Source: a bacterium BMS3Bbin13
Lineage (GTDB): Bacteria; Pseudomonadota; Gammaproteobacteria; 21-64-14
DNA length: 62,335 nucleotides
NCBI GenBank assembly: GCA_002897735.1
Contig: BDTW01000048.1
Span: 1 to 62,335 of the forward strand
Direction of reading: 5' to 3'
Shown: positions 1 to 62,335 of the stretch, one piece after another
Numbering within the stretch: the first letter of the stretch is position 1
How the letters are laid out: each line of letters starts with the position of its first letter
Notes under the pieces: model-generated
Database searches by the model: none
Seen by the model: the letters and a program-made list of their open reading frames with translations, nothing else
What the model was told of the DNA's origin: nothing
Made by a program: the position numbers and the translations under genes

Positions 1-588
1 AGCACGTCGGGCGGGGGGTGCGCCGTGGGTATTGTTGCGCGAGAGTCATACCCGCACCCGCGCCCGCGCCCGCGCACCCGAACAGACACAACTGCTCACC
101 GCCGCCCGGGCGAGGCTCGCGCAAAAACAGGAGGACACGTTGGCGGGGGGGCGGGGGCGCGCGTCGAACACATCAAAACGCGGGCAGGGCTGGCCAAGTA
201 CGTCCAGCAGACCCACCGATCCGCAGCACTACTGCACGACCGGCTCGGGCGCGGTCGGGTCGATTTCATTTTGGCCCGGGCAATGGCGCAGCGCAACATC
301 CACCCAGCCGAGATCAGCGACGCATTGTGCGCAGGCAGCCCCGGTATCGAGCAGCGACAGGCAGACCGCACCGCCGTTTCCGGAGCCCGGGCCGCCGGGC
401 GCGATCCGGAAAAAACCGCAGCATCGATCACTGAGCGGCGCAGCCAAATTGCCGAGCGGGAGCGGGCGGCGGCAGAAAAATACGCAGCACAACAGGCCGC
501 GCAAGAACGGGCGGATGCTGAGTCGAGAGAGCGAGCGCGAGCGAAGGACCAGGAGCAGGAATACCACGGATACGGGATGGAGCGGTGA
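1..588 (+). pseudogene. Fragment resembling the C-terminal part of a plasmid primase/mobilisation protein
   Basis: The frame is open to the left edge, so the gene starts outside the window or is a relic. The stretch RVDFILARAMAQRNIHPAEI followed by SPGIEQRQADR resembles the helical tail of RepB/MobA-type plasmid primases, where a D/ACRxL-type helix precedes an 'ASPxLAERK' motif. The end is a charged Ala/Glu/Arg-rich helix. The first 50 codons are low-complexity Pro/Arg and a neighbouring frame looks equally protein-like there, so a frameshift is possible. A GC-rich imperfect hairpin lies just downstream (617-646) without a T-run. Together with the truncated integrase and tRNA-Ala it suggests a decayed integrative element. 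The family assignment rests on motif resemblance only. Confidence 0.35.
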
Positions 589-691
589 GCGACCAGCGGC
601 GCACCGCGCCGCCTATCCCCCTACCGCCGCTGCAGGCGGCAGGGGGGGGCACCATCCCCCACCCACCTCTGAAATCACCGCTCCGGGCCGT

Positions 692-1759
692 CTAATGTTT
701 CAAACCAAATTCGATACTGGATCTGGTGATCGCTACGTAGACACCAGTCCCGGCTAAGAGCGCAACCGCGCCATTTGTTGATGTGGCAAAACCTGCCCAC
801 GGGGTATTGAATGTCAGTGAGAGCGGTCCGTAAGACGCTCCGCCTAACATGGAACCGCTATAACTGTTTCCGCTTACAGTAAACGACCCAGCATATCCGC
901 CTGTCATTGTCTCACCGGCGTAATTCCACGCCCCCTGTGCGACGGTTTGGTTGTTAGAAACGAGAGTTGATCCAATCGTCATTCCAACTCCTGTACCCCC
1001 TGCACTTACCGGTGTCGACGAGTCCTCCAGAAATACGTTTTGCCCGTTTGGCGCACGAAAGACCAGCAAGGTGCCGTCCTGCGCACCGTTCGCACGCATA
1101 ACCTGCCACAATCCGCCTCCCAGGTAGTTCAAAGTTCCCGACTCTTTCGTATGGCCGCTGCAGTTAAGGTCCACCGTATAGTCCGCGCCACTACAGCTAA
1201 CCCAGGTACCATTCGCGTCGAGATGTATCGTCCCATACGCAGTCTCACAGTCGGCCTGAGTGGAATCGCGGCAGTCGAGTTGTACCCCATTGTAGGTACC
1301 TTGAATGGCGTTTAAGCCGGTCTGCAGATACTCAAAACCCACGATCGGCACGATACGCGAAGTACCGTTGATAGGGAGTTTTACCGCGCCGACTAACATG
1401 CCGTTCGGCGATGGAATGATACGAACATTCGGCATACCCACTGGGGTGTACGTGCCATCGCTATTTGCAGTCAATGTCCCTGATCCACTGGTGCCTTGCA
1501 GTCCATAGCCACTACGAGTGATCGTGTACGAATACTTGAGGTTGGTCGTATTGAGCTTATAGGTGAGAAGTTCCCCGACGCCAGCGACCGACGTGTAGGT
1601 AACTGCACTACTGGCTGGCGGCGAGGACGAGGACGTGATCGGGGAGCTACCTCCAGAGTTGCACCCTGCCAGCAACGCGACGGCTGCAAATAAAACAACA
1701 ACATGGAAACGCCGTAAAATGCGACGGCCAAACTGATTACCTTGATTACGGTAGCTCAC
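692..1759 (-). CDS. Putative secreted lipoprotein of unknown function
   Basis: The 355-residue protein has a basic N-terminus, a hydrophobic stretch and a lipobox (LLAGC, Cys at about residue 33), followed by a Gly/Ser-rich linker, so it should be lipid-anchored after export. The mature part is rich in Gly, Ser, Thr and Asn, with repeated short beta-strand-like segments and Cys pairs (LDCRDSTQADCETAYG). This suggests an all-beta outer-surface protein. I do not recognise a family. Its base composition is visibly less GC-rich than the flanking flagellar genes, and it lies between the primase-like fragment and the broken integrase. It may therefore be cargo of a former mobile element. Confidence 0.6.
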   Translation of the reverse strand: MSYRNQGNQFGRRILRRFHVVVLFAAVALLAGCNSGGSSPITSSSSPPASSAVTYTSVAGVGELLTYKLNTTNLKYSYTITRSGYGLQGTSGSGTLTANSDGTYTPVGMPNVRIIPSPNGMLVGAVKLPINGTSRIVPIVGFEYLQTGLNAIQGTYNGVQLDCRDSTQADCETAYGTIHLDANGTWVSCSGADYTVDLNCSGHTKESGTLNYLGGGLWQVMRANGAQDGTLLVFRAPNGQNVFLEDSSTPVSAGGTGVGMTIGSTLVSNNQTVAQGAWNYAGETMTGGYAGSFTVSGNSYSGSMLGGASYGPLSLTFNTPWAGFATSTNGAVALLAGTGVYVAITRSSIEFGLKH

Positions 1760-1891
1760 AATTATGATCTCCCACCTACATTTTTACCCCCGTCGTCTTC
1801 TTTGACTACATTAATTAACGGGACCGTTATTTTGTCGCTAAGAAGTAACAGAAACAACGAGCAGTCACAAGGAAACAAATACCGATACCCC

Positions 1892-2331
1892 CTACCCCAG
1901 TAGCCCCACCAAATCCTCCGCCCGCAGGTGGGTGTACCGCTTGAGCATTTGCAGGGTCTTGTGCCCGGTGATGGCGGCCACCTGCATGGGATTCAGCCCC
2001 TTCTCGAACAGCCGGCTGGTGGCCTCATGCCTCAAATCATGGAACCGCAGGCCTGTGAGCATCCGGGGGTCGGGTTTCCCGCTGGCCCCCCGGCACTCGG
2101 CCTCGTAATCCTTTCTCGCCCGGCGCAGCGCCCGGTCGAAGGCTTGAGTGATGCTATCGGCCCGGATCCCCCAGACGTAACCATCCAGCCGGCGGGGCAG
2201 GGCATCGAGCACCGCCTGCGCCCTTGAGGACAGCGGTACCCGGCGCGGCTCGCCGGTCTTGGTCTCAGGGACCCGCAGCACCTTGCCGTCCAGGTGCTCC
2301 CAACGCATCGAGGCGAGTTCTCCGCGCCTCA
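1892..2331 (-). pseudogene. Truncated tyrosine recombinase (phage/ICE-type integrase), catalytic half only
   Basis: What remains is the catalytic domain. RRGELASMRW carries the first Arg, HDLRHEA the His-x-x-Arg box, GHK the second His, and RYTHL near the C-terminus the Tyr nucleophile. The SAM-like core-binding domain that should precede it is absent. Homology stops at the perfect inverted repeat beginning at 2337, and upstream sequence in the same frame is read-through with no recombinase features. The fragment lies about 200 bp beyond the 3' end of tRNA-Ala, the usual position of an integrase inserted at a tRNA attachment site. It is most likely the scar of a lost integrative element and inactive. 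Confidence 0.75.
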
Positions 2332-2336
2332 TCGGA

Positions 2337-2383
2337 GAAAAGGGGACGGAGGGAATAAACAATATTCCCTCCGTCCCCTTTTC
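2337..2383. repeat. Perfect 21-bp-stem palindrome (REP-like hairpin)
   Basis: Two arms of 21 bp (2337-2357 and 2363-2383) are perfect reverse complements around a 5-nt loop; the core is GGGGACGGAGGGAATA. The hairpin sits exactly where the integrase loses homology. Its GGGGAC foot is shared with the hairpin downstream of flgL at 19222-19258, pointing to one family of dispersed hairpin elements. Confidence 0.8.
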
Positions 2384-2485
2384 TTGCGAGGTAGCGACAC
2401 CCCGCGTGTATGGGCAGGTCACCCGCCAGGAACCGTTCCGGGCATCCATCGGCCCGCTGGGACAATATGGGGGGACACTTGGGAC

Positions 2486-2517
2486 AAAAAACGACCGGAT
2501 CGCAGACCCGGTCGTTT
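2486..2517 (-). terminator. Rho-independent terminator of tRNA-Ala
   Basis: A 10-bp stem (AAACGACCGG / CCGGTCGTTT) with a 9-nt loop is followed, in the leftward direction, by six U residues. It starts 17 bp beyond the tRNA 3' end. Confidence 0.8.
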
Positions 2518-2533
2518 CGCAACTTATTGATTT

Positions 2534-2609
<76 letters not shown>

Positions 2610-2690
2610 GATCGCGCGCCGGACCGCAGGGGGTACGGCGCCGCATATTCTAGCATCCCGCAGGGACGGGCGGCTAGGAGCCTGTCGGGC

Positions 2691-3482
2691 TCAGGGGGCT
2701 TTACTGTGGCGGCGGCGCTGCAGGAGCTTGCGCTCGAGTTCCGCCACGAAGCGCTTCAGCGCCTTGTGCTGCGGCCGGGCCAGATTGAGAAATCGACCGC
2801 CGATGCGCAATTTGCGCCTGGCCTCGTCGAATCGTACGAAGCGGATTTCGAGGGCGCTGTGCAGGGGCGGGGCGTCGGGGATACGCACTATGCAGTTTGG
2901 GATGGTGTCGCCGCGTTTGAGATTCGACTTGCTCACGTAGGCGCCGACGCCGCTCACGGAGAGGTCGTAGAGGGCGCCGTCGAGTGTATCTTCCGGCTCG
3001 CGTGTCAGGTGGACGGGGATGATGAGTGCGGCGCCGATCTCGACGCGGAAATGGGTGCGGCGCTGGCGGTAGCGCACCTGCTCCGGGAGGGGGGCGTAAT
3101 AGTAGGCGATACCGGAGGCTCTTCCGATCTCACGGATGGCGCAGGGAAAGCGCAGTTCGATGCCGTGCAGCCGGGCGCGTACCCGCAGCCTGCGGGTCTT
3201 CATGAGCCGCTGGTGTCCACGGTGCGGGTTGAGTTCGTCCAGGAGGAGGTAGCCGTGGTCGGGATTCACCTCGAGCACGGCGCTGGTGTAGAGGGCGGGG
3301 TCGCCGTCCACCGCGATCGAGAGCAGGGCGCGGCCGTCCTTCAGGCCGCGGAGCAGGCCCACGATGCGGGCCGGGTCGCTGACCCGTTCCTCGTCGCCGA
3401 ACTGCCCTCGAATGGGGTTGTCGTCCATCGGTTCAGGGGGGCTGTCCGCCCGCCGTGCAGGCGGGTCCGATGCCGAGATCAT
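2691..3482 (-). CDS. ycgR: YcgR-type PilZ-domain cyclic-di-GMP flagellar brake
   Basis: The 263-residue protein has an N-terminal YcgR domain (about 35-130) and a C-terminal PilZ domain. The c-di-GMP-binding signatures are visible: an RxxxR motif in RQRRTHFR and the DxSxxG motif in DLSVSGVG. Proteins of this family bind the flagellar motor or stator when c-di-GMP is high and slow rotation. It is the last gene of the leftward mcp-flgA-flgM-flgN-ycgR run, as in pseudomonads. The start at 3482 has an AGAGG sequence 11 nt upstream; the internal Met at residue 19 has no Shine-Dalgarno sequence. It ends close to tRNA-Ala. Confidence 0.88.
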   Translation of the reverse strand: MISASDPPARRADSPPEPMDDNPIRGQFGDEERVSDPARIVGLLRGLKDGRALLSIAVDGDPALYTSAVLEVNPDHGYLLLDELNPHRGHQRLMKTRRLRVRARLHGIELRFPCAIREIGRASGIAYYYAPLPEQVRYRQRRTHFRVEIGAALIIPVHLTREPEDTLDGALYDLSVSGVGAYVSKSNLKRGDTIPNCIVRIPDAPPLHSALEIRFVRFDEARRKLRIGGRFLNLARPQHKALKRFVAELERKLLQRRRHSKAP

Positions 3483-3527
3483 GACGGGGCATCCTCTCTG
3501 CCCCGTTGTGCGTCCCCGCCGCGGCCC

Positions 3528-4010
3528 TCACGCCTTGGCGATCGTGTGCCGGCTCGGGTAGCCGACCGATTTGCCTTTGGGGCCGTAGCCCCCGGCGGCG
3601 GGTAGCTGGCCGCGCAGGATCTCCAGGGCTTGCTGGATTCGCGCACGGCTGATTTCCAGGATGCCGCCGTTGCGGCGATTTGCCTGCCGGCAGCGGCGGA
3701 CTTCCTCGAGCAGGGCCTCCCATTGGCGGGTGAGTTCTCCGTGGGGGTCGTGGCCGTGCAGGAAGGCGGTCATTCCGGCCTGATCGGGGGCGTAGCCGGC
3801 GGCGGCGAGCAGGCGCAGCCGCTCATGCTCGCGGATTTCCAAGGCTTCGAGTTCGCGTTGCTTTTCGGCCGCGAGTTCTTCGACGGTTGCGGATTCCAGG
3901 CGTGCGAGGGCGGCATGCTCCTCTTCGAGCAGGCCATTGAGCCGGCGTGTGCCTTCGAGCTGCTCACTGAGCAGGCGCCGGATTTCCGGAAGGATGCGGG
4001 AGGTGGTCAT
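3528..4010 (-). CDS. flgN: FlgN, chaperone for hook-associated proteins FlgK and FlgL
   Basis: The 160-residue, almost entirely alpha-helical, Glu/Leu/Arg-rich protein matches the FlgN fold and size. It has a long N-terminal coiled coil (residues 1-75), a helix with NRRNGGILEISRARIQQAL, and a flexible Gly/Lys C-terminus (YGPKGKS..GYPSRHTIAKA) typical of the family. FlgN keeps FlgK and FlgL soluble and delivers them to the export gate; both substrates are encoded in this window. Its ATG overlaps the flgM stop as ATGA, so the two should be translationally coupled. Confidence 0.88.
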   Translation of the reverse strand: MTTSRILPEIRRLLSEQLEGTRRLNGLLEEEHAALARLESATVEELAAEKQRELEALEIREHERLRLLAAAGYAPDQAGMTAFLHGHDPHGELTRQWEALLEEVRRCRQANRRNGGILEISRARIQQALEILRGQLPAAGGYGPKGKSVGYPSRHTIAKA

Positions 4011-4342
4011 CGGCCCGGCGGCGGCAGTCGGTTGTCGATCTGGAGCAGCTTGTCGGCGATGCGCTGCGGATCCGCGACGAAATGGCCCTGCGTGATCGTC
4101 TGGTGCACCCGTTGCGTGTTCACCACCGGGACCGAGGACAGCGCGGCCTCGAGAGTCTGCAGCCGCGCCGCCACGTCGGTCAGGTGCACGCGGTCGCCGG
4201 CCGCGGGGGCCTCGGTTGCGGGTGATCCGGTCGTCCGGCGCGGATCACCGGCGGGACTCGGATGGGTCTGCCGGGCCGCGGGGGCCTCGCGGGTCAGCAC
4301 CGACCCGAGATGCGCCGGATTATTGACGTCTTTAATATCCAT
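4007..4342 (-). CDS. flgM: FlgM, anti-sigma-28 factor
   Basis: The 111-residue protein has the usual disordered, Ala/Pro/Arg/Thr-rich N-terminus and a C-terminal sigma-binding helix region (VHQTITQGHFVADPQRIADKLLQ). FlgM holds sigma-28 (FliA) inactive until the hook is complete and FlgM is exported. The start at 4342 (MDIKDVNN) is chosen because it follows an AGGTTAGG ribosome site and lies downstream of a sigma-28 promoter. An in-frame ATG at 4471 would lie upstream of that promoter. The gene overlaps flgN by 4 bp. Confidence 0.9.
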   Translation of the reverse strand: MDIKDVNNPAHLGSVLTREAPAARQTHPSPAGDPRRTTGSPATEAPAAGDRVHLTDVAARLQTLEAALSSVPVVNTQRVHQTITQGHFVADPQRIADKLLQIDNRLPPPGR

Positions 4343-4386
4343 GAACCTAACCTCAGAAATGCCATAGTACTTTTCCCTGCTGAAAT

Positions 4387-4413
4387 ATGGCGGCGTGCCG
4401 GCGCTGAACTTTA
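4387..4413 (-). promoter_or_regulatory. Sigma-28 (FliA) promoter of flgM-flgN-ycgR
   Basis: Leftward strand: TAAAGTTC, exactly 11 nt, then GCCGCCAT, against the FliA consensus TAAAGTTT-N11-GCCGATAA. It lies about 45 bp upstream of the flgM start. It would let flgM be boosted by the sigma factor it inhibits, as known in enteric bacteria and Pseudomonas. Confidence 0.75.
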
Positions 4414-4486
4414 GGCGGTTGCCCCATTGCAGTTTTCGATCGGCGGATAGATGAAAGTGATGATTCGTCATCGTCCCACCCCGATT

Positions 4487-5194
4487 CTATAGAGGTACCC
4501 GGACCACGCCGACGCGTATGACCACCCCTTCCACGATCCGCCGGGAAGAAAGGTTCCGAACTTTTATAGAGTCTCCGGCGGCACCCGTCGCGAGGGCGAG
4601 TCCGGTCATGCGCACCCGCAGGCCGCCGGTCTCGGCGAGGAGTATGACCTGCTGGCCGCGTTTCACCAGGGGCGGCGATTCGAGCATCTCGGGATCCAGG
4701 GCCATGCCGGCCGGAACGAGTCGGCGCAGGAGCTTGCCCCGGACCGCCGCCGGGTCGCTGAGATACCCGTAGGCCAGGTTGCCCACGTCCTTGCGGGTCA
4801 TTCGCACGTCCGCGGCGCTCAGGCGGGTGCCGCGCGGCAGGGGCCGGGCGGCCACCAGCACCTTCCGGTATATCGATACGTGCGCCGGGACATAGATCGT
4901 CCACGGGCGCGGCGCGCGGCAGCGTACCCCGACGGTCGTGTTGCCGAGCGTGCGGCTGCCGGGGGAGAGAAACGTCCTGAGGGGTTCGCTGCAGCGCGGC
5001 AGGCGCAGGCGCGGGTCGAGGGCGGTGACCCGTATCTGCAAGGTGCCGTGCTTCATGCCCGGGTGCCGGGCTCGCAGGAAGGCGCCGGCCGCCGCGCGGA
5101 TGGTGTCCGGCGCCTGAATCGCCCCGGCGCTTGCGGCGCCGGCGGTGCCGACGAGGCAGGCGGCGAGAAGAAATCGGGCGATCGGGTGGCTCAC
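4487..5194 (-). CDS. flgA: FlgA, periplasmic chaperone for flagellar P-ring assembly
   Basis: The 235-residue protein has a clear signal peptide ([17 protein letters not shown]). It is followed by the FlgA domain with conserved Cys residues in LPRCSEPL and GVRCRAP, and a C-terminal SAF-like domain ([34 protein letters not shown]). FlgA assists polymerisation of FlgI in the periplasm; flgI is encoded further right. The start codon is GTG, overlapping the stop of the upstream chemoreceptor gene as GTGA. The size is typical. Confidence 0.92.
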
Positions 5195-6552
5195 GATGTG
5201 CCGCCTTCCGCTTCGTCGACTTGCAGCAGCTTGTGGATGCCCGCGAAGACCGCGTCCAGCGCACCCTCCAGTTCGGCGAGGCGTGCTCGCCCCGAATCCG
5301 CCTCACCGGCCGCGAGCAGGGCGGCGATCTCGCCGCCGAGGTCGTGCAGGCGGCGGTGCGCGGCGTCCAGGGACGCGAAGGCCGGGTGCGAGCCGTAGTG
5401 CCGGCGCCCGCGCCCGGCGAGCCACTTGCCGAGACGGCACTCGTCGTGACTCTTGACCCCGGCCGGGTCGAGGGGCTCGTTGCGTTTCAGCGCCTGGTCG
5501 AGGGCGAGTTTCCACATGAGGTGCCCGCCCTTGACTCCGCACAGCAGCACCCGGTCGTCTTCCCAGTCGGCGAAGGTGTTCAACTGTCGCGCGCTGGCCG
5601 TGGTCACCACCTGAGCGTGTTGGGCGAGCATGTTGACCCGGCGGCTCTCATCTTCCAGGCCGCCGGTGATCTCGCCGAGGCTGCGGGCCATGTCGCGCGA
5701 GACCTTCTGTTGTTCCTCGGCCGCCACCGCGATCTGATGGGAACGCTCGGTGACGTCGTTTACGACGCCGTGGATGTCGGAGAGGGCGATGACGACGGTC
5801 TCCAGGCTCTCATTGCTCTTGGACAGGTGCTGCAGGCCCGTTTCCACCGAGCCGGTGGCGTTCTCCGACAACTCGTTCATCGTGGCGGTCACCGACTCGA
5901 TCTCGGTGGTCGCCTGTGCGGTCTTGTCCGCCAGTTGCTTGACCTCGTCGGCCACCACCGCGAAGCCGCGGCCCGCTTCACCGGCCCGTGCCGCCTCGAT
6001 GGCGGCGTTCAGTGCCAGCAGGTTGGTCTGGTGCGCGATGTCCTTGACGATCGCCGTGAGCTTGTCGATCTGCAGAGTGAACCGGGTGAACTGTTCCATA
6101 CTTCGGGCCATGATACGGATCGCACCCTCCAACTGGTCGAGTTCCCCCACCAGCCCGGAGGCGCAGACATTGCCTTCGTTGACTTTTTGGCTGCCTTCGC
6201 CGGCGCGTTCCGCGGTCTGGCCCGCATGCCGCGAGATCTCCTCGGCCGCCGCCGCCATCTCCTCCACCGCCGCCGCAACGCCGGTGACGCGGTCCTTGAG
6301 TTGCACGAGTCCTTGATTGAAGGTCCCGGTATCCTCCATCAGGCCGGTCGTCTGCTCGAGCAGTTCGATACCTTCACGGGCGACGCGGAAGAGTCGGTCG
6401 TGCCACCGGCGCAGGGTGTCGGTCACCGGGGCGAGGGCGGCGCCGGTACCGGGGTGGCGCTGCTGCTCCCGGAGCAGGCGCGCGGTGTCGGACGCCACCG
6501 CGGCGCCGAGCACCTCCAGGGCGTGTCGGGTCATGAGCATGGGTACGGTCAT
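5191..6552 (-). CDS. Soluble methyl-accepting chemotaxis protein with C-terminal CZB zinc-binding domain
   Basis: The 453-residue protein has no transmembrane segment, so it should be a cytoplasmic receptor. Residues 80-300 are the MCP signalling coiled coil, with the conserved hairpin tip ([19 protein letters not shown], about residues 174-192) that contacts CheA/CheW. Residues about 340-410 form a chemoreceptor zinc-binding (CZB) domain with its His/Cys ligands visible: GGHLMWK (His344), ECRLGKW (Cys372), HPAF (His389) and AHRRLH. CZB domains sense zinc or oxidants such as hypochlorous acid in studied examples. The gene overlaps flgA by 4 bp, so this receptor is made with a flagellar assembly factor, an uncommon pairing. 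Confidence 0.88.
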
Positions 6553-6657
6553 GGCAACTCACCTGAAGACGGTGCGCCCGACCCCCCGGGACGCGAACGG
6601 GAAAACCCAGTGGGTTTGTCGGCAAACAACGGATGCATCTTGAGCGATATCGAGGGA

Positions 6658-6675
6658 TAAGCAAATTCCGTGCCG
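6658..6675 (-). promoter_or_regulatory. Candidate sigma-54 promoter of the mcp-flgA operon
   Basis: Leftward strand: CGGCACG-GAAT-TTGCT, matching TGGCACG-N4-TTGCW except the first base, with the required GG-N10-GC spacing. The predicted transcript would start about 100 nt before the receptor gene. flgA is a class II (FleQ/RpoN) gene in Pseudomonas, which fits. Confidence 0.65.
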
Positions 6676-6688
6676 CGCGTGGTCACGA

Positions 6689-6715
6689 TCAAGAAATCCC
6701 CGGACGCGCCGCTAT
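6689..6715 (+). promoter_or_regulatory. Candidate sigma-28 promoter of cheV
   Basis: TCAAGAAA, 11 nt, GCCGCTAT resembles the FliA consensus (TAAAGTTT-N11-GCCGATAA) with correct spacing and 6 of 8 matches at -10. It lies about 30 bp before the cheV start, directly upstream of its ribosome site. Confidence 0.5.
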
Positions 6716-6744
6716 CAGGGGCGGACCGGAGAGGGGAGTCAGCG

Positions 6745-7689
6745 ATGCCCGGCATACTCGACAGCGTCGATCAGCGGACCCGACTCGCCGGGCACAACCG
6801 GCTCGAGTTGCTCCTGTTCCGCCTTGCCGGCGCACAGCGCTTCGGTATCAACGTCTTCAAGGTTCAGGAGGTACTTCCGTGCCCCTCGCTCACGCGCCTG
6901 CCGCGGGCCCACCGGGCGGTGCGCGGGGTCGCCCACGTGCGCGGCCGGACGCTGCCGGTCCTCGACCTGTCCCTGGCGATCGGTGGTGAATCGCTGCCGG
7001 AGGGGGAAGGCGGCTACGTGGTGATCACCGAATACAACTGCTCGGTGCAGGGATTCCTCGTGCGCATGGTGGACCGCATCGTCAATCTGCACTGGGAGGC
7101 CGTGCACGCGCCTCCGAAGAGCGCCGGCCACGACAGTTATCTCACCGCGGTGACCGAGGTCGACGAGGAACTGGTGGAGATCATCGACGTCGAACGGGTG
7201 TTGAGCGAGGTGGTCGGCGTGCGGGGTACCCTTTCCGAGGGTGTCGTGGGCGAGGCCCACGCCGAGGCCGTAGAGCAGGTCCACGTGCTGGTCGTGGACG
7301 ACTCCAGCGTGGCGCGCCGCCAGATCCGCCGGACGCTGGAGCAACTCGGCGTCGAGTGTACCCTCGCCGAGAACGGGCGCCTGGCCCTGGACATGCTGCG
7401 CCGGTGGGCCGATACCGATGACCCGCGCCTGGCGCGCACCGCGCTGGTGATCTCGGACATCGAGATGCCGGAGATGGACGGTTACACGTTGACCACCGAG
7501 CTGCGGCGCGACCCGCGCCTGCATGACCTCTATGTGCTGCTGCATACTTCCCTGAGCGGGGTGTTCAACGGTGCCATGGTGGAGAAGGTCGGCGCCGATC
7601 AATTCCTCGCCAAGTTCCAGCCCGATGAACTGGCGCGGGCCGTACTGGCACGCATCGAATCCGTGTCTGCACCGGCGTCGGCCGCCTGA
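6745..7689 (+). CDS. cheV: CheV, CheW-receiver hybrid chemotaxis coupling protein
   Basis: The 314-residue protein has a CheW-like domain (residues 15-160) and a receiver domain (180-305). The receiver acidic pocket is VVDDSS (Asp185/186) and the phosphorylation site is Asp238 in SDIEMPEMDG. CheV couples receptors to CheA, and its phosphorylation tunes adaptation. The start at 6745 (MPGILDSVDQRT) matches the conserved CheV N-terminus and has a GGAGAGGGGAG ribosome site; an upstream in-frame ATG at 6670 is not favoured. cheR follows, the same order as in Pseudomonas. Confidence 0.95.
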   Translation: MPGILDSVDQRTRLAGHNRLELLLFRLAGAQRFGINVFKVQEVLPCPSLTRLPRAHRAVRGVAHVRGRTLPVLDLSLAIGGESLPEGEGGYVVITEYNCSVQGFLVRMVDRIVNLHWEAVHAPPKSAGHDSYLTAVTEVDEELVEIIDVERVLSEVVGVRGTLSEGVVGEAHAEAVEQVHVLVVDDSSVARRQIRRTLEQLGVECTLAENGRLALDMLRRWADTDDPRLARTALVISDIEMPEMDGYTLTTELRRDPRLHDLYVLLHTSLSGVFNGAMVEKVGADQFLAKFQPDELARAVLARIESVSAPASAA

Positions 7690-7842
7690 ACGGTTCGTGG
7701 CGGGGCTCGTCCCGGTCCCAGTCCCTTTTTTGGCCCCTTCAACCCCGGGTGTTCACCGCCATCGGGTGTTCGGTGGCGTCGAATGCCGGGTCTCCAGGCG
7801 CGGATTGTACTAAGATGGCAGGTTCCAAAACGGGGGTACGAC

Positions 7843-8694
7843 GTGGCCAGTGGCGAGGTGACCGGGGAGGAATATGAGGGGTTCCGGGCCTTTCTCGCGG
7901 AGTCCTGCGGCATCGTCCTCGGCGAGAACAAGCAGTATCTGCTGACCACACGCCTGCGTCCGGTCCTGGAAGAGTTCGGTTTCGCTTCATTGCACGATCT
8001 GCTCGAACACCTGCGTCACGGGGTGGGGTTGGGCCTGCGCGAGCGGGTCGTGGATGCGATGACCACCAATGAAACCTATTGGTTCCGCGACGGCCATCCC
8101 TTCGACATCCTCGCCACGACCCTCCTGCCGGAACTCCAACAACGCCGCTGCACGATGCCGCGGATCTGGTCCGCGGCCTGTTCCTCGGGCCAGGAAACCT
8201 ACTCCATCAGTATCGTGGTCCAGGACTACCTGCGTGCCCGGCCGCATGCGTTTCCCGGCGACGTGCAGGTGGTGGGCACCGATATCTCGCCGACCATGCT
8301 CGAGAAGGCGCGCGCCGGCGTCTACTATAAATCGGAACTGTTGCGGGGACTGCCCGCGGAGTTGCGTGAGCGCCACTTCCGCCGCCACTCCGGCGGCTGG
8401 GAGGTGGCCCCGCGGGTTCGGGCGCGGGTGCGTTTCCTGGACTTCAATCTGCTGAAACCCTATACGTTGCTCGGGCGCTTCGACGTGATTTTCTGCCGCA
8501 ACGTCCTGATCTATTTTTCCTCCGAGTCCCGGCGCGATATCCTGGATCGCATGGCCAAGGTGCTCGTCCCCGGCGGCTACCTGATACTGGGCGCTTCGGA
8601 ATCTCTGTCCGGCCATTCGAGCAAGTTTCAGATGGCGCGTGTCGGCGGGGGCATCCTCTACCGGCTCCGCGAGAGCCCTCACCCGCGAGGCTGA
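7843..8694 (+). CDS. cheR: CheR, chemoreceptor glutamate methyltransferase
   Basis: The 283-residue protein has the small N-terminal CheR helical domain and a SAM-dependent methyltransferase domain. Visible family motifs are TTNETYWFRDGHPFD, WSAACSSGQETYS (SAM-binding loop), VVGTDIS and FCRNVLIYF. It methylates Glu residues of methyl-accepting proteins, such as the receptor encoded 1.5 kb upstream, using S-adenosylmethionine. A GTG at 7843 is taken as start because upstream in-frame sequence is not CheR-like; GTG 7858 is an alternative. It lies immediately before the flgB operon. Confidence 0.93.
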   Translation: MASGEVTGEEYEGFRAFLAESCGIVLGENKQYLLTTRLRPVLEEFGFASLHDLLEHLRHGVGLGLRERVVDAMTTNETYWFRDGHPFDILATTLLPELQQRRCTMPRIWSAACSSGQETYSISIVVQDYLRARPHAFPGDVQVVGTDISPTMLEKARAGVYYKSELLRGLPAELRERHFRRHSGGWEVAPRVRARVRFLDFNLLKPYTLLGRFDVIFCRNVLIYFSSESRRDILDRMAKVLVPGGYLILGASESLSGHSSKFQMARVGGGILYRLRESPHPRG

Positions 8695-8831
8695 TCCGGT
8701 ACCGTAGCGCCGGGCGCGTTGCGCCGCGCGCATCCAAGGCTTGCCGCCGCGGCGGCGCCCCGTTGCCGCCCGGCCGGCACGCCCGCCCGCCTTCCGCCCG
8801 AAAGATCATGGCAGTACAACGGGTTGCCATG

Positions 8832-8848
8832 TTGGCACGGGCATTGCT
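8832..8848 (+). promoter_or_regulatory. Sigma-54 (RpoN) promoter of the flgB-flgL cluster
   Basis: TTGGCACG-GGCA-TTGCT is a perfect match to the -24/-12 consensus (TGGCACG-N4-TTGCW), 43 bp before the flgB start. Rod-hook operons of polarly flagellated gammaproteobacteria are class III genes driven by RpoN with an FleR/FlrC-type activator, which should bind nearby. Confidence 0.9.
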
Positions 8849-8890
8849 TGTCTTCTGTCCGGGAATCGGATACATCGAGAGACGGGCGCC

Positions 8891-9301
8891 ATGGGATTCA
8901 ACCTCGACCAGGTCTTCGGGATCCACGCCGATGCGCTGCTGCTGCACGCAAAGCGCGCCGAGGTTCTGGCCTCGAATCTGGCCAACGCCGATACGCCGAA
9001 CTACAAGGCGCGCGACATCAACTTCAAGGCGCTGCTGGAGCAGGCTCGGGGCGGCGCTACGGCCGACGGCGGGTTGCCCCTCGAGGTGACGCACGCCGAC
9101 GACCTCCAGGCGTCGTCCTCCGGGCTCGGCCGTCTCCAACTCCTCTACCGCGTGCCCCTGCAACCGTCCCTGGACGGCAACACCGTCGACACACAGGTGG
9201 AGGAGGCCGCGTTCGCCAAGAACGCCGTCCAGTACGAGGCGAGTCTCACGTTCCTGAACGACCGGATCCACAGGATCATGCAGGCGCTGAAAGGAAACTA
9301 G
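8891..9301 (+). CDS. flgB: FlgB, flagellar proximal rod protein
   Basis: The 136-residue protein carries the N-terminal rod/hook signature LASNLANADTPNYKARD (residues 31-47) and a C-terminal helix (YEASLTFLNDRIHRIMQAL) that packs in the axial core. FlgB forms the base of the rod with FlgC, FlgF, FlgG and FliE. The ATG at 8891 is preceded by GAGAGACGGG. It is the first gene of a ten-gene co-directional run to flgL, 43 bp after a sigma-54 site. Confidence 0.95.
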   Translation: MGFNLDQVFGIHADALLLHAKRAEVLASNLANADTPNYKARDINFKALLEQARGGATADGGLPLEVTHADDLQASSSGLGRLQLLYRVPLQPSLDGNTVDTQVEEAAFAKNAVQYEASLTFLNDRIHRIMQALKGN

Positions 9302-9304
9302 GCC

Positions 9305-9715
9305 ATGTCCCTGTTCAACATCTTCAACATCGCCGGTTCCGCGCTGAGCGCTCAGTCCGTACGGCTCAACGTCGTTGCGAGCAATCTGGCCAACGCGGAC
9401 AGTGCGGCGAGCAGCACCGGACAGACCTACCGCGCGCGTATCCCGGTGTTCTCCGCGGTCATGAGCCGCTACGGCGACGGGCTCGCCACCGGCGTGCGTG
9501 TGGCCGGGATCGTTCAGAGCCAGGCCCCGCTGCGCAGCCGCTACGCCCCGGGAAACCCGCTGGCGGACAAGAACGGATACATCCACCTGCCCAACGTGAG
9601 CGTGATCGAGCAGATGGCCGACATGATCTCGGCGTCCCGCACGTATCAGGACAACGTGCAGGTGCTGAATACCTCAAAGCAACTGTTGCTGAATACGTTG
9701 CGCCTCGGACGATAG
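9305..9715 (+). CDS. flgC: FlgC, flagellar proximal rod protein
   Basis: At 136 residues it has the usual FlgC length. The N-terminal SALSAQSVRLNVVASNLANA motif and the C-terminal helix (MISASRTYQDNVQVLNTSKQ) form the coiled coil shared by axial proteins. It builds the proximal rod on FlgB. The gene starts 3 bp after the flgB stop, consistent with one transcript and coupled translation. Confidence 0.95.
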   Translation: MSLFNIFNIAGSALSAQSVRLNVVASNLANADSAASSTGQTYRARIPVFSAVMSRYGDGLATGVRVAGIVQSQAPLRSRYAPGNPLADKNGYIHLPNVSVIEQMADMISASRTYQDNVQVLNTSKQLLLNTLRLGR

Positions 9716-9742
9716 TCCGACGGGCCGCGAAGGAGTGCGAAC

Positions 9743-10423
9743 ATGACACCCGCTATCGATACCGCGACATTGCAGAAGCTGGGGCTGCTGCAGAGCCCGC
9801 CACGCACGACCGCCAACGACCCGAGCAAGCTGGGGCAGAGCGACTTCCTCAAGCTCATGACCACGCAGCTCCAGAACCAGGATCCCTTGCAGCCGCTCGA
9901 CAGCACCCAGTTCCTGAGCCAGATGGCCCAGTTCGGGACGGTGTCCGGGATCGACGCACTGCAAAAGTCCTTCGGACGGTTCTCGACCGCCTTCACCGCC
10001 AACCAGGCCCTGCAGGCCGCGGGCCTGGTGGGGCGCACCGTGCTGGTGCCGCAGGACGTGGGCACGTTGAGCGCCGGCGGTGTGTTGCAGGGTGCGGCGC
10101 AGATGCCGATCGGTGCCGCCGGCGGCACCGTGAAGATCTACGACATGAACGGGCAATTGGTGCGCACCCTGCAGCTGGACCCGGCCGTCGGCGGTCTGGC
10201 GCACTTTCGTTGGAACGGCGTCGAGGACAACGGCAGCCGGGCGCCCGCCGGCGCGTATCAGATGCGTGCCGGGGCGGGCGTCGGCGGAAAGTCCACCGCG
10301 CTGCAGACCTACGTCGCGGCCCCGGTCGCAAGCGTGATCCTCGGCAATTCCAAGGGCGGCCTGACGCTGGATCTCGAGGGTGTGGGCCCGGTGGCCCTGT
10401 CCGAAGTCAAGCAGATTATGTGA
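9743..10423 (+). CDS. flgD: FlgD, hook cap and hook assembly scaffold
   Basis: The 226-residue protein has the conserved N-terminal FlgD block (GQSDFLKLMTTQLQNQDPLQ, residues 31-50), followed by a Tudor-like/Ig-like beta region containing the FLGD signature (YDMNGQLVRTLQL; HFRWNG, DNGSRAPAGAY). FlgD caps the growing hook while FlgE subunits add and is later replaced by FlgK. A GGAG ribosome site precedes the ATG. The length is typical. Confidence 0.95.
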   Translation: MTPAIDTATLQKLGLLQSPPRTTANDPSKLGQSDFLKLMTTQLQNQDPLQPLDSTQFLSQMAQFGTVSGIDALQKSFGRFSTAFTANQALQAAGLVGRTVLVPQDVGTLSAGGVLQGAAQMPIGAAGGTVKIYDMNGQLVRTLQLDPAVGGLAHFRWNGVEDNGSRAPAGAYQMRAGAGVGGKSTALQTYVAAPVASVILGNSKGGLTLDLEGVGPVALSEVKQIM

Positions 10424-10446
10424 TCAACCCGGGGAGGTGATCGAAA

Positions 10447-11667
10447 ATGTCGTTTCGAATCGCACTGAGCGGACTGGGCGCGGCGACCGCGGATCTCAAC
10501 ACGGTCAGCAACAACATCGCCAACGCCAGTACCGTGGGCTTCAAGTCCTCGCGCGCCGAGTTCGGAGACGTCTACGCCGTGAGCGCGCAGGGGATCGCAT
10601 CGAACGCCATCGGCAGCGGCGTACGCCTGCAGAAGGTCGCCCAGCAGTTCAAGCAGGGCAACGTCGAGTTCACCAACAAGAACCTGGATCTCGCCATCAA
10701 CGGACAGGGTTTCTTCGCGCTGAGCGACAACGGCGACCTCGCCTACACCCGCGCGGGAGCGTTCAGCGTGGACAAGAGCGGGTACGTGGTCGATCCGAAG
10801 GGACGCCGCCTGCAGGTGTTTCCGCCGGGGACGCAGCCCGGCACCTTCAATACCGGGACACTGAGCGATCTGCAACTGGCCAGCACGCTCGGTGCGCCCA
10901 AGGCGACCGGCAACGTGGCCCTGGGCCTGAATCTCCCGGCGGCGGCGACCCCGCCGGCCACCGCGCCGTTCGACCCGGCCGACTCGACGACCTACAACCG
11001 CTCCACGGCGATCACGATGTACGATTCGTTGGGGACCGCCCATACCGCGACGACGTATTACCTTAAGACCACCACGCCGAATCAGTGGACGACGTATCTC
11101 TACATCGACGGGAACCAAGTGACGACCGGCGGCAACCCTTCGGCGACCCTGCAGTTCGACAGCAGCGGCCGGCTCGTCAGCCCGGCGACCGGAAAGATCA
11201 CCTATGATACCGATTCCACGACGGGCATCACGCCGACCCTGGATTACTCGTCGAGCACACAGTACGGCTCCGGTTTCGCCGTCAACTCGCTCACCCAGGA
11301 CGGTTTCGCGGCGGGGCGCCTGAGCGGTATCAACATCGATGGAACGGGGGTGGTGCAGGCGCGCTTCACCAACGGCCAGTCACAGGATCTCGGCAAGGTC
11401 GCGTTGGCGAATTTCGCCAATCCGGGGGGGCTGCAGCAGTTGGGCAATACGAGTTGGGCGGAGACTTTTTCCTCGGGGGCGCAACTCCTCGGTGAGGCGG
11501 GCACGGCGAGCTTCGGCAGTATCCAGTCCGGGGCGCTCGAGGGGTCCAACGTGAACCTGACCAAACAACTGGTCAACATGATCATCGCGCAACGCGACTT
11601 CCAGGCCAACGCGAAGGTGATCACGGCCTCCAATGCGATCACTCAGACCATCATCAATATCCGCTAG
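10447..11667 (+). CDS. flgE: FlgE, flagellar hook protein
   Basis: The 406-residue protein has conserved terminal axial domains. The N-terminal SGLGAATADLNTVSNNIANA leads into VGFKSSRAEFGDVY. The C-terminal ALEGSNVNLTKQLVNMIIAQ leads into DFQANAKVITASNAI. The central Thr/Ser/Gly-rich part (about 140-330) is the variable outer hook domain (D1/D2). FlgE polymerises to the universal joint under the FlgD cap. GGGGAGGTG precedes the ATG. Confidence 0.95.
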   Translation: MSFRIALSGLGAATADLNTVSNNIANASTVGFKSSRAEFGDVYAVSAQGIASNAIGSGVRLQKVAQQFKQGNVEFTNKNLDLAINGQGFFALSDNGDLAYTRAGAFSVDKSGYVVDPKGRRLQVFPPGTQPGTFNTGTLSDLQLASTLGAPKATGNVALGLNLPAAATPPATAPFDPADSTTYNRSTAITMYDSLGTAHTATTYYLKTTTPNQWTTYLYIDGNQVTTGGNPSATLQFDSSGRLVSPATGKITYDTDSTTGITPTLDYSSSTQYGSGFAVNSLTQDGFAAGRLSGINIDGTGVVQARFTNGQSQDLGKVALANFANPGGLQQLGNTSWAETFSSGAQLLGEAGTASFGSIQSGALEGSNVNLTKQLVNMIIAQRDFQANAKVITASNAITQTIINIR

Positions 11668-11716
11668 CGGCAGATAGCATGAACGGCGGCGGCACGACCG
11701 ACATAGAGGGACGATC

Positions 11717-12457
11717 ATGGACCGCATGATCTACGTGGCGATGGCCGGGGCGCAGCAGACTATGCTGGCGCAGGCGGCGAACAGCCAGAGCTTGGCGAAC
11801 GCCAACACCACCGGGTTCCGTGCCGAACTGACCGCGTTCCGCAGTCAGCCGGTGTTCGGACCGGGCTACCCGAGCCGGGTCTACGCCATGGCCGAGAGCC
11901 CGGGGATCGACTTCGTCCCGGGGACCATCGAGACGACCGGCCGGCCACTGGACGTGGCGCTGAGCGGGGCGGGTTGGATGGCGGTGCAGGCCCCGGACGG
12001 GTCCGAGGCCTACACCCGGGCGGGGGACCTGCACATCTCCACCAACGGGATCCTCGAGACCAGCACGGGGCGCCCGGTGCTCGGTGACGGCGGGCCGATC
12101 GCGATTCCGCCGCACCAGAAGCTCACTATCGGCAGCGACGGTACGGTCTCGATCGTGCCGCTCGGACAACTGCCCAACACCCTCGCGGTGGTGGACCGGA
12201 TCAAGCTGGTGAATCCGCCGTTGGCGGACCTGACGCGGGGGCCGGACGGGCTGTTCGTTTCGCGCGACGGGAAGCCGGCGCCCGCGGATGCCTCGCTGCG
12301 GCTGGTCTCCGGGGCGTTGGAGAGCAGCAACGTCAACCCGGTCGATTCCATGGTGCGCATGATCGAGCTGGCGCGCTCGTTCGACATGCAGATCAAGGTG
12401 ATGCAGGCCGCGCGCCGGAACGACGCGGCGACGGCGCAGTTGATGCGGATCCAGTAA
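11717..12457 (+). CDS. flgF: FlgF, flagellar proximal rod protein
   Basis: The 246-residue protein begins MDRMIYVAMAGAQQTMLAQA, the Pseudomonas-type FlgF start, followed by [17 protein letters not shown]. The C-terminus ALESSNVNPVDSMVRMIELA is the shared axial helix. FlgF is a rod subunit that joins the FlgB/FlgC base to the FlgG distal rod. It shares the [11 protein letters not shown] family motif with FlgG next to it, as expected of paralogues. Confidence 0.95.
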   Translation: MDRMIYVAMAGAQQTMLAQAANSQSLANANTTGFRAELTAFRSQPVFGPGYPSRVYAMAESPGIDFVPGTIETTGRPLDVALSGAGWMAVQAPDGSEAYTRAGDLHISTNGILETSTGRPVLGDGGPIAIPPHQKLTIGSDGTVSIVPLGQLPNTLAVVDRIKLVNPPLADLTRGPDGLFVSRDGKPAPADASLRLVSGALESSNVNPVDSMVRMIELARSFDMQIKVMQAARRNDAATAQLMRIQ

Positions 12458-12493
12458 CGGTTCGTCCAATGCAATGAGGGTGGGAGACAGACC

Positions 12494-13279
12494 ATGAATC
12501 CAGCTTTGTGGGTGGCCAAGACGGGGCTCGATGCGCAGCAGACGCGCATGACCGTGATTTCGAACAACCTGGCCAACGCCAATACCACCGGCTACAAACG
12601 CGCCCGGGCGGTCTTCGAGGACCTGCTGTACCAGAACGTGCGTCAGGTCGGTGGGCTGTCCTCGCAGAATACCCATCTCCCGTCGGGGCTCATGCTCGGG
12701 ACCGGCGTGCGCATGGTCGCCACGGAAAAGCTGTTTACCCAGGGGAACCTGGTGCAGACGGGCAACCCGCTGGATCTCGCGGTGCAGGGTAAGGGATTCT
12801 TCCAGGTACTGCTGCCGGCCGGGACCACGGCCTACACGCGCGACGGCTCCTTCCAGGTCGATGCGCAGGGGCAGTTGGTGACGGCGAGCGGCTACACCCT
12901 GCAGCCCTCCATCACCGTCCCGAGCAATGCCCAGAGCGTGACCATCGGCACCGACGGGACCGTCAGCGTCACGCTACCCGGGCAGGCCGCGCCGTCGCAA
13001 CTCGGAACCCTGCAGCTCGCCGATTTTGTGAACCCGGCCGGGCTGCAGCCGATGGGCGACAATCTGTATCTCGCGTCCGCGGCGAGTGGTACCGCACAGA
13101 CCGGTACGCCGGGCCTGTCGGGGATCGGGACCCTTATACAGGGGTCGCTGGAAAGCTCGAACGTGAACGTCGTGCAGGAATTGGTGGATATGATCGAGAC
13201 GCAGCGCGCCTACGAGATGAACTCCAAGGCCATCTCCACGACCAATCAGATGCTGCAGTACGCAAGCAACAATCTGTAG
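12494..13279 (+). CDS. flgG: FlgG, flagellar distal rod protein
   Basis: At 261 residues it has the normal FlgG length. The N-terminus [20 protein letters not shown] continues into [27 protein letters not shown], and the C-terminus has [30 protein letters not shown]. FlgG forms the long distal rod that passes through the P- and L-rings encoded just downstream. A GGGTGGGAG ribosome site precedes the ATG. Confidence 0.96.
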
Positions 13280-13401
13280 CGAAACGGGGTGCTTCGATGA
13301 AGGCGCGGGCAGTGTTCATTCACGGAACGACGCACCGGTCAGGGACGACCATTTTCGGGACGAAGCCGCCCGCTCGCGTGCGCAGGGCGGGGGGACGCCC
13401 C

Positions 13402-14121
13402 ATGAACCGCGGTTTGGGAATTCTTCGTATCGTCATGCTGCTCGCGGCGGCCGCGCTCGCCTCGGCCTGCGCCGGTCTGCCGGGTATGCGACCGGCACCT
13501 TACAAGCCGATGACGTTTCCGGGTATGCGTCCGCCGCCTCAGACCGGCGGGGCGATCTATCAGAGCGGCTACAGCAGCGACTTGTTCTCCGACACCAAGG
13601 CGCACCGGGTCGGGGATCTGCTGACCATCGTGCTGCAGGAGAGGACCCAGGCGACCAAGAGCGCGAGCACGAATGCCAAGAAGAAGGACAGCGTAAGCAT
13701 CACCGATCCGGTGCTGTTCGGCTCGCCGATTCGGTTCAATGCGCCCGGCCTCCTGCCGCTGGCGAGCAACCGGAGCAACGGTCTCGGCAATTCCCTGGAG
13801 TCCTCCCAGGACTTCGGCGGCTCGGGCGATGCCAGCCAGAGCAACAGCCTGACGGGGAACATCACGGTGGTGGTGACCCGGGTGCTGTCCAACGGAAACT
13901 TGGTGGTGCAGGGCAGCAAGCACCTGACCCTCAATCAGGGCGACGAGTTGATCCGAATCCGGGGGCTGGTGCGCCCCGAGGACATCCAGCAGGACAACAC
14001 GGTGGTATCGACGCGCGTGGGCGACGCCGAAATCACCTATAGCGGGAACGGCGTGGTGGCCGACGCCAGTCACATGGGTTGGCTCTCGCGGTTCTTCATG
14101 AGCGTGTTCTGGCCGTTCTGA
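13402..14121 (+). CDS. flgH: FlgH, flagellar L-ring lipoprotein
   Basis: The 239-residue protein has a lipoprotein signal ([12 protein letters not shown], lipobox ASAC), then the FlgH domain with [27 protein letters not shown] and [14 protein letters not shown]-type segments ending [20 protein letters not shown]. It forms the outer-membrane L-ring around the rod. The start at 13402 is preferred, with a GGGGGGACG ribosome site; the frame is open to 13297, but that extension has no signal-like character. Confidence 0.94.
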
Positions 14122-14137
14122 CGGAGGGGTGTCGGCG

Positions 14138-15262
14138 ATGTGTGGTGTGAGGGGAATGGCCGGGAGATTCGCATGGGGCGCGGCGGCGTTGCTGATGCTG
14201 GCGAGCCTGGCGGTGCGCGCGGAGCCGGTGCGGGATCTGGCCACGATCGCCGGGGTGCGCAGTAACCAGTTGGTCGGCTACGGCCTGGTGGTCGGTCTGG
14301 ACGGCACCGGGGACCAGACCAGCCAGGCGCCGTTCACCGTTCAGAGCCTGGAGAACATGCTGCAGAAATACGGCATCACGCTGCCGCCCAACGTCAACCC
14401 GCAGCTCAAGAACATCGCCGCCGTCTCGGTGAGCACCCGGTTGCCGCCGTTCGCGCGCCCCGGCCAGACCATCGCTGTAACGGTTTCCTCCGTGGGTAAC
14501 GCCAAGAGCCTGCGCGGCGGGACCCTGCTGATGACGCCTCTGCGCGGGGCCGACGGCCGGGTCTACGCGATGGCACAGGGCAATCTCGTGGTCGTCGGGG
14601 TCGGCGCCTCCGGCGGCAGCGGATCGAGCATCTCCGTGAACATCCCGACCGCCGGTCGCATCCCTAACGGCGCGACGGTGGAGCGGGCGGTGCCGACACC
14701 CTTCGATCATGGCAATACCGTCGAACTGGACCTGAACACCTCGAGCTTCACGACCGCGTATCGCGTCGCCGAGGTGATCAACAAGTCGGTCGGCGCCGGG
14801 ACCGCGCAGCCCCTGGACGGGACCGCGATCCGGGTCAACGTGCCGAGCGATCCGGCGCAGCGGGTGGCCTTCGTCTCGATGCTGGAGAACCTGGAGGTCC
14901 GGCCGGCACTACCGCCGGCACGCGTGATCATCGACGCCCGGACCGGCACCGTCGTGATCGGCAGCGGGGTGCAGGTGTTGCCGGCCGCCGTGGCCCACGG
15001 CAACCTCTCGGTGACCATCAGCGAGCAGCCGCAGGTGAGTCAGCCGGGGCCGTTCTCCAATGGCACCACCGCGGTGGTGCCGAGGACCGGGATTCAGGTC
15101 CAGGAGGAAAAGCGGCACCTGTTCGTCGTCAAGCGCTCGGTCACTCTCGAAGACGTGGTGCGCGCGTTGAACCAGGTCGGCGCCACGCCCAGCGATCTGA
15201 TCGCGATTCTCGAGGCGCTCAAACAGGCCGGCGCCCTGCGCGCCCGGTTGATCGTGATTTGA
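14138..15262 (+). CDS. flgI: FlgI, flagellar P-ring protein
   Basis: The 374-residue protein has an N-terminal signal peptide ([17 protein letters not shown]), then the highly conserved [20 protein letters not shown] and [19 protein letters not shown]. The C-terminus has [28 protein letters not shown]. It forms the periplasmic P-ring with the help of FlgA, encoded leftward. ATG 14138 is chosen because ACGGAGGGG lies at ideal distance; a GTG at 14129 would be too close to it. Confidence 0.95.
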
Positions 15263-15276
15263 GCGGGGGTGTTCAC

Positions 15277-16287
15277 GTGAACGGCATGATCGGTTCGGCG
15301 GCGGGGGAGGCGAGCTTCTTTCTTGACTTCCAGGGACTCAACAAGCTGCGCGCCGACGCCCGCCACGACTCGCCCAAGGCCGTCCGGGCGGCCGCCCGCC
15401 AGTTCGAGGCGCTGTTCCTGCAGATGATGTTGAAGAGCATGCGCAAGGCGACCGTAGGATTCCAGAGCGGGCTGTTCAACAACGATCAGACCCGATTCTA
15501 TCAGGGGCTCGCCGATCAGCAACTCGCGCTGTCGATGTCGCGCGACGCCGGCCTGGGTCTGGCCAAGCTCTTGGTGGATCAACTCGGCGGGCATCGGGCC
15601 GGCAAGTCACCCGCGCCCGGGCGCGCCGGCGGCGCGATCCCTCTGAATCCGGCGGCCAAAGCGTTTCCGCTACGCCACCGGGGGGGGATTCCGCTGCGCC
15701 GGCCCGCGGGGACCGCCACGGTGCCGCTCTCGGTCGCCCCCGGCGCGGTTACGCATCGGCCCGCCGCCGATGCGGCGTCGGCGAGTGATCCCGTCGGCTT
15801 CGTGCGTACGATCTGGCCGTTGGCGCGCGCCGCCGGCGTCGCGCTGGGTGTGGGGCCGGCGGTGCTCGTGGCGCAGGCGGCGTTGGAGACCGGCTGGGGG
15901 CGCGCCCTGGTCCGCCATCCGGACGGGCGCAGCACCTACAACCTGTTCGGGATCAAGGCCGGCCCGGCCTGGTCCGGACCGACCGCGGCGGTGCCCACCG
16001 TCGAATACCGCGACGGGGTCGCGAGTCGGGGCGTCGATCACTTCCGCGCCTATGGTTCCTACGCCGAGAGTTTCGCCGACTACGTCCGGCTGCTGCGCAC
16101 CGACCCGCGCTATCGCAACGCCCTTGCCGGGGCGTCGGATGCGCACGCCTTCACCGGCGCCCTGCAGGAGGCCGGCTATGCCACCGATCCCCACTATGCC
16201 AGCAAGATCCAGGCGGTTTTGGACGGCTCCACCCTGCGGGATGCGCTCGCCGTGCTCAAGGCCGGCGACGATCGGCCGCTGACCTGA
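15277..16287 (+). CDS. flgJ: FlgJ, rod cap fused to peptidoglycan hydrolase
   Basis: Residues 1-100 are the rod-binding domain (AAARQFEALFLQMMLKSMRKA). After a Pro/Ala linker, residues about 165-325 form a glucosaminidase-type muramidase domain, with the catalytic Glu in LVAQAALETGWGRALVR and the NLFGIKAGPAWSGP motif. FlgJ caps the rod and opens the murein for it. Such bifunctional FlgJ is typical of gammaproteobacteria. A GTG at 15277 preceded by GCGGGGG is chosen; TTG 15259, overlapping the flgI stop, is possible. Confidence 0.93.
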   Translation: MNGMIGSAAGEASFFLDFQGLNKLRADARHDSPKAVRAAARQFEALFLQMMLKSMRKATVGFQSGLFNNDQTRFYQGLADQQLALSMSRDAGLGLAKLLVDQLGGHRAGKSPAPGRAGGAIPLNPAAKAFPLRHRGGIPLRRPAGTATVPLSVAPGAVTHRPAADAASASDPVGFVRTIWPLARAAGVALGVGPAVLVAQAALETGWGRALVRHPDGRSTYNLFGIKAGPAWSGPTAAVPTVEYRDGVASRGVDHFRAYGSYAESFADYVRLLRTDPRYRNALAGASDAHAFTGALQEAGYATDPHYASKIQAVLDGSTLRDALAVLKAGDDRPLT

Positions 16288-16375
16288 AGAACGAGGGAAA
16301 GTCCCGTGCCGCGCATACACACACCCTCTCGCTCCGGCCGGATCCCCCGGCGGGGGTCTCCGGAGGAGGTCTGAG

Positions 16376-18298
16376 ATGGGCGATATCCTCGGCAACGGCG
16401 TGTCCGCGCTGCTGGCGTTCCAGCGCTCGCTGGCCACCGTCAGCCACAACATCTCCAACGTCAACACGCCCGGCTACACGCGCCAGCGCACCGACCTGTC
16501 CACACGCCCGCCGCAGTTCACCGGTGTCGGCTATATCGGCACCGGTGTGCAGGTAACGGGGATCGAACGGGTCTACGACGCGTTTCTCAACCGCCAGGTG
16601 GTGACCAACACCGCGGCGGAGAGCCAGCTTGCGCAGTTTCACCAACTCGCCGGCCAGGTCGACAACCTGCTCGGGAATCGAAGTGCGGGCCTGAGTGCGT
16701 CGCTGCAGCGTTTCTTCGGTGCGCTCCAGGATGTCGCCGACGATCCCACCTCGACCGCGGTTCGCCAGACGCTTCTCAGCAGCGGGCAGTCGCTGGTGCA
16801 GACGTTCCATACGCTGAGCAATCAGCTCAACAGCCTGAGCGGCAACGTCAACCAGGCCCTGATCACCAATGCGACCGATATCACCGGCCTTGCCCGGGGG
16901 GTCGCGAAGCTCAACGGCGCGATCGTCAACGCCCAGGGCGTGGGTTCGGGCATCACCCCGAACGATCTGCTGGATCAGCGTGATGCACTGGTGACCAATC
17001 TCGCGAAGCTGGTGGGCGTCTCGACCGTCAAGGAGGACAACGGCGCTCTGGATGTCTACATCGGCAGCGGACAGGCCTTGGTGGTCGGGCTCAAATCGGC
17101 CACCCTCTCCACCGTCGGCAATACGCTCGACCCCTCGCGCAAGGATCTGACATTGTCCTTCGGCGGCCCGCCGGTCGTGGTCACCGACCAGATCACCGGC
17201 GGCCGTCTCGGCGGTATGCTCCAGTTCCGCAAGGCGGTGCTCGACCCGGCCTTCAACGGCCTGGGCCGCATCGCCTTCGGGTTGGCCCGCACCTTCAACA
17301 ACCGACACAGGCTCGGCATGGACCTGAAGGGCCGGATGGGCGGGGATTTCTTCACGGAACCGCAGCCCCAGGTCCTGCCGGCACCCGGCAACGGCGGTAG
17401 TGTCGCGGTCACGGTTGCGGATACGTCCAAGCTCACCACGTCCGACTACCGTCTGACTTACAACGGCAGCGCCTACACGCTGACGCGGTTGAGCGATGGA
17501 CAGACGGTTCCGCTGACCGGCAGCGGGACCACCGCGAGCCCGTTCACCGCGGACGGCCTGAGCATCGTCGTGGGGGCGGGGGCCGCCGCCGGGGACCAGT
17601 ACCTCATCCGGCCGACCCACGACGGCGCCGCGCAGATCGGGCTCGCCATCACCGAGCCCGACCGTGTGGCGGCCGCCGCGCCGGTACGCATCGGTCCGGC
17701 CGTCGACAGCACCGGGACGAGCACCAACACCGGCACCGGCGCCTTCGGGAAGATCACGGCCACCGCCGCCGCGACACTCCCGCTGAGCAGCGACGTTACG
17801 TTCACCTACGACAGCACGACGAAGACCTTCAGCTACTCCGGCGGTGCGAGCGGGAGCTTCGCCTACGACCCGGCGACCGACAGCGGCAAGACCTTTACGG
17901 CGGCGGGCATCAATTTCACCGTCACCGGGACACCGGCCGACGGTGACAAGTTTGTCATGAGCAACAACACCGGCGGGGTCGGTGACAACCGTAACGCACT
18001 GCTGCTCGGCGGGCTGCAGGGGACACCGCTGCTGGTCGGCGCAACGGCAACCTATTCGGACGCTTACGGGCAACTCGTCGCGGACGTGGGCAGCAGAACC
18101 CAGCAGTCCGACATCGCCCAGAAGGCGCAGGCCGCGCTGCTCCAGCAGGCGCAGCAGGCCCGGTCCTCGGTGTCCGGTGTCAACCTCGACGAGGAGGCCG
18201 CCAAGATGATCCGCTTCCAGCAGGCCTACCAGGCCGCCGCGCGCATCATCACCGTCTCCGATACGATCTTTCAGACCCTGCTCAACGCCGTGAGGTGA
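16376..18298 (+). CDS. flgK: FlgK, hook-associated protein 1
   Basis: The 640-residue protein starts with the axial motif LATVSHNISNVNTPGYTRQR and GTGVQVTGIERVYDAFLNRQ, and ends SGVNLDEEAAKMIRFQQAYQ followed by AAARIITVSDTIFQTLLNAV. FlgK is the first junction protein between hook and filament and depends on the FlgN chaperone. The middle (320-560) is a Thr/Gly/Ser-rich variable domain. GGAGGAGGTCTGAG precedes the ATG. The 88-bp gap from flgJ shows no convincing own promoter. Confidence 0.95.
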   Translation: MGDILGNGVSALLAFQRSLATVSHNISNVNTPGYTRQRTDLSTRPPQFTGVGYIGTGVQVTGIERVYDAFLNRQVVTNTAAESQLAQFHQLAGQVDNLLGNRSAGLSASLQRFFGALQDVADDPTSTAVRQTLLSSGQSLVQTFHTLSNQLNSLSGNVNQALITNATDITGLARGVAKLNGAIVNAQGVGSGITPNDLLDQRDALVTNLAKLVGVSTVKEDNGALDVYIGSGQALVVGLKSATLSTVGNTLDPSRKDLTLSFGGPPVVVTDQITGGRLGGMLQFRKAVLDPAFNGLGRIAFGLARTFNNRHRLGMDLKGRMGGDFFTEPQPQVLPAPGNGGSVAVTVADTSKLTTSDYRLTYNGSAYTLTRLSDGQTVPLTGSGTTASPFTADGLSIVVGAGAAAGDQYLIRPTHDGAAQIGLAITEPDRVAAAAPVRIGPAVDSTGTSTNTGTGAFGKITATAAATLPLSSDVTFTYDSTTKTFSYSGGASGSFAYDPATDSGKTFTAAGINFTVTGTPADGDKFVMSNNTGGVGDNRNALLLGGLQGTPLLVGATATYSDAYGQLVADVGSRTQQSDIAQKAQAALLQQAQQARSSVSGVNLDEEAAKMIRFQQAYQAAARIITVSDTIFQTLLNAVR

Positions 18299-18304
18299 TC
18301 GATC

Positions 18305-19207
18305 ATGCGTGTGGCCACCGACCAACTCTATCAGCAGAGCCTCGCCGGCATCCTCAACGATCAGGCCCAGCTCAGCCGCACGCAGCAGCGGCTCTCCAGC
18401 GGTCAGAGGCTCCTGGCCCCGGCCGACGATCCCGCGGCCGCGGCGCAGATTCAGGGCCTCGACACCGCAATCGCCGCCACTAACCAGTTCCAACGCAACG
18501 CCGATGCGGCCACGGCGCAGCTCAACGTCGAAAACGGCGCACTCACCTCCGTGGTCAACGGCCTGCAGCGCGCGCATGACCTCGCCGTTCAGGGGCTCAA
18601 CGGTACCCAGAGCGCCCAGGCGCGTCAGGGCATCGCCGCCGAGGCGCAGCAGATCCTGGATCAACTCGTGAGTGTCGCCAACACCCGGGGCGCGAGCGGC
18701 CAGTACCTGTTCGCCGGCTTCCAGAGCGATTCGCCCCCGGTCGCCGCCACCGGCAACACCTACACCTATGCCGGCGACGTCGGCCGGCGCTTCCTCCAGA
18801 TCGGCTCCGGCCGCCAGGTGGCGGTCGGAGATCCGGGATCCGCGGTGTTTATGAATATCCCCGCGAGCGGCGGCGGCAGCCAGAGCGTGTTCAAGACCCT
18901 CTCGGACCTGATCACGGGCCTGAAGGCCAACAGCCCCAGCCCGAGCTCCCTGACCAATCTGAGCAACGCTCTGCAGAACGTGCTGACCGTCCAGACCCGC
19001 GTAGGTGCGCGTTTGAATGCGATCTCGGACCAGAAGACCCTCAACGGTAACTTCCTGCTCCAGGTCCAGCAAAACCGCTCGCAGCTCTCCAGTCTCAACA
19101 TCGCCCAGGCGGCGACGCAACTCAACCAACAGCTCGTCGCCCTGCAGGCCGCCCAGCAGAGCTTCGCTAAAATCCAGGGGTTGTCGCTGTTCAACTACCT
19201 GCGTTGA
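18305..19207 (+). CDS. flgL: FlgL, hook-associated protein 3
   Basis: The 300-residue flagellin-like protein has N-terminal QAQLSRTQQRLSSGQRLLAPADDP and C-terminal AATQLNQQLVALQAAQQSFA repeats that form the D0/D1 coiled coil. FlgL is the second hook-filament junction protein and is chaperoned by FlgN. It starts 6 bp after flgK and ends the rightward flagellar run. The filament genes themselves (fliC, fliD) are not in the window. Confidence 0.95.
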   Translation: MRVATDQLYQQSLAGILNDQAQLSRTQQRLSSGQRLLAPADDPAAAAQIQGLDTAIAATNQFQRNADAATAQLNVENGALTSVVNGLQRAHDLAVQGLNGTQSAQARQGIAAEAQQILDQLVSVANTRGASGQYLFAGFQSDSPPVAATGNTYTYAGDVGRRFLQIGSGRQVAVGDPGSAVFMNIPASGGGSQSVFKTLSDLITGLKANSPSPSSLTNLSNALQNVLTVQTRVGARLNAISDQKTLNGNFLLQVQQNRSQLSSLNIAQAATQLNQQLVALQAAQQSFAKIQGLSLFNYLR

Positions 19208-19221
19208 GGCGGCTGCTTACG

Positions 19222-19258
19222 GGGGACAGTATACTTATTTCGCAAGTATACTGTCCCC
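19222..19258. repeat. Perfect 15-bp-stem hairpin between flgL and vapC
   Basis: GGGGACAGTATACTT pairs perfectly with its reverse complement across a 7-nt loop. It lies between two convergent genes and could act as a bidirectional transcription stop, although no T-run follows. The GGGGAC foot is shared with the palindrome at 2337-2383. Confidence 0.75.
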
Positions 19259-19263
19259 GCTAT

Positions 19264-19692
19264 TCAAGCGAGCGGGTTGACGTGTTTTAAGCCCGGGAAC
19301 CGTTTGAAGTCATGATCGCAGGAGTGGACGGTGTAGCCGTGTTCCAGGGCCAGGGCGGCAATATGAGCATCGGTGGTCAGGTTGCCGCCGGAGCCGGTCT
19401 GCACCAGGAGATTGCGCAGGATCGGCCAGTGGGCGGGGCCGGACGTGGGGATGGTGACCACGGGCTGGCTCAGCCATTGCTCCACGTAGGCACTGGCGTC
19501 TTGCACCGTCAATGGGTGTTCGAAAATTCGCCCGGAGGTGGTCAGGCGCAGGAATGCCAGCAGGACGATCCAGGGCAAACCCACACCCTCGCTGCCTGAC
19601 AGCACGCGCTCAAGCCAAACGCGGGCTTCTCGGTGCTGGGGCAGATCCCGGTTTACGGCATAGAGCAGCAGATTGGCGTCGATAAGGATCAT
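19264..19692 (-). CDS. vapC: VapC-type PIN-domain toxin
   Basis: The 142-residue PIN-domain protein has the first catalytic Asp in MILIDANLLLYAV, a second acidic cluster in TTDAHIAALALEHG and the C-terminal SCDHDFKRFPGLK. PIN toxins cleave RNA using metal-binding acidic residues. The usual mid-domain Glu is replaced by Ala in the segment LPWIVLLAFLRL, which I believe is common in this subgroup. The start overlaps the preceding antitoxin gene by 4 bp (ATGA), the standard arrangement. Confidence 0.88.
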   Translation of the reverse strand: MILIDANLLLYAVNRDLPQHREARVWLERVLSGSEGVGLPWIVLLAFLRLTTSGRIFEHPLTVQDASAYVEQWLSQPVVTIPTSGPAHWPILRNLLVQTGSGGNLTTDAHIAALALEHGYTVHSCDHDFKRFPGLKHVNPLA

Positions 19693-19973
19693 TTGTGCTG
19701 TTCCAGCTCGCGGACGATGGCGTCGTCCTCCAGCGCGGCGGCCAAGTGCAGCGCCTTGTCCAGATCAATGCCGAAACGCGCTTGCCCCATGTCGGCGGGC
19801 TGCAGCCGGTACGGGCGTGGTGTGGGTCGAGCCAGTTCCCTCAAGCCTGCGCGAAGGGCTTCATTGGCCACTTGCTTGAATGGCTTGCCGCTGCGGCGCG
19901 CCGTTTCCTTGAGGGCGGCAATGATCTGGTCGTCGATCGTCAAGGTCGTGCGCACAGTGATGTCTCCACGCAT
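19689..19973 (-). CDS. vapB: VapB-type ribbon-helix-helix antitoxin
   Basis: The 94-residue protein has an N-terminal ribbon-helix-helix DNA-binding region (TVRTTLTIDDQIIAALKETA to NEALRAGL, residues 6-45) and an acidic/aliphatic C-terminal tail (FGIDLDKALHLAAALEDDAI) suited to blocking the PIN toxin. It should bind its own promoter and neutralise the overlapping downstream VapC. The pair lies alone between the flagellar genes and a repeat element. Confidence 0.85.
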   Translation of the reverse strand: MRGDITVRTTLTIDDQIIAALKETARRSGKPFKQVANEALRAGLRELARPTPRPYRLQPADMGQARFGIDLDKALHLAAALEDDAIVRELEQHK

Positions 19974-20030
19974 GCATCAAGGCATCATTATGCAGCGCAC
20001 GCACAAGCTTGCGCAAACCCCGGGGACATC

Positions 20031-20242
20031 GGGGTCAGGCTTGACTTATGGGCATTCGTTGTCTGGGAACGGAAGACCCGGCCCTGGCCGATCTGGCCAC
20101 CCACCTGGGGCGGGAGCGGTTCGGGGCCGGTTAAGTCGTCGGCTGATTGCATCAGCGAAAAACCTGGGAGCCCGGGATCGGAGAAGGGGTTGAAGGCATT
20201 GGATGGGACTTCTGGAAATGCCCATAAGTCAAGCCTGACCCC
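20031..20242. mobile_element. 212-bp element bounded by perfect 26-bp inverted repeats
   Basis: The arms 20031-20056 and 20217-20242 are perfect reverse complements; the right arm contains CCCATAAGTCAAGCCTGACC. Single copies of the same arm recur at 29500-29521, 29676-29701 and 31222-31247. The interior has no intact gene, but one frame (20048-20134) encodes DPALADLATHLGRERFG, reminiscent of the C-terminal helix region of some REP-associated transposases. It reads as a MITE-like or RAYT-remnant element; the mobility mechanism is inferred. Confidence 0.6.
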
Positions 20243-20303
20243 ATGACTCCTATGACGGGTTGCATCGTGGTCGGGGGCTCCTGTATCGTTCCGGCGTTGC
20301 GTC

Positions 20304-20378
20304 AGGCGCGTAGCTCAGTGGTAGAGCACCACCTTGACATGGTGGTGGTCGGTGGTTCGATCCCACTCGCGCCTACCA
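20304..20378 (+). tRNA. tRNA-Val, anticodon GAC
   Basis: A complete cloverleaf is present: acceptor AGGCGCG / CGCGCCT, D-arm GCTC/GAGC, anticodon stem CCACC/GGTGG with loop TTGACAT (GAC), T-loop TTCGATC, encoded CCA. It sits 168 bp upstream of thrS. Confidence 0.95.
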
Positions 20379-20546
20379 GTTTGTTGGTTCGGGCGCCGCA
20401 CGGTGCGGTGATCCGTGTCCCAGGGCGCTCCGCGCAGGCCGGGGTCCGGCGCACGCGGCACGCCCTGGTTTGGTTCTGGGGCCGTACTAATATTGAGTCG
20501 ACTGGGTACGGGCCGGGGGCGCGGGTCCGAACGGCGGGATCGGGGC

Positions 20547-22472
20547 ATGCCGGTAATCACACTTCCGGACGGCAGTGAACGCCGCTTCGACGAGCCGGTC
20601 ACCGTGGCGGCGGTGGCGGAGTCCATCGGCCCGGGGCTGGCGCGTGCGGCGCTGGCCGGCAGGGTGGACGATCGCCTGGTCGACACCTCTTACGTGATCG
20701 ATCACGACGCGCGTCTTGCGATCGTCACCGACCGCGATCCCGAAGGCCTTGAGATCATTCGCCATTCCACTGCGCATTTGTTGGCGCAGGCGGTGAAGGA
20801 GTTGTTCCCGGAGGCCCAGGTGACGATCGGGCCGGTGATCGAGGACGGTTTCTATTACGATTTCGCCTATGCGCGCCCCTTCACCCCGGAGGATCTGGAG
20901 GCGATCGAGCGGCGCATGATGGAGCTGGTCGCGAAGGATTTCCCGGTGACGCGCACGGTGCTGCCGCGCGAGGAGGCCGTGACCTTCTTCCGGAAGCTGG
21001 GCGAGGAGTACAAGGCGCGGATCCTCGAGGAGATCCCGGCCGGGGAGCCGATCTCCCTGTACCGGCAGGGGGATTTCGTGGATCTGTGCCGCGGCCCGCA
21101 TGTGCCGAGCACCGGGCGGCTCAAGGCCTTCAAGCTGACTAAGCTGGCGGGCGCCTACTGGCGGGGCGATTCCCGCAACGAGATGCTCCAGCGCATCTAC
21201 GGGACTGCGTGGCCGGACCGCAAGTCCCTCAAGGCGTATCTCCATCGTCTGGAGGAGGCGGCCAAGCGCGACCACCGGCGCATCGCGCGCCAACTCGGGT
21301 TGTTCCATCTCCAGGAAGAAGCCCCGGGGATGGTGTTCTGGCACGATCGCGGCTGGCGGATCTATCTGACCGTCGAGCAGTACATCCGCGAAAAGCTGCG
21401 TGCCCGCGGCTACCAGGAGGTGCACACGCCCGCGGTCCTGGATCGCTCCCTGTGGGAGAAGTCCGGGCACTGGGAGAAGTTCGCCGAGAATATGTTTACG
21501 ACTCACTCGGAGAACCGCGACTACGCGATCAAGCCCATGAATTGCCCGGCCCACGTGCAGATCTTCAATCAGGGCCTCAAGAGTTACCGGGATCTGCCCC
21601 TTCGGTTGGCGGAGTTCGGCTCCTGCCACCGCAACGAGCCGTCCGGGACCCTGCACGGGCTGATGCGGCTGCGCAGTTTCGTCCAGGACGACGCCCACAT
21701 CTTCTGCACCGAGGAGCAGATTCAGGGTGAGGTCTCGGCGTTCATCGACCTGCTGTTCGAGGTCTACCGCGATTTCGGTTTCGACGAGGTCTTGGTGCGC
21801 CTGTCCACCCGCCCGCCGGACCGGGTCGGCGAGGACGCGCTCTGGGATTGGGCCGAGCAGGCCCTGGAGCAGGCCCTGAACGCGGCCGACCTGGACTGGG
21901 AACTCCAACCGGGGGAGGGGGCCTTCTACGGCCCCAAGATCGAGTTCTCGCTACGCGACTGCCTGGAGCGGGTCTGGCAGCTCGGGACGATTCAGCTCGA
22001 TTTCTCCATGCCGGAGCGCCTCGGCGCCCGCTATATCGCCGAGGACGGCGGCAAGCGGGTCCCGGTGATGCTGCATCGGGCGATTCTGGGGTCGATGGAG
22101 CGGTTTGTGGGTATACTCTTGGAACACTACGCCGGTGCGCTGCCGGCCTGGCTCGCCCCGGTGCAGGCGGCGGTCCTGACTATTACCGAGCGTCACGGCC
22201 CTTATGCCCGGGAGGTTGAACAAACTCTGTCAAATCAGGGCTTCCGGGTCATTTCGGACTTGAGAAATGAGAAGATCGGCTTTAAAATCCGTGAACACAC
22301 CTTGCAGCGAATCCCATATTTGCTGATCATAGGGGACCGGGAGCAGGAAACCGGTATGGTTGCCGTGCGCGCGCGCGGCGGCGAGGATCTGGGTGCGATG
22401 CCGGTAGCGGCATTCGCTCAGCGTCTCGCCGCAGAGATCGCGGGCCGCGGCGTCACTGTTTTGGAGGACTGA
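20547..22472 (+). CDS. thrS: Threonyl-tRNA synthetase
   Basis: The 641-residue class II synthetase has an N-terminal TGS domain (1-62) and the editing domain with [11 protein letters not shown] and DLCRGPHV. The catalytic domain shows MNCPAH, the motif 2 segment CHRNEPSG, and motif 3 [11 protein letters not shown]; the C-terminal anticodon-binding domain contains [20 protein letters not shown]. It charges tRNA-Thr and removes mis-attached Ser. The frame is open to 20415, but [10 protein letters not shown] at 20547 matches the conserved start. The infC coding sequence begins 3 bp after its stop codon. Confidence 0.97.
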
Positions 22473-22478
22473 AGCATC
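22463..22478 (+). promoter_or_regulatory. Ribosome site plus AUC start codon of infC
   Basis: GGAGG (22463-22467) lies 8 nt before ATC at 22476, in frame with IF3 residues [10 protein letters not shown]. No ATG, GTG or TTG occurs in that frame before the body of IF3. A rare start codon is the classical device by which IF3 represses its own translation. Confidence 0.85.
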
Positions 22479-22994
22479 GCTGCCGATCGAGAGCATCGCA
22501 TCAACGAAGGGATCACAGCCACGCAGCTCCGCGTCGTCGGGGCTGACGGTGAACCGGTAGGCGTCATTTCGCGCGAGGAAGCGTTGGAAATGGCGCTGGA
22601 GGCGGGGCTGGATCTGGTGGAGATCGCGCCGCAGGCCGATCCCCCTGTGTGCCGGGTGATGGACTACGGCAAGTTCCGCTTCGAGCAGAGCAAGAAGGCT
22701 CACCAAGCCCGGCGCAAGCAGAAGCAGACGCACCTCAAGGAGGTGAAGTTCCGCCCCGGGACGGACGAGGGCGACTACCAGATCAAGCTGCGTAATCTGG
22801 TGCGCTTTCTGAGCAACGGCGACAAGGCGAAGATCACGCTGCGTTTCCGCGGGCGCGAGATGGCCCACCAGGAACTGGGGCGACGGCTGTTGCATCGCGT
22901 CGAGGCGGACCTCAAGGAGTTCGGGGCCGTGGAACAGTTTCCGCGCATGGAGGGGCGGCAGATGGTGATGCTGGTCTCGCCCAAACGCAGTTGA
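22476..22994 (+). CDS. infC: Translation initiation factor IF-3
   Basis: The 172-residue protein begins at ATC with [20 protein letters not shown], the conserved IF3 N-terminus. It continues with [20 protein letters not shown] (N-domain), the basic linker [20 protein letters not shown], and the C-domain ending VSPKRS. IF3 keeps 30S subunits free and discriminates against non-canonical start codons, which explains autoregulation through AUC. The GGAGG site lies inside the 3' end of thrS, so translation may be coupled. A start at TTG 22584 would delete about 36 conserved residues. Confidence 0.95.
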
Positions 22995-23067
22995 GAATTT
23001 CCCGGTCCCGGGCGCGCGCCGCCGGGGGCCCCGGATGGATCGCTTACATTCAAGTGGAGTTTTTACG

Positions 23068-23265
23068 ATGCCGAAGCTGAAGACCAACCGTGGCGCGGCG
23101 AAGCGTTTCCGGCGCACCGCCGCCGGCGGCTACAAGTGCGCCCATTCGCACCATCGCCACATCCTGACCAAGAAGAGCGCCAAGCGCAAACGCACACTGT
23201 GCGCCACCACGACGCTGCATTCCTCGGATGTGCCGGCGGCGCGGCGTATGCTGCCCTACAGTTGA
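23068..23265 (+). CDS. rpmI: Ribosomal protein L35 (bL35)
   Basis: The 65-residue, very basic protein begins [20 protein letters not shown] and contains [10 protein letters not shown], the bL35 signature. It has the usual length and lies in the conserved infC-rpmI-rplT order. AAGTGGAG precedes the ATG. In enterobacteria L20 represses this unit through an RNA structure upstream of rpmI; the 73-bp infC-rpmI gap could hold such a site, but I cannot show it. Confidence 0.96.
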
Positions 23266-23297
23266 TGCTCCGGATCCGGAAGGTAAAGGTATAAGTC

Positions 23298-23657
23298 ATG
23301 CCAAGAGTCAAACGAGGGGTCACCGCCCGCGCCCGGCACAAGAAGGTGCTCGGCAAGGCGAAGGGCTATTATAACGGCCGTCGCAAAGTCTACCGCGTCG
23401 CCAAGCAGGCGGTCACCAAGGCCGCGCAGTACGCTTACCGCGACCGGCGCCAGCGCAAGCGCCAGTTCCGGGGCCTGTGGATCGTGCGCATCAACGCGGC
23501 CGCCCGCGAGTGTGGGCTTTCGTACAGTCGCTTCATGGATGGTCTGCACAAGGCCGCGATCGAGGTCGACCGCAAGGTCCTCGCGGATCTCGCGGTGTGC
23601 GACAAGGCGGCGTTCGCCGCGCTTGCGGAGCAGGCGAAGGCCGCGCTTCCCGGTTAG
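23298..23657 (+). CDS. rplT: Ribosomal protein L20 (bL20)
   Basis: The 119-residue basic protein has [20 protein letters not shown] and [20 protein letters not shown], typical of bL20. It assembles early onto 23S rRNA and commonly represses its own operon. An intrinsic terminator follows 35 bp after the stop, so readthrough to pheS should be limited. Confidence 0.97.
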
Positions 23658-25151
<1,494 letters not shown>

Positions 25152-25173
25152 CGCGGGTCGCGCGGCATCGGTG

Positions 25174-26155
25174 GTAGGGCGGGCCCCGGCCCGCCGAGGA
25201 CGTTGGGGCGTGCGCGACGGTGGAAGGGTCATGCGTCGTCGGCCGGGCAAGCCCGGCCCTACAGGTGGCACGTGGTAGGGCGGGCCTTGGCCCGCCGAGG
25301 ATGTTGGGTCGTGCGCAACGGTGGAAGGGTCGTGCGCCGTCGGCCGGACAAGCCCGGCCCTACAGGTGGCACGCGGTAGGGCGGGCCTTGGCCCGCCGAG
25401 GACGTTGGGGTCGTGCGCAACGGTGGAAGGGTCGTGCGCCGCCGGCCGGGCAATCCCGGCCCTACAGGTGGCACGTGGTAGGGCGGGCCTTGGCCCGCCG
25501 AGGACGTTGGTGCGTGCGCAACGGTGGAAGGGTCGTGCGCCGCCGGCCGGGCAAGCCCGGCCCTACAGGTGGCACGTGGTAGGGCGGGCCTCGGCCCGCC
25601 GAGGACGTTGGGGCGTGCGCAACGGTGGAAGGGTCGTGCGCCGTCGGCCGGACAAGCCCGGCCCTACAGGTGGCACGCGGTAGGGCGGGCCTTGGCCCGC
25701 CGAGGACGTTGGTGCGTGCGCAACGGTGGAAGGGTCGTGCGCCGCCGGCCGGGCAAGCCCGGCCCTACGGGTGGCACGCGGTAGGGCGGGCCCCGGCCCG
25801 CCGAGGACGTTGGGGCGTGCGCGGCGGTGGAAGGGTCGTGCGCCGCCGGCCGGACAAGCCCGGCCCTACAGGTGGCACGCGGTAGGGCGGGCCTTGGCCC
25901 GCCGAGGACGTTGGGGTCGTGCGCGGCGGTGGAAGGGTCGTGCGCCGCCGGCCGGACAATCCCGGCCCTACGGGTGGCACGCGGTAGGGCGGGCCTTGGC
26001 CCGCCGAGGACGTTGGGGCGTGCGCAACGGTGGAAGGGTTGTGCGCCGCCGGCCGGACAAGCCCGGCCCTACGGGTGGCACGTGGTAGGGCGGGCCTTGG
26101 CCCGCCGAGGATGTTGGGGTCGTGCGCGGCGGTGGAAGGGTCGTGCGCCGTCGGC
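25174..26155. repeat. Tandem array of ten 101-102 bp REP-pair (BIME-like) units between pheS and pheT
   Basis: GTAGGGCGGGCC begins units at 25174, 25275, 25376, 25478, 25579, 25680, 25781, 25882, 25984 and 26085; spacing is 101 bp except two steps of 102. Each unit has a direct hairpin (GTAG, then GGCGGGCC-TT-GGCCCGCC), a linker of about 45 bp, and an inverted relative (GGCCGGGC-AA-GCCCGGCC, then CTAC). The tenth unit breaks off before its second hairpin. Changes in the stems are mostly single and keep G-U pairing on one strand. Because the period is not a multiple of three, the open frames across it are artefacts. Confidence 0.93.
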
Positions 26156-26181
26156 TTGGCGAATGGGGACGAAAGGCGGAT

Positions 26182-28560
26182 ATGCGGTTCAGTGAAGCAT
26201 GGTTGCGCGAGTGGGTGAATCCGCCGGTCTCCACGCGGGATCTGGCCGGGCAACTCACTATGGCCGGTCTCGAGGTGGATTCGGTCATGCCCGCCGCGCC
26301 GGCGTTCACCGGCGTAGTGGTTGCGGAGATCCTCTCCGCGGATCGGCATCCCGACGCCGACAAGCTGCGGGTATGCCGTGTCGCAGCGGGAGAGGGCGAG
26401 CCCCTCCAAGTGGTGTGCGGCGCCCCCAACGCCCGCGTCGGCTTGCACGTGCCGCTGGCGCGGGAGGGTGCCCGGTTGCCGGGCGACCTGCGTATCCGCC
26501 GTGCGCGCCTGCGCGGCGTGGAATCGCGGGGCATGCTGTGCTCGGCCCGGGAACTGGGTCTGAGCGAGGAGCATGCGGGGCTCATGGAGCTGCCGGCGGA
26601 CGCGCCGGTCGGCACGGACCTGCGCCGTTACCTGGATCTCGGCGATCAGGTGCTCGACCTCGATCTCACGCCCAACCGAGGCGACTGCCTGGGGCTCGCG
26701 GGGATTGCCCGCGAGGTCGGTGTGCTCAACCGCTGTCCGGTGACTGCGCCGTCCGCCGCCCCCGTTGCGGCCGCCGTCGCGGACCGGTTCCCGGTAACCG
26801 TAGAGGCCGCCGCGGATTGCCCGCGCTACCTCGGCCGGGTGATCCGCGGTCTCGATGCGCGCGCACCCACTCCCTTGTGGATGCAGGAGCGGCTGCGTCG
26901 TAGCGGGCTGCGCAGTCTGGGTCCGTTGGTCGACGTGACCAACTACCTGTTGCTGGAATATGGGCAGCCCCTGCACGCGTTCGATCTCGCGCGACTCGCG
27001 GATGGAATCCAGGTACGCCGCGCGCGTGCCGGCGAGCGCCTGACCCTGCTCGACGGTCGCGAGATCGAGTTGGATCCCGAGACACTGGTGATCGCCGACG
27101 CGCGGCGGGTCCTCGCACTGGCGGGAATCATGGGCGGCGCGGATTCCGGGGTGGGTGAGGAGACCACGGACGTGTTTCTCGAGTGCGCGTTCTTCACCCC
27201 GGCGGCGGTCGCCGGTCGCGCGCGCCGCTACGGGTTACGCACCGAGTCCTCGCACCGCTTCGAACGCGGCGTCGATCCCGCGATCCAGACGGTGGCCATG
27301 GAGCGGGCGACGGCGCTGCTGCTGGCGATCGCCGGCGGAAGCCCCGGGCCTGTGATCGAGACCGCTACGCCGGAACACCTGCCGCGGCGTGCCGCCGTCC
27401 GACTGCGTTCGGCACGCATCGAGCGCCTGCTGGGCGTGGATCTTCCCGGCGGGGAGGTGGAGGAAATCCTGCAACGCCTCGGCATGGAGGTCGAACGGGA
27501 CGGGTCGCAGTGGCGGGTGAGCGTCCCGACCCACCGCTTCGATATCGACTCGGAGGTGGATCTCATCGAGGAACTGGCGCGTGTATACGGCTACGATCGG
27601 TTGCCCGGCACCCGGCCGTCGGGCGGCGTCGCGATGATCCCGCAGCCGGAGGGCCGGGTCGAGGTGGGCCGGATCCGTACGGCCCTGGTCGACCGGGGCT
27701 ACCAGGAGGTCGTCACCTACAGCTTCGTGGATCCGGCGCTCCAGGCGCGGCTCGCCCCGAATTTGGATTCGCTCTCGCTCACCAACCCCCTTTCGGTGGA
27801 ACTGGCGGTGCTCCGGACGAGTCTCTGGACGGGGTTGCTGAAGGTCCTGATTCACAATCAGAATCGTCAACAGACACGGGTGAGGATCTTCGAGTGTGGT
27901 CTAAGGTTTATCAAGCAACAGTCCGAAATAAAACAGGAAAACACAATCAGCGGCTTGGCGGCCGGGGGCACCTATCCGGAGCAGTGGGGGTCTCCCTCCC
28001 AAGCCGTTGATTTCTACGACGTGAAATCCGATCTCGAGGCCCTGATGGATTTGACGGGTCGAAATGAGGGGTTTATCTTTACCCCGGCGGTTCACCCGGC
28101 CCTCCACCCCGGCCAGACGGCCCGGATCCATTGCAAAGGCGTCCCCGTGGGGTGGCTGGGGACTCTTCACCCGGAGTTGCAAAAGGAGCTGGAAGTTGCG
28201 GAGCGGGTAGTGCTTTTCGAGTTGAGCCTCGATCATTTGCAAGAGGTTCGGATGCCCGCATTCCAGGAGTTGTCGCGCTTCCCCGCCAATCGTAGGGATT
28301 TGGCGGTGGTCGTGGACGAGGCGGTGAGCGCCGCGGCGGTGCGGGAGTGCATCGTGCGCCATGCGCCGGAGGTCCTGCAAGAGGTGATCCTGTTTGATGT
28401 CTACCGGGGAAAAGGCGTAGAGGCAGGGCGAAGAAGTATCGCTTTTGGATTGATTTTTCAGGATTCTTCTCGTACCCTTGCGGATCAGGACATGGATGCC
28501 ATCCTCGCGGGGGTGGTGGCAGGGCTCGAACAAGAACTGGGTGCTACGTTACGAGGATAA
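26182..28560 (+). CDS. pheT: Phenylalanyl-tRNA synthetase beta subunit
   Basis: The 792-residue protein has an N-terminal tRNA-binding OB-fold domain (about 40-150, with HPDADKLRVCRV and GVESRGMLCSARELGL), B3/B4 editing and B5 domains. The C-terminal FDX-ACB anticodon domain contains LSRFPANRRDLAVVVDEAVS. It pairs with PheS to charge tRNA-Phe and edits mischarged Tyr. The start MRFSEAWLREWV at 26182 has AAGGCGG before it; the in-frame upstream ATG 26122 lies inside the repeat array. Base use in residues 580-620 (AAxEIKQENTI) is less GC-rich than the rest. Confidence 0.96.
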   Translation: MRFSEAWLREWVNPPVSTRDLAGQLTMAGLEVDSVMPAAPAFTGVVVAEILSADRHPDADKLRVCRVAAGEGEPLQVVCGAPNARVGLHVPLAREGARLPGDLRIRRARLRGVESRGMLCSARELGLSEEHAGLMELPADAPVGTDLRRYLDLGDQVLDLDLTPNRGDCLGLAGIAREVGVLNRCPVTAPSAAPVAAAVADRFPVTVEAAADCPRYLGRVIRGLDARAPTPLWMQERLRRSGLRSLGPLVDVTNYLLLEYGQPLHAFDLARLADGIQVRRARAGERLTLLDGREIELDPETLVIADARRVLALAGIMGGADSGVGEETTDVFLECAFFTPAAVAGRARRYGLRTESSHRFERGVDPAIQTVAMERATALLLAIAGGSPGPVIETATPEHLPRRAAVRLRSARIERLLGVDLPGGEVEEILQRLGMEVERDGSQWRVSVPTHRFDIDSEVDLIEELARVYGYDRLPGTRPSGGVAMIPQPEGRVEVGRIRTALVDRGYQEVVTYSFVDPALQARLAPNLDSLSLTNPLSVELAVLRTSLWTGLLKVLIHNQNRQQTRVRIFECGLRFIKQQSEIKQENTISGLAAGGTYPEQWGSPSQAVDFYDVKSDLEALMDLTGRNEGFIFTPAVHPALHPGQTARIHCKGVPVGWLGTLHPELQKELEVAERVVLFELSLDHLQEVRMPAFQELSRFPANRRDLAVVVDEAVSAAAVRECIVRHAPEVLQEVILFDVYRGKGVEAGRRSIAFGLIFQDSSRTLADQDMDAILAGVVAGLEQELGATLRG

Positions 28561-28563
28561 GCG

Positions 28564-28866
28564 ATGGCACTGACCAAGGCGGAAATGGCGGAACGGCTTT
28601 TCGAGGAATTGGGGCTGAACAAACGGGAGGCCAAGGACTTAGTGGAAATGTTCTTCGAGGAGGTGCGTGCGGCGCTCGAAGACGGCCAAGCGGTGAAGCT
28701 CTCCGGTTTCGGGAACTTCAGCCTGCGCGACAAGAATGAGCGGCCGGGACGCAACCCCAAGACCGGCGAAGAGATTCCCATCACGGCGCGACGGGTGGTC
28801 ACCTTCCGCCCCGGACAAAAACTCAAGGCTCGGGTGGAAGCCTATGCTGGAACCCAGCAACAATAA
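28564..28866 (+). CDS. ihfA: Integration host factor alpha subunit
   Basis: The 100-residue HU/IHF-fold protein contains [20 protein letters not shown] and [22 protein letters not shown], the DNA-bending arm and family signature. The N-terminal [20 protein letters not shown] identifies the alpha chain. With IhfB it bends DNA at specific sites, supporting sigma-54 promoters (several are visible here) and recombination. It starts 3 bp after pheT, the conserved order in gammaproteobacteria. Confidence 0.96.
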
Positions 28867-29200
28867 CGAACTACCGCCGATCCCGGCGAAACGCTACTTC
28901 ACCATCGGCGAGGTGAGCGAACTGTGCGGGGTCAAGCCACACGTATTGCGCTATTGGGAGCAGGAATTCTCGCAGCTCAAGCCGGTGAAGCGGCGCGGCA
29001 ACCGCCGTTATTATCAGCATCAGGATGTGCTGATGATCCGCCAGATCCGCAGCCTGCTCTACGAGCAGGGATTCACGATCAGCGGGGCCCGCCAGCAGCT
29101 CTCCGGCCAGCAGGCGAAGGACGACGCACACAAGAGCCATCAGATTATCCGGCAGCTGCGCATCGAACTCGAGGAGCTGCTGCAGGGCCTCAAGCGCTGA
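28844..29200 (+). CDS. MerR-family transcriptional regulator
   Basis: The 118-residue protein has an N-terminal MerR helix-turn-helix ([20 protein letters not shown], residues 18-37, then WEQEF and [16 protein letters not shown]) and a C-terminal dimerising helix without metal-binding Cys. Its effector is unknown. It overlaps the ihfA end by 23 bp. The ihfA-merR-tRNA-Pro order is standard in Pseudomonas relatives, so it is probably an old resident of this operon. Confidence 0.93.
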
Positions 29201-29270
29201 GGAGCATCGTCGGCGCATTCTCATTTCGTTCGCGGTTGGGGTATCATGACCCCGCCGGTTCGGTTGCTTC

Positions 29271-29347
<77 letters not shown>

Positions 29348-29348
29348 A

Positions 29349-29707
29349 CATCGGCAGCTCCCGGATTCCGCTTCGCTCGATCCGGGCTACATCGACGAGA
29401 CGCCATCCATGTAGCCTGGATGCAGGCCGAAGGCCGAAATCCAGGGATTTCACCCTGAGGGAGGCGGGCCCAAACCCTCCCTTCCCAGAGCACCGAACAC
29501 CCATAAGTCAAGCCTGACCCCGCGCTCTCATCGGCAGCTCCCGGATTCCGCTTCGCCCGATCCGGGCTACATCGACGAGACGCCATCCATGTAGCCTGGA
29601 TGCAGGCCGAAGGCCGAAATCCAGGGATTTCACCCTGAGGGAAGCTGGCCCAAACCCTCCCTTCCCAGAGCACCGAATGCCCATAAGTCAAGCCTGACCC
29701 CGTGCTT
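29349..29707. repeat. Two tandem 180-bp copies of a REP-pair module with CCCATAAGTCAAG end
   Basis: Copies at 29349-29528 and 29529-29707 are nearly identical. Each holds an inverted hairpin ending CCGGGCTAC (29360-29390 and 29540-29570), then a direct hairpin starting GTAGCCTGGAT and closing ATCCAGG (29411-29446 and 29591-29626). Each ends with the arm sequence CCCATAAGTCAAGCCTGACC also seen at 20031-20242. The GTAG foot makes these REP-like but of a different family from the pheST array. The second copy runs into the stop codon of the following leftward gene. Confidence 0.88.
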
Positions 29708-31076
29708 ATTCGCCGGAGAGGTTGCTTGGAAACCAGGCGAGCAGTTCCGGGCGCTCCAACAGCTTGTGGGCGAAGACAAACGCCGCCGCCGACCAGACTT
29801 GGTTGAGGTTGGCACGCCGACCGATGAGCCGGCCGGTGCGTCCGTCGTAGTATTCCGGCCAGCCGTGGCGCGCCAGCTTTTCTTCCGCGATGTGAAATGC
29901 CCGTTCGGCGAGGTCGCGACGCTCGGCCTTGAGGCAGGCGGCGACGAACGGCCACAGCAGGACCGGCCAGTTGCCGCCGTTGTGGTAGGACCAGGCCGCG
30001 TTTTTCGGATCGCTGCCGGTCAATGCACGCCATTCCTCGCCTTCCACCGCCGCGTAGCAAATCTTCACCGGCATGGCGCCCACGAGGTCGTCCCAACGCG
30101 CTTCGTAGAGGTCCATGATCTTCTGCGTCTGCGTCCAGGTGGTGAGGCCCAACAGGATCGCCAGCAGGTTGCCCTGCGCGAAGAAGCGCACGTCCATGCG
30201 CCCGGGCCCGAGGTTGCCCACCAGGTAGCCGCCGCGGTCGGGGATCCAGTGCCCGATCCACCCCGGGAGTGATTCCGGATGGATGTTGAGCATGTTCTCG
30301 CTGCCGTCACCGAATTCCTCGGTCCGGAAACGGTGGATCTCCGTGAGTCGTTCCAGGTCCAGCCAATAGCAGGTGCGCACATAGTCGCGGAGCGCCGCCT
30401 GGCGCTTGTGCGCGCTGTCGATCAACCGCCGGGTCTCGGGATTGGCCCCGCACAGATCCGAAACCGTGTGCAGCATCCCGTAGAACAGGGACTGGATCTC
30501 GAGCGGATGACCATAGACACCCATGCGCCGGTCCACCATGAAGCAGGCGTCCGGGACCAGCAGGGTGGGGTAGATCTCGAAGGCGCCTTTGAGGCACAAC
30601 GCAAGGATCGCCTGCAGGCCGCGCTGAATCTCGGGGCGCTCGGCCAGTTCCCGGTCGCCGGTCGACTGGACATAGATGTGCAGCAGCACCGCCCACCACA
30701 TCATCGCGTCGACCGGCGCGACGCGCCCGATGGCACGGTTGCCGAAGTCGGCGAGCAGCCGTTCCCCGTCCCCGTCGCGCTCGACACGAAAGCTGGCCGG
30801 CATCACGCCCGGTTGGATCTCGTGTCCCTCGATGTGCAGCTCCTGCCCGCACAGCTCCAGCACGGTCTCCAGGAAGTTGCGCACGATCTCCGGCTTCCCG
30901 TCCGCCAGGTAGACGAGTGCGGATACCACGAAGTCTCGTACGAAACACTCCTGGTAGTTTTCGGCCGCGAGCATCTTGGGGTCGCGCGCGGCGACGGTGC
31001 CCACCGGGCGGTCCCGGTAGGAGACGACGGAGCTGTTCAGGATCCGGTAGGCGGATCCAAGTACGGATTCGGCCAT
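29706..31076 (-). CDS. GH100 neutral/alkaline invertase-like glycoside hydrolase
   Basis: The 456-residue protein shows the GH100 landmarks in order: NYQECFVRDFV, FGNRAIGRVAPVDAMMWW, KGAFEIYPTLLVPDACFMVD with RRMGVYGHPLEIQSLFYG, GGYLVGNLGPGRMDVRFF, and NAAWSYHNGGNWPVLLWP. By analogy with Anabaena InvA, Asp123 (APVDAMMWW) should be the acid and Glu408 (WPEYYDGRTG) the second catalytic carboxylate. The family hydrolyses sucrose in the cytosol, and no signal peptide is present here. GGGAG precedes the ATG. No sucrose synthesis genes are nearby; glucosylglycerate-like substrates cannot be excluded. Confidence 0.85.
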   Translation of the reverse strand: MAESVLGSAYRILNSSVVSYRDRPVGTVAARDPKMLAAENYQECFVRDFVVSALVYLADGKPEIVRNFLETVLELCGQELHIEGHEIQPGVMPASFRVERDGDGERLLADFGNRAIGRVAPVDAMMWWAVLLHIYVQSTGDRELAERPEIQRGLQAILALCLKGAFEIYPTLLVPDACFMVDRRMGVYGHPLEIQSLFYGMLHTVSDLCGANPETRRLIDSAHKRQAALRDYVRTCYWLDLERLTEIHRFRTEEFGDGSENMLNIHPESLPGWIGHWIPDRGGYLVGNLGPGRMDVRFFAQGNLLAILLGLTTWTQTQKIMDLYEARWDDLVGAMPVKICYAAVEGEEWRALTGSDPKNAAWSYHNGGNWPVLLWPFVAACLKAERRDLAERAFHIAEEKLARHGWPEYYDGRTGRLIGRRANLNQVWSAAAFVFAHKLLERPELLAWFPSNLSGE

Positions 31077-31221
31077 GGGCGCATTTCTCCCGTTGTGCGG
31101 ATTTGTCGGACGGTGCCGGTGCCGGGTACGCCGAAACGCGCCGGGGCGGGGCGTACCGCTGTGCGATGGTGCTTTCCTTTTATTTTCCCCAATAGGAGAT
31201 CCGTGACCTTTGAGTTCCCCG

Positions 31222-31247
31222 AATGCCCATAAGTCAAGCCTGACCCC
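31222..31247 (+). repeat. Solitary copy of the 26-bp CCCATAAGTCAAG repeat arm
   Basis: It is identical over 26 bp to the right arm of the element at 20031-20242. It lies in the 271-bp gap between the GH100 gene and spoVR, in which I see no gene and no clear promoter. Confidence 0.8.
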
Positions 31248-31347
31248 GTTGCTCTTCCGGAGGGGGAGGGGACGATCATCGGACGAATGGCCGATCGATC
31301 CGGCTTTGGCCGTAACCGGAAGCCACCGGATTTGGTTGGTGGAGCGT

Positions 31348-32775
31348 TCATCCGGCCGACCGGCCGACGCCGTCTTCGTCGCAGGAGAAGGTCGTCGACT
31401 TGCCTTGCATCACGGTCTCCAGAAGTACGCGCCGGCCCCACAGCCGGTGCAGATAGCGTAGCGTCTTTTCGAGGGATCCGTATTGCAGGTCGCGCCCATC
31501 GTGCTCGTGCCGGGTGTAGAGCGTGCGGTTGTGGTCGTGATCGGCATCCAGGATACGGATCACGGGGACGGTGTTCATGCCGATGTTGCGCAGCAGGGTC
31601 TCCTTCACCTCCCGCCAGTGCTCCTCGTCGGAGACATTGGAGACCACGAACCGGTCGCCTTTCTTCGCATACTCGAACAGGTCCATGTCCCGCATCAGAT
31701 CCGCGGTGAGAAAGCGGCGCAGGAACGAGACGTCACGGTCGGTCTCGCGGACCTCGAAGATCTTTTCCATGCCGCTCTTGTCGGGGGTGCCGTGCGCCTC
31801 GATTTCCGCCTCGGTCGGTTCGTCGTAGCGACGCCGGATGTCGTGCCAGAGCCGGAATCCGATGTAGTACGGGTTGAGACCGCCCGGGTGGGCGCGGATG
31901 ACTTGGTTGTGGTGGACGAGGAACTCCAGATGCAGTTCTTCCGGGAGATCCAGGCTGTTCATGATTTTGTGATGCCAGTAGCTCGCCCATCCCTCGTTCA
32001 TGATCTTGGTGTCTATCTGCGGGATGGAGTGCCGGGCCTCTTCGTGGACGATGTGCAGCAGGTCCTTCTGCCAGTCCGCCAGGTACGGACTGTGTTCGGC
32101 GATGAACAGCAGCAGGTCCTCCTCCGGTTCCAGGGGTACGCGATCGAGGTCGGGGGCCCGGTGTTCGACGGGCCGGTGGATGCGCTCGAAGGGGTCGTGG
32201 GGAGGTTCCGCGGCGTCGAGCGCACGCGCCTGCTGTTCCTCGTGGGTGAGCTTGCGTATCGCCGTGTGGCGTCGACACTGCAGCGAGAGCGCGTGAGCCG
32301 CATCGAGGATTTCCTCGACCGCCTGCAGGCCGATCGACGGGTGTTCCACGTAGCCGCGCACGCGATCGGCGCGCAGCTTGAATCGCCCGAGCGTCAGTTC
32401 CGGGCGCGTGTCCCGGAACATGAAGTTGTTGCGGAAGAAATCGTTGTGCCCGTAGACGTGTGCGACGGTCAGGATCTGCAGGCACAGAGAGTTGCCGCGC
32501 ATGAGGTAGGCGAGCGCCGGATCGGCGTTGATCACCATCTCGTAGGGAAGGCCGGAGACGCCGTAGTCGTACAGCGTCTTGAGCTTCTCGTAGGATTTTC
32601 CGAATGACCAGTGGGGGTAGTGCGCGGGCATGCCGTGATAGGCCATGTAGCCGAGCATCTGTTCATGGTTGCAGATCTCGAATTCCTGCGGGAAACAGGA
32701 GAGTCCGAACTCCCCGGCCTTCTCGCGGATCCGGGCGTCCCAGTACTCCAAGTCCTGGATAGACCAACTGCTCAT
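31348..32775 (-). CDS. ycgB: SpoVR/YcgB family protein
   Basis: The 475-residue protein matches SpoVR-family proteins: MSSWSIQDLEYWDARIREKA, AYHGMPAHYPHWSFGKSYEK, INADPALAYLMRGNSLCLQI, HVYGHNDFFRNN and MNEGWASYWHHKIM. The biochemical role is unknown. In Bacillus SpoVR affects spore cortex, while in non-spore-formers the gene travels with prkA and yeaH in a stationary-phase/nitrogen-stress operon. That is the order here: prkA, yeaH, spoVR, with gaps of 21 and 19 bp. Confidence 0.93.
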   Translation of the reverse strand: MSSWSIQDLEYWDARIREKAGEFGLSCFPQEFEICNHEQMLGYMAYHGMPAHYPHWSFGKSYEKLKTLYDYGVSGLPYEMVINADPALAYLMRGNSLCLQILTVAHVYGHNDFFRNNFMFRDTRPELTLGRFKLRADRVRGYVEHPSIGLQAVEEILDAAHALSLQCRRHTAIRKLTHEEQQARALDAAEPPHDPFERIHRPVEHRAPDLDRVPLEPEEDLLLFIAEHSPYLADWQKDLLHIVHEEARHSIPQIDTKIMNEGWASYWHHKIMNSLDLPEELHLEFLVHHNQVIRAHPGGLNPYYIGFRLWHDIRRRYDEPTEAEIEAHGTPDKSGMEKIFEVRETDRDVSFLRRFLTADLMRDMDLFEYAKKGDRFVVSNVSDEEHWREVKETLLRNIGMNTVPVIRILDADHDHNRTLYTRHEHDGRDLQYGSLEKTLRYLHRLWGRRVLLETVMQGKSTTFSCDEDGVGRSAG

Positions 32776-32794
32776 GGCGTGTTTCGTCCCGGCG

Positions 32795-33979
32795 TCATTC
32801 CACGGACGCGGCCGCTTTCTCCCGGGAGAGGAACCTGCGGAAGCTCGGCCAGATGTCCTCCTTGTTCTCGATCATCAGGGCGTGGAAGTTTTTCGCGTCC
32901 ACTTCGTCGAACAACTCCAGGAGGGAGTCCCCGTAGGAGCCCGAGTTGAGGGGTTTGATCTCGCCGTAGCCGAACAGGTTGCAGACTCCGCACAATTCCC
33001 GCGCCGCGGCGAGCGCGGCGCCGTTGTCGTGCGGCCAGTTGTCACCGTCCGAACAGTGGAACGCGTAGATGTTCCACAGGGTGGGGTGGTAGCGGCCCTG
33101 CACGATCTCGAGGGCCTTGTTGTAGCCCGAGGAAATCATCGTCCCGCCGGACTCGCCCTTGGAGAAGAACTCCTCCTCGCTCACCTCGCGTGCGCGGGTG
33201 TCATGGGCGATGAAGACGACCTCGACGTTATGGTAGCGGGTGTGGACGAACTGGTACAGCAGGAAGAAGAAGCTTCGTGCAAGATACTTCTTCATGGTGT
33301 CCATGGAGCCCGAGGTGTCCATGATGCACAGCACCACGGCGTTGGACTGGAACCGCAGGTCGGCGACCAGGCGGCGGTACTTCAGGTCGTCGCGATGAAA
33401 CGGGAATCGCGGACCGTCGGGCGCGGCGGGCGCGGCGCCGCGGGTGGCGATCTTGCGGCGCAGCCGCGACGTCGCGGTACGCCTCTTGTCGAGGTGCGCG
33501 CGCACACCCACCCGGCGGAACCCCTTGCGCTTGCGGGTGGTGTCGGCCTGTGTCTCGCGCAGATTCTTGCGTTCCATGTCCGGGAGTTCAAGGTCCTCGA
33601 ACATGATGTCGATGAGTTCCTCGAGTGTGATGTCGGTCTCGTAATAGTCGATGCCGGGCCGGTTGCCCGGAGACCCGGGGCCGTTGCCGTCCCCGCCGGC
33701 CTCGCCGACGACCTGGCCCGGCTCGGTGTCGCCGTTTCCGGTGCCCACGCCGGGTTCGTTGTCGCCGAAGACGAAGCGGTACTCGCGGATCCCCCGGATG
33801 GGGACCTTGATGATCTTGTCGCGACTCCGGCCGATGATGGACTCCTCGGCGATGATGTCCGCGATGTTTCCGCGGATGGCCTCGCGCACCTTCTGGCGAT
33901 GGCGCAGCCGGTCCGCGGCGCTGCGGTCGGAGCGCAGCGCGTCCGACTCGGAGTACGGGCGGAATACGGTGGGATCCAT
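32795..33979 (-). CDS. yeaH: YeaH-type DUF444 protein with von Willebrand A-like domain
   Basis: The 394-residue protein has a charged N-terminal part (RLRHRQKVREAIRGNIADII), an acidic Gly/Pro-rich stretch (residues 75-110), and a C-terminal vWA-like domain whose metal-binding DTSGSM is at residues 221-226. DUF444 proteins work with the PrkA kinase in a poorly understood stress pathway. It lies between prkA and spoVR in the same transcription unit. Confidence 0.93.
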   Translation of the reverse strand: MDPTVFRPYSESDALRSDRSAADRLRHRQKVREAIRGNIADIIAEESIIGRSRDKIIKVPIRGIREYRFVFGDNEPGVGTGNGDTEPGQVVGEAGGDGNGPGSPGNRPGIDYYETDITLEELIDIMFEDLELPDMERKNLRETQADTTRKRKGFRRVGVRAHLDKRRTATSRLRRKIATRGAAPAAPDGPRFPFHRDDLKYRRLVADLRFQSNAVVLCIMDTSGSMDTMKKYLARSFFFLLYQFVHTRYHNVEVVFIAHDTRAREVSEEEFFSKGESGGTMISSGYNKALEIVQGRYHPTLWNIYAFHCSDGDNWPHDNGAALAAARELCGVCNLFGYGEIKPLNSGSYGDSLLELFDEVDAKNFHALMIENKEDIWPSFRRFLSREKAAASVE

Positions 33980-34000
33980 CGCCGGGCTCCGCTCGGGGTC

Positions 34001-35932
34001 TCAGTCTTTCCAGAGGTTGTTGGCCGCGTACTTCAGGACCACTTCGGCCGAGTGCTCGTTGTAGCCGCGTTCGAGCAGGGCCTCGACCAGATCCGAGTAC
34101 TTTCCGGCCTGTTCCTCGTCGCGGGTGCGGGCCTTGGTGATTATGCGGCTCATCTCCCGGACGGAACTCATCAGCCTTTTCTCGATGGCCTCCTTCAGGG
34201 GCTCGTAGGACTGGTAGCTGACCTTTTCGCCGCGTCGGCTCTTCGCCCAAAGGTAGGCCATGACCTCCTGTCGGAATCCCTGGGCGGCGGTGCCCACGAT
34301 GGCGATCTGCTCCTCGACGGATTTGAGGAATGCCTCGTCGGGTTGCAACTCCTCGCCGGTGTTGCGGTCCTTGACGCGGCCCTTGTTGACGTAGGCCTCG
34401 GTGTGGTCCAGGTAGTTCTGGAACAGTGCGTCGGCCTGTTCCTCGAAGGAGTACACGAACGCCTTGGTGATCTCCTTCTCCAGCAGTTCCAGATACGCCT
34501 TGTGCAGCGTGTCCTGGAGAAACTCCAGATAGCGCTTGCGGGTGTCGTCGGGGAGATCCGAGGCCTTGACCATGTTGATCAGGGCCTCGCGCACGTTGAT
34601 CGGATTGATTCCCTCCGGATTCTCGGCGAGCGCGTTGTCGACGGCCTTCATGATGAATCGGGGGGAGATCCCGAACATGCCTTCGCGGCGCGCCTCCTCC
34701 TGGAGTTCGCGAATGTTGATCTTGACGGTCTTGCCCCTCTCGACGACCTCCTCGCCGTTGTAGAGACGCAGTTTCGTCATCAGGTCGCACTTGTTGCTCG
34801 GCTCCAGGCGCGAGAGCAGCGCGAACATCGCCGCCAGATCCAGGGTATACGGGGCGATGTGCTCGCGGAAGTCCGATTTGTCGAGGAGCTTGCGGTAGAT
34901 CTTGATCTCCTCGGACAGGCGCAGGTTGTAGGGGACCTTGACCACGACGATACGATCGAGGATCGCCTCGTTGGTGGGGTCTCCCTTGAAGCGCCGCCAC
35001 TCGGCCTCGTTCGAATGGGCGACGATCACCGTATCCACGTACACGGTGCCGTGGCGGCCCGGTGCCGGGATGAACTTCTCCTGCGTGGCGGTGATCATGG
35101 TATGCAGGTACTCGGGCTCGTTCTTGAAGACCTCGATGAACTCCGTCATGCCGCGGTTGCCGACATTGAACGCCCCGTTGAGGTCCAGCGAGCGGGGGTC
35201 GCCCTCCGAGTAGGTGTCGAGTTTGGAGATGTCGACCGAGCCGACCAGGATCGAGGTGTCCTGGTTGTTGGGATCGACCGGCGGGACCACGCCGATCCCG
35301 CGCCGTTCGTGGCGCGAGAAGGGTACCGTGAACACCGGTACGCCCTCGTAGTGCCCGTCGAATTCCTCCTTCAGCCGGAACCGGCACACCGGGCACAGCT
35401 CCCCTTCGATATGCACGTCGAGCATCTTCTCGAATTCCTCGCGCAGATGTTTGGGGATCAGGTGCAGGGGTTCCTCAGCCATCGGACAGCCGTCGATCGC
35501 GTAGACCGGCGGGGTTCGCTCGAGGCCGTGCTGCAGGCGTTCGATCAGCGAACTCTTGCCGGCGCCAACCGGGCCCATCAGGTAGAGGACCTGGCGGCTC
35601 TCCTCGCCGTGCAGGGACGCGGCATGGAGATAGCGTGCGATCTGCGAGAGGGTCCGTTCGACGCCGAAGAACTCGTCGGTGAAGAATTCGTATACCTTGA
35701 TCGACTCGTCGCCGAACAGGATCTTGATGCGGGGATCGCCGGATTCGGAGATATTGGACACGCCGGCCGCAACGACGGCGCCGTAGAGGCGCGTATGGGC
35801 CAGCTTGGGGAGGGAGGGGTCGGCTTTGACCTTGTCGAGGTACTCCAGAAAGGTCCCGCGCCACTCAAGACTTTCCCTGTGGGAACGATCCGCTTCGATC
35901 AGTTCGGCAAATGTGCGCGTGTTCTCGGTCAT
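34001..35932 (-). CDS. prkA: PrkA/YeaG AAA+ serine protein kinase
   Basis: At 643 residues it has the usual PrkA length. The AAA+ domain has a Walker A motif GPVGAGKS at residues 120-127. Other family blocks are YAIDGCPMAEEPLHLIPKHL, GELCPVCRFRL and VDISKLDTYSEGDPRSLDLN. The C-terminal PrkA kinase-like domain follows. Members act in nitrogen-starvation and stationary-phase responses, and E. coli yeaGH depends on RpoN. AGGAGGTCGG precedes the ATG. It heads the operon prkA-yeaH-spoVR. Confidence 0.95.
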   Translation of the reverse strand: MTENTRTFAELIEADRSHRESLEWRGTFLEYLDKVKADPSLPKLAHTRLYGAVVAAGVSNISESGDPRIKILFGDESIKVYEFFTDEFFGVERTLSQIARYLHAASLHGEESRQVLYLMGPVGAGKSSLIERLQHGLERTPPVYAIDGCPMAEEPLHLIPKHLREEFEKMLDVHIEGELCPVCRFRLKEEFDGHYEGVPVFTVPFSRHERRGIGVVPPVDPNNQDTSILVGSVDISKLDTYSEGDPRSLDLNGAFNVGNRGMTEFIEVFKNEPEYLHTMITATQEKFIPAPGRHGTVYVDTVIVAHSNEAEWRRFKGDPTNEAILDRIVVVKVPYNLRLSEEIKIYRKLLDKSDFREHIAPYTLDLAAMFALLSRLEPSNKCDLMTKLRLYNGEEVVERGKTVKINIRELQEEARREGMFGISPRFIMKAVDNALAENPEGINPINVREALINMVKASDLPDDTRKRYLEFLQDTLHKAYLELLEKEITKAFVYSFEEQADALFQNYLDHTEAYVNKGRVKDRNTGEELQPDEAFLKSVEEQIAIVGTAAQGFRQEVMAYLWAKSRRGEKVSYQSYEPLKEAIEKRLMSSVREMSRIITKARTRDEEQAGKYSDLVEALLERGYNEHSAEVVLKYAANNLWKD

Positions 35933-36354
35933 GACCGACCTCCTGATAATCGACTTCGTTCACTCAGCTCGTCATGGTGTCCGCCTCTTTCGGTTGTTTT
36001 TGTTCGATGGCGCTCTATCGTATTCTTTTAGCTGTCGGCCCGCCCCCGCGCGCCGCCGCGGGGGAGCGGCCTCCGCCCCGACTATATTCGATCGACATTC
36101 CAGGCGTTGGTTCGCCGCCTGTTCCGTTGCGCGTTCCCCGCGGGAGACCCATCACTCTACCATCCACGAAGCGCACTCTCAGGGCAATCCCTTGACAATC
36201 GCGCCGATCCCTGTTCCGGCGCCATGTCGCGTTTCGCGCACTCACGCGTTCCGGCCCCGGTTCTGTCCGGATCCCCGGGCGCTGCGTTGGGTGCGGGCGG
36301 CGCCGGGGATGCCGCGCGGTCACTCAGAGCGCCGTACGAGTTCGCCTAAATCAC
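35933..36354. other. Long leader region upstream of prkA
   Basis: About 420 bp separate the prkA start from a sigma-54-like site. I see no protein gene supported in either direction and no recognisable riboswitch. An AT-richer patch around 35950-36030 immediately upstream of prkA could hold a second, sigma-70 or sigma-S, promoter. Confidence 0.4.
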
Positions 36355-36372
36355 ATGCACTCCTCGTGCCAA
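36355..36372 (-). promoter_or_regulatory. Candidate sigma-54 promoter for prkA-yeaH-spoVR
   Basis: Leftward strand: TTGGCACG-AGGA-GTGCAT. The -24 element is perfect, GG-N10-GC spacing is right, and -12 has one mismatch (GTGC for TTGC). It would give a leader of about 410 nt. RpoN control of the E. coli homologue supports it; the distance argues for caution. Confidence 0.5.
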
Positions 36373-36482
36373 TTTTAGCCTTTGGAGAGTTTCTTCTGCC
36401 CATCAGGGAGTTGAAGATTTCTGCCGGGTGGGATTTCGGCGATTCCCTGGCGCCCGAGGTCGCCCCCACGTCGCATGGCCCA

Positions 36483-36685
36483 CCGGCAACGTTGGGGGGA
36501 CCCGCCGCGATTATTCCATGAGCCGCATGGTCGGCCGGGCGAGCCCGGCCCTACGGGTGGTCGAATGCGCCGGGCGGGCGTGCCCCGCCGGGACGGCTAT
36601 TCTCCCGTAGGGCGGGGCGTGCCCCGCCGGCAACGTTGGGGGGATCTGCCGCGATTATTCCATGGGCCGCATGGTCGGCCGGGAG
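36483..36685. repeat. Duplicated segment with REP-type hairpins (145-bp period)
   Basis: A block containing CGGCAACGTTGGGGGGA and GATTATTCCATG recurs at 36483 and 36628. Between the copies are an inverted hairpin ending GGCCCTAC (36533-36554) and a direct one, GTAGGGCGGGGC (36607-36628), of the pheST-array family. The linker ACGTTGGGG is also shared with that array. Confidence 0.7.
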
Positions 36686-36724
36686 GTTCGCGGCGGCGAC
36701 ACACCACGTCCACGCTCGTGCCGG

Positions 36725-37732
36725 TCAGGAGAACTCCGGCCGTGGGTCGGGCGCCCGGCGCAGTTGCCGCACGAGCCGGCGCAGGTCCTCGCGGCGCGTC
36801 TGGATCAGGTCCTCGGCCTTGGCCTGAAGACGGCGCAGATTGTCGGGATCGGCGTCGTCCATGTCGTCATTGACTCCGGCGCTCAGGTCGGTTTGGAAGC
36901 GGTGGTAGCCGCGTGGGAATTGCTGTATCAACTGGTAGTCCACGGTGTCGCTCACGCCGTCGAAGATCACGCTGAGGATCGGGCGCGCCCAGCCGATGAG
37001 GCCCCAGTCGCGGGCCTGATCGTAAGGGATCGGGCGTTGCGCCTGACCGGTGCCCAGCGAGACGATCAGGTAGCGGCCTGCCTTCGGGTACAGCGCCCGC
37101 GCCGAGGCCACCGCGCACATGGCGGGGTTGTTCGCGAACACCCCGCCGTCGACCAGTGCGAAGCGCTCGCCGGCGGCGTTGCGCACCCAGGCCGGCTCGA
37201 AGTAGGTCGGGGCGGCCGAGGTGGCGCGCGCCACGTCGCGCAGCCGGAACTCGCGCTGTGCGGCGCTCTCTTGCCCGCGCAGGCGCTCGCCGCGCGCCTT
37301 CCAGCTCTTGAAGAAATGCGGGTTGCGCCGTTCGAGGTCGTAGCTCGTGATCAGCAGCTCGGTGCGAGCCTGGGACAACGAGAGGTCGCCGAAGCGGCGT
37401 TGCAGGACCCGCTCCAGGGCGTCGGCGGGGTATCGCTCGTCCACGGTCCCGCCGAGCGAGGCGACGCCGTGCCACAGGCCGCTGTGGAAGATTTCCGGCC
37501 CGTCGTCGCGGTAAAAGCCCACGAGGTCGGCCGCGCTGAAACGAGGACCGCCGCCGCGCGGCGCGCACAGACCCGCCGCAAGGATGCCTCCCGTGGAGGT
37601 GCCGGCGATCAGGTGAAAGGTCTCCGAGATCGGGCGCCCGATCCGCGCCTCGAGCCATTCCAACAGCACGGCCGGGATGAGCCCGCGGATGCCGCCGCCG
37701 TCGATCGACAGGATGCGCACCGTGCCCGCCAT
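36725..37732 (-). CDS. Patatin-like phospholipase
   Basis: The 335-residue protein begins MAGTVRILSIDGGGIRGLIP, with the oxyanion-hole GGGIRG, the nucleophile Ser46 in GTSTG and the catalytic Asp196 in LVDGGVFANNP. Patatin-type enzymes release fatty acids from membrane lipids through a Ser-Asp dyad. The compact single-domain form resembles CapV effectors of CBASS phage defence, but no nucleotidyltransferase gene lies next to it, so a housekeeping role is at least as likely. The start at 37732 has GGAAGGAGGGG before it; a longer in-frame form reaching 37798 is less likely. Confidence 0.88.
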   Translation of the reverse strand: MAGTVRILSIDGGGIRGLIPAVLLEWLEARIGRPISETFHLIAGTSTGGILAAGLCAPRGGGPRFSAADLVGFYRDDGPEIFHSGLWHGVASLGGTVDERYPADALERVLQRRFGDLSLSQARTELLITSYDLERRNPHFFKSWKARGERLRGQESAAQREFRLRDVARATSAAPTYFEPAWVRNAAGERFALVDGGVFANNPAMCAVASARALYPKAGRYLIVSLGTGQAQRPIPYDQARDWGLIGWARPILSVIFDGVSDTVDYQLIQQFPRGYHRFQTDLSAGVNDDMDDADPDNLRRLQAKAEDLIQTRREDLRRLVRQLRRAPDPRPEFS

Positions 37733-37980
37733 CCGCCCCTCCTTCCGTGCGTACTCGCCCCGGCGATTCAGTGTGCCGCCGCTCCTCCAGGCGGTCAACC
37801 GGATCCGTTACGGTCGGCCCCGTGATCGGGCCATGCCCCCCGGCGCCGGGGCCGGCTCCGGCGCCGACCTTCGGGGCTTCAAGATTCCCGCCGGCCGCGC
37901 CGATATCCTGAGTAGCAGAGAGTCCGCCGCGGATCCCCCCGGGAATCCGTTTCGTGCCAACCGGCAGAGGAGTGCACGCG

Positions 37981-38184
37981 ATGGGCAGACGATACTGGGA
38001 CGAACGGTTTTTCAACGATGACGATGCGCCGCCGCGTGAATCCCGGCGGCGACGCCGGGTTCGGGAGAGCGACAAGGAACTGCTGTGCCGGCTTGCCGCA
38101 CGGCACAAACTCGAGGAGATGTGGGAGGCGAAGCGGCTGAAGTACTATCTCAGCGACGTGTTCGCGGAGGATCCGCGCGCGTAG
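37981..38184 (+). CDS. Small basic protein of unknown function
   Basis: The 67-residue protein has an acidic patch (FFNDDDAPP), an Arg run (RESRRRRRVRES) and a helical C-terminus (RLAARHKLEEMWEAKRLKYY). The shape resembles short PA3496-family proteins of gammaproteobacteria, a weak match. GGCAGAGGAG lies about 12 nt upstream of the ATG. It has no signal peptide or membrane segment and is transcribed divergently from the patatin gene. Confidence 0.6.
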   Translation: MGRRYWDERFFNDDDAPPRESRRRRRVRESDKELLCRLAARHKLEEMWEAKRLKYYLSDVFAEDPRA

Positions 38185-38244
38185 GGGATCGGCGCGGGTG
38201 GCTTCGGGTTCTGCGGCCTCTCTTGTGATACCGCTCGTGTCTCT

Positions 38245-38515
38245 TGTGACACCGCTCTGCGGTGTCACACTTTCCGGGCCGCTTCGCGGCGCGCATCCGC
38301 CCCGCCCCTGCCCGCCGCGTCCTCTCGACGAGGGGCTGCTGCATCCTGCCCTGCGCGATCACCCGCCCGGGTTTTTATCCCGGCGCTGCTCCGGCACAGC
38401 TATTTCGGCGCTCCTGTTGCGGTGATTGCCCTATTTCACAAAGTGGGCGTAGTGCGACTCAACTTCTCGGCGCAGAGCGCCTGCAAGACTGGTGACACCG
38501 CAGAGCGGTGTCACC
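38245..38515. repeat. Pair of 25-bp palindromes flanking about 220 bp
   Basis: TGTGACACCGC-TCT-GCGGTGTCACA (38245-38269) and GGTGACACCGC-AGA-GCGGTGTCACC (38491-38515) are near-identical perfect palindromes, with the loop inverted; further half-copies lie at 38528-38545. The segment between them has no supported gene. It could be a small non-autonomous element. Confidence 0.65.
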
Positions 38516-38548
38516 AGTCAGCAGTCGGCGGTGTCACCAGTCGCCAGT

Positions 38549-38576
38549 CAAAGAAAACGCCACCCGGAGGTGGCGT
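38549..38576 (-). terminator. Rho-independent terminator of the PEP-CTERM gene
   Basis: Leftward: an 8-bp stem ACGCCACC / GGTGGCGT with a 4-nt loop, followed by TTTTCTTT. It lies 80 bp after the stop of the gene at 38656-39579. Confidence 0.8.
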
Positions 38577-38655
38577 CAGGACTTGCGTTATTATGGGTTT
38601 GCGATGTGTTCGCGTTTATGGATCCCCGGCTTTCCCTTCCCTTAATCCCGGCTCT

Positions 38656-39579
38656 TCAGTCCCTGCCCACCGCTTGGTCCTTGCGCCGCTTGCGCCGGTT
38701 GGCGCCGGCCAGTCCCAGCATCCCGGCGCCCAGAAGCAGGATAGTGCCGGGATCGGGCACGGTGATGTGCTGGTCGATGCTGAACCCGAAGCTGGAGTTC
38801 GCGCCGCCCTTGGGTTGCAGGGTGAAGTCCCACTGGCGGGCGTAGGTCACATCACCGACCATTCCGCTGCCGCTGTTGCCGAGGGTCGTGGGACTGGCAT
38901 TACCCAGGCTGTCCACGATGTCCGAATAGGGACCGATCTCCCATTTCGACGGCGTAGGCGACACGGCGTCGGTCAGGATCATGCCGCCGTCGCTCTGCAC
39001 GATGGTGTTGGCGTTGACGGCCGTGCCCGTATCGTTGGCGTAGTTGTCCGACAGGTCGAAGTCGCTGTACTGGAAGACGTGCAGATCCTTACCGGTATCG
39101 GTCAGATTGCTGAAGGTGACCTGGGTGGCGAGGTCCGACATCTTGCTGCCGGGGGCGCCGCCCATGAGGTTCAGATCCAGTGCGATCGTGAACGTGGAAT
39201 CATCGATAGTTGTGCCGTCGCCGTATTTCAGCCACAGATGGTTGTTGTCCCCGTTGAAATTGGTGTCCGAGGGGCCGCCGCTGAGCAGAGTGAGCGTGTC
39301 GAGGCTGCTTTCCCCACTCGTCGAACCGATCCGACCCCAGAACCACTGCTGAGAGAGCTGGTCGACACCGTCCACCATCCAGTACGAAACCCCGTCGTTG
39401 CTGGCGGAATCCACTGTGATGGTGCTGTTCTGATCGGTCAGCGTGTAGGGCGTGGGGTAGGAATTCGCTTGGGCGAGCGGCATGGCCGCCGCGAGCACGG
39501 CTCCCGACAGGACCTGTATGGCCCGGCGCCGCCACAGCGCGGCTGCGGATCGCGAATTCCCGACGCGGTGTGGTTTCAT
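38656..39579 (-). CDS. PEP-CTERM-sorted secreted protein
   Basis: The 307-residue protein has a signal peptide (IQVLSGAVLAAAMPLAQANS), an Asp/Ser/Gly-rich beta-type body, and a C-terminal sorting signal: VPDPG, then a hydrophobic helix (TILLLGAGMLGLAGA), then a basic tail (NRRKRRK). VPDPG stands in for the usual VPEP. Such tails are recognised and cleaved by exosortase, encoded at 46394-47974. The start at 39579 has AGGGGAG 9 nt upstream. A sigma-54 promoter precedes it. It is the only certain exosortase substrate in the window. Confidence 0.9.
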   Translation of the reverse strand: MKPHRVGNSRSAAALWRRRAIQVLSGAVLAAAMPLAQANSYPTPYTLTDQNSTITVDSASNDGVSYWMVDGVDQLSQQWFWGRIGSTSGESSLDTLTLLSGGPSDTNFNGDNNHLWLKYGDGTTIDDSTFTIALDLNLMGGAPGSKMSDLATQVTFSNLTDTGKDLHVFQYSDFDLSDNYANDTGTAVNANTIVQSDGGMILTDAVSPTPSKWEIGPYSDIVDSLGNASPTTLGNSGSGMVGDVTYARQWDFTLQPKGGANSSFGFSIDQHITVPDPGTILLLGAGMLGLAGANRRKRRKDQAVGRD

Positions 39580-39670
39580 GGTCCGATGCTCCCCTTCACG
39601 TGAATGCCTCATGATCGGTCCGCCTGTTGATCGCACTGTCCGGTACTGCAGAGTACCGCTGTCAAATAAA

Positions 39671-39688
39671 TAGCAAGGACCGTACCAA
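39671..39688 (-). promoter_or_regulatory. Sigma-54 promoter of the PEP-CTERM gene
   Basis: Leftward: TTGGTACG-GTCC-TTGCTA, one mismatch to TTGGCACG-N4-TTGCW, GG-N10-GC spacing correct, about 80 bp before the start codon. PEP-CTERM genes in XrtA-containing bacteria are often controlled by RpoN with the PrsK/PrsR two-component system. Confidence 0.8.
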
Positions 39689-40436
39689 GCGGAAAGAACA
39701 TTTTATAAAACAGTAAGTTCGAAAATAAAACCGAAAGTCGGTCCGGGCTATGCGCAAAGAAGTGTAAAAAAACCTGACGGTTGAAAAAGGGTGAATAATG
39801 TCCGTCGATCATGAAAGACATTGTTCATAAAGAAAATTATTTTTGAACTCGACCGGCAACCCGACGATTCGGTGTAAAAAAAACGGACACTTCGGCCGGA
39901 TCGATCAACCGGTGACCGATGTACACGCTTGTGGGTCATTCCCTTCGATTCCCAGGGAGGGGGGCGCATGTGTCGAGATGTCCCATGAGGTCACCTGCAC
40001 CGCGCTGTGGTGTCTGCTCCGCGATGGTATCTTCGGCGGAAAAGGGCTTGTCATATGAGAATGATACCTTCACCATTGGAACCCGGACAGGAATTGAAAG
40101 TGAAGTTCGTTGCGTCGGCAGGGGGTGGCCGGCGTCGGGAATCCATCCCGTTCCTTCAGTTCGGGACGCACGGAAGGCGGGAGATTCATCAGGGGGATTC
40201 AATATTCGGGAAGCCGTAGCCGATGAAGTGGCCGACGGCGGCTCCGAACGTCACGCAGCATCATCGTACGCCGGTACCGAGCGGGCACATGCCGCGCATC
40301 GCGCGGGCCGGGCACTCTCGGAGCCGCTGCTCGCGCCGGGGGGCGCCCCCGCCGGGGCAGGTCGGGGCCGTGATTCCGGGGAGGGGTCCGGGCGCGGCGG
40401 CGGGTCGTGATCGTGGACCATGCGGAGGGGGGGAAG
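39689..40436. other. Divergent intergenic region before the exopolysaccharide operon
   Basis: About 750 bp. The left 250 bp are strongly AT-rich for this genome, a suitable place for activator and IHF binding upstream of the leftward sigma-54 promoter. To the right only short frames without recognisable products occur, for example 40058-40219. I find no clear -24/-12 site for the rightward operon. Confidence 0.5.
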
Positions 40437-41057
40437 GTGAAAGGTTCGGCGCAAAAAGTCTTGGTGGGGGTGCTTTGTGCGGTCGCGGTGTTTTTGGCCG
40501 GCTGCGCCGGCACGGGTTCCGGCGCGAGCGCCAAGGCGGCGACCGGGGCGGCCCCGGAGTACGTCATCGGCCCCGGGGATTCCCTGAAGATCTTTGTCTG
40601 GCACAACCCGGAGGTCTCCGTCACGGTGCCGGTGCGTCCCGACGGGCGCATCTCGATTCCGCTGGTTCAGGATCTCGTCGCCGGCGACAAGACGCCGACA
40701 CAGTTGGCGCACGAGATCGAGAAGCGGCTCGCGCGCTACATCAAGAACCCCATGGTGACCGTGATCGTCACCGGCTATGTGGGGACCTTCGGAAATCAGA
40801 TCCGCGTCGTCGGGCAGGCCGCAAAAGCGCAGGCACTGCCCTATCGCCAGGGGATGACGCTGCTCGATGTCATGATCGCGGTCGGCGGCCTGACCCAATA
40901 TGCGGCCGGCAACCGGGCGGTCGTGGTGCGCAGGATCGGCGGCAAGGAGGTCAAGATCCCCGTGAAGCTCGGCAGCCTGCTGGACGGTGGGGATATCAAG
41001 GCGAATATCCCGATGCGACCGGGCGATATCCTCATCATCCCCGAGTCCTGGTTCTAA
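40437..41057 (+). CDS. Outer-membrane polysaccharide export lipoprotein (Wza-like, XrtA-associated)
   Basis: The 206-residue protein has a lipoprotein signal (VLVGVLCAVAVFLAGC), a polysaccharide-export domain (YVIGPGDSLKIFVWHNPEVS; VRPDGRISIPLVQDLVAGDK) and a SLBB domain (FGNQIRVVGQAAKAQALPYR; MRPGDILIIPESWF). It should form the export channel for the polymer made by this cluster. It matches the PEP-CTERM-associated export family (TIGR03027 type). A GTG at 40437 with GGAGGGGGGGAAG before it is chosen over GTG 40407. Confidence 0.93.
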   Translation: MKGSAQKVLVGVLCAVAVFLAGCAGTGSGASAKAATGAAPEYVIGPGDSLKIFVWHNPEVSVTVPVRPDGRISIPLVQDLVAGDKTPTQLAHEIEKRLARYIKNPMVTVIVTGYVGTFGNQIRVVGQAAKAQALPYRQGMTLLDVMIAVGGLTQYAAGNRAVVVRRIGGKEVKIPVKLGSLLDGGDIKANIPMRPGDILIIPESWF

Positions 41058-41084
41058 ACCGATTCGAGATCCGGTGATCGCATC

Positions 41085-42620
41085 ATGAACGAGATCGTCT
41101 CGCAGTTGATGAACTACGCCTACGGCGCATGGCGCTACCGCTGGTACGGCGCCGCCGTTGTGTGGATGGTCTGCCTCGCCGGGTGGACCTGGCTCCACTT
41201 CCAGCCGAACATCTATCGGGCGACCGCGCAGGTCTACGTGGACACGGATACGATGCTGCGTCCGCTGCTCGCGGGCATGGTGGTGCGGCCGAATATCCAG
41301 GGTAAGGTGAGCCTTGTCACCAGGGTGCTCCTGAGCCGGCCGAACCTGGAGAAGGTCGTGCGCTCGACCGACCTGGATCTGCGGGCCGGGACGCCCGAGG
41401 AAATGGAGCGGTTGCTGCTCGAGTTGAATCGACGCATCGGCATACGGGGGACGCGGCGCGACAACTTCTACACGATTTCCTACGTCGATCGCAATCCCGC
41501 GATGGCCAAGCGGGTCGTGCAGAATTTGCTCAACGGCTTTATCGAGAACACGCTCGGTGCGGGCCGCGCGGATTCCAACACGGCGCAGCGGTTCCTGGAT
41601 CAGCAGATCAAGGTCTACGAGGAGAAGCTCAACGCCGATGAAGATCGGTTGCGGGATTTCAAGCAGAAGCACGTCGGTACGATGCCGCAGCAGGGCAGGG
41701 ACTACTACAATCGCCTGCAGGGCGCGATGGCCGAATTGCAGGATGCGAAGCTGCAGCTCGCCGAGGCGGAACGTACCCGGGATATGCTGAGCAAGGAGTT
41801 GAGCGGGAACGAACCGACCTTCGGCATCATGTCGGAGGTCGGCGGTTCCGGCGGACCGCTGGATGCACGCATCAACGCGCTGCAGTCCCGCCTCGATGAC
41901 CTCCTGCTCCGGTATACGGACCGGCACCCGGATGTGATCGCGGTGAAGGCGCAGTTGAAGGAACTCGAGGCGCAACGCAAGAAAGAGTCGGCAAGGCTCG
42001 CCGCCTCGGGTGTCATCGGCGGGATCGCCGAGAATCCCGTCTACCAGAAGCTGAAGATTTCCCTGAACGAGACGCAGGCGAGGGCCGCGGGGCTGCGTGT
42101 CAAGGTCCGGGCATACCGCAAGCGCATGGATTACTTGAAGAAGATGGTCAATATAATCCCGGCGGTCGAGGCGCAACTCGCACGCCTCAATCGGAATTAC
42201 ACCGTGACCCGCAGCCAGTACAACGACCTGATCAAGCGGCGCGAGCGGGCGAAGATGACGCAGCAGGCCGAACAGAGTTCCGGCGATATCAAGTTCAAGA
42301 TCATCGATCCTCCGTTCGTGGCGCAGAAACCGGTGGCGCCGAAGCGGCTGTTGCTGGCGTCGGTGATCCTCCTCGGCGGTCTCGGCGCCGGGCTGGGTTT
42401 CGCGTTCTTTCTGTCGCAACTCAAGCCCACTTTCAACGATCGTCGTGTGCTGCGGCGCGTGACCGGGTTCCCGGTGCTGGGAACCGTAGGGACCGTGTTC
42501 ACAGGCGGCGTGCTCTTCAGGCGGAGAATCGATGCGGCGTTGCTGGTCATAACGCTATTGCTGTTGATCGGCGCCTATGTCGGCGGTGTGGCCCTGACGG
42601 TACTGGAGGTCGGTGCGTGA
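41085..42620 (+). CDS. Polysaccharide chain-length determinant (XrtA-associated Wzz type)
   Basis: The 511-residue inner-membrane protein has an N-terminal membrane helix (about 20-38), a Wzz domain (QPNIYRATAQVYVDTDTMLR), long periplasmic coiled coils (150-400), a second helix (about 429-449: LLLASVILLGGLGAGLGFAF) and a final helix at the C-terminus. The family (TIGR03007 type) sets polymer length and partners a separate tyrosine kinase, encoded next. The kinase domain of Wzc is absent, consistent with a split system. Confidence 0.93.
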   Translation: MNEIVSQLMNYAYGAWRYRWYGAAVVWMVCLAGWTWLHFQPNIYRATAQVYVDTDTMLRPLLAGMVVRPNIQGKVSLVTRVLLSRPNLEKVVRSTDLDLRAGTPEEMERLLLELNRRIGIRGTRRDNFYTISYVDRNPAMAKRVVQNLLNGFIENTLGAGRADSNTAQRFLDQQIKVYEEKLNADEDRLRDFKQKHVGTMPQQGRDYYNRLQGAMAELQDAKLQLAEAERTRDMLSKELSGNEPTFGIMSEVGGSGGPLDARINALQSRLDDLLLRYTDRHPDVIAVKAQLKELEAQRKKESARLAASGVIGGIAENPVYQKLKISLNETQARAAGLRVKVRAYRKRMDYLKKMVNIIPAVEAQLARLNRNYTVTRSQYNDLIKRRERAKMTQQAEQSSGDIKFKIIDPPFVAQKPVAPKRLLLASVILLGGLGAGLGFAFFLSQLKPTFNDRRVLRRVTGFPVLGTVGTVFTGGVLFRRRIDAALLVITLLLLIGAYVGGVALTVLEVGA

Positions 42621-42650
42621 GACGGCGCTTGCCCGGACGAGGGTGTTGCT

Positions 42651-43589
42651 ATGAGTATCATTGAAAAGGCAATCAACCTGGCAAACGGCAAGGGGGCGCG
42701 CGGCCGGACCGGCGAGGTGGCGGTGGATTCGCAATTCATGCCCGTTCGGGCGGGTGCCGAGGGTCCCGCGGGGTCGGCCGAAGCGCTGCCGGCCGCGGAG
42801 TCGGCGGTCACGGGTGCCGGATCGGCGACGCCGGGCGAGGGGGGGGCGCAGAGGCGCGGGCCGCGAACCTCGCGGACCGTGACGATCGACGTGCAGCGGC
42901 TGGTGGGGTTGGGGATCGCGCCCGGACCGGACATCGATCGGCAGGTCCATGCGCGGATCACGGAGGAGTTCCGCCGGATCAAGCGCCCGCTCCTGATCAA
43001 CGCATTCGAGCAGGGTCCCGGCGCGCCGCCGGGCGGCAATCTGGTGATGGTGACCAGCGCCGTGGCCGGTGAAGGCAAGACGTTCTGTTCCGTCAATATC
43101 GCCATGAGCATCGCTATGGAGCGCGACCGGAGGGTGCTGCTGGTGGATGCGGATCTGCAGCGGCCCAACGTTGCACAGGTGTTGGGAATCCCGGGTGATA
43201 GGGGGCTGGTGGATCTGCTGGAGGATCCGGCCCTGGACCTGAGCGACGTGCTGTTGCAGACGGATATCCCACGGCTCAGCGTGCTCCCTGCCGGGAAGCG
43301 GCACCCCTATGGGACCGAACTGCTGGCCAGCAACGCCATGAAGGAACTGGCGGCGGGGCTCTCCGAGCGCTATCCCGATCGGCTGGTTCTCTTCGATTCC
43401 CCTCCCCTGCTTGCGGCGACCCAGGCGGTGGTGCTGGTGGAATTCGCCGGACAGATCGTGGTGGTGGTGGCGGCCGGCGGTACGGCTCAGGATGCAGTGA
43501 CCGAGGCGTTGGCGCTGCTGGACACGAAGAAGCCCGTCGGGCTCGTCCTCAACCGATATCCGCGCATGTTTCAGCCCGGATACTATTAG
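42651..43589 (+). CDS. XrtA-associated tyrosine autokinase (CpsD/BY-kinase)
   Basis: The 312-residue BY-kinase has Walker A SAVAGEGKT (about residue 142), Walker A' LLVDADLQRPN and Walker B LVLFDSPPLL. The N-terminal 80 residues are a variable Gly/Ala-rich linker after MSIIEKAINLANG, the conserved XrtA-kinase start. The Tyr tail is short (PGYY). Its phosphorylation cycle would control the chain-length protein and hence export. It lies 30 bp after it. Confidence 0.92.
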   Translation: MSIIEKAINLANGKGARGRTGEVAVDSQFMPVRAGAEGPAGSAEALPAAESAVTGAGSATPGEGGAQRRGPRTSRTVTIDVQRLVGLGIAPGPDIDRQVHARITEEFRRIKRPLLINAFEQGPGAPPGGNLVMVTSAVAGEGKTFCSVNIAMSIAMERDRRVLLVDADLQRPNVAQVLGIPGDRGLVDLLEDPALDLSDVLLQTDIPRLSVLPAGKRHPYGTELLASNAMKELAAGLSERYPDRLVLFDSPPLLAATQAVVLVEFAGQIVVVVAAGGTAQDAVTEALALLDTKKPVGLVLNRYPRMFQPGYY

Positions 43590-43814
43590 GGGTGATCGTG
43601 ATCGCCCGCCGCCACAGTGGAACATCCTGAATCCGACAGACTCTTAGGTGCGCGGCACGATGCGGCGTCATCCATCCCAGCGAATTCGCAGCAGTTCCCG
43701 CCGGCCGCTACTTGGGGTTCGTCGGAGTGGGAGGTCGGAGGAGAGGTGCGGGGGGCGGCGGGGCAGGTCGACGGTGGTCCGGCGGCGATTCAAAAACGGG
43801 CAAGGACTCTGCTG

Positions 43815-45380
43815 ATGGGGATACGATTCGGGGAACGGGGAGAAAGGTCACGGCGGGTAGGTGGGGGCTTGTTGATGGCGGCCGGCATGATTGCGGTGGT
43901 CACGGTCGGCCCCGCGTACGCGGCGATTCCGGGGCGGTTGAGCGGGTATGCTTTCGCCGGTGTTGCCGGGTCGGGATCGGGCGCCGGGTTCGGGGCCGCG
44001 CGTAGGGTGCCGCTCCGGTCCGCCGCCGGCACGACCGGCTGGAACTTCTCGCCTTCTCTCAACTTGCGGGAGATCTACGACGACAATATCGCCCTCGCGG
44101 CGCCGGGTCGGGAGAGGAGCGATTTCGTGACCGAGGTCAATCCGGAGATCTCGATCGATAAACAGACGCGGCGCTTCAATCTCCTGGCCAACTACCGGAT
44201 GCAGAACCTCTTCTATGCGCGCAATTCGGCCAGCGATGCGACCTTCCATCAACTCTTCTCGCGGATGGGTGCGGACCTCTGGCCGGGCACGTTCTCGCTG
44301 GGTGCGCAGGCGACCGCGTCGCAGGCCCTGATCTCGCCCACCCGACCGGTTTCGTTCGGAAACGTGTCGATTATCGGGAACCGTACGAACGTGTTTACCT
44401 ACAAAGTTACGCCGCGTTTGCGGCATGCATTCGGTCGGACGGCCATCGTGCGGGCACACTACTCATATGGTGTCGTCGACTACAATGCGCAACCGCTCTC
44501 GGGGAGTCAGACCGGCGAGGTCGGTGCCTCGTTCGGGACGGGGCCGGACGTGCCGGGTATCGGTTTCAACGTAGACTATGGCCGGAGCAGGACCAACTTC
44601 GACGCCGCCCTGGCCCGAGACGCCATCTTCGAACACCTGGTGGGTGAGGCCCGCTATCCCGTCCAGTCAAGTTTTCGGATCGTGCTACGCGGCGGGTACG
44701 AGGACAACAACTTCCAATTCGGTTCCGGTGTTACGCAGCCGAAGGGCAAGCTGTGGAGCGGTGGTTTCGAGTGGAACATCACACCGCATTCGTACCTTGA
44801 GGCCCGGTACGGACGGCGTTTCTTCGGTCGCGCCGTCAATGCGTCTTTCCGGTTTGAAGGAGCGTGGACCACGGCTTCGGCGGGTTTCACAGAGGCGCCG
44901 ACGACGATTTCCACACTGGTGCTCGATCAGCAGCCATTGATTGTCGGGCCGAACGGTCGGCTCATTCAGGTGATGATGCCGTCGCTCCCGGGGCTGAGTG
45001 CGCAGGTGTTTATTAACCGCCGGTTTTCAGGAACGCTTGGTTTCCATCGTGCCCGCGACCGGTTTTCAGCGACCGTGTCGCGTTCCGAACGAACGTTTGA
45101 ACTTACCGGTTCCAAGGAAACCGTGACGAGGGTCAATGCATCCTGGGATCGGAGGCTCGGCGCCCGGACGAGCACAAACGTCACGGGGTACTGGCAGCAA
45201 TGGCGGTTTATCGGGGGTGTGCGGGTGGACGATCTCTGGCAGCTCACGGGGGGGCTGAGCTACCGGTTCGGGCGCTACGCCAGCGGTACGTTGTCCGTGA
45301 CGCATACCCAAAGAACGTCCAATGGCGCGTCCGACTATTTTGTGAACATGGTGGCGCTCGGCATCACCCTGGGCTTCTGA
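43815..45380 (+). CDS. PEP-CTERM-system outer-membrane beta-barrel protein
   Basis: The 521-residue protein has a signal peptide (GGGLLMAAGMIAVVTVGPAYA) and many alternating beta-strands with aromatic girdles (LLANYRMQNLFYARN; YLEARYGRRFFGRAV), ending VNMVALGITLGF with a C-terminal Phe, typical of barrel proteins. It matches the TIGR03016-type family next to XrtA kinases and may help pass the polymer across the outer membrane. The frame is open to 43617, but ATG 43815 gives a proper signal peptide. Confidence 0.85.
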   Translation: MGIRFGERGERSRRVGGGLLMAAGMIAVVTVGPAYAAIPGRLSGYAFAGVAGSGSGAGFGAARRVPLRSAAGTTGWNFSPSLNLREIYDDNIALAAPGRERSDFVTEVNPEISIDKQTRRFNLLANYRMQNLFYARNSASDATFHQLFSRMGADLWPGTFSLGAQATASQALISPTRPVSFGNVSIIGNRTNVFTYKVTPRLRHAFGRTAIVRAHYSYGVVDYNAQPLSGSQTGEVGASFGTGPDVPGIGFNVDYGRSRTNFDAALARDAIFEHLVGEARYPVQSSFRIVLRGGYEDNNFQFGSGVTQPKGKLWSGGFEWNITPHSYLEARYGRRFFGRAVNASFRFEGAWTTASAGFTEAPTTISTLVLDQQPLIVGPNGRLIQVMMPSLPGLSAQVFINRRFSGTLGFHRARDRFSATVSRSERTFELTGSKETVTRVNASWDRRLGARTSTNVTGYWQQWRFIGGVRVDDLWQLTGGLSYRFGRYASGTLSVTHTQRTSNGASDYFVNMVALGITLGF

Positions 45381-45486
45381 TCCCGCACGACGCCGGGTTC
45401 GCGGGATACACACGGAATCGGGCGGCTCCGGTCCGGGGAGGGCGGTAGCGTACCTGTCATCTTGGGGTCCGGAGGGAGCGGATACG

Positions 45487-46377
45487 GTGTCACGGGCGGT
45501 GGTCAACGCGATGAGCGTCGATGTCGAGGATTGGTTTCAGGTCTCGGCGTTCGAGCGTCACATCCCTCGGCAGAGCTGGTCGAGCCTGACTCCGTGTGTG
45601 GACCGCAATGCTCGTCTCGCACTCGATCTGCTCGAGCGCTACGACGTGAACGCCACCTTCTTCGTGTTGGGCTGGGTGGCGGAGCGGTTCCCCGGCCTCG
45701 TTCGTGAGATCGTTCGGCGCGGACACGAGCTTGCAAGCCACGGCTATGCGCACGTGCGCGTGGTGCACCAGTCACCGGCCGAATTCCGCGAGGACGTCAC
45801 CCGGACCAAGGCGATGCTGGAACAGATCGCGGGGGTGGCGGTGCTGGGCTATCGCGCCGCCAGCTATTCCATCGGACGCGACAATCTGTGGGCGCTCGAT
45901 ATCCTCGGTGAAGCGGGTTACCGGTACAGCTCGAGCATCTACCCGATACACCACGACCTCTACGGGATGCCGGAGGCGCCGCGATTCGCGTTCCGCTATC
46001 GGGGCGAGGGAATCCTGGAAGTCCCGATCACGACGGTCTCGGTGCTGAATCACAATCTGCCTTGCGGCGGCGGCGGCTATTTCAGGCTTGTGCCGTACCG
46101 CATGTCCCGCTGGGCCATCCGGCGTGTGAACCGGTGTGACCGCCGGCCCGCCGTGTTCTATTTTCACCCCTGGGAACTGGATCCGGGGCAGCCGCGTCCC
46201 GACGGCCTGGGACTCAAGACGCGGATACGGCACTACCTGAATCTGAATCGGATGGAGGCGCGCCTGGCCCGGCTCCTCGAGGACTTTCGCTGGGACCGGA
46301 TGGATCGGGTCTTCCTCGAAACGAACGGGGAGGAGCCGGGCGGGCCGGTTTTTGCGCAACAGGGCGCCGGCCGATGA
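45487..46377 (+). CDS. XrtA-system polysaccharide deacetylase
   Basis: The 296-residue NodB-fold enzyme has SVDVEDWFQV (catalytic Asp), HELASHGYAH (metal His), GYRAASYSIG and FYFHPWELDPGQP. It fits the TIGR03006-type family and would remove acetyl groups from the polymer; no signal peptide is visible. The start is GTG 45487 after GGAGGGAGCGG. In many XrtA loci an ATPase (TIGR03015 type) precedes this gene; here it is missing. Confidence 0.92.
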   Translation: MSRAVVNAMSVDVEDWFQVSAFERHIPRQSWSSLTPCVDRNARLALDLLERYDVNATFFVLGWVAERFPGLVREIVRRGHELASHGYAHVRVVHQSPAEFREDVTRTKAMLEQIAGVAVLGYRAASYSIGRDNLWALDILGEAGYRYSSSIYPIHHDLYGMPEAPRFAFRYRGEGILEVPITTVSVLNHNLPCGGGGYFRLVPYRMSRWAIRRVNRCDRRPAVFYFHPWELDPGQPRPDGLGLKTRIRHYLNLNRMEARLARLLEDFRWDRMDRVFLETNGEEPGGPVFAQQGAGR

Positions 46378-46393
46378 TCGGGCGCAGGTCCGG

Positions 46394-47974
46394 ATGGTGA
46401 CGCAAGCGGCCGAACTGGTCGCGGAGATCCCCCGGGACCCGTGGCGTCCGGCGCTGATCGCGCTGGGCGTATCGCTGGCCGCTCTGTTGCTGCTCTATGC
46501 CGGTACGGTCCGGTCGATGGTCGATATCTGGTCGCGCTCGGGGACCTTCATGCACGGTTTCCTGATCGTCCCGATCAGCCTCTATCTGATCTGGCAGCGA
46601 CGCGCGACGATCCTTCGGATCCGGCCGGTTCCCAGTCCATGGGCCCTGGCGGTGGTCCTGGCAGGGGCGTTGGTATGGGCGGTGTCGGCGCGTATCGACG
46701 TGCTCCTCGGCGAGCAGCTCGCCCTGGTGCTCATGGTGATCGCCGGCGTCTGGGGGCTGCTCGGAACCCGGGTGACGCGGGCGATGCTGTTTCCGCTCGC
46801 CTACCTGTTCTTCGCGGTCCCCATGGGGGATGGGTTGATTCCTCCGTTGCGGGATTTCACGGCCCGCGTTTCGGTATTCATTTTGCAGTCGGTGCACATC
46901 CCGGTGTTGTTGGAGGGGCGGTATATCTCCATCCCGCCCGGAACGTTCGAGGTGGCGCAGGCCTGCGCCGGGCTGCGCTACCTGATCGCGTCGGTGGTGC
47001 TGGGGACGGTCTACGCCTATCTGGTCTACCGCAGCGCATGGAGGCGACTGCTGTTCATCATGTTCGCGATCATCGTCCCGATCGTCGCCAACGCGCTGCG
47101 TGCGGCCGGGATCATCGCCCTGGCCTACGCGAGCGATATGCGGCTCGCGACCGGCATCGATCACATCATCTACGGCTGGATCTTCTTCGGCCTGGTGATG
47201 TTTCTGCTGTTCTGGGCCGGTCAGTTCATGCAGGAGCGCGGTGCGGCGCAATCGGGCGTGAGCGGGCCGGAGACCGTTCCGGTTCCGGCGACGGGGGGCC
47301 GCCGCGGGGTGTGGTATGTGGCCGTCGTCGCGGTGCTGCTCGTCGGTGCGGCGGGCGCCGGACCCGGCGCCCTGCGCTGGTTCGAGGTCCGGGCCGCGTA
47401 CGCGCCGGAGCCGGCGGTGCTGGGCGCGCCGCCGGCCCACCCCCCCTGGCGGGGTCCGTTGCGGACCCGGGATGACTGGCGCCCCGTCTTCCCGGGGGCC
47501 GGCGGGTCGTTTCTGCGCACGTACACGCGAGGGCCCGACACGGTGTATCTGTACTCCGCGTACTATCTGCGCGAGAGTCAGGGCTCGGAGCTGATCAAGT
47601 GGGGGAACCGGCTGTATGACGGCCGACATTGGGTGCGAATCGGCTCCCGGCCCCGGGAGGTCTCGTTCGGCGGCGGGCGCAAGCGGGTCGTGGAGACGAT
47701 CATCCGCTCCGGGGACACGGACCGCCTGGTCTGGAGCTGGTACCGGATCGGCGACCGGGTCACGACCCGTCCGATGCAGGCCAAACTGCTCGAGGCGTGG
47801 GACGACCTGCGTCGCGGAGGCGGCGTGGTCGCGGTGGTCGCGGTGGCGGCCGACTACGAGGTGAGACCGCGTGATGCGCGCCGGGTACTGCGCGGGTTTC
47901 TACGCGATATGCGCGATGTCGGGCCGGTGGCGGTCTCGCCGCCGGCCGGGTCGATCGGCTCGATTCGGCGCTGA
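46394..47974 (+). CDS. xrtA: Exosortase A fused to EpsI domain
   Basis: The 526-residue protein has about eight membrane helices in residues 20-280 with the exosortase triad: Cys191 in QACAGLRYL, Arg236 in NALRAAGII and His257 in GIDHIIYGW. Residues about 310-520 form an EpsI-type (DUF3485) periplasmic domain (VYLYSAYYLRESQGSELIKW; RVVETIIRSG). XrtA cleaves PEP-CTERM tails, as in the protein encoded at 38656-39579, and may transfer the product to the polymer. ATG 46394 is taken as start, with modest ribosome-site support. Confidence 0.93.
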   Translation: MVTQAAELVAEIPRDPWRPALIALGVSLAALLLLYAGTVRSMVDIWSRSGTFMHGFLIVPISLYLIWQRRATILRIRPVPSPWALAVVLAGALVWAVSARIDVLLGEQLALVLMVIAGVWGLLGTRVTRAMLFPLAYLFFAVPMGDGLIPPLRDFTARVSVFILQSVHIPVLLEGRYISIPPGTFEVAQACAGLRYLIASVVLGTVYAYLVYRSAWRRLLFIMFAIIVPIVANALRAAGIIALAYASDMRLATGIDHIIYGWIFFGLVMFLLFWAGQFMQERGAAQSGVSGPETVPVPATGGRRGVWYVAVVAVLLVGAAGAGPGALRWFEVRAAYAPEPAVLGAPPAHPPWRGPLRTRDDWRPVFPGAGGSFLRTYTRGPDTVYLYSAYYLRESQGSELIKWGNRLYDGRHWVRIGSRPREVSFGGGRKRVVETIIRSGDTDRLVWSWYRIGDRVTTRPMQAKLLEAWDDLRRGGGVVAVVAVAADYEVRPRDARRVLRGFLRDMRDVGPVAVSPPAGSIGSIRR

Positions 47975-48107
47975 TCGATGCGCGGTGCCGTGCCGGCCCC
48001 GCCGGATCGCACCCTCTCCATACGGTACGCATCTCCGGATGCCCGGCGTTTTCCGAGAGCATCCGATGGTGCCGGTCCGCCGGCGGATCCGACGGGACGG
48101 GAGGTCG

Positions 48108-49502
48108 ATGGGCACAACTCCGGGCAGACTCCACGAGGCGTTGCGCGACATCGGGCGGGTGTCGGTGTCGCGCGTGCTGTTCCCGCTCCACGAGCGGTTC
48201 AAGGGGCACGATACGCTACGGCGGCGCCGCGCGTTGGAGCGCACGCAGTGGTGGTCGTCGCAGGACCTGGAGGGGCTGAGGCTGACGCGGCTGCGTGCGT
48301 TTCTGGGGCACGTGGCCGCCCATGTTCCGTATTACCGAGACCTCTTTCGTGCGACCGGCTTTCGTTGGGAGGCCGTTCGGAGCACGGCCGATCTGGCCGG
48401 GTTGCCGTTTTGCACGAAGGAGATCATCCGCGCGGAAGGAGACCGGTTGCGCTCCGATGCGGCCGGTCGTCTGCAGCGTTCCAATACCGGCGGCTCGACC
48501 GGGGAACCGCTGGTGTTCTATCTCGGCGCGGATCGGGTGAGCCACGACGTCGCCGCGAAGTGGCGCGCGACCCGCTGGTGGGGGGTGGACATCGGCGATC
48601 CGGAGATCGTCCTATGGGGGTCGCCGATCGAGCTGGGCGCCCAGGATCGCGTGCGGGCGATACGTGACCGCCTGTTCCACAGCCGGTTGCTGCCCGCGTT
48701 CCGCATGGCGGAGGCCGACCTCGAAGGGTACGTAAAGATCGTCCGCAGCTACCGGCCGCGCATGTTGTTCGGTTATCCCTCGGCCCTGTATCGCCTGGCG
48801 ACGTTCGCGAGGACGCGCGGGGAGTCGCTGACGGATTCAGGGATCCGGGCGGTCTTCACCACCGGAGAGCGCCTGTACGACGATCAGCGGGGGGCGATCG
48901 CGGAGGTGTTCGGCGCTCCGGTTGCGAACGGCTATGGCGGTCGGGACGCGGGATTCATCGCACACGAGTGTCCGGCGGGCGGCATGCACCTGTCGGCGGA
49001 GGATATCATCGTCGAGATCGTCGACGGGACCGGCGGGCGCGTCGCACCGGGGGAGCCGGGTGAGATCGTGGTGACGCACTTGGCGACGCGGGCGTTTCCG
49101 TTCATCCGTTACCGGACCGGCGATATCGGTATCCTGGACGATCTCCCGTGTTCGTGCGGGCGGGGCCTCCCGTTGCTGAAGGATATCCAGGGGCGGTCCA
49201 CGGATTTCGTCGTCGCGGCCGACGGGACCGTCATGCACGGGCTGGCGCTCATCTATGTGGTCCGCGACCTGCCCGGGGTGCGCGCCTTCAAGATCATCCA
49301 GGAGAGCCGGCATCGGATTCGGGTGCTGATCGTACCCGGCACCGGATTCGCGGCGTCATCGCGGGAGCGGATCATCCGGGGTTTCCGCGAGCGACTCGGG
49401 TCCATGGTCGAGGTGCTCGTCGAAACCATCCCCGAGATCACCGGCGAAAAGTCCGGGAAGTTCCGCTATATCATCAGTCATGCCGTGGAGGCGGCGCCTT
49501 GA
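48108..49502 (+). CDS. CapK/phenylacetate-CoA ligase-like adenylating enzyme
   Basis: The 464-residue protein has the AMP-binding loop SNTGGSTGEPLVF, FTTGERLYDDQRGAIAEVFG, NGYGGRDAGFIAHEC and the hinge FIRYRTGDIGIL. CapK-like enzymes in polysaccharide loci probably activate an acyl or amino acid for attachment to the sugar. The start at 48108 has GGGAGG just before it. It overlaps the next gene by 4 bp (TTGA). Confidence 0.88.
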   Translation: MGTTPGRLHEALRDIGRVSVSRVLFPLHERFKGHDTLRRRRALERTQWWSSQDLEGLRLTRLRAFLGHVAAHVPYYRDLFRATGFRWEAVRSTADLAGLPFCTKEIIRAEGDRLRSDAAGRLQRSNTGGSTGEPLVFYLGADRVSHDVAAKWRATRWWGVDIGDPEIVLWGSPIELGAQDRVRAIRDRLFHSRLLPAFRMAEADLEGYVKIVRSYRPRMLFGYPSALYRLATFARTRGESLTDSGIRAVFTTGERLYDDQRGAIAEVFGAPVANGYGGRDAGFIAHECPAGGMHLSAEDIIVEIVDGTGGRVAPGEPGEIVVTHLATRAFPFIRYRTGDIGILDDLPCSCGRGLPLLKDIQGRSTDFVVAADGTVMHGLALIYVVRDLPGVRAFKIIQESRHRIRVLIVPGTGFAASSRERIIRGFRERLGSMVEVLVETIPEITGEKSGKFRYIISHAVEAAP

Positions 49503-51058
49503 GCGGACCGGGCGGGAACGGGAACGGCGGGATGTGGGCCGAGGGCGGTGCACAGGTGCCCGGCGAGGGACTGAGGACGACGGCCGCTCGGGGCGTTTTA
49601 TGGACCGGCGGGGGTCAGGTGCTGCGTCAACTGGTCCAGGTCGTGACCTCGGTGCTTCTCGCGCGCCTGTTGATGCCCGCGGACTTCGGCCTGCTCGGAA
49701 TGGCCCTGGTGTTCTACGGGCTGGTGCAACTCTTTTCCGATTTCGGTCTCGGTGCCGCGATTATTCAGGTACGGGGTCTCACCGGCCTCGCACTCTCGTC
49801 GAGTTTCTGGCTGAATGTGCTGGTGGCAATCGTCCTCGCGCTTGCCTTATCCTCCGCGGCCCCCTGGATCGCCGCCTTCTACGGCGACCCGCGGCTCGCG
49901 CCGATCGTCGCGGTCCTTTCGATCGGATTGATATTCGGCGGATTCGTGGTGGTGCCGCGGGCCGTCTTGTACAAAGAGTTGCGATTTGCCGAGATCGCGA
50001 AGGCGCAGGCCGTCGGCAGCATAGTCGGTGCAGTGTGCGCTCTCACGTTGGCGTGGCTCGGCTTCGGCGTATGGAGCCTCGTGGTGCAGCCGCTGCTCGG
50101 GTCCGCGACGACCATGGTGTTGACCATATTCTACGCACGCTGGTTTCCGGCCGTGCGCTTCCATTGGGGGAGCATTCGCAAGATGACCGGGTTCAGCGCC
50201 GCCGTGCTCGGCGCCGACGTGGTCAACTACGCGCACCGGGAGGGCGACAATCTGTTGGTGGGGAAATTCCTCGGGAGCGGCCCCCTCGGCTACTATTCGC
50301 TCGCCTACCAATTGATGTTGTATCCGATGAACCAGGTCAGCCAAGTGATCGTCCGGATCCTCTTTCCCGTGCTGTCCACCCTGCAGGATCAGTTGACACG
50401 TTACCGGGAGGTCTATCTGAAGGCGGTAGCGGCGATCGCGTTTGTGACCTTTCCCATGATGGTCGGCCTGTTTGCCGTGGCCCGGGACCTCGTGACGGTC
50501 GTCTTCGGTGCCAAGTGGTTGCCTATGTTGCCCGTCTTGCAGATCCTGTGCTGGGTGGGGATGCTTCAGAGCGTCGCGACCACGGCCGGACTGATTTACC
50601 TGAGCACGGGGCACGCGCGGACGCGGCTGGTGTTCTCCCTGTTCGCGACCCCGGTATTCCTCGCCTTCGTGATACTCGGTTTGCCGTGGGGTGTGGTCGG
50701 AGTCGCCGGCGGCTATGCGGTCGCGGCGTTCCTGGTCGCCTATGCAAATTATCGCGTCGCGTTTCGACTGATTGGCTTGTCGCTCAGACAGTTCCACGCG
50801 GCGCTCGGTCGCCCGGTGGCGGCGTCCGCATTGATGTTCGCAGTGGTCAAAGTGGCGGAGTGGCGGCTGGTCGGCTATGTGCGGTGGCCCGCCGACGGGA
50901 GGCTCGCGTTTCTGGTCGCGCTGGGCGTGGTCGCCTATGTGGTGATCAGCGCTCTGATCAATCGCGGGCAGTTTGCCGAGATCAAGTTCTTGTTCATGAG
51001 TGCCCGCGGCTCCGGGGGGGCGGCGCCCGGCGCGCAGGCCCCGGGGGGTGGCGCATGA
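49499..51058 (+). CDS. Oligosaccharide flippase (Wzx/MOP family)
   Basis: The roughly 519-residue protein has about 12-14 hydrophobic helices. The N-terminal TAARGVLWTGGGQVLRQLVQ and LLMPADFGLLGMALVFYGLV are typical of lipopolysaccharide-type flippases, and the middle has REGDNLLVGKFLGSGPLGYY. It should move lipid-linked repeat units to the periplasm. TTG 49499, coupled to the CapK stop and preceded by GGAGG, is preferred; ATG 49532 is possible. Confidence 0.88.
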   Translation: MSGPGGNGNGGMWAEGGAQVPGEGLRTTAARGVLWTGGGQVLRQLVQVVTSVLLARLLMPADFGLLGMALVFYGLVQLFSDFGLGAAIIQVRGLTGLALSSSFWLNVLVAIVLALALSSAAPWIAAFYGDPRLAPIVAVLSIGLIFGGFVVVPRAVLYKELRFAEIAKAQAVGSIVGAVCALTLAWLGFGVWSLVVQPLLGSATTMVLTIFYARWFPAVRFHWGSIRKMTGFSAAVLGADVVNYAHREGDNLLVGKFLGSGPLGYYSLAYQLMLYPMNQVSQVIVRILFPVLSTLQDQLTRYREVYLKAVAAIAFVTFPMMVGLFAVARDLVTVVFGAKWLPMLPVLQILCWVGMLQSVATTAGLIYLSTGHARTRLVFSLFATPVFLAFVILGLPWGVVGVAGGYAVAAFLVAYANYRVAFRLIGLSLRQFHAALGRPVAASALMFAVVKVAEWRLVGYVRWPADGRLAFLVALGVVAYVVISALINRGQFAEIKFLFMSARGSGGAAPGAQAPGGGA

Positions 51059-52386
51059 GGGGGGTCGCGGTCGCGATCATCGTGTTCGGTTCATTGCCGT
51101 TCATCCTCGCCCGACCGTGGATCGGGATCCTGATGTGGTCGTGGATCGGTTACATGAACCCCCACCGGCTGAGTTGGGGCTTCGCCTTCAACTACCCGTT
51201 CGCCATGGTGATCGGAGTGACCACGCTGATCGGCTGGGTGGTGTCGCGCGAACCGAAACACCCGCCCTGGAACGGGTTGGTGATCATGCTCGTCGTGTTC
51301 AACCTGTGGATGCTCTTCACCTCGTTCTTCATGCTCAACCCGGCGGATGGATGGCACGAGTGGGACAAGGTGGTCAAGGTACAGTTGATGACCTTCGTCA
51401 CCATGATGCTCATGCAGGATCGCAGGCGGTTGCACGCGCTCGTCTGGGTGATCGCCGGATCGGTCGGCTTCTTCGGGATCAAGGGCGGCCTGTTCACGAT
51501 CCTGACCGGCGGGCAGTACATGGTGCTCGGTCCGCCGCACAGCTTCATGCCGGGCAATACGGAGATCGGTTTGGCGTTGAGCATGATCTTGCCGCTGTTC
51601 CGGTATCTTCAGTTGAATTCGGAGAACAAGTGGGTGCGGCGCGGGCTGGGGGCGGCCATGGCCCTGACCGGGGTGGCGATCATCGGTACCTACTCGCGGG
51701 GCGCCTTCCTCGCCGGCGGAGTCATGGGGGTCATGCTCCTGGCCAAGAGCCGCAAGCGGGCCCTTATCGGACTCGGACTGATCGTGGTGGCCGCCACTAT
51801 GTATCACTTCATGCCCGAGAAGTATTTCCACAAGATGGATACCATCGAAACCTACCGGCAGGACCGATCCGCGTTGGGGAGGCTCAACGCGTGGTGGTTC
51901 GCCTTCAACCTGGCCAATGCCCGCCCGATCGTCGGCGGAGGATTCGAGGCCTTTACGCCGGAGTTGTTCAAGAAGTACGCACCGGAACCTGAAAATTATC
52001 ACGACTCGCACAGCATCTATTTCGAAGTATTGGGTGAGCAGGGCTATCCGGGACTCCTGATCTTTCTGACCGTCGGTGTGCTGGCGTGGCGCTACGGGTC
52101 GTGGACGATGCGCCACTGCCGGGGGCGTCCGGACCTGAAATGGGCCTCGGATCTGGCGGCGATGGTGCAGGTGAGTCTCGCGGCCTATGCCGTCGGGGGC
52201 GCCTTCCTCGGACTCGCCTATTTCGACCTTGCCTGGGGCCTGGTCGCGCTCCAGGTGCTCACACGGGTTCTGGTGCAGCGCGCGCTGGAGGAGGCGCCGA
52301 TACCCGGCGACGGGGAGGGGCGGGACCGGACGCCGGTCAGGGAATTCGTCAGGAGGCCCGGAGTCGTTGCGGATGGAGGGCGGTAA
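51055..52386 (+). CDS. O-antigen ligase/polymerase-like protein, exosortase A-associated
   Basis: The 443-residue protein has about 10 membrane helices and matches the TIGR03097-type family: PWIGILMWSWIGYMNPHRLS, MLNPADGWHEWDKVVKVQ, HSFMPGNTEIGLAL, GTYSRGAFLAGG, and the periplasmic loop with HDSHSIYFEVLGEQGYPGLL. It may polymerise repeat units or join glycans to protein. It overlaps the flippase by ATGA and the following methyltransferase by 14 bp. Confidence 0.92.
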   Translation: MRGVAVAIIVFGSLPFILARPWIGILMWSWIGYMNPHRLSWGFAFNYPFAMVIGVTTLIGWVVSREPKHPPWNGLVIMLVVFNLWMLFTSFFMLNPADGWHEWDKVVKVQLMTFVTMMLMQDRRRLHALVWVIAGSVGFFGIKGGLFTILTGGQYMVLGPPHSFMPGNTEIGLALSMILPLFRYLQLNSENKWVRRGLGAAMALTGVAIIGTYSRGAFLAGGVMGVMLLAKSRKRALIGLGLIVVAATMYHFMPEKYFHKMDTIETYRQDRSALGRLNAWWFAFNLANARPIVGGGFEAFTPELFKKYAPEPENYHDSHSIYFEVLGEQGYPGLLIFLTVGVLAWRYGSWTMRHCRGRPDLKWASDLAAMVQVSLAAYAVGGAFLGLAYFDLAWGLVALQVLTRVLVQRALEEAPIPGDGEGRDRTPVREFVRRPGVVADGGR

Positions 52387-53134
52387 TCGGACACGCGCGC
52401 CGGAGGCCTTCGAGGAGGGCTGGCGGCGCCGCTTTACGGGTTTTGCGGAGGCCTTCGAGGATGATGCGGGCATCGCGGGATGGAGTCCATCCGGCCTGCA
52501 GGCACGGCTCGAGAACTTCCGGCGTCTGCTGGGTGACCGGAAAATGGACGGCCGGTGGCTCGACGCCGGGTGCGGTGCGGGGACCTATGCCCGGGACTTG
52601 GCGGCGCGTGGCTGCGAGGTCATCGGATTCGACTACTCGTCGCCTACGATCGCAAAGGCACGCTCGCGCGGCGGGACGGGTATCGGCTGGGCGGTCGCGG
52701 ACGTCACCGCCCTTCCGGTTCCTGCGCAGGTGTTCGACGGAGCGCTCTGTTTCGGCGTCGTGCAGGCCCTGGCGTCGTCCGAAAAGGCGCTCGGGGAACT
52801 CGTGCGCGTGGTCCGGCCGGGCGGAGAGGTCTGGATCGACGCGCTGAACGGTTGGTGTCTGCCGCATGCCGTCGAGCGCCTGGTGCGACGGTTGAAAGGC
52901 CGGCCGCCGCACGTTCGTTACGAATCCCCCCTGCGGCTCAGGCGTCTGGCAAGGGAATGCGGGTTGCGGGACGTGCGATTGTACTGGGTACCGATCTTGC
53001 CGGAGCGGTTCGCGGCATTCCGGTGGATCGGCGCGACGCGGGCGGTGCGCCGGGTCCTTCGGATCCTCCCGTTTCTCGGTGCCCTGGTGAGTCACGCCAT
53101 CGTGATCCGCGGGATCGTTACGGAGCGACGGTGA
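52373..53134 (+). CDS. SAM-dependent methyltransferase
   Basis: The 253-residue class I methyltransferase has motif I LDAGCGAGTYARDLAARG, motif II VIGFDYSSPTIAKA, then WAVADVTALPVPAQVFDGAL and VRPGGEVWIDAL. In this cluster it probably methylates a sugar or an acyl group. AGGAGG lies upstream, slightly distant, inside the ligase gene. Confidence 0.88.
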   Translation: MEGGNRTRAPEAFEEGWRRRFTGFAEAFEDDAGIAGWSPSGLQARLENFRRLLGDRKMDGRWLDAGCGAGTYARDLAARGCEVIGFDYSSPTIAKARSRGGTGIGWAVADVTALPVPAQVFDGALCFGVVQALASSEKALGELVRVVRPGGEVWIDALNGWCLPHAVERLVRRLKGRPPHVRYESPLRLRRLARECGLRDVRLYWVPILPERFAAFRWIGATRAVRRVLRILPFLGALVSHAIVIRGIVTERR

Positions 53135-54135
53135 TGGGTATCCGATCCACCGCTCTGCGTGCCCTGGGGGGTGTCGTTTCCCCGGCGGGAAGCCGGGCGC
53201 GGCTTTCCGTCCTGATTTACCACCGGGTCCTCGCGGATCCGGATCCGCTGGTGCCCGGGACGATCGATGCGCCGGCGTTCGAACGCCAGATGCGGACGCT
53301 GGCGGCGCACTGTCACGTGCTCGGCCTCGGCGGGGCGTTGCGGCGCCTCGCCGCCGGCACGTTGCCGAGCCGCGCCGTTGCGGTCACGTTCGATGACGGG
53401 TACGAGGACAATGTCCGTATCGCGCTGCCGATCCTGCGGCGGCTCGGCGTCCCGGCCTGCTTCTTCGTTGCGACGGGTTTTCTCGACGGCGGGATGATGT
53501 GGAACGACATCGTTATCGAGTCGCTGCGCGGTGCCCGCGGCGACATGCTCAACCTGGACGTCATGGGGCTCGGATGCCTGCGGATCGGCGCTCTCGCCGA
53601 GCGTCGGGCGGCGCTGCACACGATCCTCTCGGCGTTGAAGTACTTGTCGCCGGCGGAACGCAGCGCCGGCACGGAGGCGCTGCGGCGCGCCGCCGGCGCC
53701 CGGCCGGCGATCAGGCCGATGATGTGCGCGGACGACGTGCGGCACCTGCACCGGGAGGGAATGGAGATCGGCGGGCATACCGTCACCCATCCGATCCTGG
53801 CGCAGGTCTCGGCGGACGAGGCGCGCTCGGAGATCCTCGAGGGCAAGCTCCGCCTGGAGGAAATCCTCGATGCGCCGGTGGATCTGTTCGCGTACCCGAA
53901 CGGGAAACCGGGCCGGGACTATTCGTCGGCCCATGTCCGGATGGTCCGGGAACTCGGGTTTCGGGCCGCGATGAGCACCCGGTGGGGCGCGGCGTCGCGT
54001 GCGGATGATCGCTACCAGTTGCCCCGGTTTACGCCCTGGGATCGAAGTCCCGGGCGGTTCGTGCTCAGGCTGTATCGGAACTGCGTGCGCCGGCCCGCGG
54101 CGGGGGTCTCGCCGGGTAGCCGTGCACCGGCCTGA
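53134..54135 (+). CDS. Second polysaccharide deacetylase of the cluster
   Basis: The 333-residue protein has LSVLIYHRVL, VAVTFDDGYEDN (catalytic Asp pair), GVPACFFVATGFL, EIGGHTVTHP (metal His residues) and DLFAYPNGKPGRDYS. It belongs to the PgaB/NodB-type deacetylases but a different branch from the enzyme at 45487-46377. The ATG overlaps the methyltransferase stop by one base (TGATG). Confidence 0.9.
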   Translation: MGIRSTALRALGGVVSPAGSRARLSVLIYHRVLADPDPLVPGTIDAPAFERQMRTLAAHCHVLGLGGALRRLAAGTLPSRAVAVTFDDGYEDNVRIALPILRRLGVPACFFVATGFLDGGMMWNDIVIESLRGARGDMLNLDVMGLGCLRIGALAERRAALHTILSALKYLSPAERSAGTEALRRAAGARPAIRPMMCADDVRHLHREGMEIGGHTVTHPILAQVSADEARSEILEGKLRLEEILDAPVDLFAYPNGKPGRDYSSAHVRMVRELGFRAAMSTRWGAASRADDRYQLPRFTPWDRSPGRFVLRLYRNCVRRPAAGVSPGSRAPA

Positions 54136-54185
54136 TCGGGCGCCGGGGACCCGGGGTGCGTCCTTGCGGAGCGGGTGCCCGCCGA

Positions 54186-56075
54186 CTACCCGCCCGCGGA
54201 CCCGGTAGAGTTCGGTCGGGTCCTCGGCGCCGAGGGATGCGTCTCCAGCCATTGGGCGAGCATCATGAGGATCCAGATCATCGTGCCGTAGTAGGACGCG
54301 TGTTCGGCCAGACGGCGGTTCAGGAGCGAGTCGAGAAAATCCCGGCGGAAGATATGACGGGAACGGAGTCGCCCGATGCTGTCGGCCGCCAGCTCGTGCA
54401 TAGGCGGATAGTCGCTCATCCATATGCCGAAGGGGAGCCCGAACCCGTGTTTCGATTTCGTCAGGATCTCCGCGGGGAGGAAATCGGCGAGCGCCTTTTT
54501 GAAGAAGTATCGCAACTGCGTGCCGCGCACCTTCAGCGGCGTCGGGAGGCGCGCCGAGAATTCGACGAGCCGTTCGTCGAGCAGCGGAAAGGCCGCTTCG
54601 ACCCCGGCAAGGTCGCACATCCGGGTGACCTTCGGCAGGTCGTTGTCGGCCAGGGTCTGTTTCAGGTCCAGCGCCAGGAGCCGGTTGATCGTGCTCTCCG
54701 CATGCGCGTGCCGATACGTATCCTGCAGCATCTGCAGCGGATGATCGGGGTTGACGGTGTGGAGAAAATCCGGATCGAAGACGCTTTGCGCTCCGAAGTG
54801 CATCAGGAGATTGTACGACTCGGCGCGGTCCGGAAGCGGGATCGCCGCCTGGGCCACGTAACGGCGCAGTTTGTGCAGCGGGCCGCGCCCGCCGCCGGTC
54901 CGTCGCCCGAGCAGCGGTTCGATGAGGCCGCGGCGCAGGCCGGCCGGTATGCGCTCGTAGAGCGAGAAGACATACTGTTTGGCGTAACGAGTGTTTCCAC
55001 CGAACAGTTCGTCGCCGCCGTCACCGCCGAGGAGCCGGGCGACGCCGTGTTCATGCGCGAGCCGGGCGCAGTAATAGGTGGGTACCGCGGACGCGTTTCC
55101 GTAGGGCTGGTCATAGCTCGCGGCGATTTCCGGTACCGATCGAACCACGTCATGCGGCGTTACGTAGTACTCATGGTGATCGGTCCCGAAATGCCGCGCG
55201 GCGATTCTCGCATACCCGGTTTCGTCGTATCCGGAGACATCGAAGCCGATCGAGAACGTGCGCGCGGGGCGCCCGCCGATCCGGCCGAGCATGCCGGCGA
55301 CCGTCGAGCTGTCGGTGCCGCCGCTCAGGAAGGCGCCCACCTCGCCGCCGGATGCGTTCTCCGCCACCGACTCTTGCAGGCGCTCCAGAAATTCCCGCTG
55401 CAGTTCCCGGAAGTCGGCGCGCGGAGGTTCGGTGTATTCCATGCGCCAGTATTCGGTCGATGCGGCGCCGCCCGGCCCGCACAGCAGGTAGTGTCCGGGA
55501 AGCAGGCGCTCGTGACCGGCGTAGGCGCTGAGCGGCGCCGGGACCATGTGGAAATACACGTAGTCGTAGAGGGCCTGATGACGGAGCGTTCGGGGCGTGG
55601 CGGGGTGCCGGAGCAATGCGTCGGCCGTCGTGGCGAAGACCGGCGCGCCGTCGGCGAGGGCGTAGGTCAGCCCGTAGATGCCGAGGCGGTCGATGGCCAG
55701 AAACGCCTCGCGGGAATCGTCGCGGATCACGGCGAGGGCAAAAGGACCGCGGAGCGCCTGCACGATGGCGGGCCCGCGTCTTGGGTATTCCCGGGCGAGC
55801 ACATAGGCCGGGCCGTATCGTGCGGCGGCGTCCGCCAAGTCGGGTTCCGTCCAGCGCGGCCGGCCGTGGATGGCGGCGAGCGTCGTCCCTTCGGTATGCA
55901 GCCACGCCGGTCCCGGGCCGGCGGTGACCGCCAGGGCGGAGGCGGCGGCGGTCGCGTTCAATACGGGTGCGGGGCCGGCGAGCGGAGCGGGCAGGGCGTC
56001 GGCCATGTCCGCGATCCGGCGCCGCCGCTCTTCGGGGGGCGCCGGGAGTCCGGTCCAGCCGCAGATCCCACTCAT
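54186..56075 (-). CDS. Asparagine synthase-like amidotransferase with atypical glutaminase domain
   Basis: The 629-residue protein has an N-terminal Ntn-like domain (1-200) and a synthetase domain with the PP-loop SGGTDSS (251-257), FDVSGYDETGYARIAARHFG and GGDGGDELFGGNTRYA. It resembles XrtA-locus amidotransferases (TIGR03108 type). The start is MSGICGW, so the residue after Met is Ser rather than the catalytic Cys, and NGEIYN is replaced by AIHGRPRW. Glutamine use is therefore doubtful. Its ATG overlaps the upstream gene stop as ATGA. Confidence 0.88.
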   Translation of the reverse strand: MSGICGWTGLPAPPEERRRRIADMADALPAPLAGPAPVLNATAAASALAVTAGPGPAWLHTEGTTLAAIHGRPRWTEPDLADAAARYGPAYVLAREYPRRGPAIVQALRGPFALAVIRDDSREAFLAIDRLGIYGLTYALADGAPVFATTADALLRHPATPRTLRHQALYDYVYFHMVPAPLSAYAGHERLLPGHYLLCGPGGAASTEYWRMEYTEPPRADFRELQREFLERLQESVAENASGGEVGAFLSGGTDSSTVAGMLGRIGGRPARTFSIGFDVSGYDETGYARIAARHFGTDHHEYYVTPHDVVRSVPEIAASYDQPYGNASAVPTYYCARLAHEHGVARLLGGDGGDELFGGNTRYAKQYVFSLYERIPAGLRRGLIEPLLGRRTGGGRGPLHKLRRYVAQAAIPLPDRAESYNLLMHFGAQSVFDPDFLHTVNPDHPLQMLQDTYRHAHAESTINRLLALDLKQTLADNDLPKVTRMCDLAGVEAAFPLLDERLVEFSARLPTPLKVRGTQLRYFFKKALADFLPAEILTKSKHGFGLPFGIWMSDYPPMHELAADSIGRLRSRHIFRRDFLDSLLNRRLAEHASYYGTMIWILMMLAQWLETHPSAPRTRPNSTGSAGG

Positions 56076-57289
56076 GGTTCTCTCCCGGTGCCCGTCCCGG
56101 AGGTCGATGCGTCCCTGATCCGGCGCAGGCGGGGTTTGAGATCGAGATCCCAGATCGAGAGGACACGGCCGCGCAGCGATGGACTATACGAATACGCCGT
56201 GATCAAGGGGTCGGCGGTCGTCGACCAGCGGAGTTTGTACGCGTTCTCTCCGGGGCCCATATAGTAGCGTGACAGTCCGGCACCGAACAGCGCCTCCAGG
56301 ATCTTCCAGTTCAGATAGGTGCCCGGCGAGAGTTGTGCGCGGGCCTCGTCGAAGTCGGCGCGCAGGGCGTGAACCGTACCGTCGTGAATGAGCTGGTACT
56401 CCATCGCTACGGGTTCCTCGGAGAGATACAGGATCCAGATCGAGAGCCAGCCGCGATCCAGGGCCGTTGCGGAGAGCCTCCGGATGAATGCACCGGGACC
56501 CGGGTGATCGAGGCTGAACGGGGTGCGGCCTTTCCAACTGCGTGCGGAGATGCGGGTGATCGCATCGAGCACCGTCGGCAGGCGATGATCGTCGGAGCGG
56601 CTCGATCGGAACCATTCGACGCGGACTTCTCCGGCTCGGCGCAGGCGGCCGGCTGCGAGGTTGTTGCCTTTTTTCATGCGTCGGCTGCGGCTTGCGTAGA
56701 ATGCGTCCCAGGTGCCGTCGAGATCGACGTAGGGGTTCGTTCCGCCGGAGCGGGCCAGGGAGCGAATACGATGTGCGGACAGGGCTTCCGTGAGGGACGC
56801 CGCGGTGGGGGAACTCCGGGCGAGATAGCGCAGGATCATGACCTCCCACGCCGGGGCGTTCCGTGCCAGATAGGCCGCCACCGCCCGCAGACAGGCCGAT
56901 CGGTCCGGATCGCGGCAGATGAGATCGCAGTACTGCGTGTCCGGCACCGACAGAAACTCGAGCCGCCGGGCACCCGAATGCGCGCGCGGCGGGTGGCGCA
57001 GCAGCAATGGGAAGAAGCCGACGGTCCGGTCCGTGTTCCGTATTCGCAGGACATGCAGATCCGAGTCCAGCCCCGCCCATTCCCACGCGGCCTGGAACCA
57101 CTCGTGGAACAGGAATACCCGGGGACGGCGCATGGCCGACGCCAGGCGATTCCACGGTTCGCGCAGTTCCGCGAACCCGGACGGATCACGGATGCAATCG
57201 ACCCCGAGCCGTTCGTGGACCGGCATGCATCGACTCGCGTCTGAGACGGCGTGGCCGCCGCGTGCGGGAACGCCCCGCACCGCGGCCAT
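56072..57289 (-). CDS. FemAB/GNAT-fold acyltransferase, XrtA-associated type
   Basis: The 405-residue protein has a GNAT-type core of the CelD/FemAB kind: FLFHEWFQAAWEWAG, LEFLSVPDTQYCD, and near the end AMEYQLIHDGTVHALRADFD followed by GTYLNWKILEALFGAGLSRY. Such proteins (TIGR03019 type) probably add an amino-acyl or acetyl group to the glycan. It is translated just before the amidotransferase, from which it may take a product. Start is uncertain: ATG 57289 or ATG 57226 (MPVHERLG); neither has a strong ribosome site. Confidence 0.85.
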   Translation of the reverse strand: MAAVRGVPARGGHAVSDASRCMPVHERLGVDCIRDPSGFAELREPWNRLASAMRRPRVFLFHEWFQAAWEWAGLDSDLHVLRIRNTDRTVGFFPLLLRHPPRAHSGARRLEFLSVPDTQYCDLICRDPDRSACLRAVAAYLARNAPAWEVMILRYLARSSPTAASLTEALSAHRIRSLARSGGTNPYVDLDGTWDAFYASRSRRMKKGNNLAAGRLRRAGEVRVEWFRSSRSDDHRLPTVLDAITRISARSWKGRTPFSLDHPGPGAFIRRLSATALDRGWLSIWILYLSEEPVAMEYQLIHDGTVHALRADFDEARAQLSPGTYLNWKILEALFGAGLSRYYMGPGENAYKLRWSTTADPLITAYSYSPSLRGRVLSIWDLDLKPRLRRIRDASTSGTGTGREP

Positions 57290-57481
57290 AGTCGAGGCCC
57301 GGATTATGCCGGCGGTGCGTACCCCCCTGTGTCGCTATGATACCAGCTTTGCTTTTGCCCGGAATGCCCGCGGACGCGGGGTCGTCGAAGTGGATGGCCG
57401 TTCCTTCCATGCAGGGCCGAAGGCGCCGCGCGCCATGGCGCCGTTCGCCGGGCGGTATCGCGACTGCGCGGGGTGCGTGTT

Positions 57482-58480
57482 ATGAGTCTGCAAGACCCGG
57501 TGATTCTGTTGGTCGGGATGCCGCGCTCGGGGACGACCTGGATCGGGAAGATCTTCGACAGCCATCCGGATACGCTGTATCGGCACGAACCCGACAGCGC
57601 CGAGCCCATCCCGGAACTCCCGGTGACGCCCGCCGTGGACGATTGGCAACGATATCGTCGGTCGGTCCGGGCGTTCGCCGCCCGGCTTCCCGATATGCGA
57701 TCCACCAAGGTTGCGGGTTCGCTCCCGGTGTTTGCGAAGAGCTATCGGTCGCCGTTCGCCGAGTACGCGCAGCGAGCGGCAATCGTGTCGGCCAAGCTCG
57801 CGGCCAGGGCGTTCGGGGAATGCGGGGTTCCACGATTCGTGCGCTACGAGCGCGTCCCGCAGTTGCGTGTCGTCTGGAAGTCCATCGAGTCCACCGGACG
57901 GCTCGGAGTCCTGGTGCGTTCGATTACGACGCGCTCGATCCTGATCCTGCGCCACCCATGCGGCTATGTGGCTTCGGTGTTGCGTGGGGCGGCGCAGGGG
58001 AAATTCGCCGACGCCGCCGCCGGCAGCGAGGACTACGATATCTTCGAAATGCTGATGGATACGCCTCCGGGGCGTGCGTGCGGGATGAGCATGGCGGCGC
58101 TGCGTGCCGCGGACCCGGTGGAACGGTTGGCGTGGCGGTGGCGGTTGTTCAACGACAAGGCGCTCGCGGAGATCCGGGGGCGCGAGGATGTATTGGTGCT
58201 CCGGTACGAGGACCTGTGCGCGGCGCCGATGGAGCAGGCCGGGCGCCTGTTCCGTTTTGCCGGACTGGGCTGGTCTCCCAAAACCGAGCGGTTCCTCATG
58301 GCGAGCACGTCGGCCACTCGGTCCGGTTACTACTCGGTGTTCAAGAATCCGGTGGAGGCGGCATGGGGGTGGCGCCGTCGACTTCCAGATCGCTCGATTG
58401 ACAGGATCCTGGCCATTGCTACGGAGACCGGTCCCGCGGGGCGGATGTTTCTGAAGCCGTATTCTTGTCCGGCTGCGTAG
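57482..58480 (+). CDS. PAPS-dependent sulfotransferase
   Basis: The 332-residue protein has the 5'-phosphosulfate loop in ILLVGMPRSGTTWIGKIFDS near the N-terminus and a 3'-phosphate-binding segment ILILRHPCGYVASVLRG. LRYEDLCAAPMEQAGRLFRF is typical of sulfotransferase family 3. It would move sulfate from PAPS to a carbohydrate. The start is ATG 57482 (GTG 57473 possible). Its last 62 bp overlap the convergent TPR gene. Confidence 0.88.
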   Translation: MSLQDPVILLVGMPRSGTTWIGKIFDSHPDTLYRHEPDSAEPIPELPVTPAVDDWQRYRRSVRAFAARLPDMRSTKVAGSLPVFAKSYRSPFAEYAQRAAIVSAKLAARAFGECGVPRFVRYERVPQLRVVWKSIESTGRLGVLVRSITTRSILILRHPCGYVASVLRGAAQGKFADAAAGSEDYDIFEMLMDTPPGRACGMSMAALRAADPVERLAWRWRLFNDKALAEIRGREDVLVLRYEDLCAAPMEQAGRLFRFAGLGWSPKTERFLMASTSATRSGYYSVFKNPVEAAWGWRRRLPDRSIDRILAIATETGPAGRMFLKPYSCPAA

Positions 58481-59102
58481 CAACAGGTTCCCACTTGCCG
58501 AGTTTTCGAAGCTTCTCTTGGAGTCCCGGCAGCGGATATCCCAGCCTGTATGCGATATGGGCGTGTTTGTTGGCCAGGGTGTAATCATGAAGCGCCAGAT
58601 AGGCGAGGCCGAGGTCGTAGTGCGTCTCTGCCGAGGTAGGATCGAGCCGTAGCGCCTCCCCGTATCGTGCAACCGCTTGTTTGAGCTTGCCGATCCGATG
58701 GAGAAATACCCCGTAGGCAGTATATGTCCGCGATCGGTTGGGGAACAAACGAATCGCGGATTGGAAGTAAGGTATGGCTTCTTCTGGATTTCCCGTTTTG
58801 ATTGCCAGTTCCCCCATGAGCAGCAGCGCCTTCGGATCATTCGGGAAAGACGTAAGAATGAATTGGAAGTCCTGCTTGGCGTAGTGGTACGCCCTTCGTT
58901 CCATTTTTTCGGTCCCCGGCTTGATGTGATAGCGTTCGACCATCTCAAGCAGGTGGCGCGTCCGAGCATCGGTGGAATAGTAATCATGCGGCCGGCGCCA
59001 CCACCGGACCTCGGCGGCGGGAAGGTTCGGGGATATCAGGATGGGTAACAGGACGGCCAGTATGGCGACTGAACGGTGCATCCAAGGGGGCGACGCGGAC
59101 AT
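58419..59102 (-). CDS. Secreted TPR-repeat protein
   Basis: The 227-residue protein has a signal peptide (VAILAVLLPILISPNLPAAE) and then three to four TPR units (FPNDPKALLLMGELAIKTGN; AIPYFQSAIRLFPNRSRTYT; YGEALRLDPTSAETHYDLGL). TPR lipoproteins of this kind often scaffold polysaccharide export in the periplasm. It reads towards the sulfotransferase and overlaps it. Codon use is less GC-biased than in neighbours. Confidence 0.82.
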   Translation of the reverse strand: MSASPPWMHRSVAILAVLLPILISPNLPAAEVRWWRRPHDYYSTDARTRHLLEMVERYHIKPGTEKMERRAYHYAKQDFQFILTSFPNDPKALLLMGELAIKTGNPEEAIPYFQSAIRLFPNRSRTYTAYGVFLHRIGKLKQAVARYGEALRLDPTSAETHYDLGLAYLALHDYTLANKHAHIAYRLGYPLPGLQEKLRKLGKWEPVATQPDKNTASETSAPRDRSP

Positions 59103-59312
59103 AATCGAGGTTCCTCACTTTAAGACAGAGAGGCCGAAGAGGGCGTGGAACCACTTATCCGAGTACCATAACGCGTCCGGCAAATGCCGTAAAGAGGCGG
59201 GTTCCGTGGGCGGAACCGGAGACGGGCGGATCGGTTCGGAACAGGCGGTGGTTTTCCTGTCACGTCGATCCATTGCGCAATACCGTGCCGCGGCGGGATC
59301 GGCAAGGCGGGT

Positions 59313-60551
59313 GTGAAAGTGGGTGTTCGAGGATTGCGCATAGCGCTGGTTGGACCTCTACCTCCGCCTGCCGGCGGAATGGCCAATCAGACGCGGCAGT
59401 TGGCCGGTTTGTTGCGAGCGGAGGGGTGTTCGGTGGAGTTGGTCCGCCAGAACCGGCCGTATGTCCCCGCGTGGATCGGAGCCTTCCCCCGGGTGCGGGC
59501 GCTGGCCCGGTTGCTGTCCTATCTGCGGAGTTTGTGGGGCGCGGCCGGTAGGGTGGAGGTTGTTCATGTCATGGCGAATTCCGGCTGGTCATGGCACCTA
59601 TTCGCCGCGCCGGCTATCGTGATCGGACGGCTTCGGGGCGCGGCCGTGGTGGTCAATTACCGTGGCGGCCGGGCGGAGCAGTTCTTCGACCGTTCGTATT
59701 GGCTGGTGGCGCCCGTCCTACGGCTGGCGGGTGCAGTCGTCGTGCCGTCCGGTTTTCTTCACGAGGTATTCCGAAGGCGGGGGGTGTCCGCGCAGGTGGT
59801 TCCCAACATAGTCGATTGCGCACGTTTCCGGTTGGGTGCGGAGGTCGCGGATGCCCCGGTCGGAGAGACGCGGGGCGCGCACCTTATCGTGGCCCGAAAT
59901 TTGGAATCCATCTATGACAACGCAACCGCGGTGCGCGCATTCCGCATTGTAAAGGACCATGTCCCGGATGCGCGGATGACCATTGCCGGAACGGGGCCGG
60001 AAGAAGCCGAATTGGAAGTGTTGGTCGAGAGCCTCGAGTTGTCCGGCTCGGTAACCTTTGTCGGGCGCGTGGACAATGATCGGATGCCGGAGCTTTACCG
60101 GTCGGCGGATGTGGCGATCAACCCGAGCCTCATAGACAATATGCCGAACTCGGTTCTGGAGGCCCTGGCGTCCGGTGTCCCCGTGGTAAGCACCGACGTC
60201 GGCGGTGTTCCGTACCTGGTGAAACACGACCGGACGGCACTGCTGGTTCCGCCGTGCGCGCCGGAGCGGATGGCGCATGCCGTGCTTCGGCTTGTCCGGG
60301 AGCGCGGGCTGGCGGAGCGATTGTCGGAAGCGGGGAGGCGCTTGGCCGAGGAATACACTTGGGAACGGTCGCGCGAAAAGCTTTTTACGGTCTACACGCA
60401 GGTGTTGGAGGAGGCGGGTTCCAAGTCGGCGGCATACGGCACATGCACCCACCGGCGCGTTTCGCCCCGCCGGTCTTCGCAGCCCGACAATAGCCGCCGG
60501 GCCGGATCCCCCGATCCGAAGCGCAAAAAACGGCGTGGTGATTCCGAGTGA
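59313..60551 (+). CDS. Glycosyltransferase family 4 (GT-B)
   Basis: The 412-residue protein has an N-terminal LRIALVGPLPPPAGGMANQT, a donor-binding C-domain with ARMTIAGTGPEEAEL, SVTFVGRVDNDRMPELYRSA and the family E-x7-E region NSVLEALASGVPVVSTDVGG. It would add a hexose to the lipid-linked unit. The start is GTG 59313 with AAGGCGGG upstream. The last 35 residues are Arg/Ser-rich and not conserved in the family. Confidence 0.9.
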   Translation: MKVGVRGLRIALVGPLPPPAGGMANQTRQLAGLLRAEGCSVELVRQNRPYVPAWIGAFPRVRALARLLSYLRSLWGAAGRVEVVHVMANSGWSWHLFAAPAIVIGRLRGAAVVVNYRGGRAEQFFDRSYWLVAPVLRLAGAVVVPSGFLHEVFRRRGVSAQVVPNIVDCARFRLGAEVADAPVGETRGAHLIVARNLESIYDNATAVRAFRIVKDHVPDARMTIAGTGPEEAELEVLVESLELSGSVTFVGRVDNDRMPELYRSADVAINPSLIDNMPNSVLEALASGVPVVSTDVGGVPYLVKHDRTALLVPPCAPERMAHAVLRLVRERGLAERLSEAGRRLAEEYTWERSREKLFTVYTQVLEEAGSKSAAYGTCTHRRVSPRRSSQPDNSRRAGSPDPKRKKRRGDSE

Positions 60552-60801
60552 GGGAATTCGGGTAAGCGCCGGTGGATCACCCCCACGGCGGTTTGGGGAC
60601 TCCCTTTCCCGTCCCCTCCGGCCCCGGCGCACCTCGCGTCCACCCACCAAACTGCTAAATTGGTCACAGAAGACCGGTTGTATCCCTCAATATACTTCCG
60701 ATTACGTTTCCCGCGGTCTTGCTGGAAGGGTCCAATTGGAGTTTTCGCTGCGGGGTGGGAGTGCCGCGTTGGGCTAACAGGGGCGGCGTTAAGGGGGTGA
60801 G

Positions 60802-62335
60802 ATGCGTAGATTCCACATGACTCTGTTTTTACTCGCCTTGGTCGGTGCGAGCGCCCTACCCGTACGGGCGAACCCTATCGACACTCTCCCACCGGGGCAC
60901 TGGTATAAGGTTCCGAGTTCGCACCTCCAAGATGTAGCGCTGCAGCCGGTGGACTTTCAACTGCACAACATCATAGAGGCCTGGAGCGGTGGCGCTTTCG
61001 ACACGAAGCGTCATCGGCTCATAGTATGGGGCGGTGGGCACGGTGACTATTGGGGGAACGAAATCTATGTATTCGATGTGAACGTCCTTAAATGGCAGCG
61101 ACTCAACGATCCTTATTTGCCTGCAAAGAGCTACGATTGGGGGACGGGCGCTCCTATTAATCCCGATGGCACGCCCGCTTCGAGACACACTTACGATGGG
61201 CTCGTATATCTCCCCGTTCAGGATCGATTCTGGATGAATGGCGGATCGATTTGGCGCAGCGGCAGGGGTTCCCGCCACACTGCGGAGTTTAATTTTGATA
61301 CCGGGAAATGGGAGTATAAGGCGGATGCGCCACACGGGAGCATCGGTGTCAGTACGGCCTATGATCCGGTCACCGGTCATATATTCGAGCGGTGGTGCGG
61401 CTGGATTATGGAGTATGACCCGGTTGCCGATACGTGGGCGACGCGTGGGCAGGCTTCCTGCCACGGCAGCATGGTCGGGGAAATTGATCCCGTGAACCGA
61501 AAGTTCGTGGTGTTGGGCGGCGGAACGGCTTTTGTCTATACGCTAACGTCTCGGGGTTCCATGAGACGGAAGGATCTGGGCGCGGTGGGGGATGGAGCGT
61601 CGGTGATGATGAACGCCTCGGCTCCGGGTCTTGCGTACGATCCGGCGATCAAGAGGATCGTAGGCTGGGCCGGGGGGGCGGATGTCTATACGCTGGACCT
61701 CTCTACTTCACCGCCCCGCTGGAACCGTATTCCGGCCGCCGCGGGCAATACAGTCACGCCGACGCCGCCCGCGCACAACGGCACCTATGGCCGGTGGCAG
61801 TATGTCCCTTCCAAGAACGCCTTCATCCTGGTGAACGGCGTCGATCAGGATGTGTATTTCTACAAACTGCCCTCGGCCCTGGCCCCAACCGCGACCTCCG
61901 GCCCGCCTGCGCCGGTAGCGAGTTTAAGTTTGGGTGTAGACAAGGGGACGGTGGTTTCCGGGAGCGGTGTACGGCTGACGTGGAGCGGAGGGAACGTGAG
62001 TCGATGCACGGCCTCGGGCGGGTGGAGCGGGGCGAAGGCGGTGAGTGGGAGCGAGGGAGTGGGGCCGCTGAGCGCGGATAGGGTTTTCACGCTGACATGC
62101 AGCGGGAGCTCGGGGAGTGTGGCGCGTTCGGTGGCGGTGTCGGTGACGCCGGCGCCGAGCACATCGTCGCCGCCGAGCACATCGTCAGCGCCGAGTGCAT
62201 CTCCGCCGGCGTCACCGGCGGGCGGGGGTGTGTCGGGTCCTGCGAAGCCGGTACTGAGTTCGCCGGGTTCGGGGGTGGGGGTGAGGGTGCGGATTGCGGG
62301 AGCGGCGTTCAGCGACACGGATGCGGGCGCGACGT
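60802..62335 (+). CDS. Secreted beta-propeller-like protein with Ig-like tail (3' end outside the window)
   Basis: The frame runs from ATG 60802 (AAGGGGGTGAG before it) to the right edge without a stop, about 511 residues. It has a signal peptide (FLLALVGASALPVRANP) and kelch-like blades with repeating Gly-Gly and Trp (RLIVWGGGHGDYWGNEIYVF; RFWMNGGSIWRSG; KFVVLGGGTAFVYTL). An Ig-like domain (about 375-450; VRLTWSGGNVSRCTASGGW) and a Ser/Pro/Thr-rich linker follow. It probably lies outside the cell; a PEP-CTERM tail beyond the edge is possible. The function is unknown. Confidence 0.8.
   Translation, partial: MRRFHMTLFLLALVGASALPVRANPIDTLPPGHWYKVPSSHLQDVALQPVDFQLHNIIEAWSGGAFDTKRHRLIVWGGGHGDYWGNEIYVFDVNVLKWQRLNDPYLPAKSYDWGTGAPINPDGTPASRHTYDGLVYLPVQDRFWMNGGSIWRSGRGSRHTAEFNFDTGKWEYKADAPHGSIGVSTAYDPVTGHIFERWCGWIMEYDPVADTWATRGQASCHGSMVGEIDPVNRKFVVLGGGTAFVYTLTSRGSMRRKDLGAVGDGASVMMNASAPGLAYDPAIKRIVGWAGGADVYTLDLSTSPPRWNRIPAAAGNTVTPTPPAHNGTYGRWQYVPSKNAFILVNGVDQDVYFYKLPSALAPTATSGPPAPVASLSLGVDKGTVVSGSGVRLTWSGGNVSRCTASGGWSGAKAVSGSEGVGPLSADRVFTLTCSGSSGSVARSVAVSVTPAPSTSSPPSTSSAPSASPPASPAGGGVSGPAKPVLSSPGSGVGVRVRIAGAAFSDTDAGAT

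Follow-up and report, generated by a model that had tools for sequence, protein, structure and literature searches.

The genes pheS and pheT in the window (the whole 62,335-nucleotide stretch that was analysed) are separated by a tandem array of REP elements, which is a BIME-2-like REPIN cluster of the GTAG superfamily. We consider it probable that this is a selfish array tolerated inside the operon, derived from an ancestral insertion, amplified locally and separately in each species, read through by RNA polymerase, and likely to leave more pheS than pheT mRNA. The window's genome (G000) is a draft of 2.69 Mb in 62 contigs. It was compared with the genome of a congener (G001), the sole other one in the genus. 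No publication describing a repeat array at pheS-pheT was found in a literature search.

Architecture of the pheS-pheT gap

Both genes were complete by Pfam, and each is present in a single copy in the genome. Comparison with the congener gave a dN of 0.111 and a dS of 0.709 for pheS and a dN of 0.163 and a dS of 0.939 for pheT; both genes are under purifying selection. The limits that an earlier note on this DNA had given for the gap were exact: the pheS stop codon ends at 25151 and the pheT ATG begins at 26182, leaving precisely 1,030 bp. The note was also right that the two genes normally lie close together. Across 96 loci, the median pheS-pheT gap was 26 bp and the 95th percentile was 133 bp. 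The two largest gaps were those of the window and of the congener (441 bp), and the other 94 did not exceed 249 bp. The region contains the following features.

23793 to 23935, no strand assigned: three REPs of the array's family, between rplT and pheS
23954 to 24015, forward strand: decayed REPIN with an array-like spacer (82% over 62 bp; 36 of 44 spacer positions shared with unit 1)
24123 to 25151, forward strand: pheS, phenylalanyl-tRNA synthetase alpha subunit (Pfam PF01409, 355.8 bits; PF02912)
25152 to 25173, forward strand: spacer of 22 nt from the pheS stop to the first GTAG
25173 to 26155, forward strand: tandem REPIN array, nine complete units of 101 to 102 bp and a truncated tenth
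25174 to 25262, no strand assigned: first complete REPIN (unit 1), RNA fold of -54.9 kcal/mol, z of -2.73
26085 to 26106, forward strand: tenth direct REP, unpaired, adjoining the pheT leader
26107 to 26181, forward strand: linker remnant and pheT leader, with the ribosome-site-like GAAAGGCGGAT before the ATG
26182 to 28560, forward strand: pheT, phenylalanyl-tRNA synthetase beta subunit, domain set complete (Pfam PF03483, PF17759, PF03147, PF03484, PF01588)

Tandem Repeats Finder described the array with a period of 101, 9.7 copies, 94% matches and a score of 1680; no array in the rest of the window scored above 674. The repeated element is the REP GTAGGGCSGGSNNNNSCCSGCC, a 22-bp palindrome in which a GTAG tag precedes a short stem-loop (stem of 7 bp, loop of 4). 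The REPs of the array are perfect palindromes, and a single one folds at about -16 kcal/mol, lower than its shuffles, as a 7-bp GC hairpin. Ten direct REPs lie in the gap (GTAGGGCGGGCC..GGCCCGCC), starting at 25174, 25275, 25376, 25478, 25579, 25680, 25781, 25882, 25984 and 26085. Nine inverted REPs (GTAGGGCCGGGC..GCCCGGCC, on the other strand) lie there too, the first ending at 25262 and the other eight further downstream. Each head-to-head pair spans 89 to 90 bp from GTAG to CTAC, and successive pairs are separated by a tail-to-tail gap of 12 bp. The description of these repeats as REP pairs with direct and inverted GTAG hairpins was therefore borne out as a GTAG-type REP array. The count of ten such pairs held for nine; the tenth unit consists of a direct REP and most of the linker only, and the pheT leader stands where the inverted partner would be. 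The RNA fold of the unit at 25579 had a z of -1.07.

The last 7 bases before the pheT ATG, GGCGGAT, are identical in the congener. Open reading frames of 120 to 122 amino acids run within the array. They were rejected as coding: they recur with the repeat unit and owe their existence to GC-rich DNA with few stop codons. An Rfam search returned tRNAs only.

The REP family in the genome and the genus

The REP pattern gave 159/189 matches in the 2.69-Mb draft compared to 1/3 for the reversed control, which excludes chance. The congener yielded 226/220 matches, and five other genomes of the class contained at most one match each. Tandem same-strand matches numbered 74 in the window's genome and 115 in the congener. 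The pheS-pheT array is not a rarity within its genome: dozens of gaps in both species hold such arrays.

We examined REP clusters chosen around known REP sites, which constitute a sample and not a census. Gene orientation was taken from a gene-calling model trained on verified genes, which recovered fis, purH, purD, RAYT (REP-associated tyrosine transposase), accC, accB and aroQ with order and strands as expected. Among the 49 sampled clusters of at least two REPs, 48 lay between called genes, and the flanking gene pairs were co-directional in 30 cases, convergent in 17 and divergent in 1. This orientation bias is the usual gene-3'-end distribution of REPs. REP clusters in the congener separate fis from purH, purH from purD, and accC from accB, and accB and accC are split by REPs in the window's genome too. 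An operon split by REPs is therefore ordinary in this genus, whose REPs also enter normally tight operons such as accB-accC, purH-purD and pheS-pheT. It is length that stands out in the pheS-pheT array. With 19 REPs, it was the largest of the sampled clusters; the next had 15 when REPs were joined over 260 bp and 11 under a tighter clustering rule.

In the clusters of the two genomes, the length of the head-to-head REP pair was nearly constant across loci, mostly 86 to 97 bp. Spacer identity had a median of 0.89 within a locus versus 0.63 between loci. Spacers that are alike within and unlike between loci indicate that the arrays grow in place.

The window holds other repeats of this general kind. 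A further GTAGGGC REP pair, arranged tail to tail, lies at 36533-36628. A different GTAG hairpin repeat (GTAGCCTGGATGCAGGCC...ATCCAGG) forms two 180-bp tandem copies after tRNA-Pro, at 29349-29706, and also flanks a second TnpA-REP-like gene of the genome (L146, G000:C21, about 2.2 kb).

The earlier note had advised a search for a Y1 transposase matching the GTAGGGC hairpins. Such a gene was found in the congener. In the draft of the window's genome no ortholog of it was detected, the best matches reaching 28 to 38% identity. The congener RAYT (L143 / L173, G001:C36, 195.5-198.9 kb) lies in the purD-accC gap, encodes 156 amino acids, scores 147 bits against NF047646 (cut-off 80) and has GTAGGGC REPs on both sides. 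Its sole match among solved structures was TnpA-REP, 4er8. The syntenic purD-accC gap of the window's genome is without a RAYT and contains a Phd/YefM-type antitoxin gene (PF02604; L186 4680-5428, G000:C33, about 8.68-9.43 kb), probably with a YoeB-like partner; a REP remnant lies there too. Eight Y1 transposase Pfam matches in the draft (L001-L008) had no GTAGGGC REP hairpin within flanks of about 1.5 kb. Two of these are at contig ends, and most are of a larger type, with open frames of 233 to 339 amino acids. Either the window's species lost its RAYT or the draft misses it.

History of the array

The earlier note had named relatives always carrying unrelated sequence in this gap as a case against its proposal. 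Within the congener's 441-bp gap lie six REPs of the same family, three of them direct and three inverted. The inverted REP that comes first there, taken with its flanks, matched the window array at 37 of 38 positions, compared to 33 for the best match outside the gap. Between the two species, the spacers of this gap show no relationship (identity of 0.40 to 0.45). Because the founder REP matches together with its flanks and the spacers differ, the simplest reading is a single REP insertion before the species split, with amplification separate since. A REPIN would have landed in the pheS-pheT gap of the common ancestor of the genus, presumably moved by a RAYT, and each descendant would afterwards have expanded the locus in tandem on its own, whether through slippage, unequal recombination or processing by the transposase.

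The earlier inference of recent tandem amplification thus stands as to tandem amplification and not as to its date. The founder REP appears to be older than the split (pheS dS of about 0.7). Alignment of units 1 to 9 shows 16 variable columns, with units 4 and 6 in agreement over the first 80; this variation fits repeated block duplication and not one very recent burst. The amplification would then be later than the insertion without being brand new.

Palindromic repeats of other kinds occupy the pheS-pheT gap in some other gammaproteobacteria (L029 4518-4684, L030 4515-4763, L035 4530-4649), and the gap thus seems tolerant of small mobile repeats.

Together with the array, the REPs of the rplT-pheS gap bracket pheS. 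In the congener, the two gaps flanking pheS share a spacer, with 86% identity over 204 bp. The case that related REPINs bracket pheS is strong for the congener and suggestive only for the window's genome. REPINs placed around pheS could recombine. When copying between neighbouring gaps was examined, an identity of at least 0.86 was found in 2 of 22 near pairs versus about 10 of 464 far pairs, which is suggestive only of preferential copying of REPINs into neighbouring gaps.

Probable transcription through the array, and its possible roles

No terminator-like or sigma70-like site was detected in 23600-26300 by consensus scans, which are weak in a GC-rich genome. The pheS-pheT gap contains no run of three T. 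In windows of 78 nt, the C/G ratio was at most 0.88 on the sense strand in all cases and above 1.13 on the antisense strand throughout; the sense strand of the array is G-rich in every one. Taken together, these features argue for read-through of the array by RNA polymerase. They do not favour the earlier suggestion that pheT is driven by its own promoter, nor a loss of PheT through a terminator or Rho. Attraction of IHF, also proposed in that note, is at odds with the absence of the consensus WATCARNNNNTTR from the array on either strand.

According to our preferred explanation, a tolerated selfish array, transcription would enter the array from pheS and continue, as the array has neither a U-tract nor the C-rich sense RNA favoured by Rho. 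Tolerance would follow from these same properties, from the position of the array after the pheS stop codon, and from the intact ribosome site of pheT. In the malE-malF operon, hairpins of the intercistronic repeats stop 3'-5' exonucleases after cleavage, leading to differential decay within the operon (PMC5927463). By analogy, hairpins of the array may block 3'-5' exonucleases so that pheS mRNA outlasts pheT mRNA. Two observations count against this explanation. Rho would ordinarily have access to an untranslated RNA of about 1 kb, G-rich or not, and no RAYT ortholog was found in the window's own draft, where the antitoxin gene stands in its place.

PheS and PheT are needed 2:2, and a shift in their ratio is therefore without obvious use. 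This bears on the idea of a regulatory element under selection, giving PheS above PheT or a condition-coupled pheT and tuned by unit number. The unmatched size of the array among the sampled clusters (19 REPs versus 15 for the next), the occupation of the same junction in both species of the genus, and the known role of the malE-malF structure in setting a subunit ratio (PMC5927463) all speak for such an element. Spacers, unit length and copy number differ between the two species, however, and similar arrays are present at many unrelated junctions. Moreover, the first REP lies 22 nt past the pheS stop, beyond the distance of less than 16 nt from the stop at which REPs of E. coli affect translation (PMC12306157). 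We regard selection for regulation as quite unlikely. A narrower proposal, in which array length sets PheS above PheT via differential decay, gain and loss of units tune the ratio over short evolutionary times, and the REPINs bracketing pheS could drive its duplication or loss, is a long shot. Also unlikely, in our view, is a division into two transcription units, with pheS transcripts ending inside the array and a pheT promoter at or within it. A gap of 1 kb is long enough for this, a promoter or modulator function has been proposed for the REP arrays of Thauera (PMC3733652), and REPs in E. coli can assist termination by Rho, as quoted in PMC2817692. The empty promoter and terminator scans, weak as they are, and a sense C/G ratio that opposes Rho loading stand against it.

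The array could also be a chromosome-structure site that binds gyrase, with its placement in pheST incidental. In E. coli, BIME-2 arrays, including that of sucB-sucC, are bound and cut by gyrase independently of transcription, but the enzyme favours y-type REPs and, within their stems, the non-complementary parts (PMC6379681). The window REPs are perfect palindromes, and we find this role very unlikely. Finally, array copy number is not certain, since it rests on the assembly of the draft, and a genome in 62 contigs with internal array repeats reaching 99 bp invites the suspicion of an artefact. No exact repeat in the array is longer than that, and every k-mer of at least 101 is unique there, so an assembly graph with k of at least 101, or long reads, resolves it. 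The units also carry a distinctive pattern of variants, and the presence of an array at this locus is independent of the assembly because the congener has one in the same gap. An artefactual copy number is highly unlikely.

The gap is a clean natural example of REPIN-array growth within an essential operon that encodes two subunits. Because the congeners share the founder and differ in their arrays, they offer a usable test of an effect on subunit ratio versus mere tolerance.

Comparison with described systems places the array among known repeats. Like the REPIN clusters of Pseudomonas fluorescens SBW25 (PMC3116915), it is built from an inverted REP doublet in near-identical tandem copies that include the flanks, with locus-specific spacers and an association with a RAYT (here in the congener). 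The largest SBW25 cluster, in contrast, has four REPINs and one REP, whereas nine and one are found here, in an essential operon. As in E. coli BIME-2 elements such as that of sucB-sucC, direct and inverted REPs alternate in tandem within an operon; the stem of the E. coli repeats is bulged, unlike the perfect palindromes of the window, and its sequence is different (PMC6379681). The malE-malF operon of E. coli likewise has stable hairpins in an intercistronic gap (PMC5927463), although its hairpins are few compared to the 19 REPs here, co-transcription is in our case deduced from sequence, and the pheST partners form a 2:2 complex with no evident need for unequal amounts. With the GTAG palindromic repeat superfamily (PMC3733652), the array shares the GTAG tag at one end, the HH dimers, and the frequent clusters that include flanking DNA segments. 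The array is thus of a known repeat kind and mostly ordinary for its genome; what sets it apart is its length.
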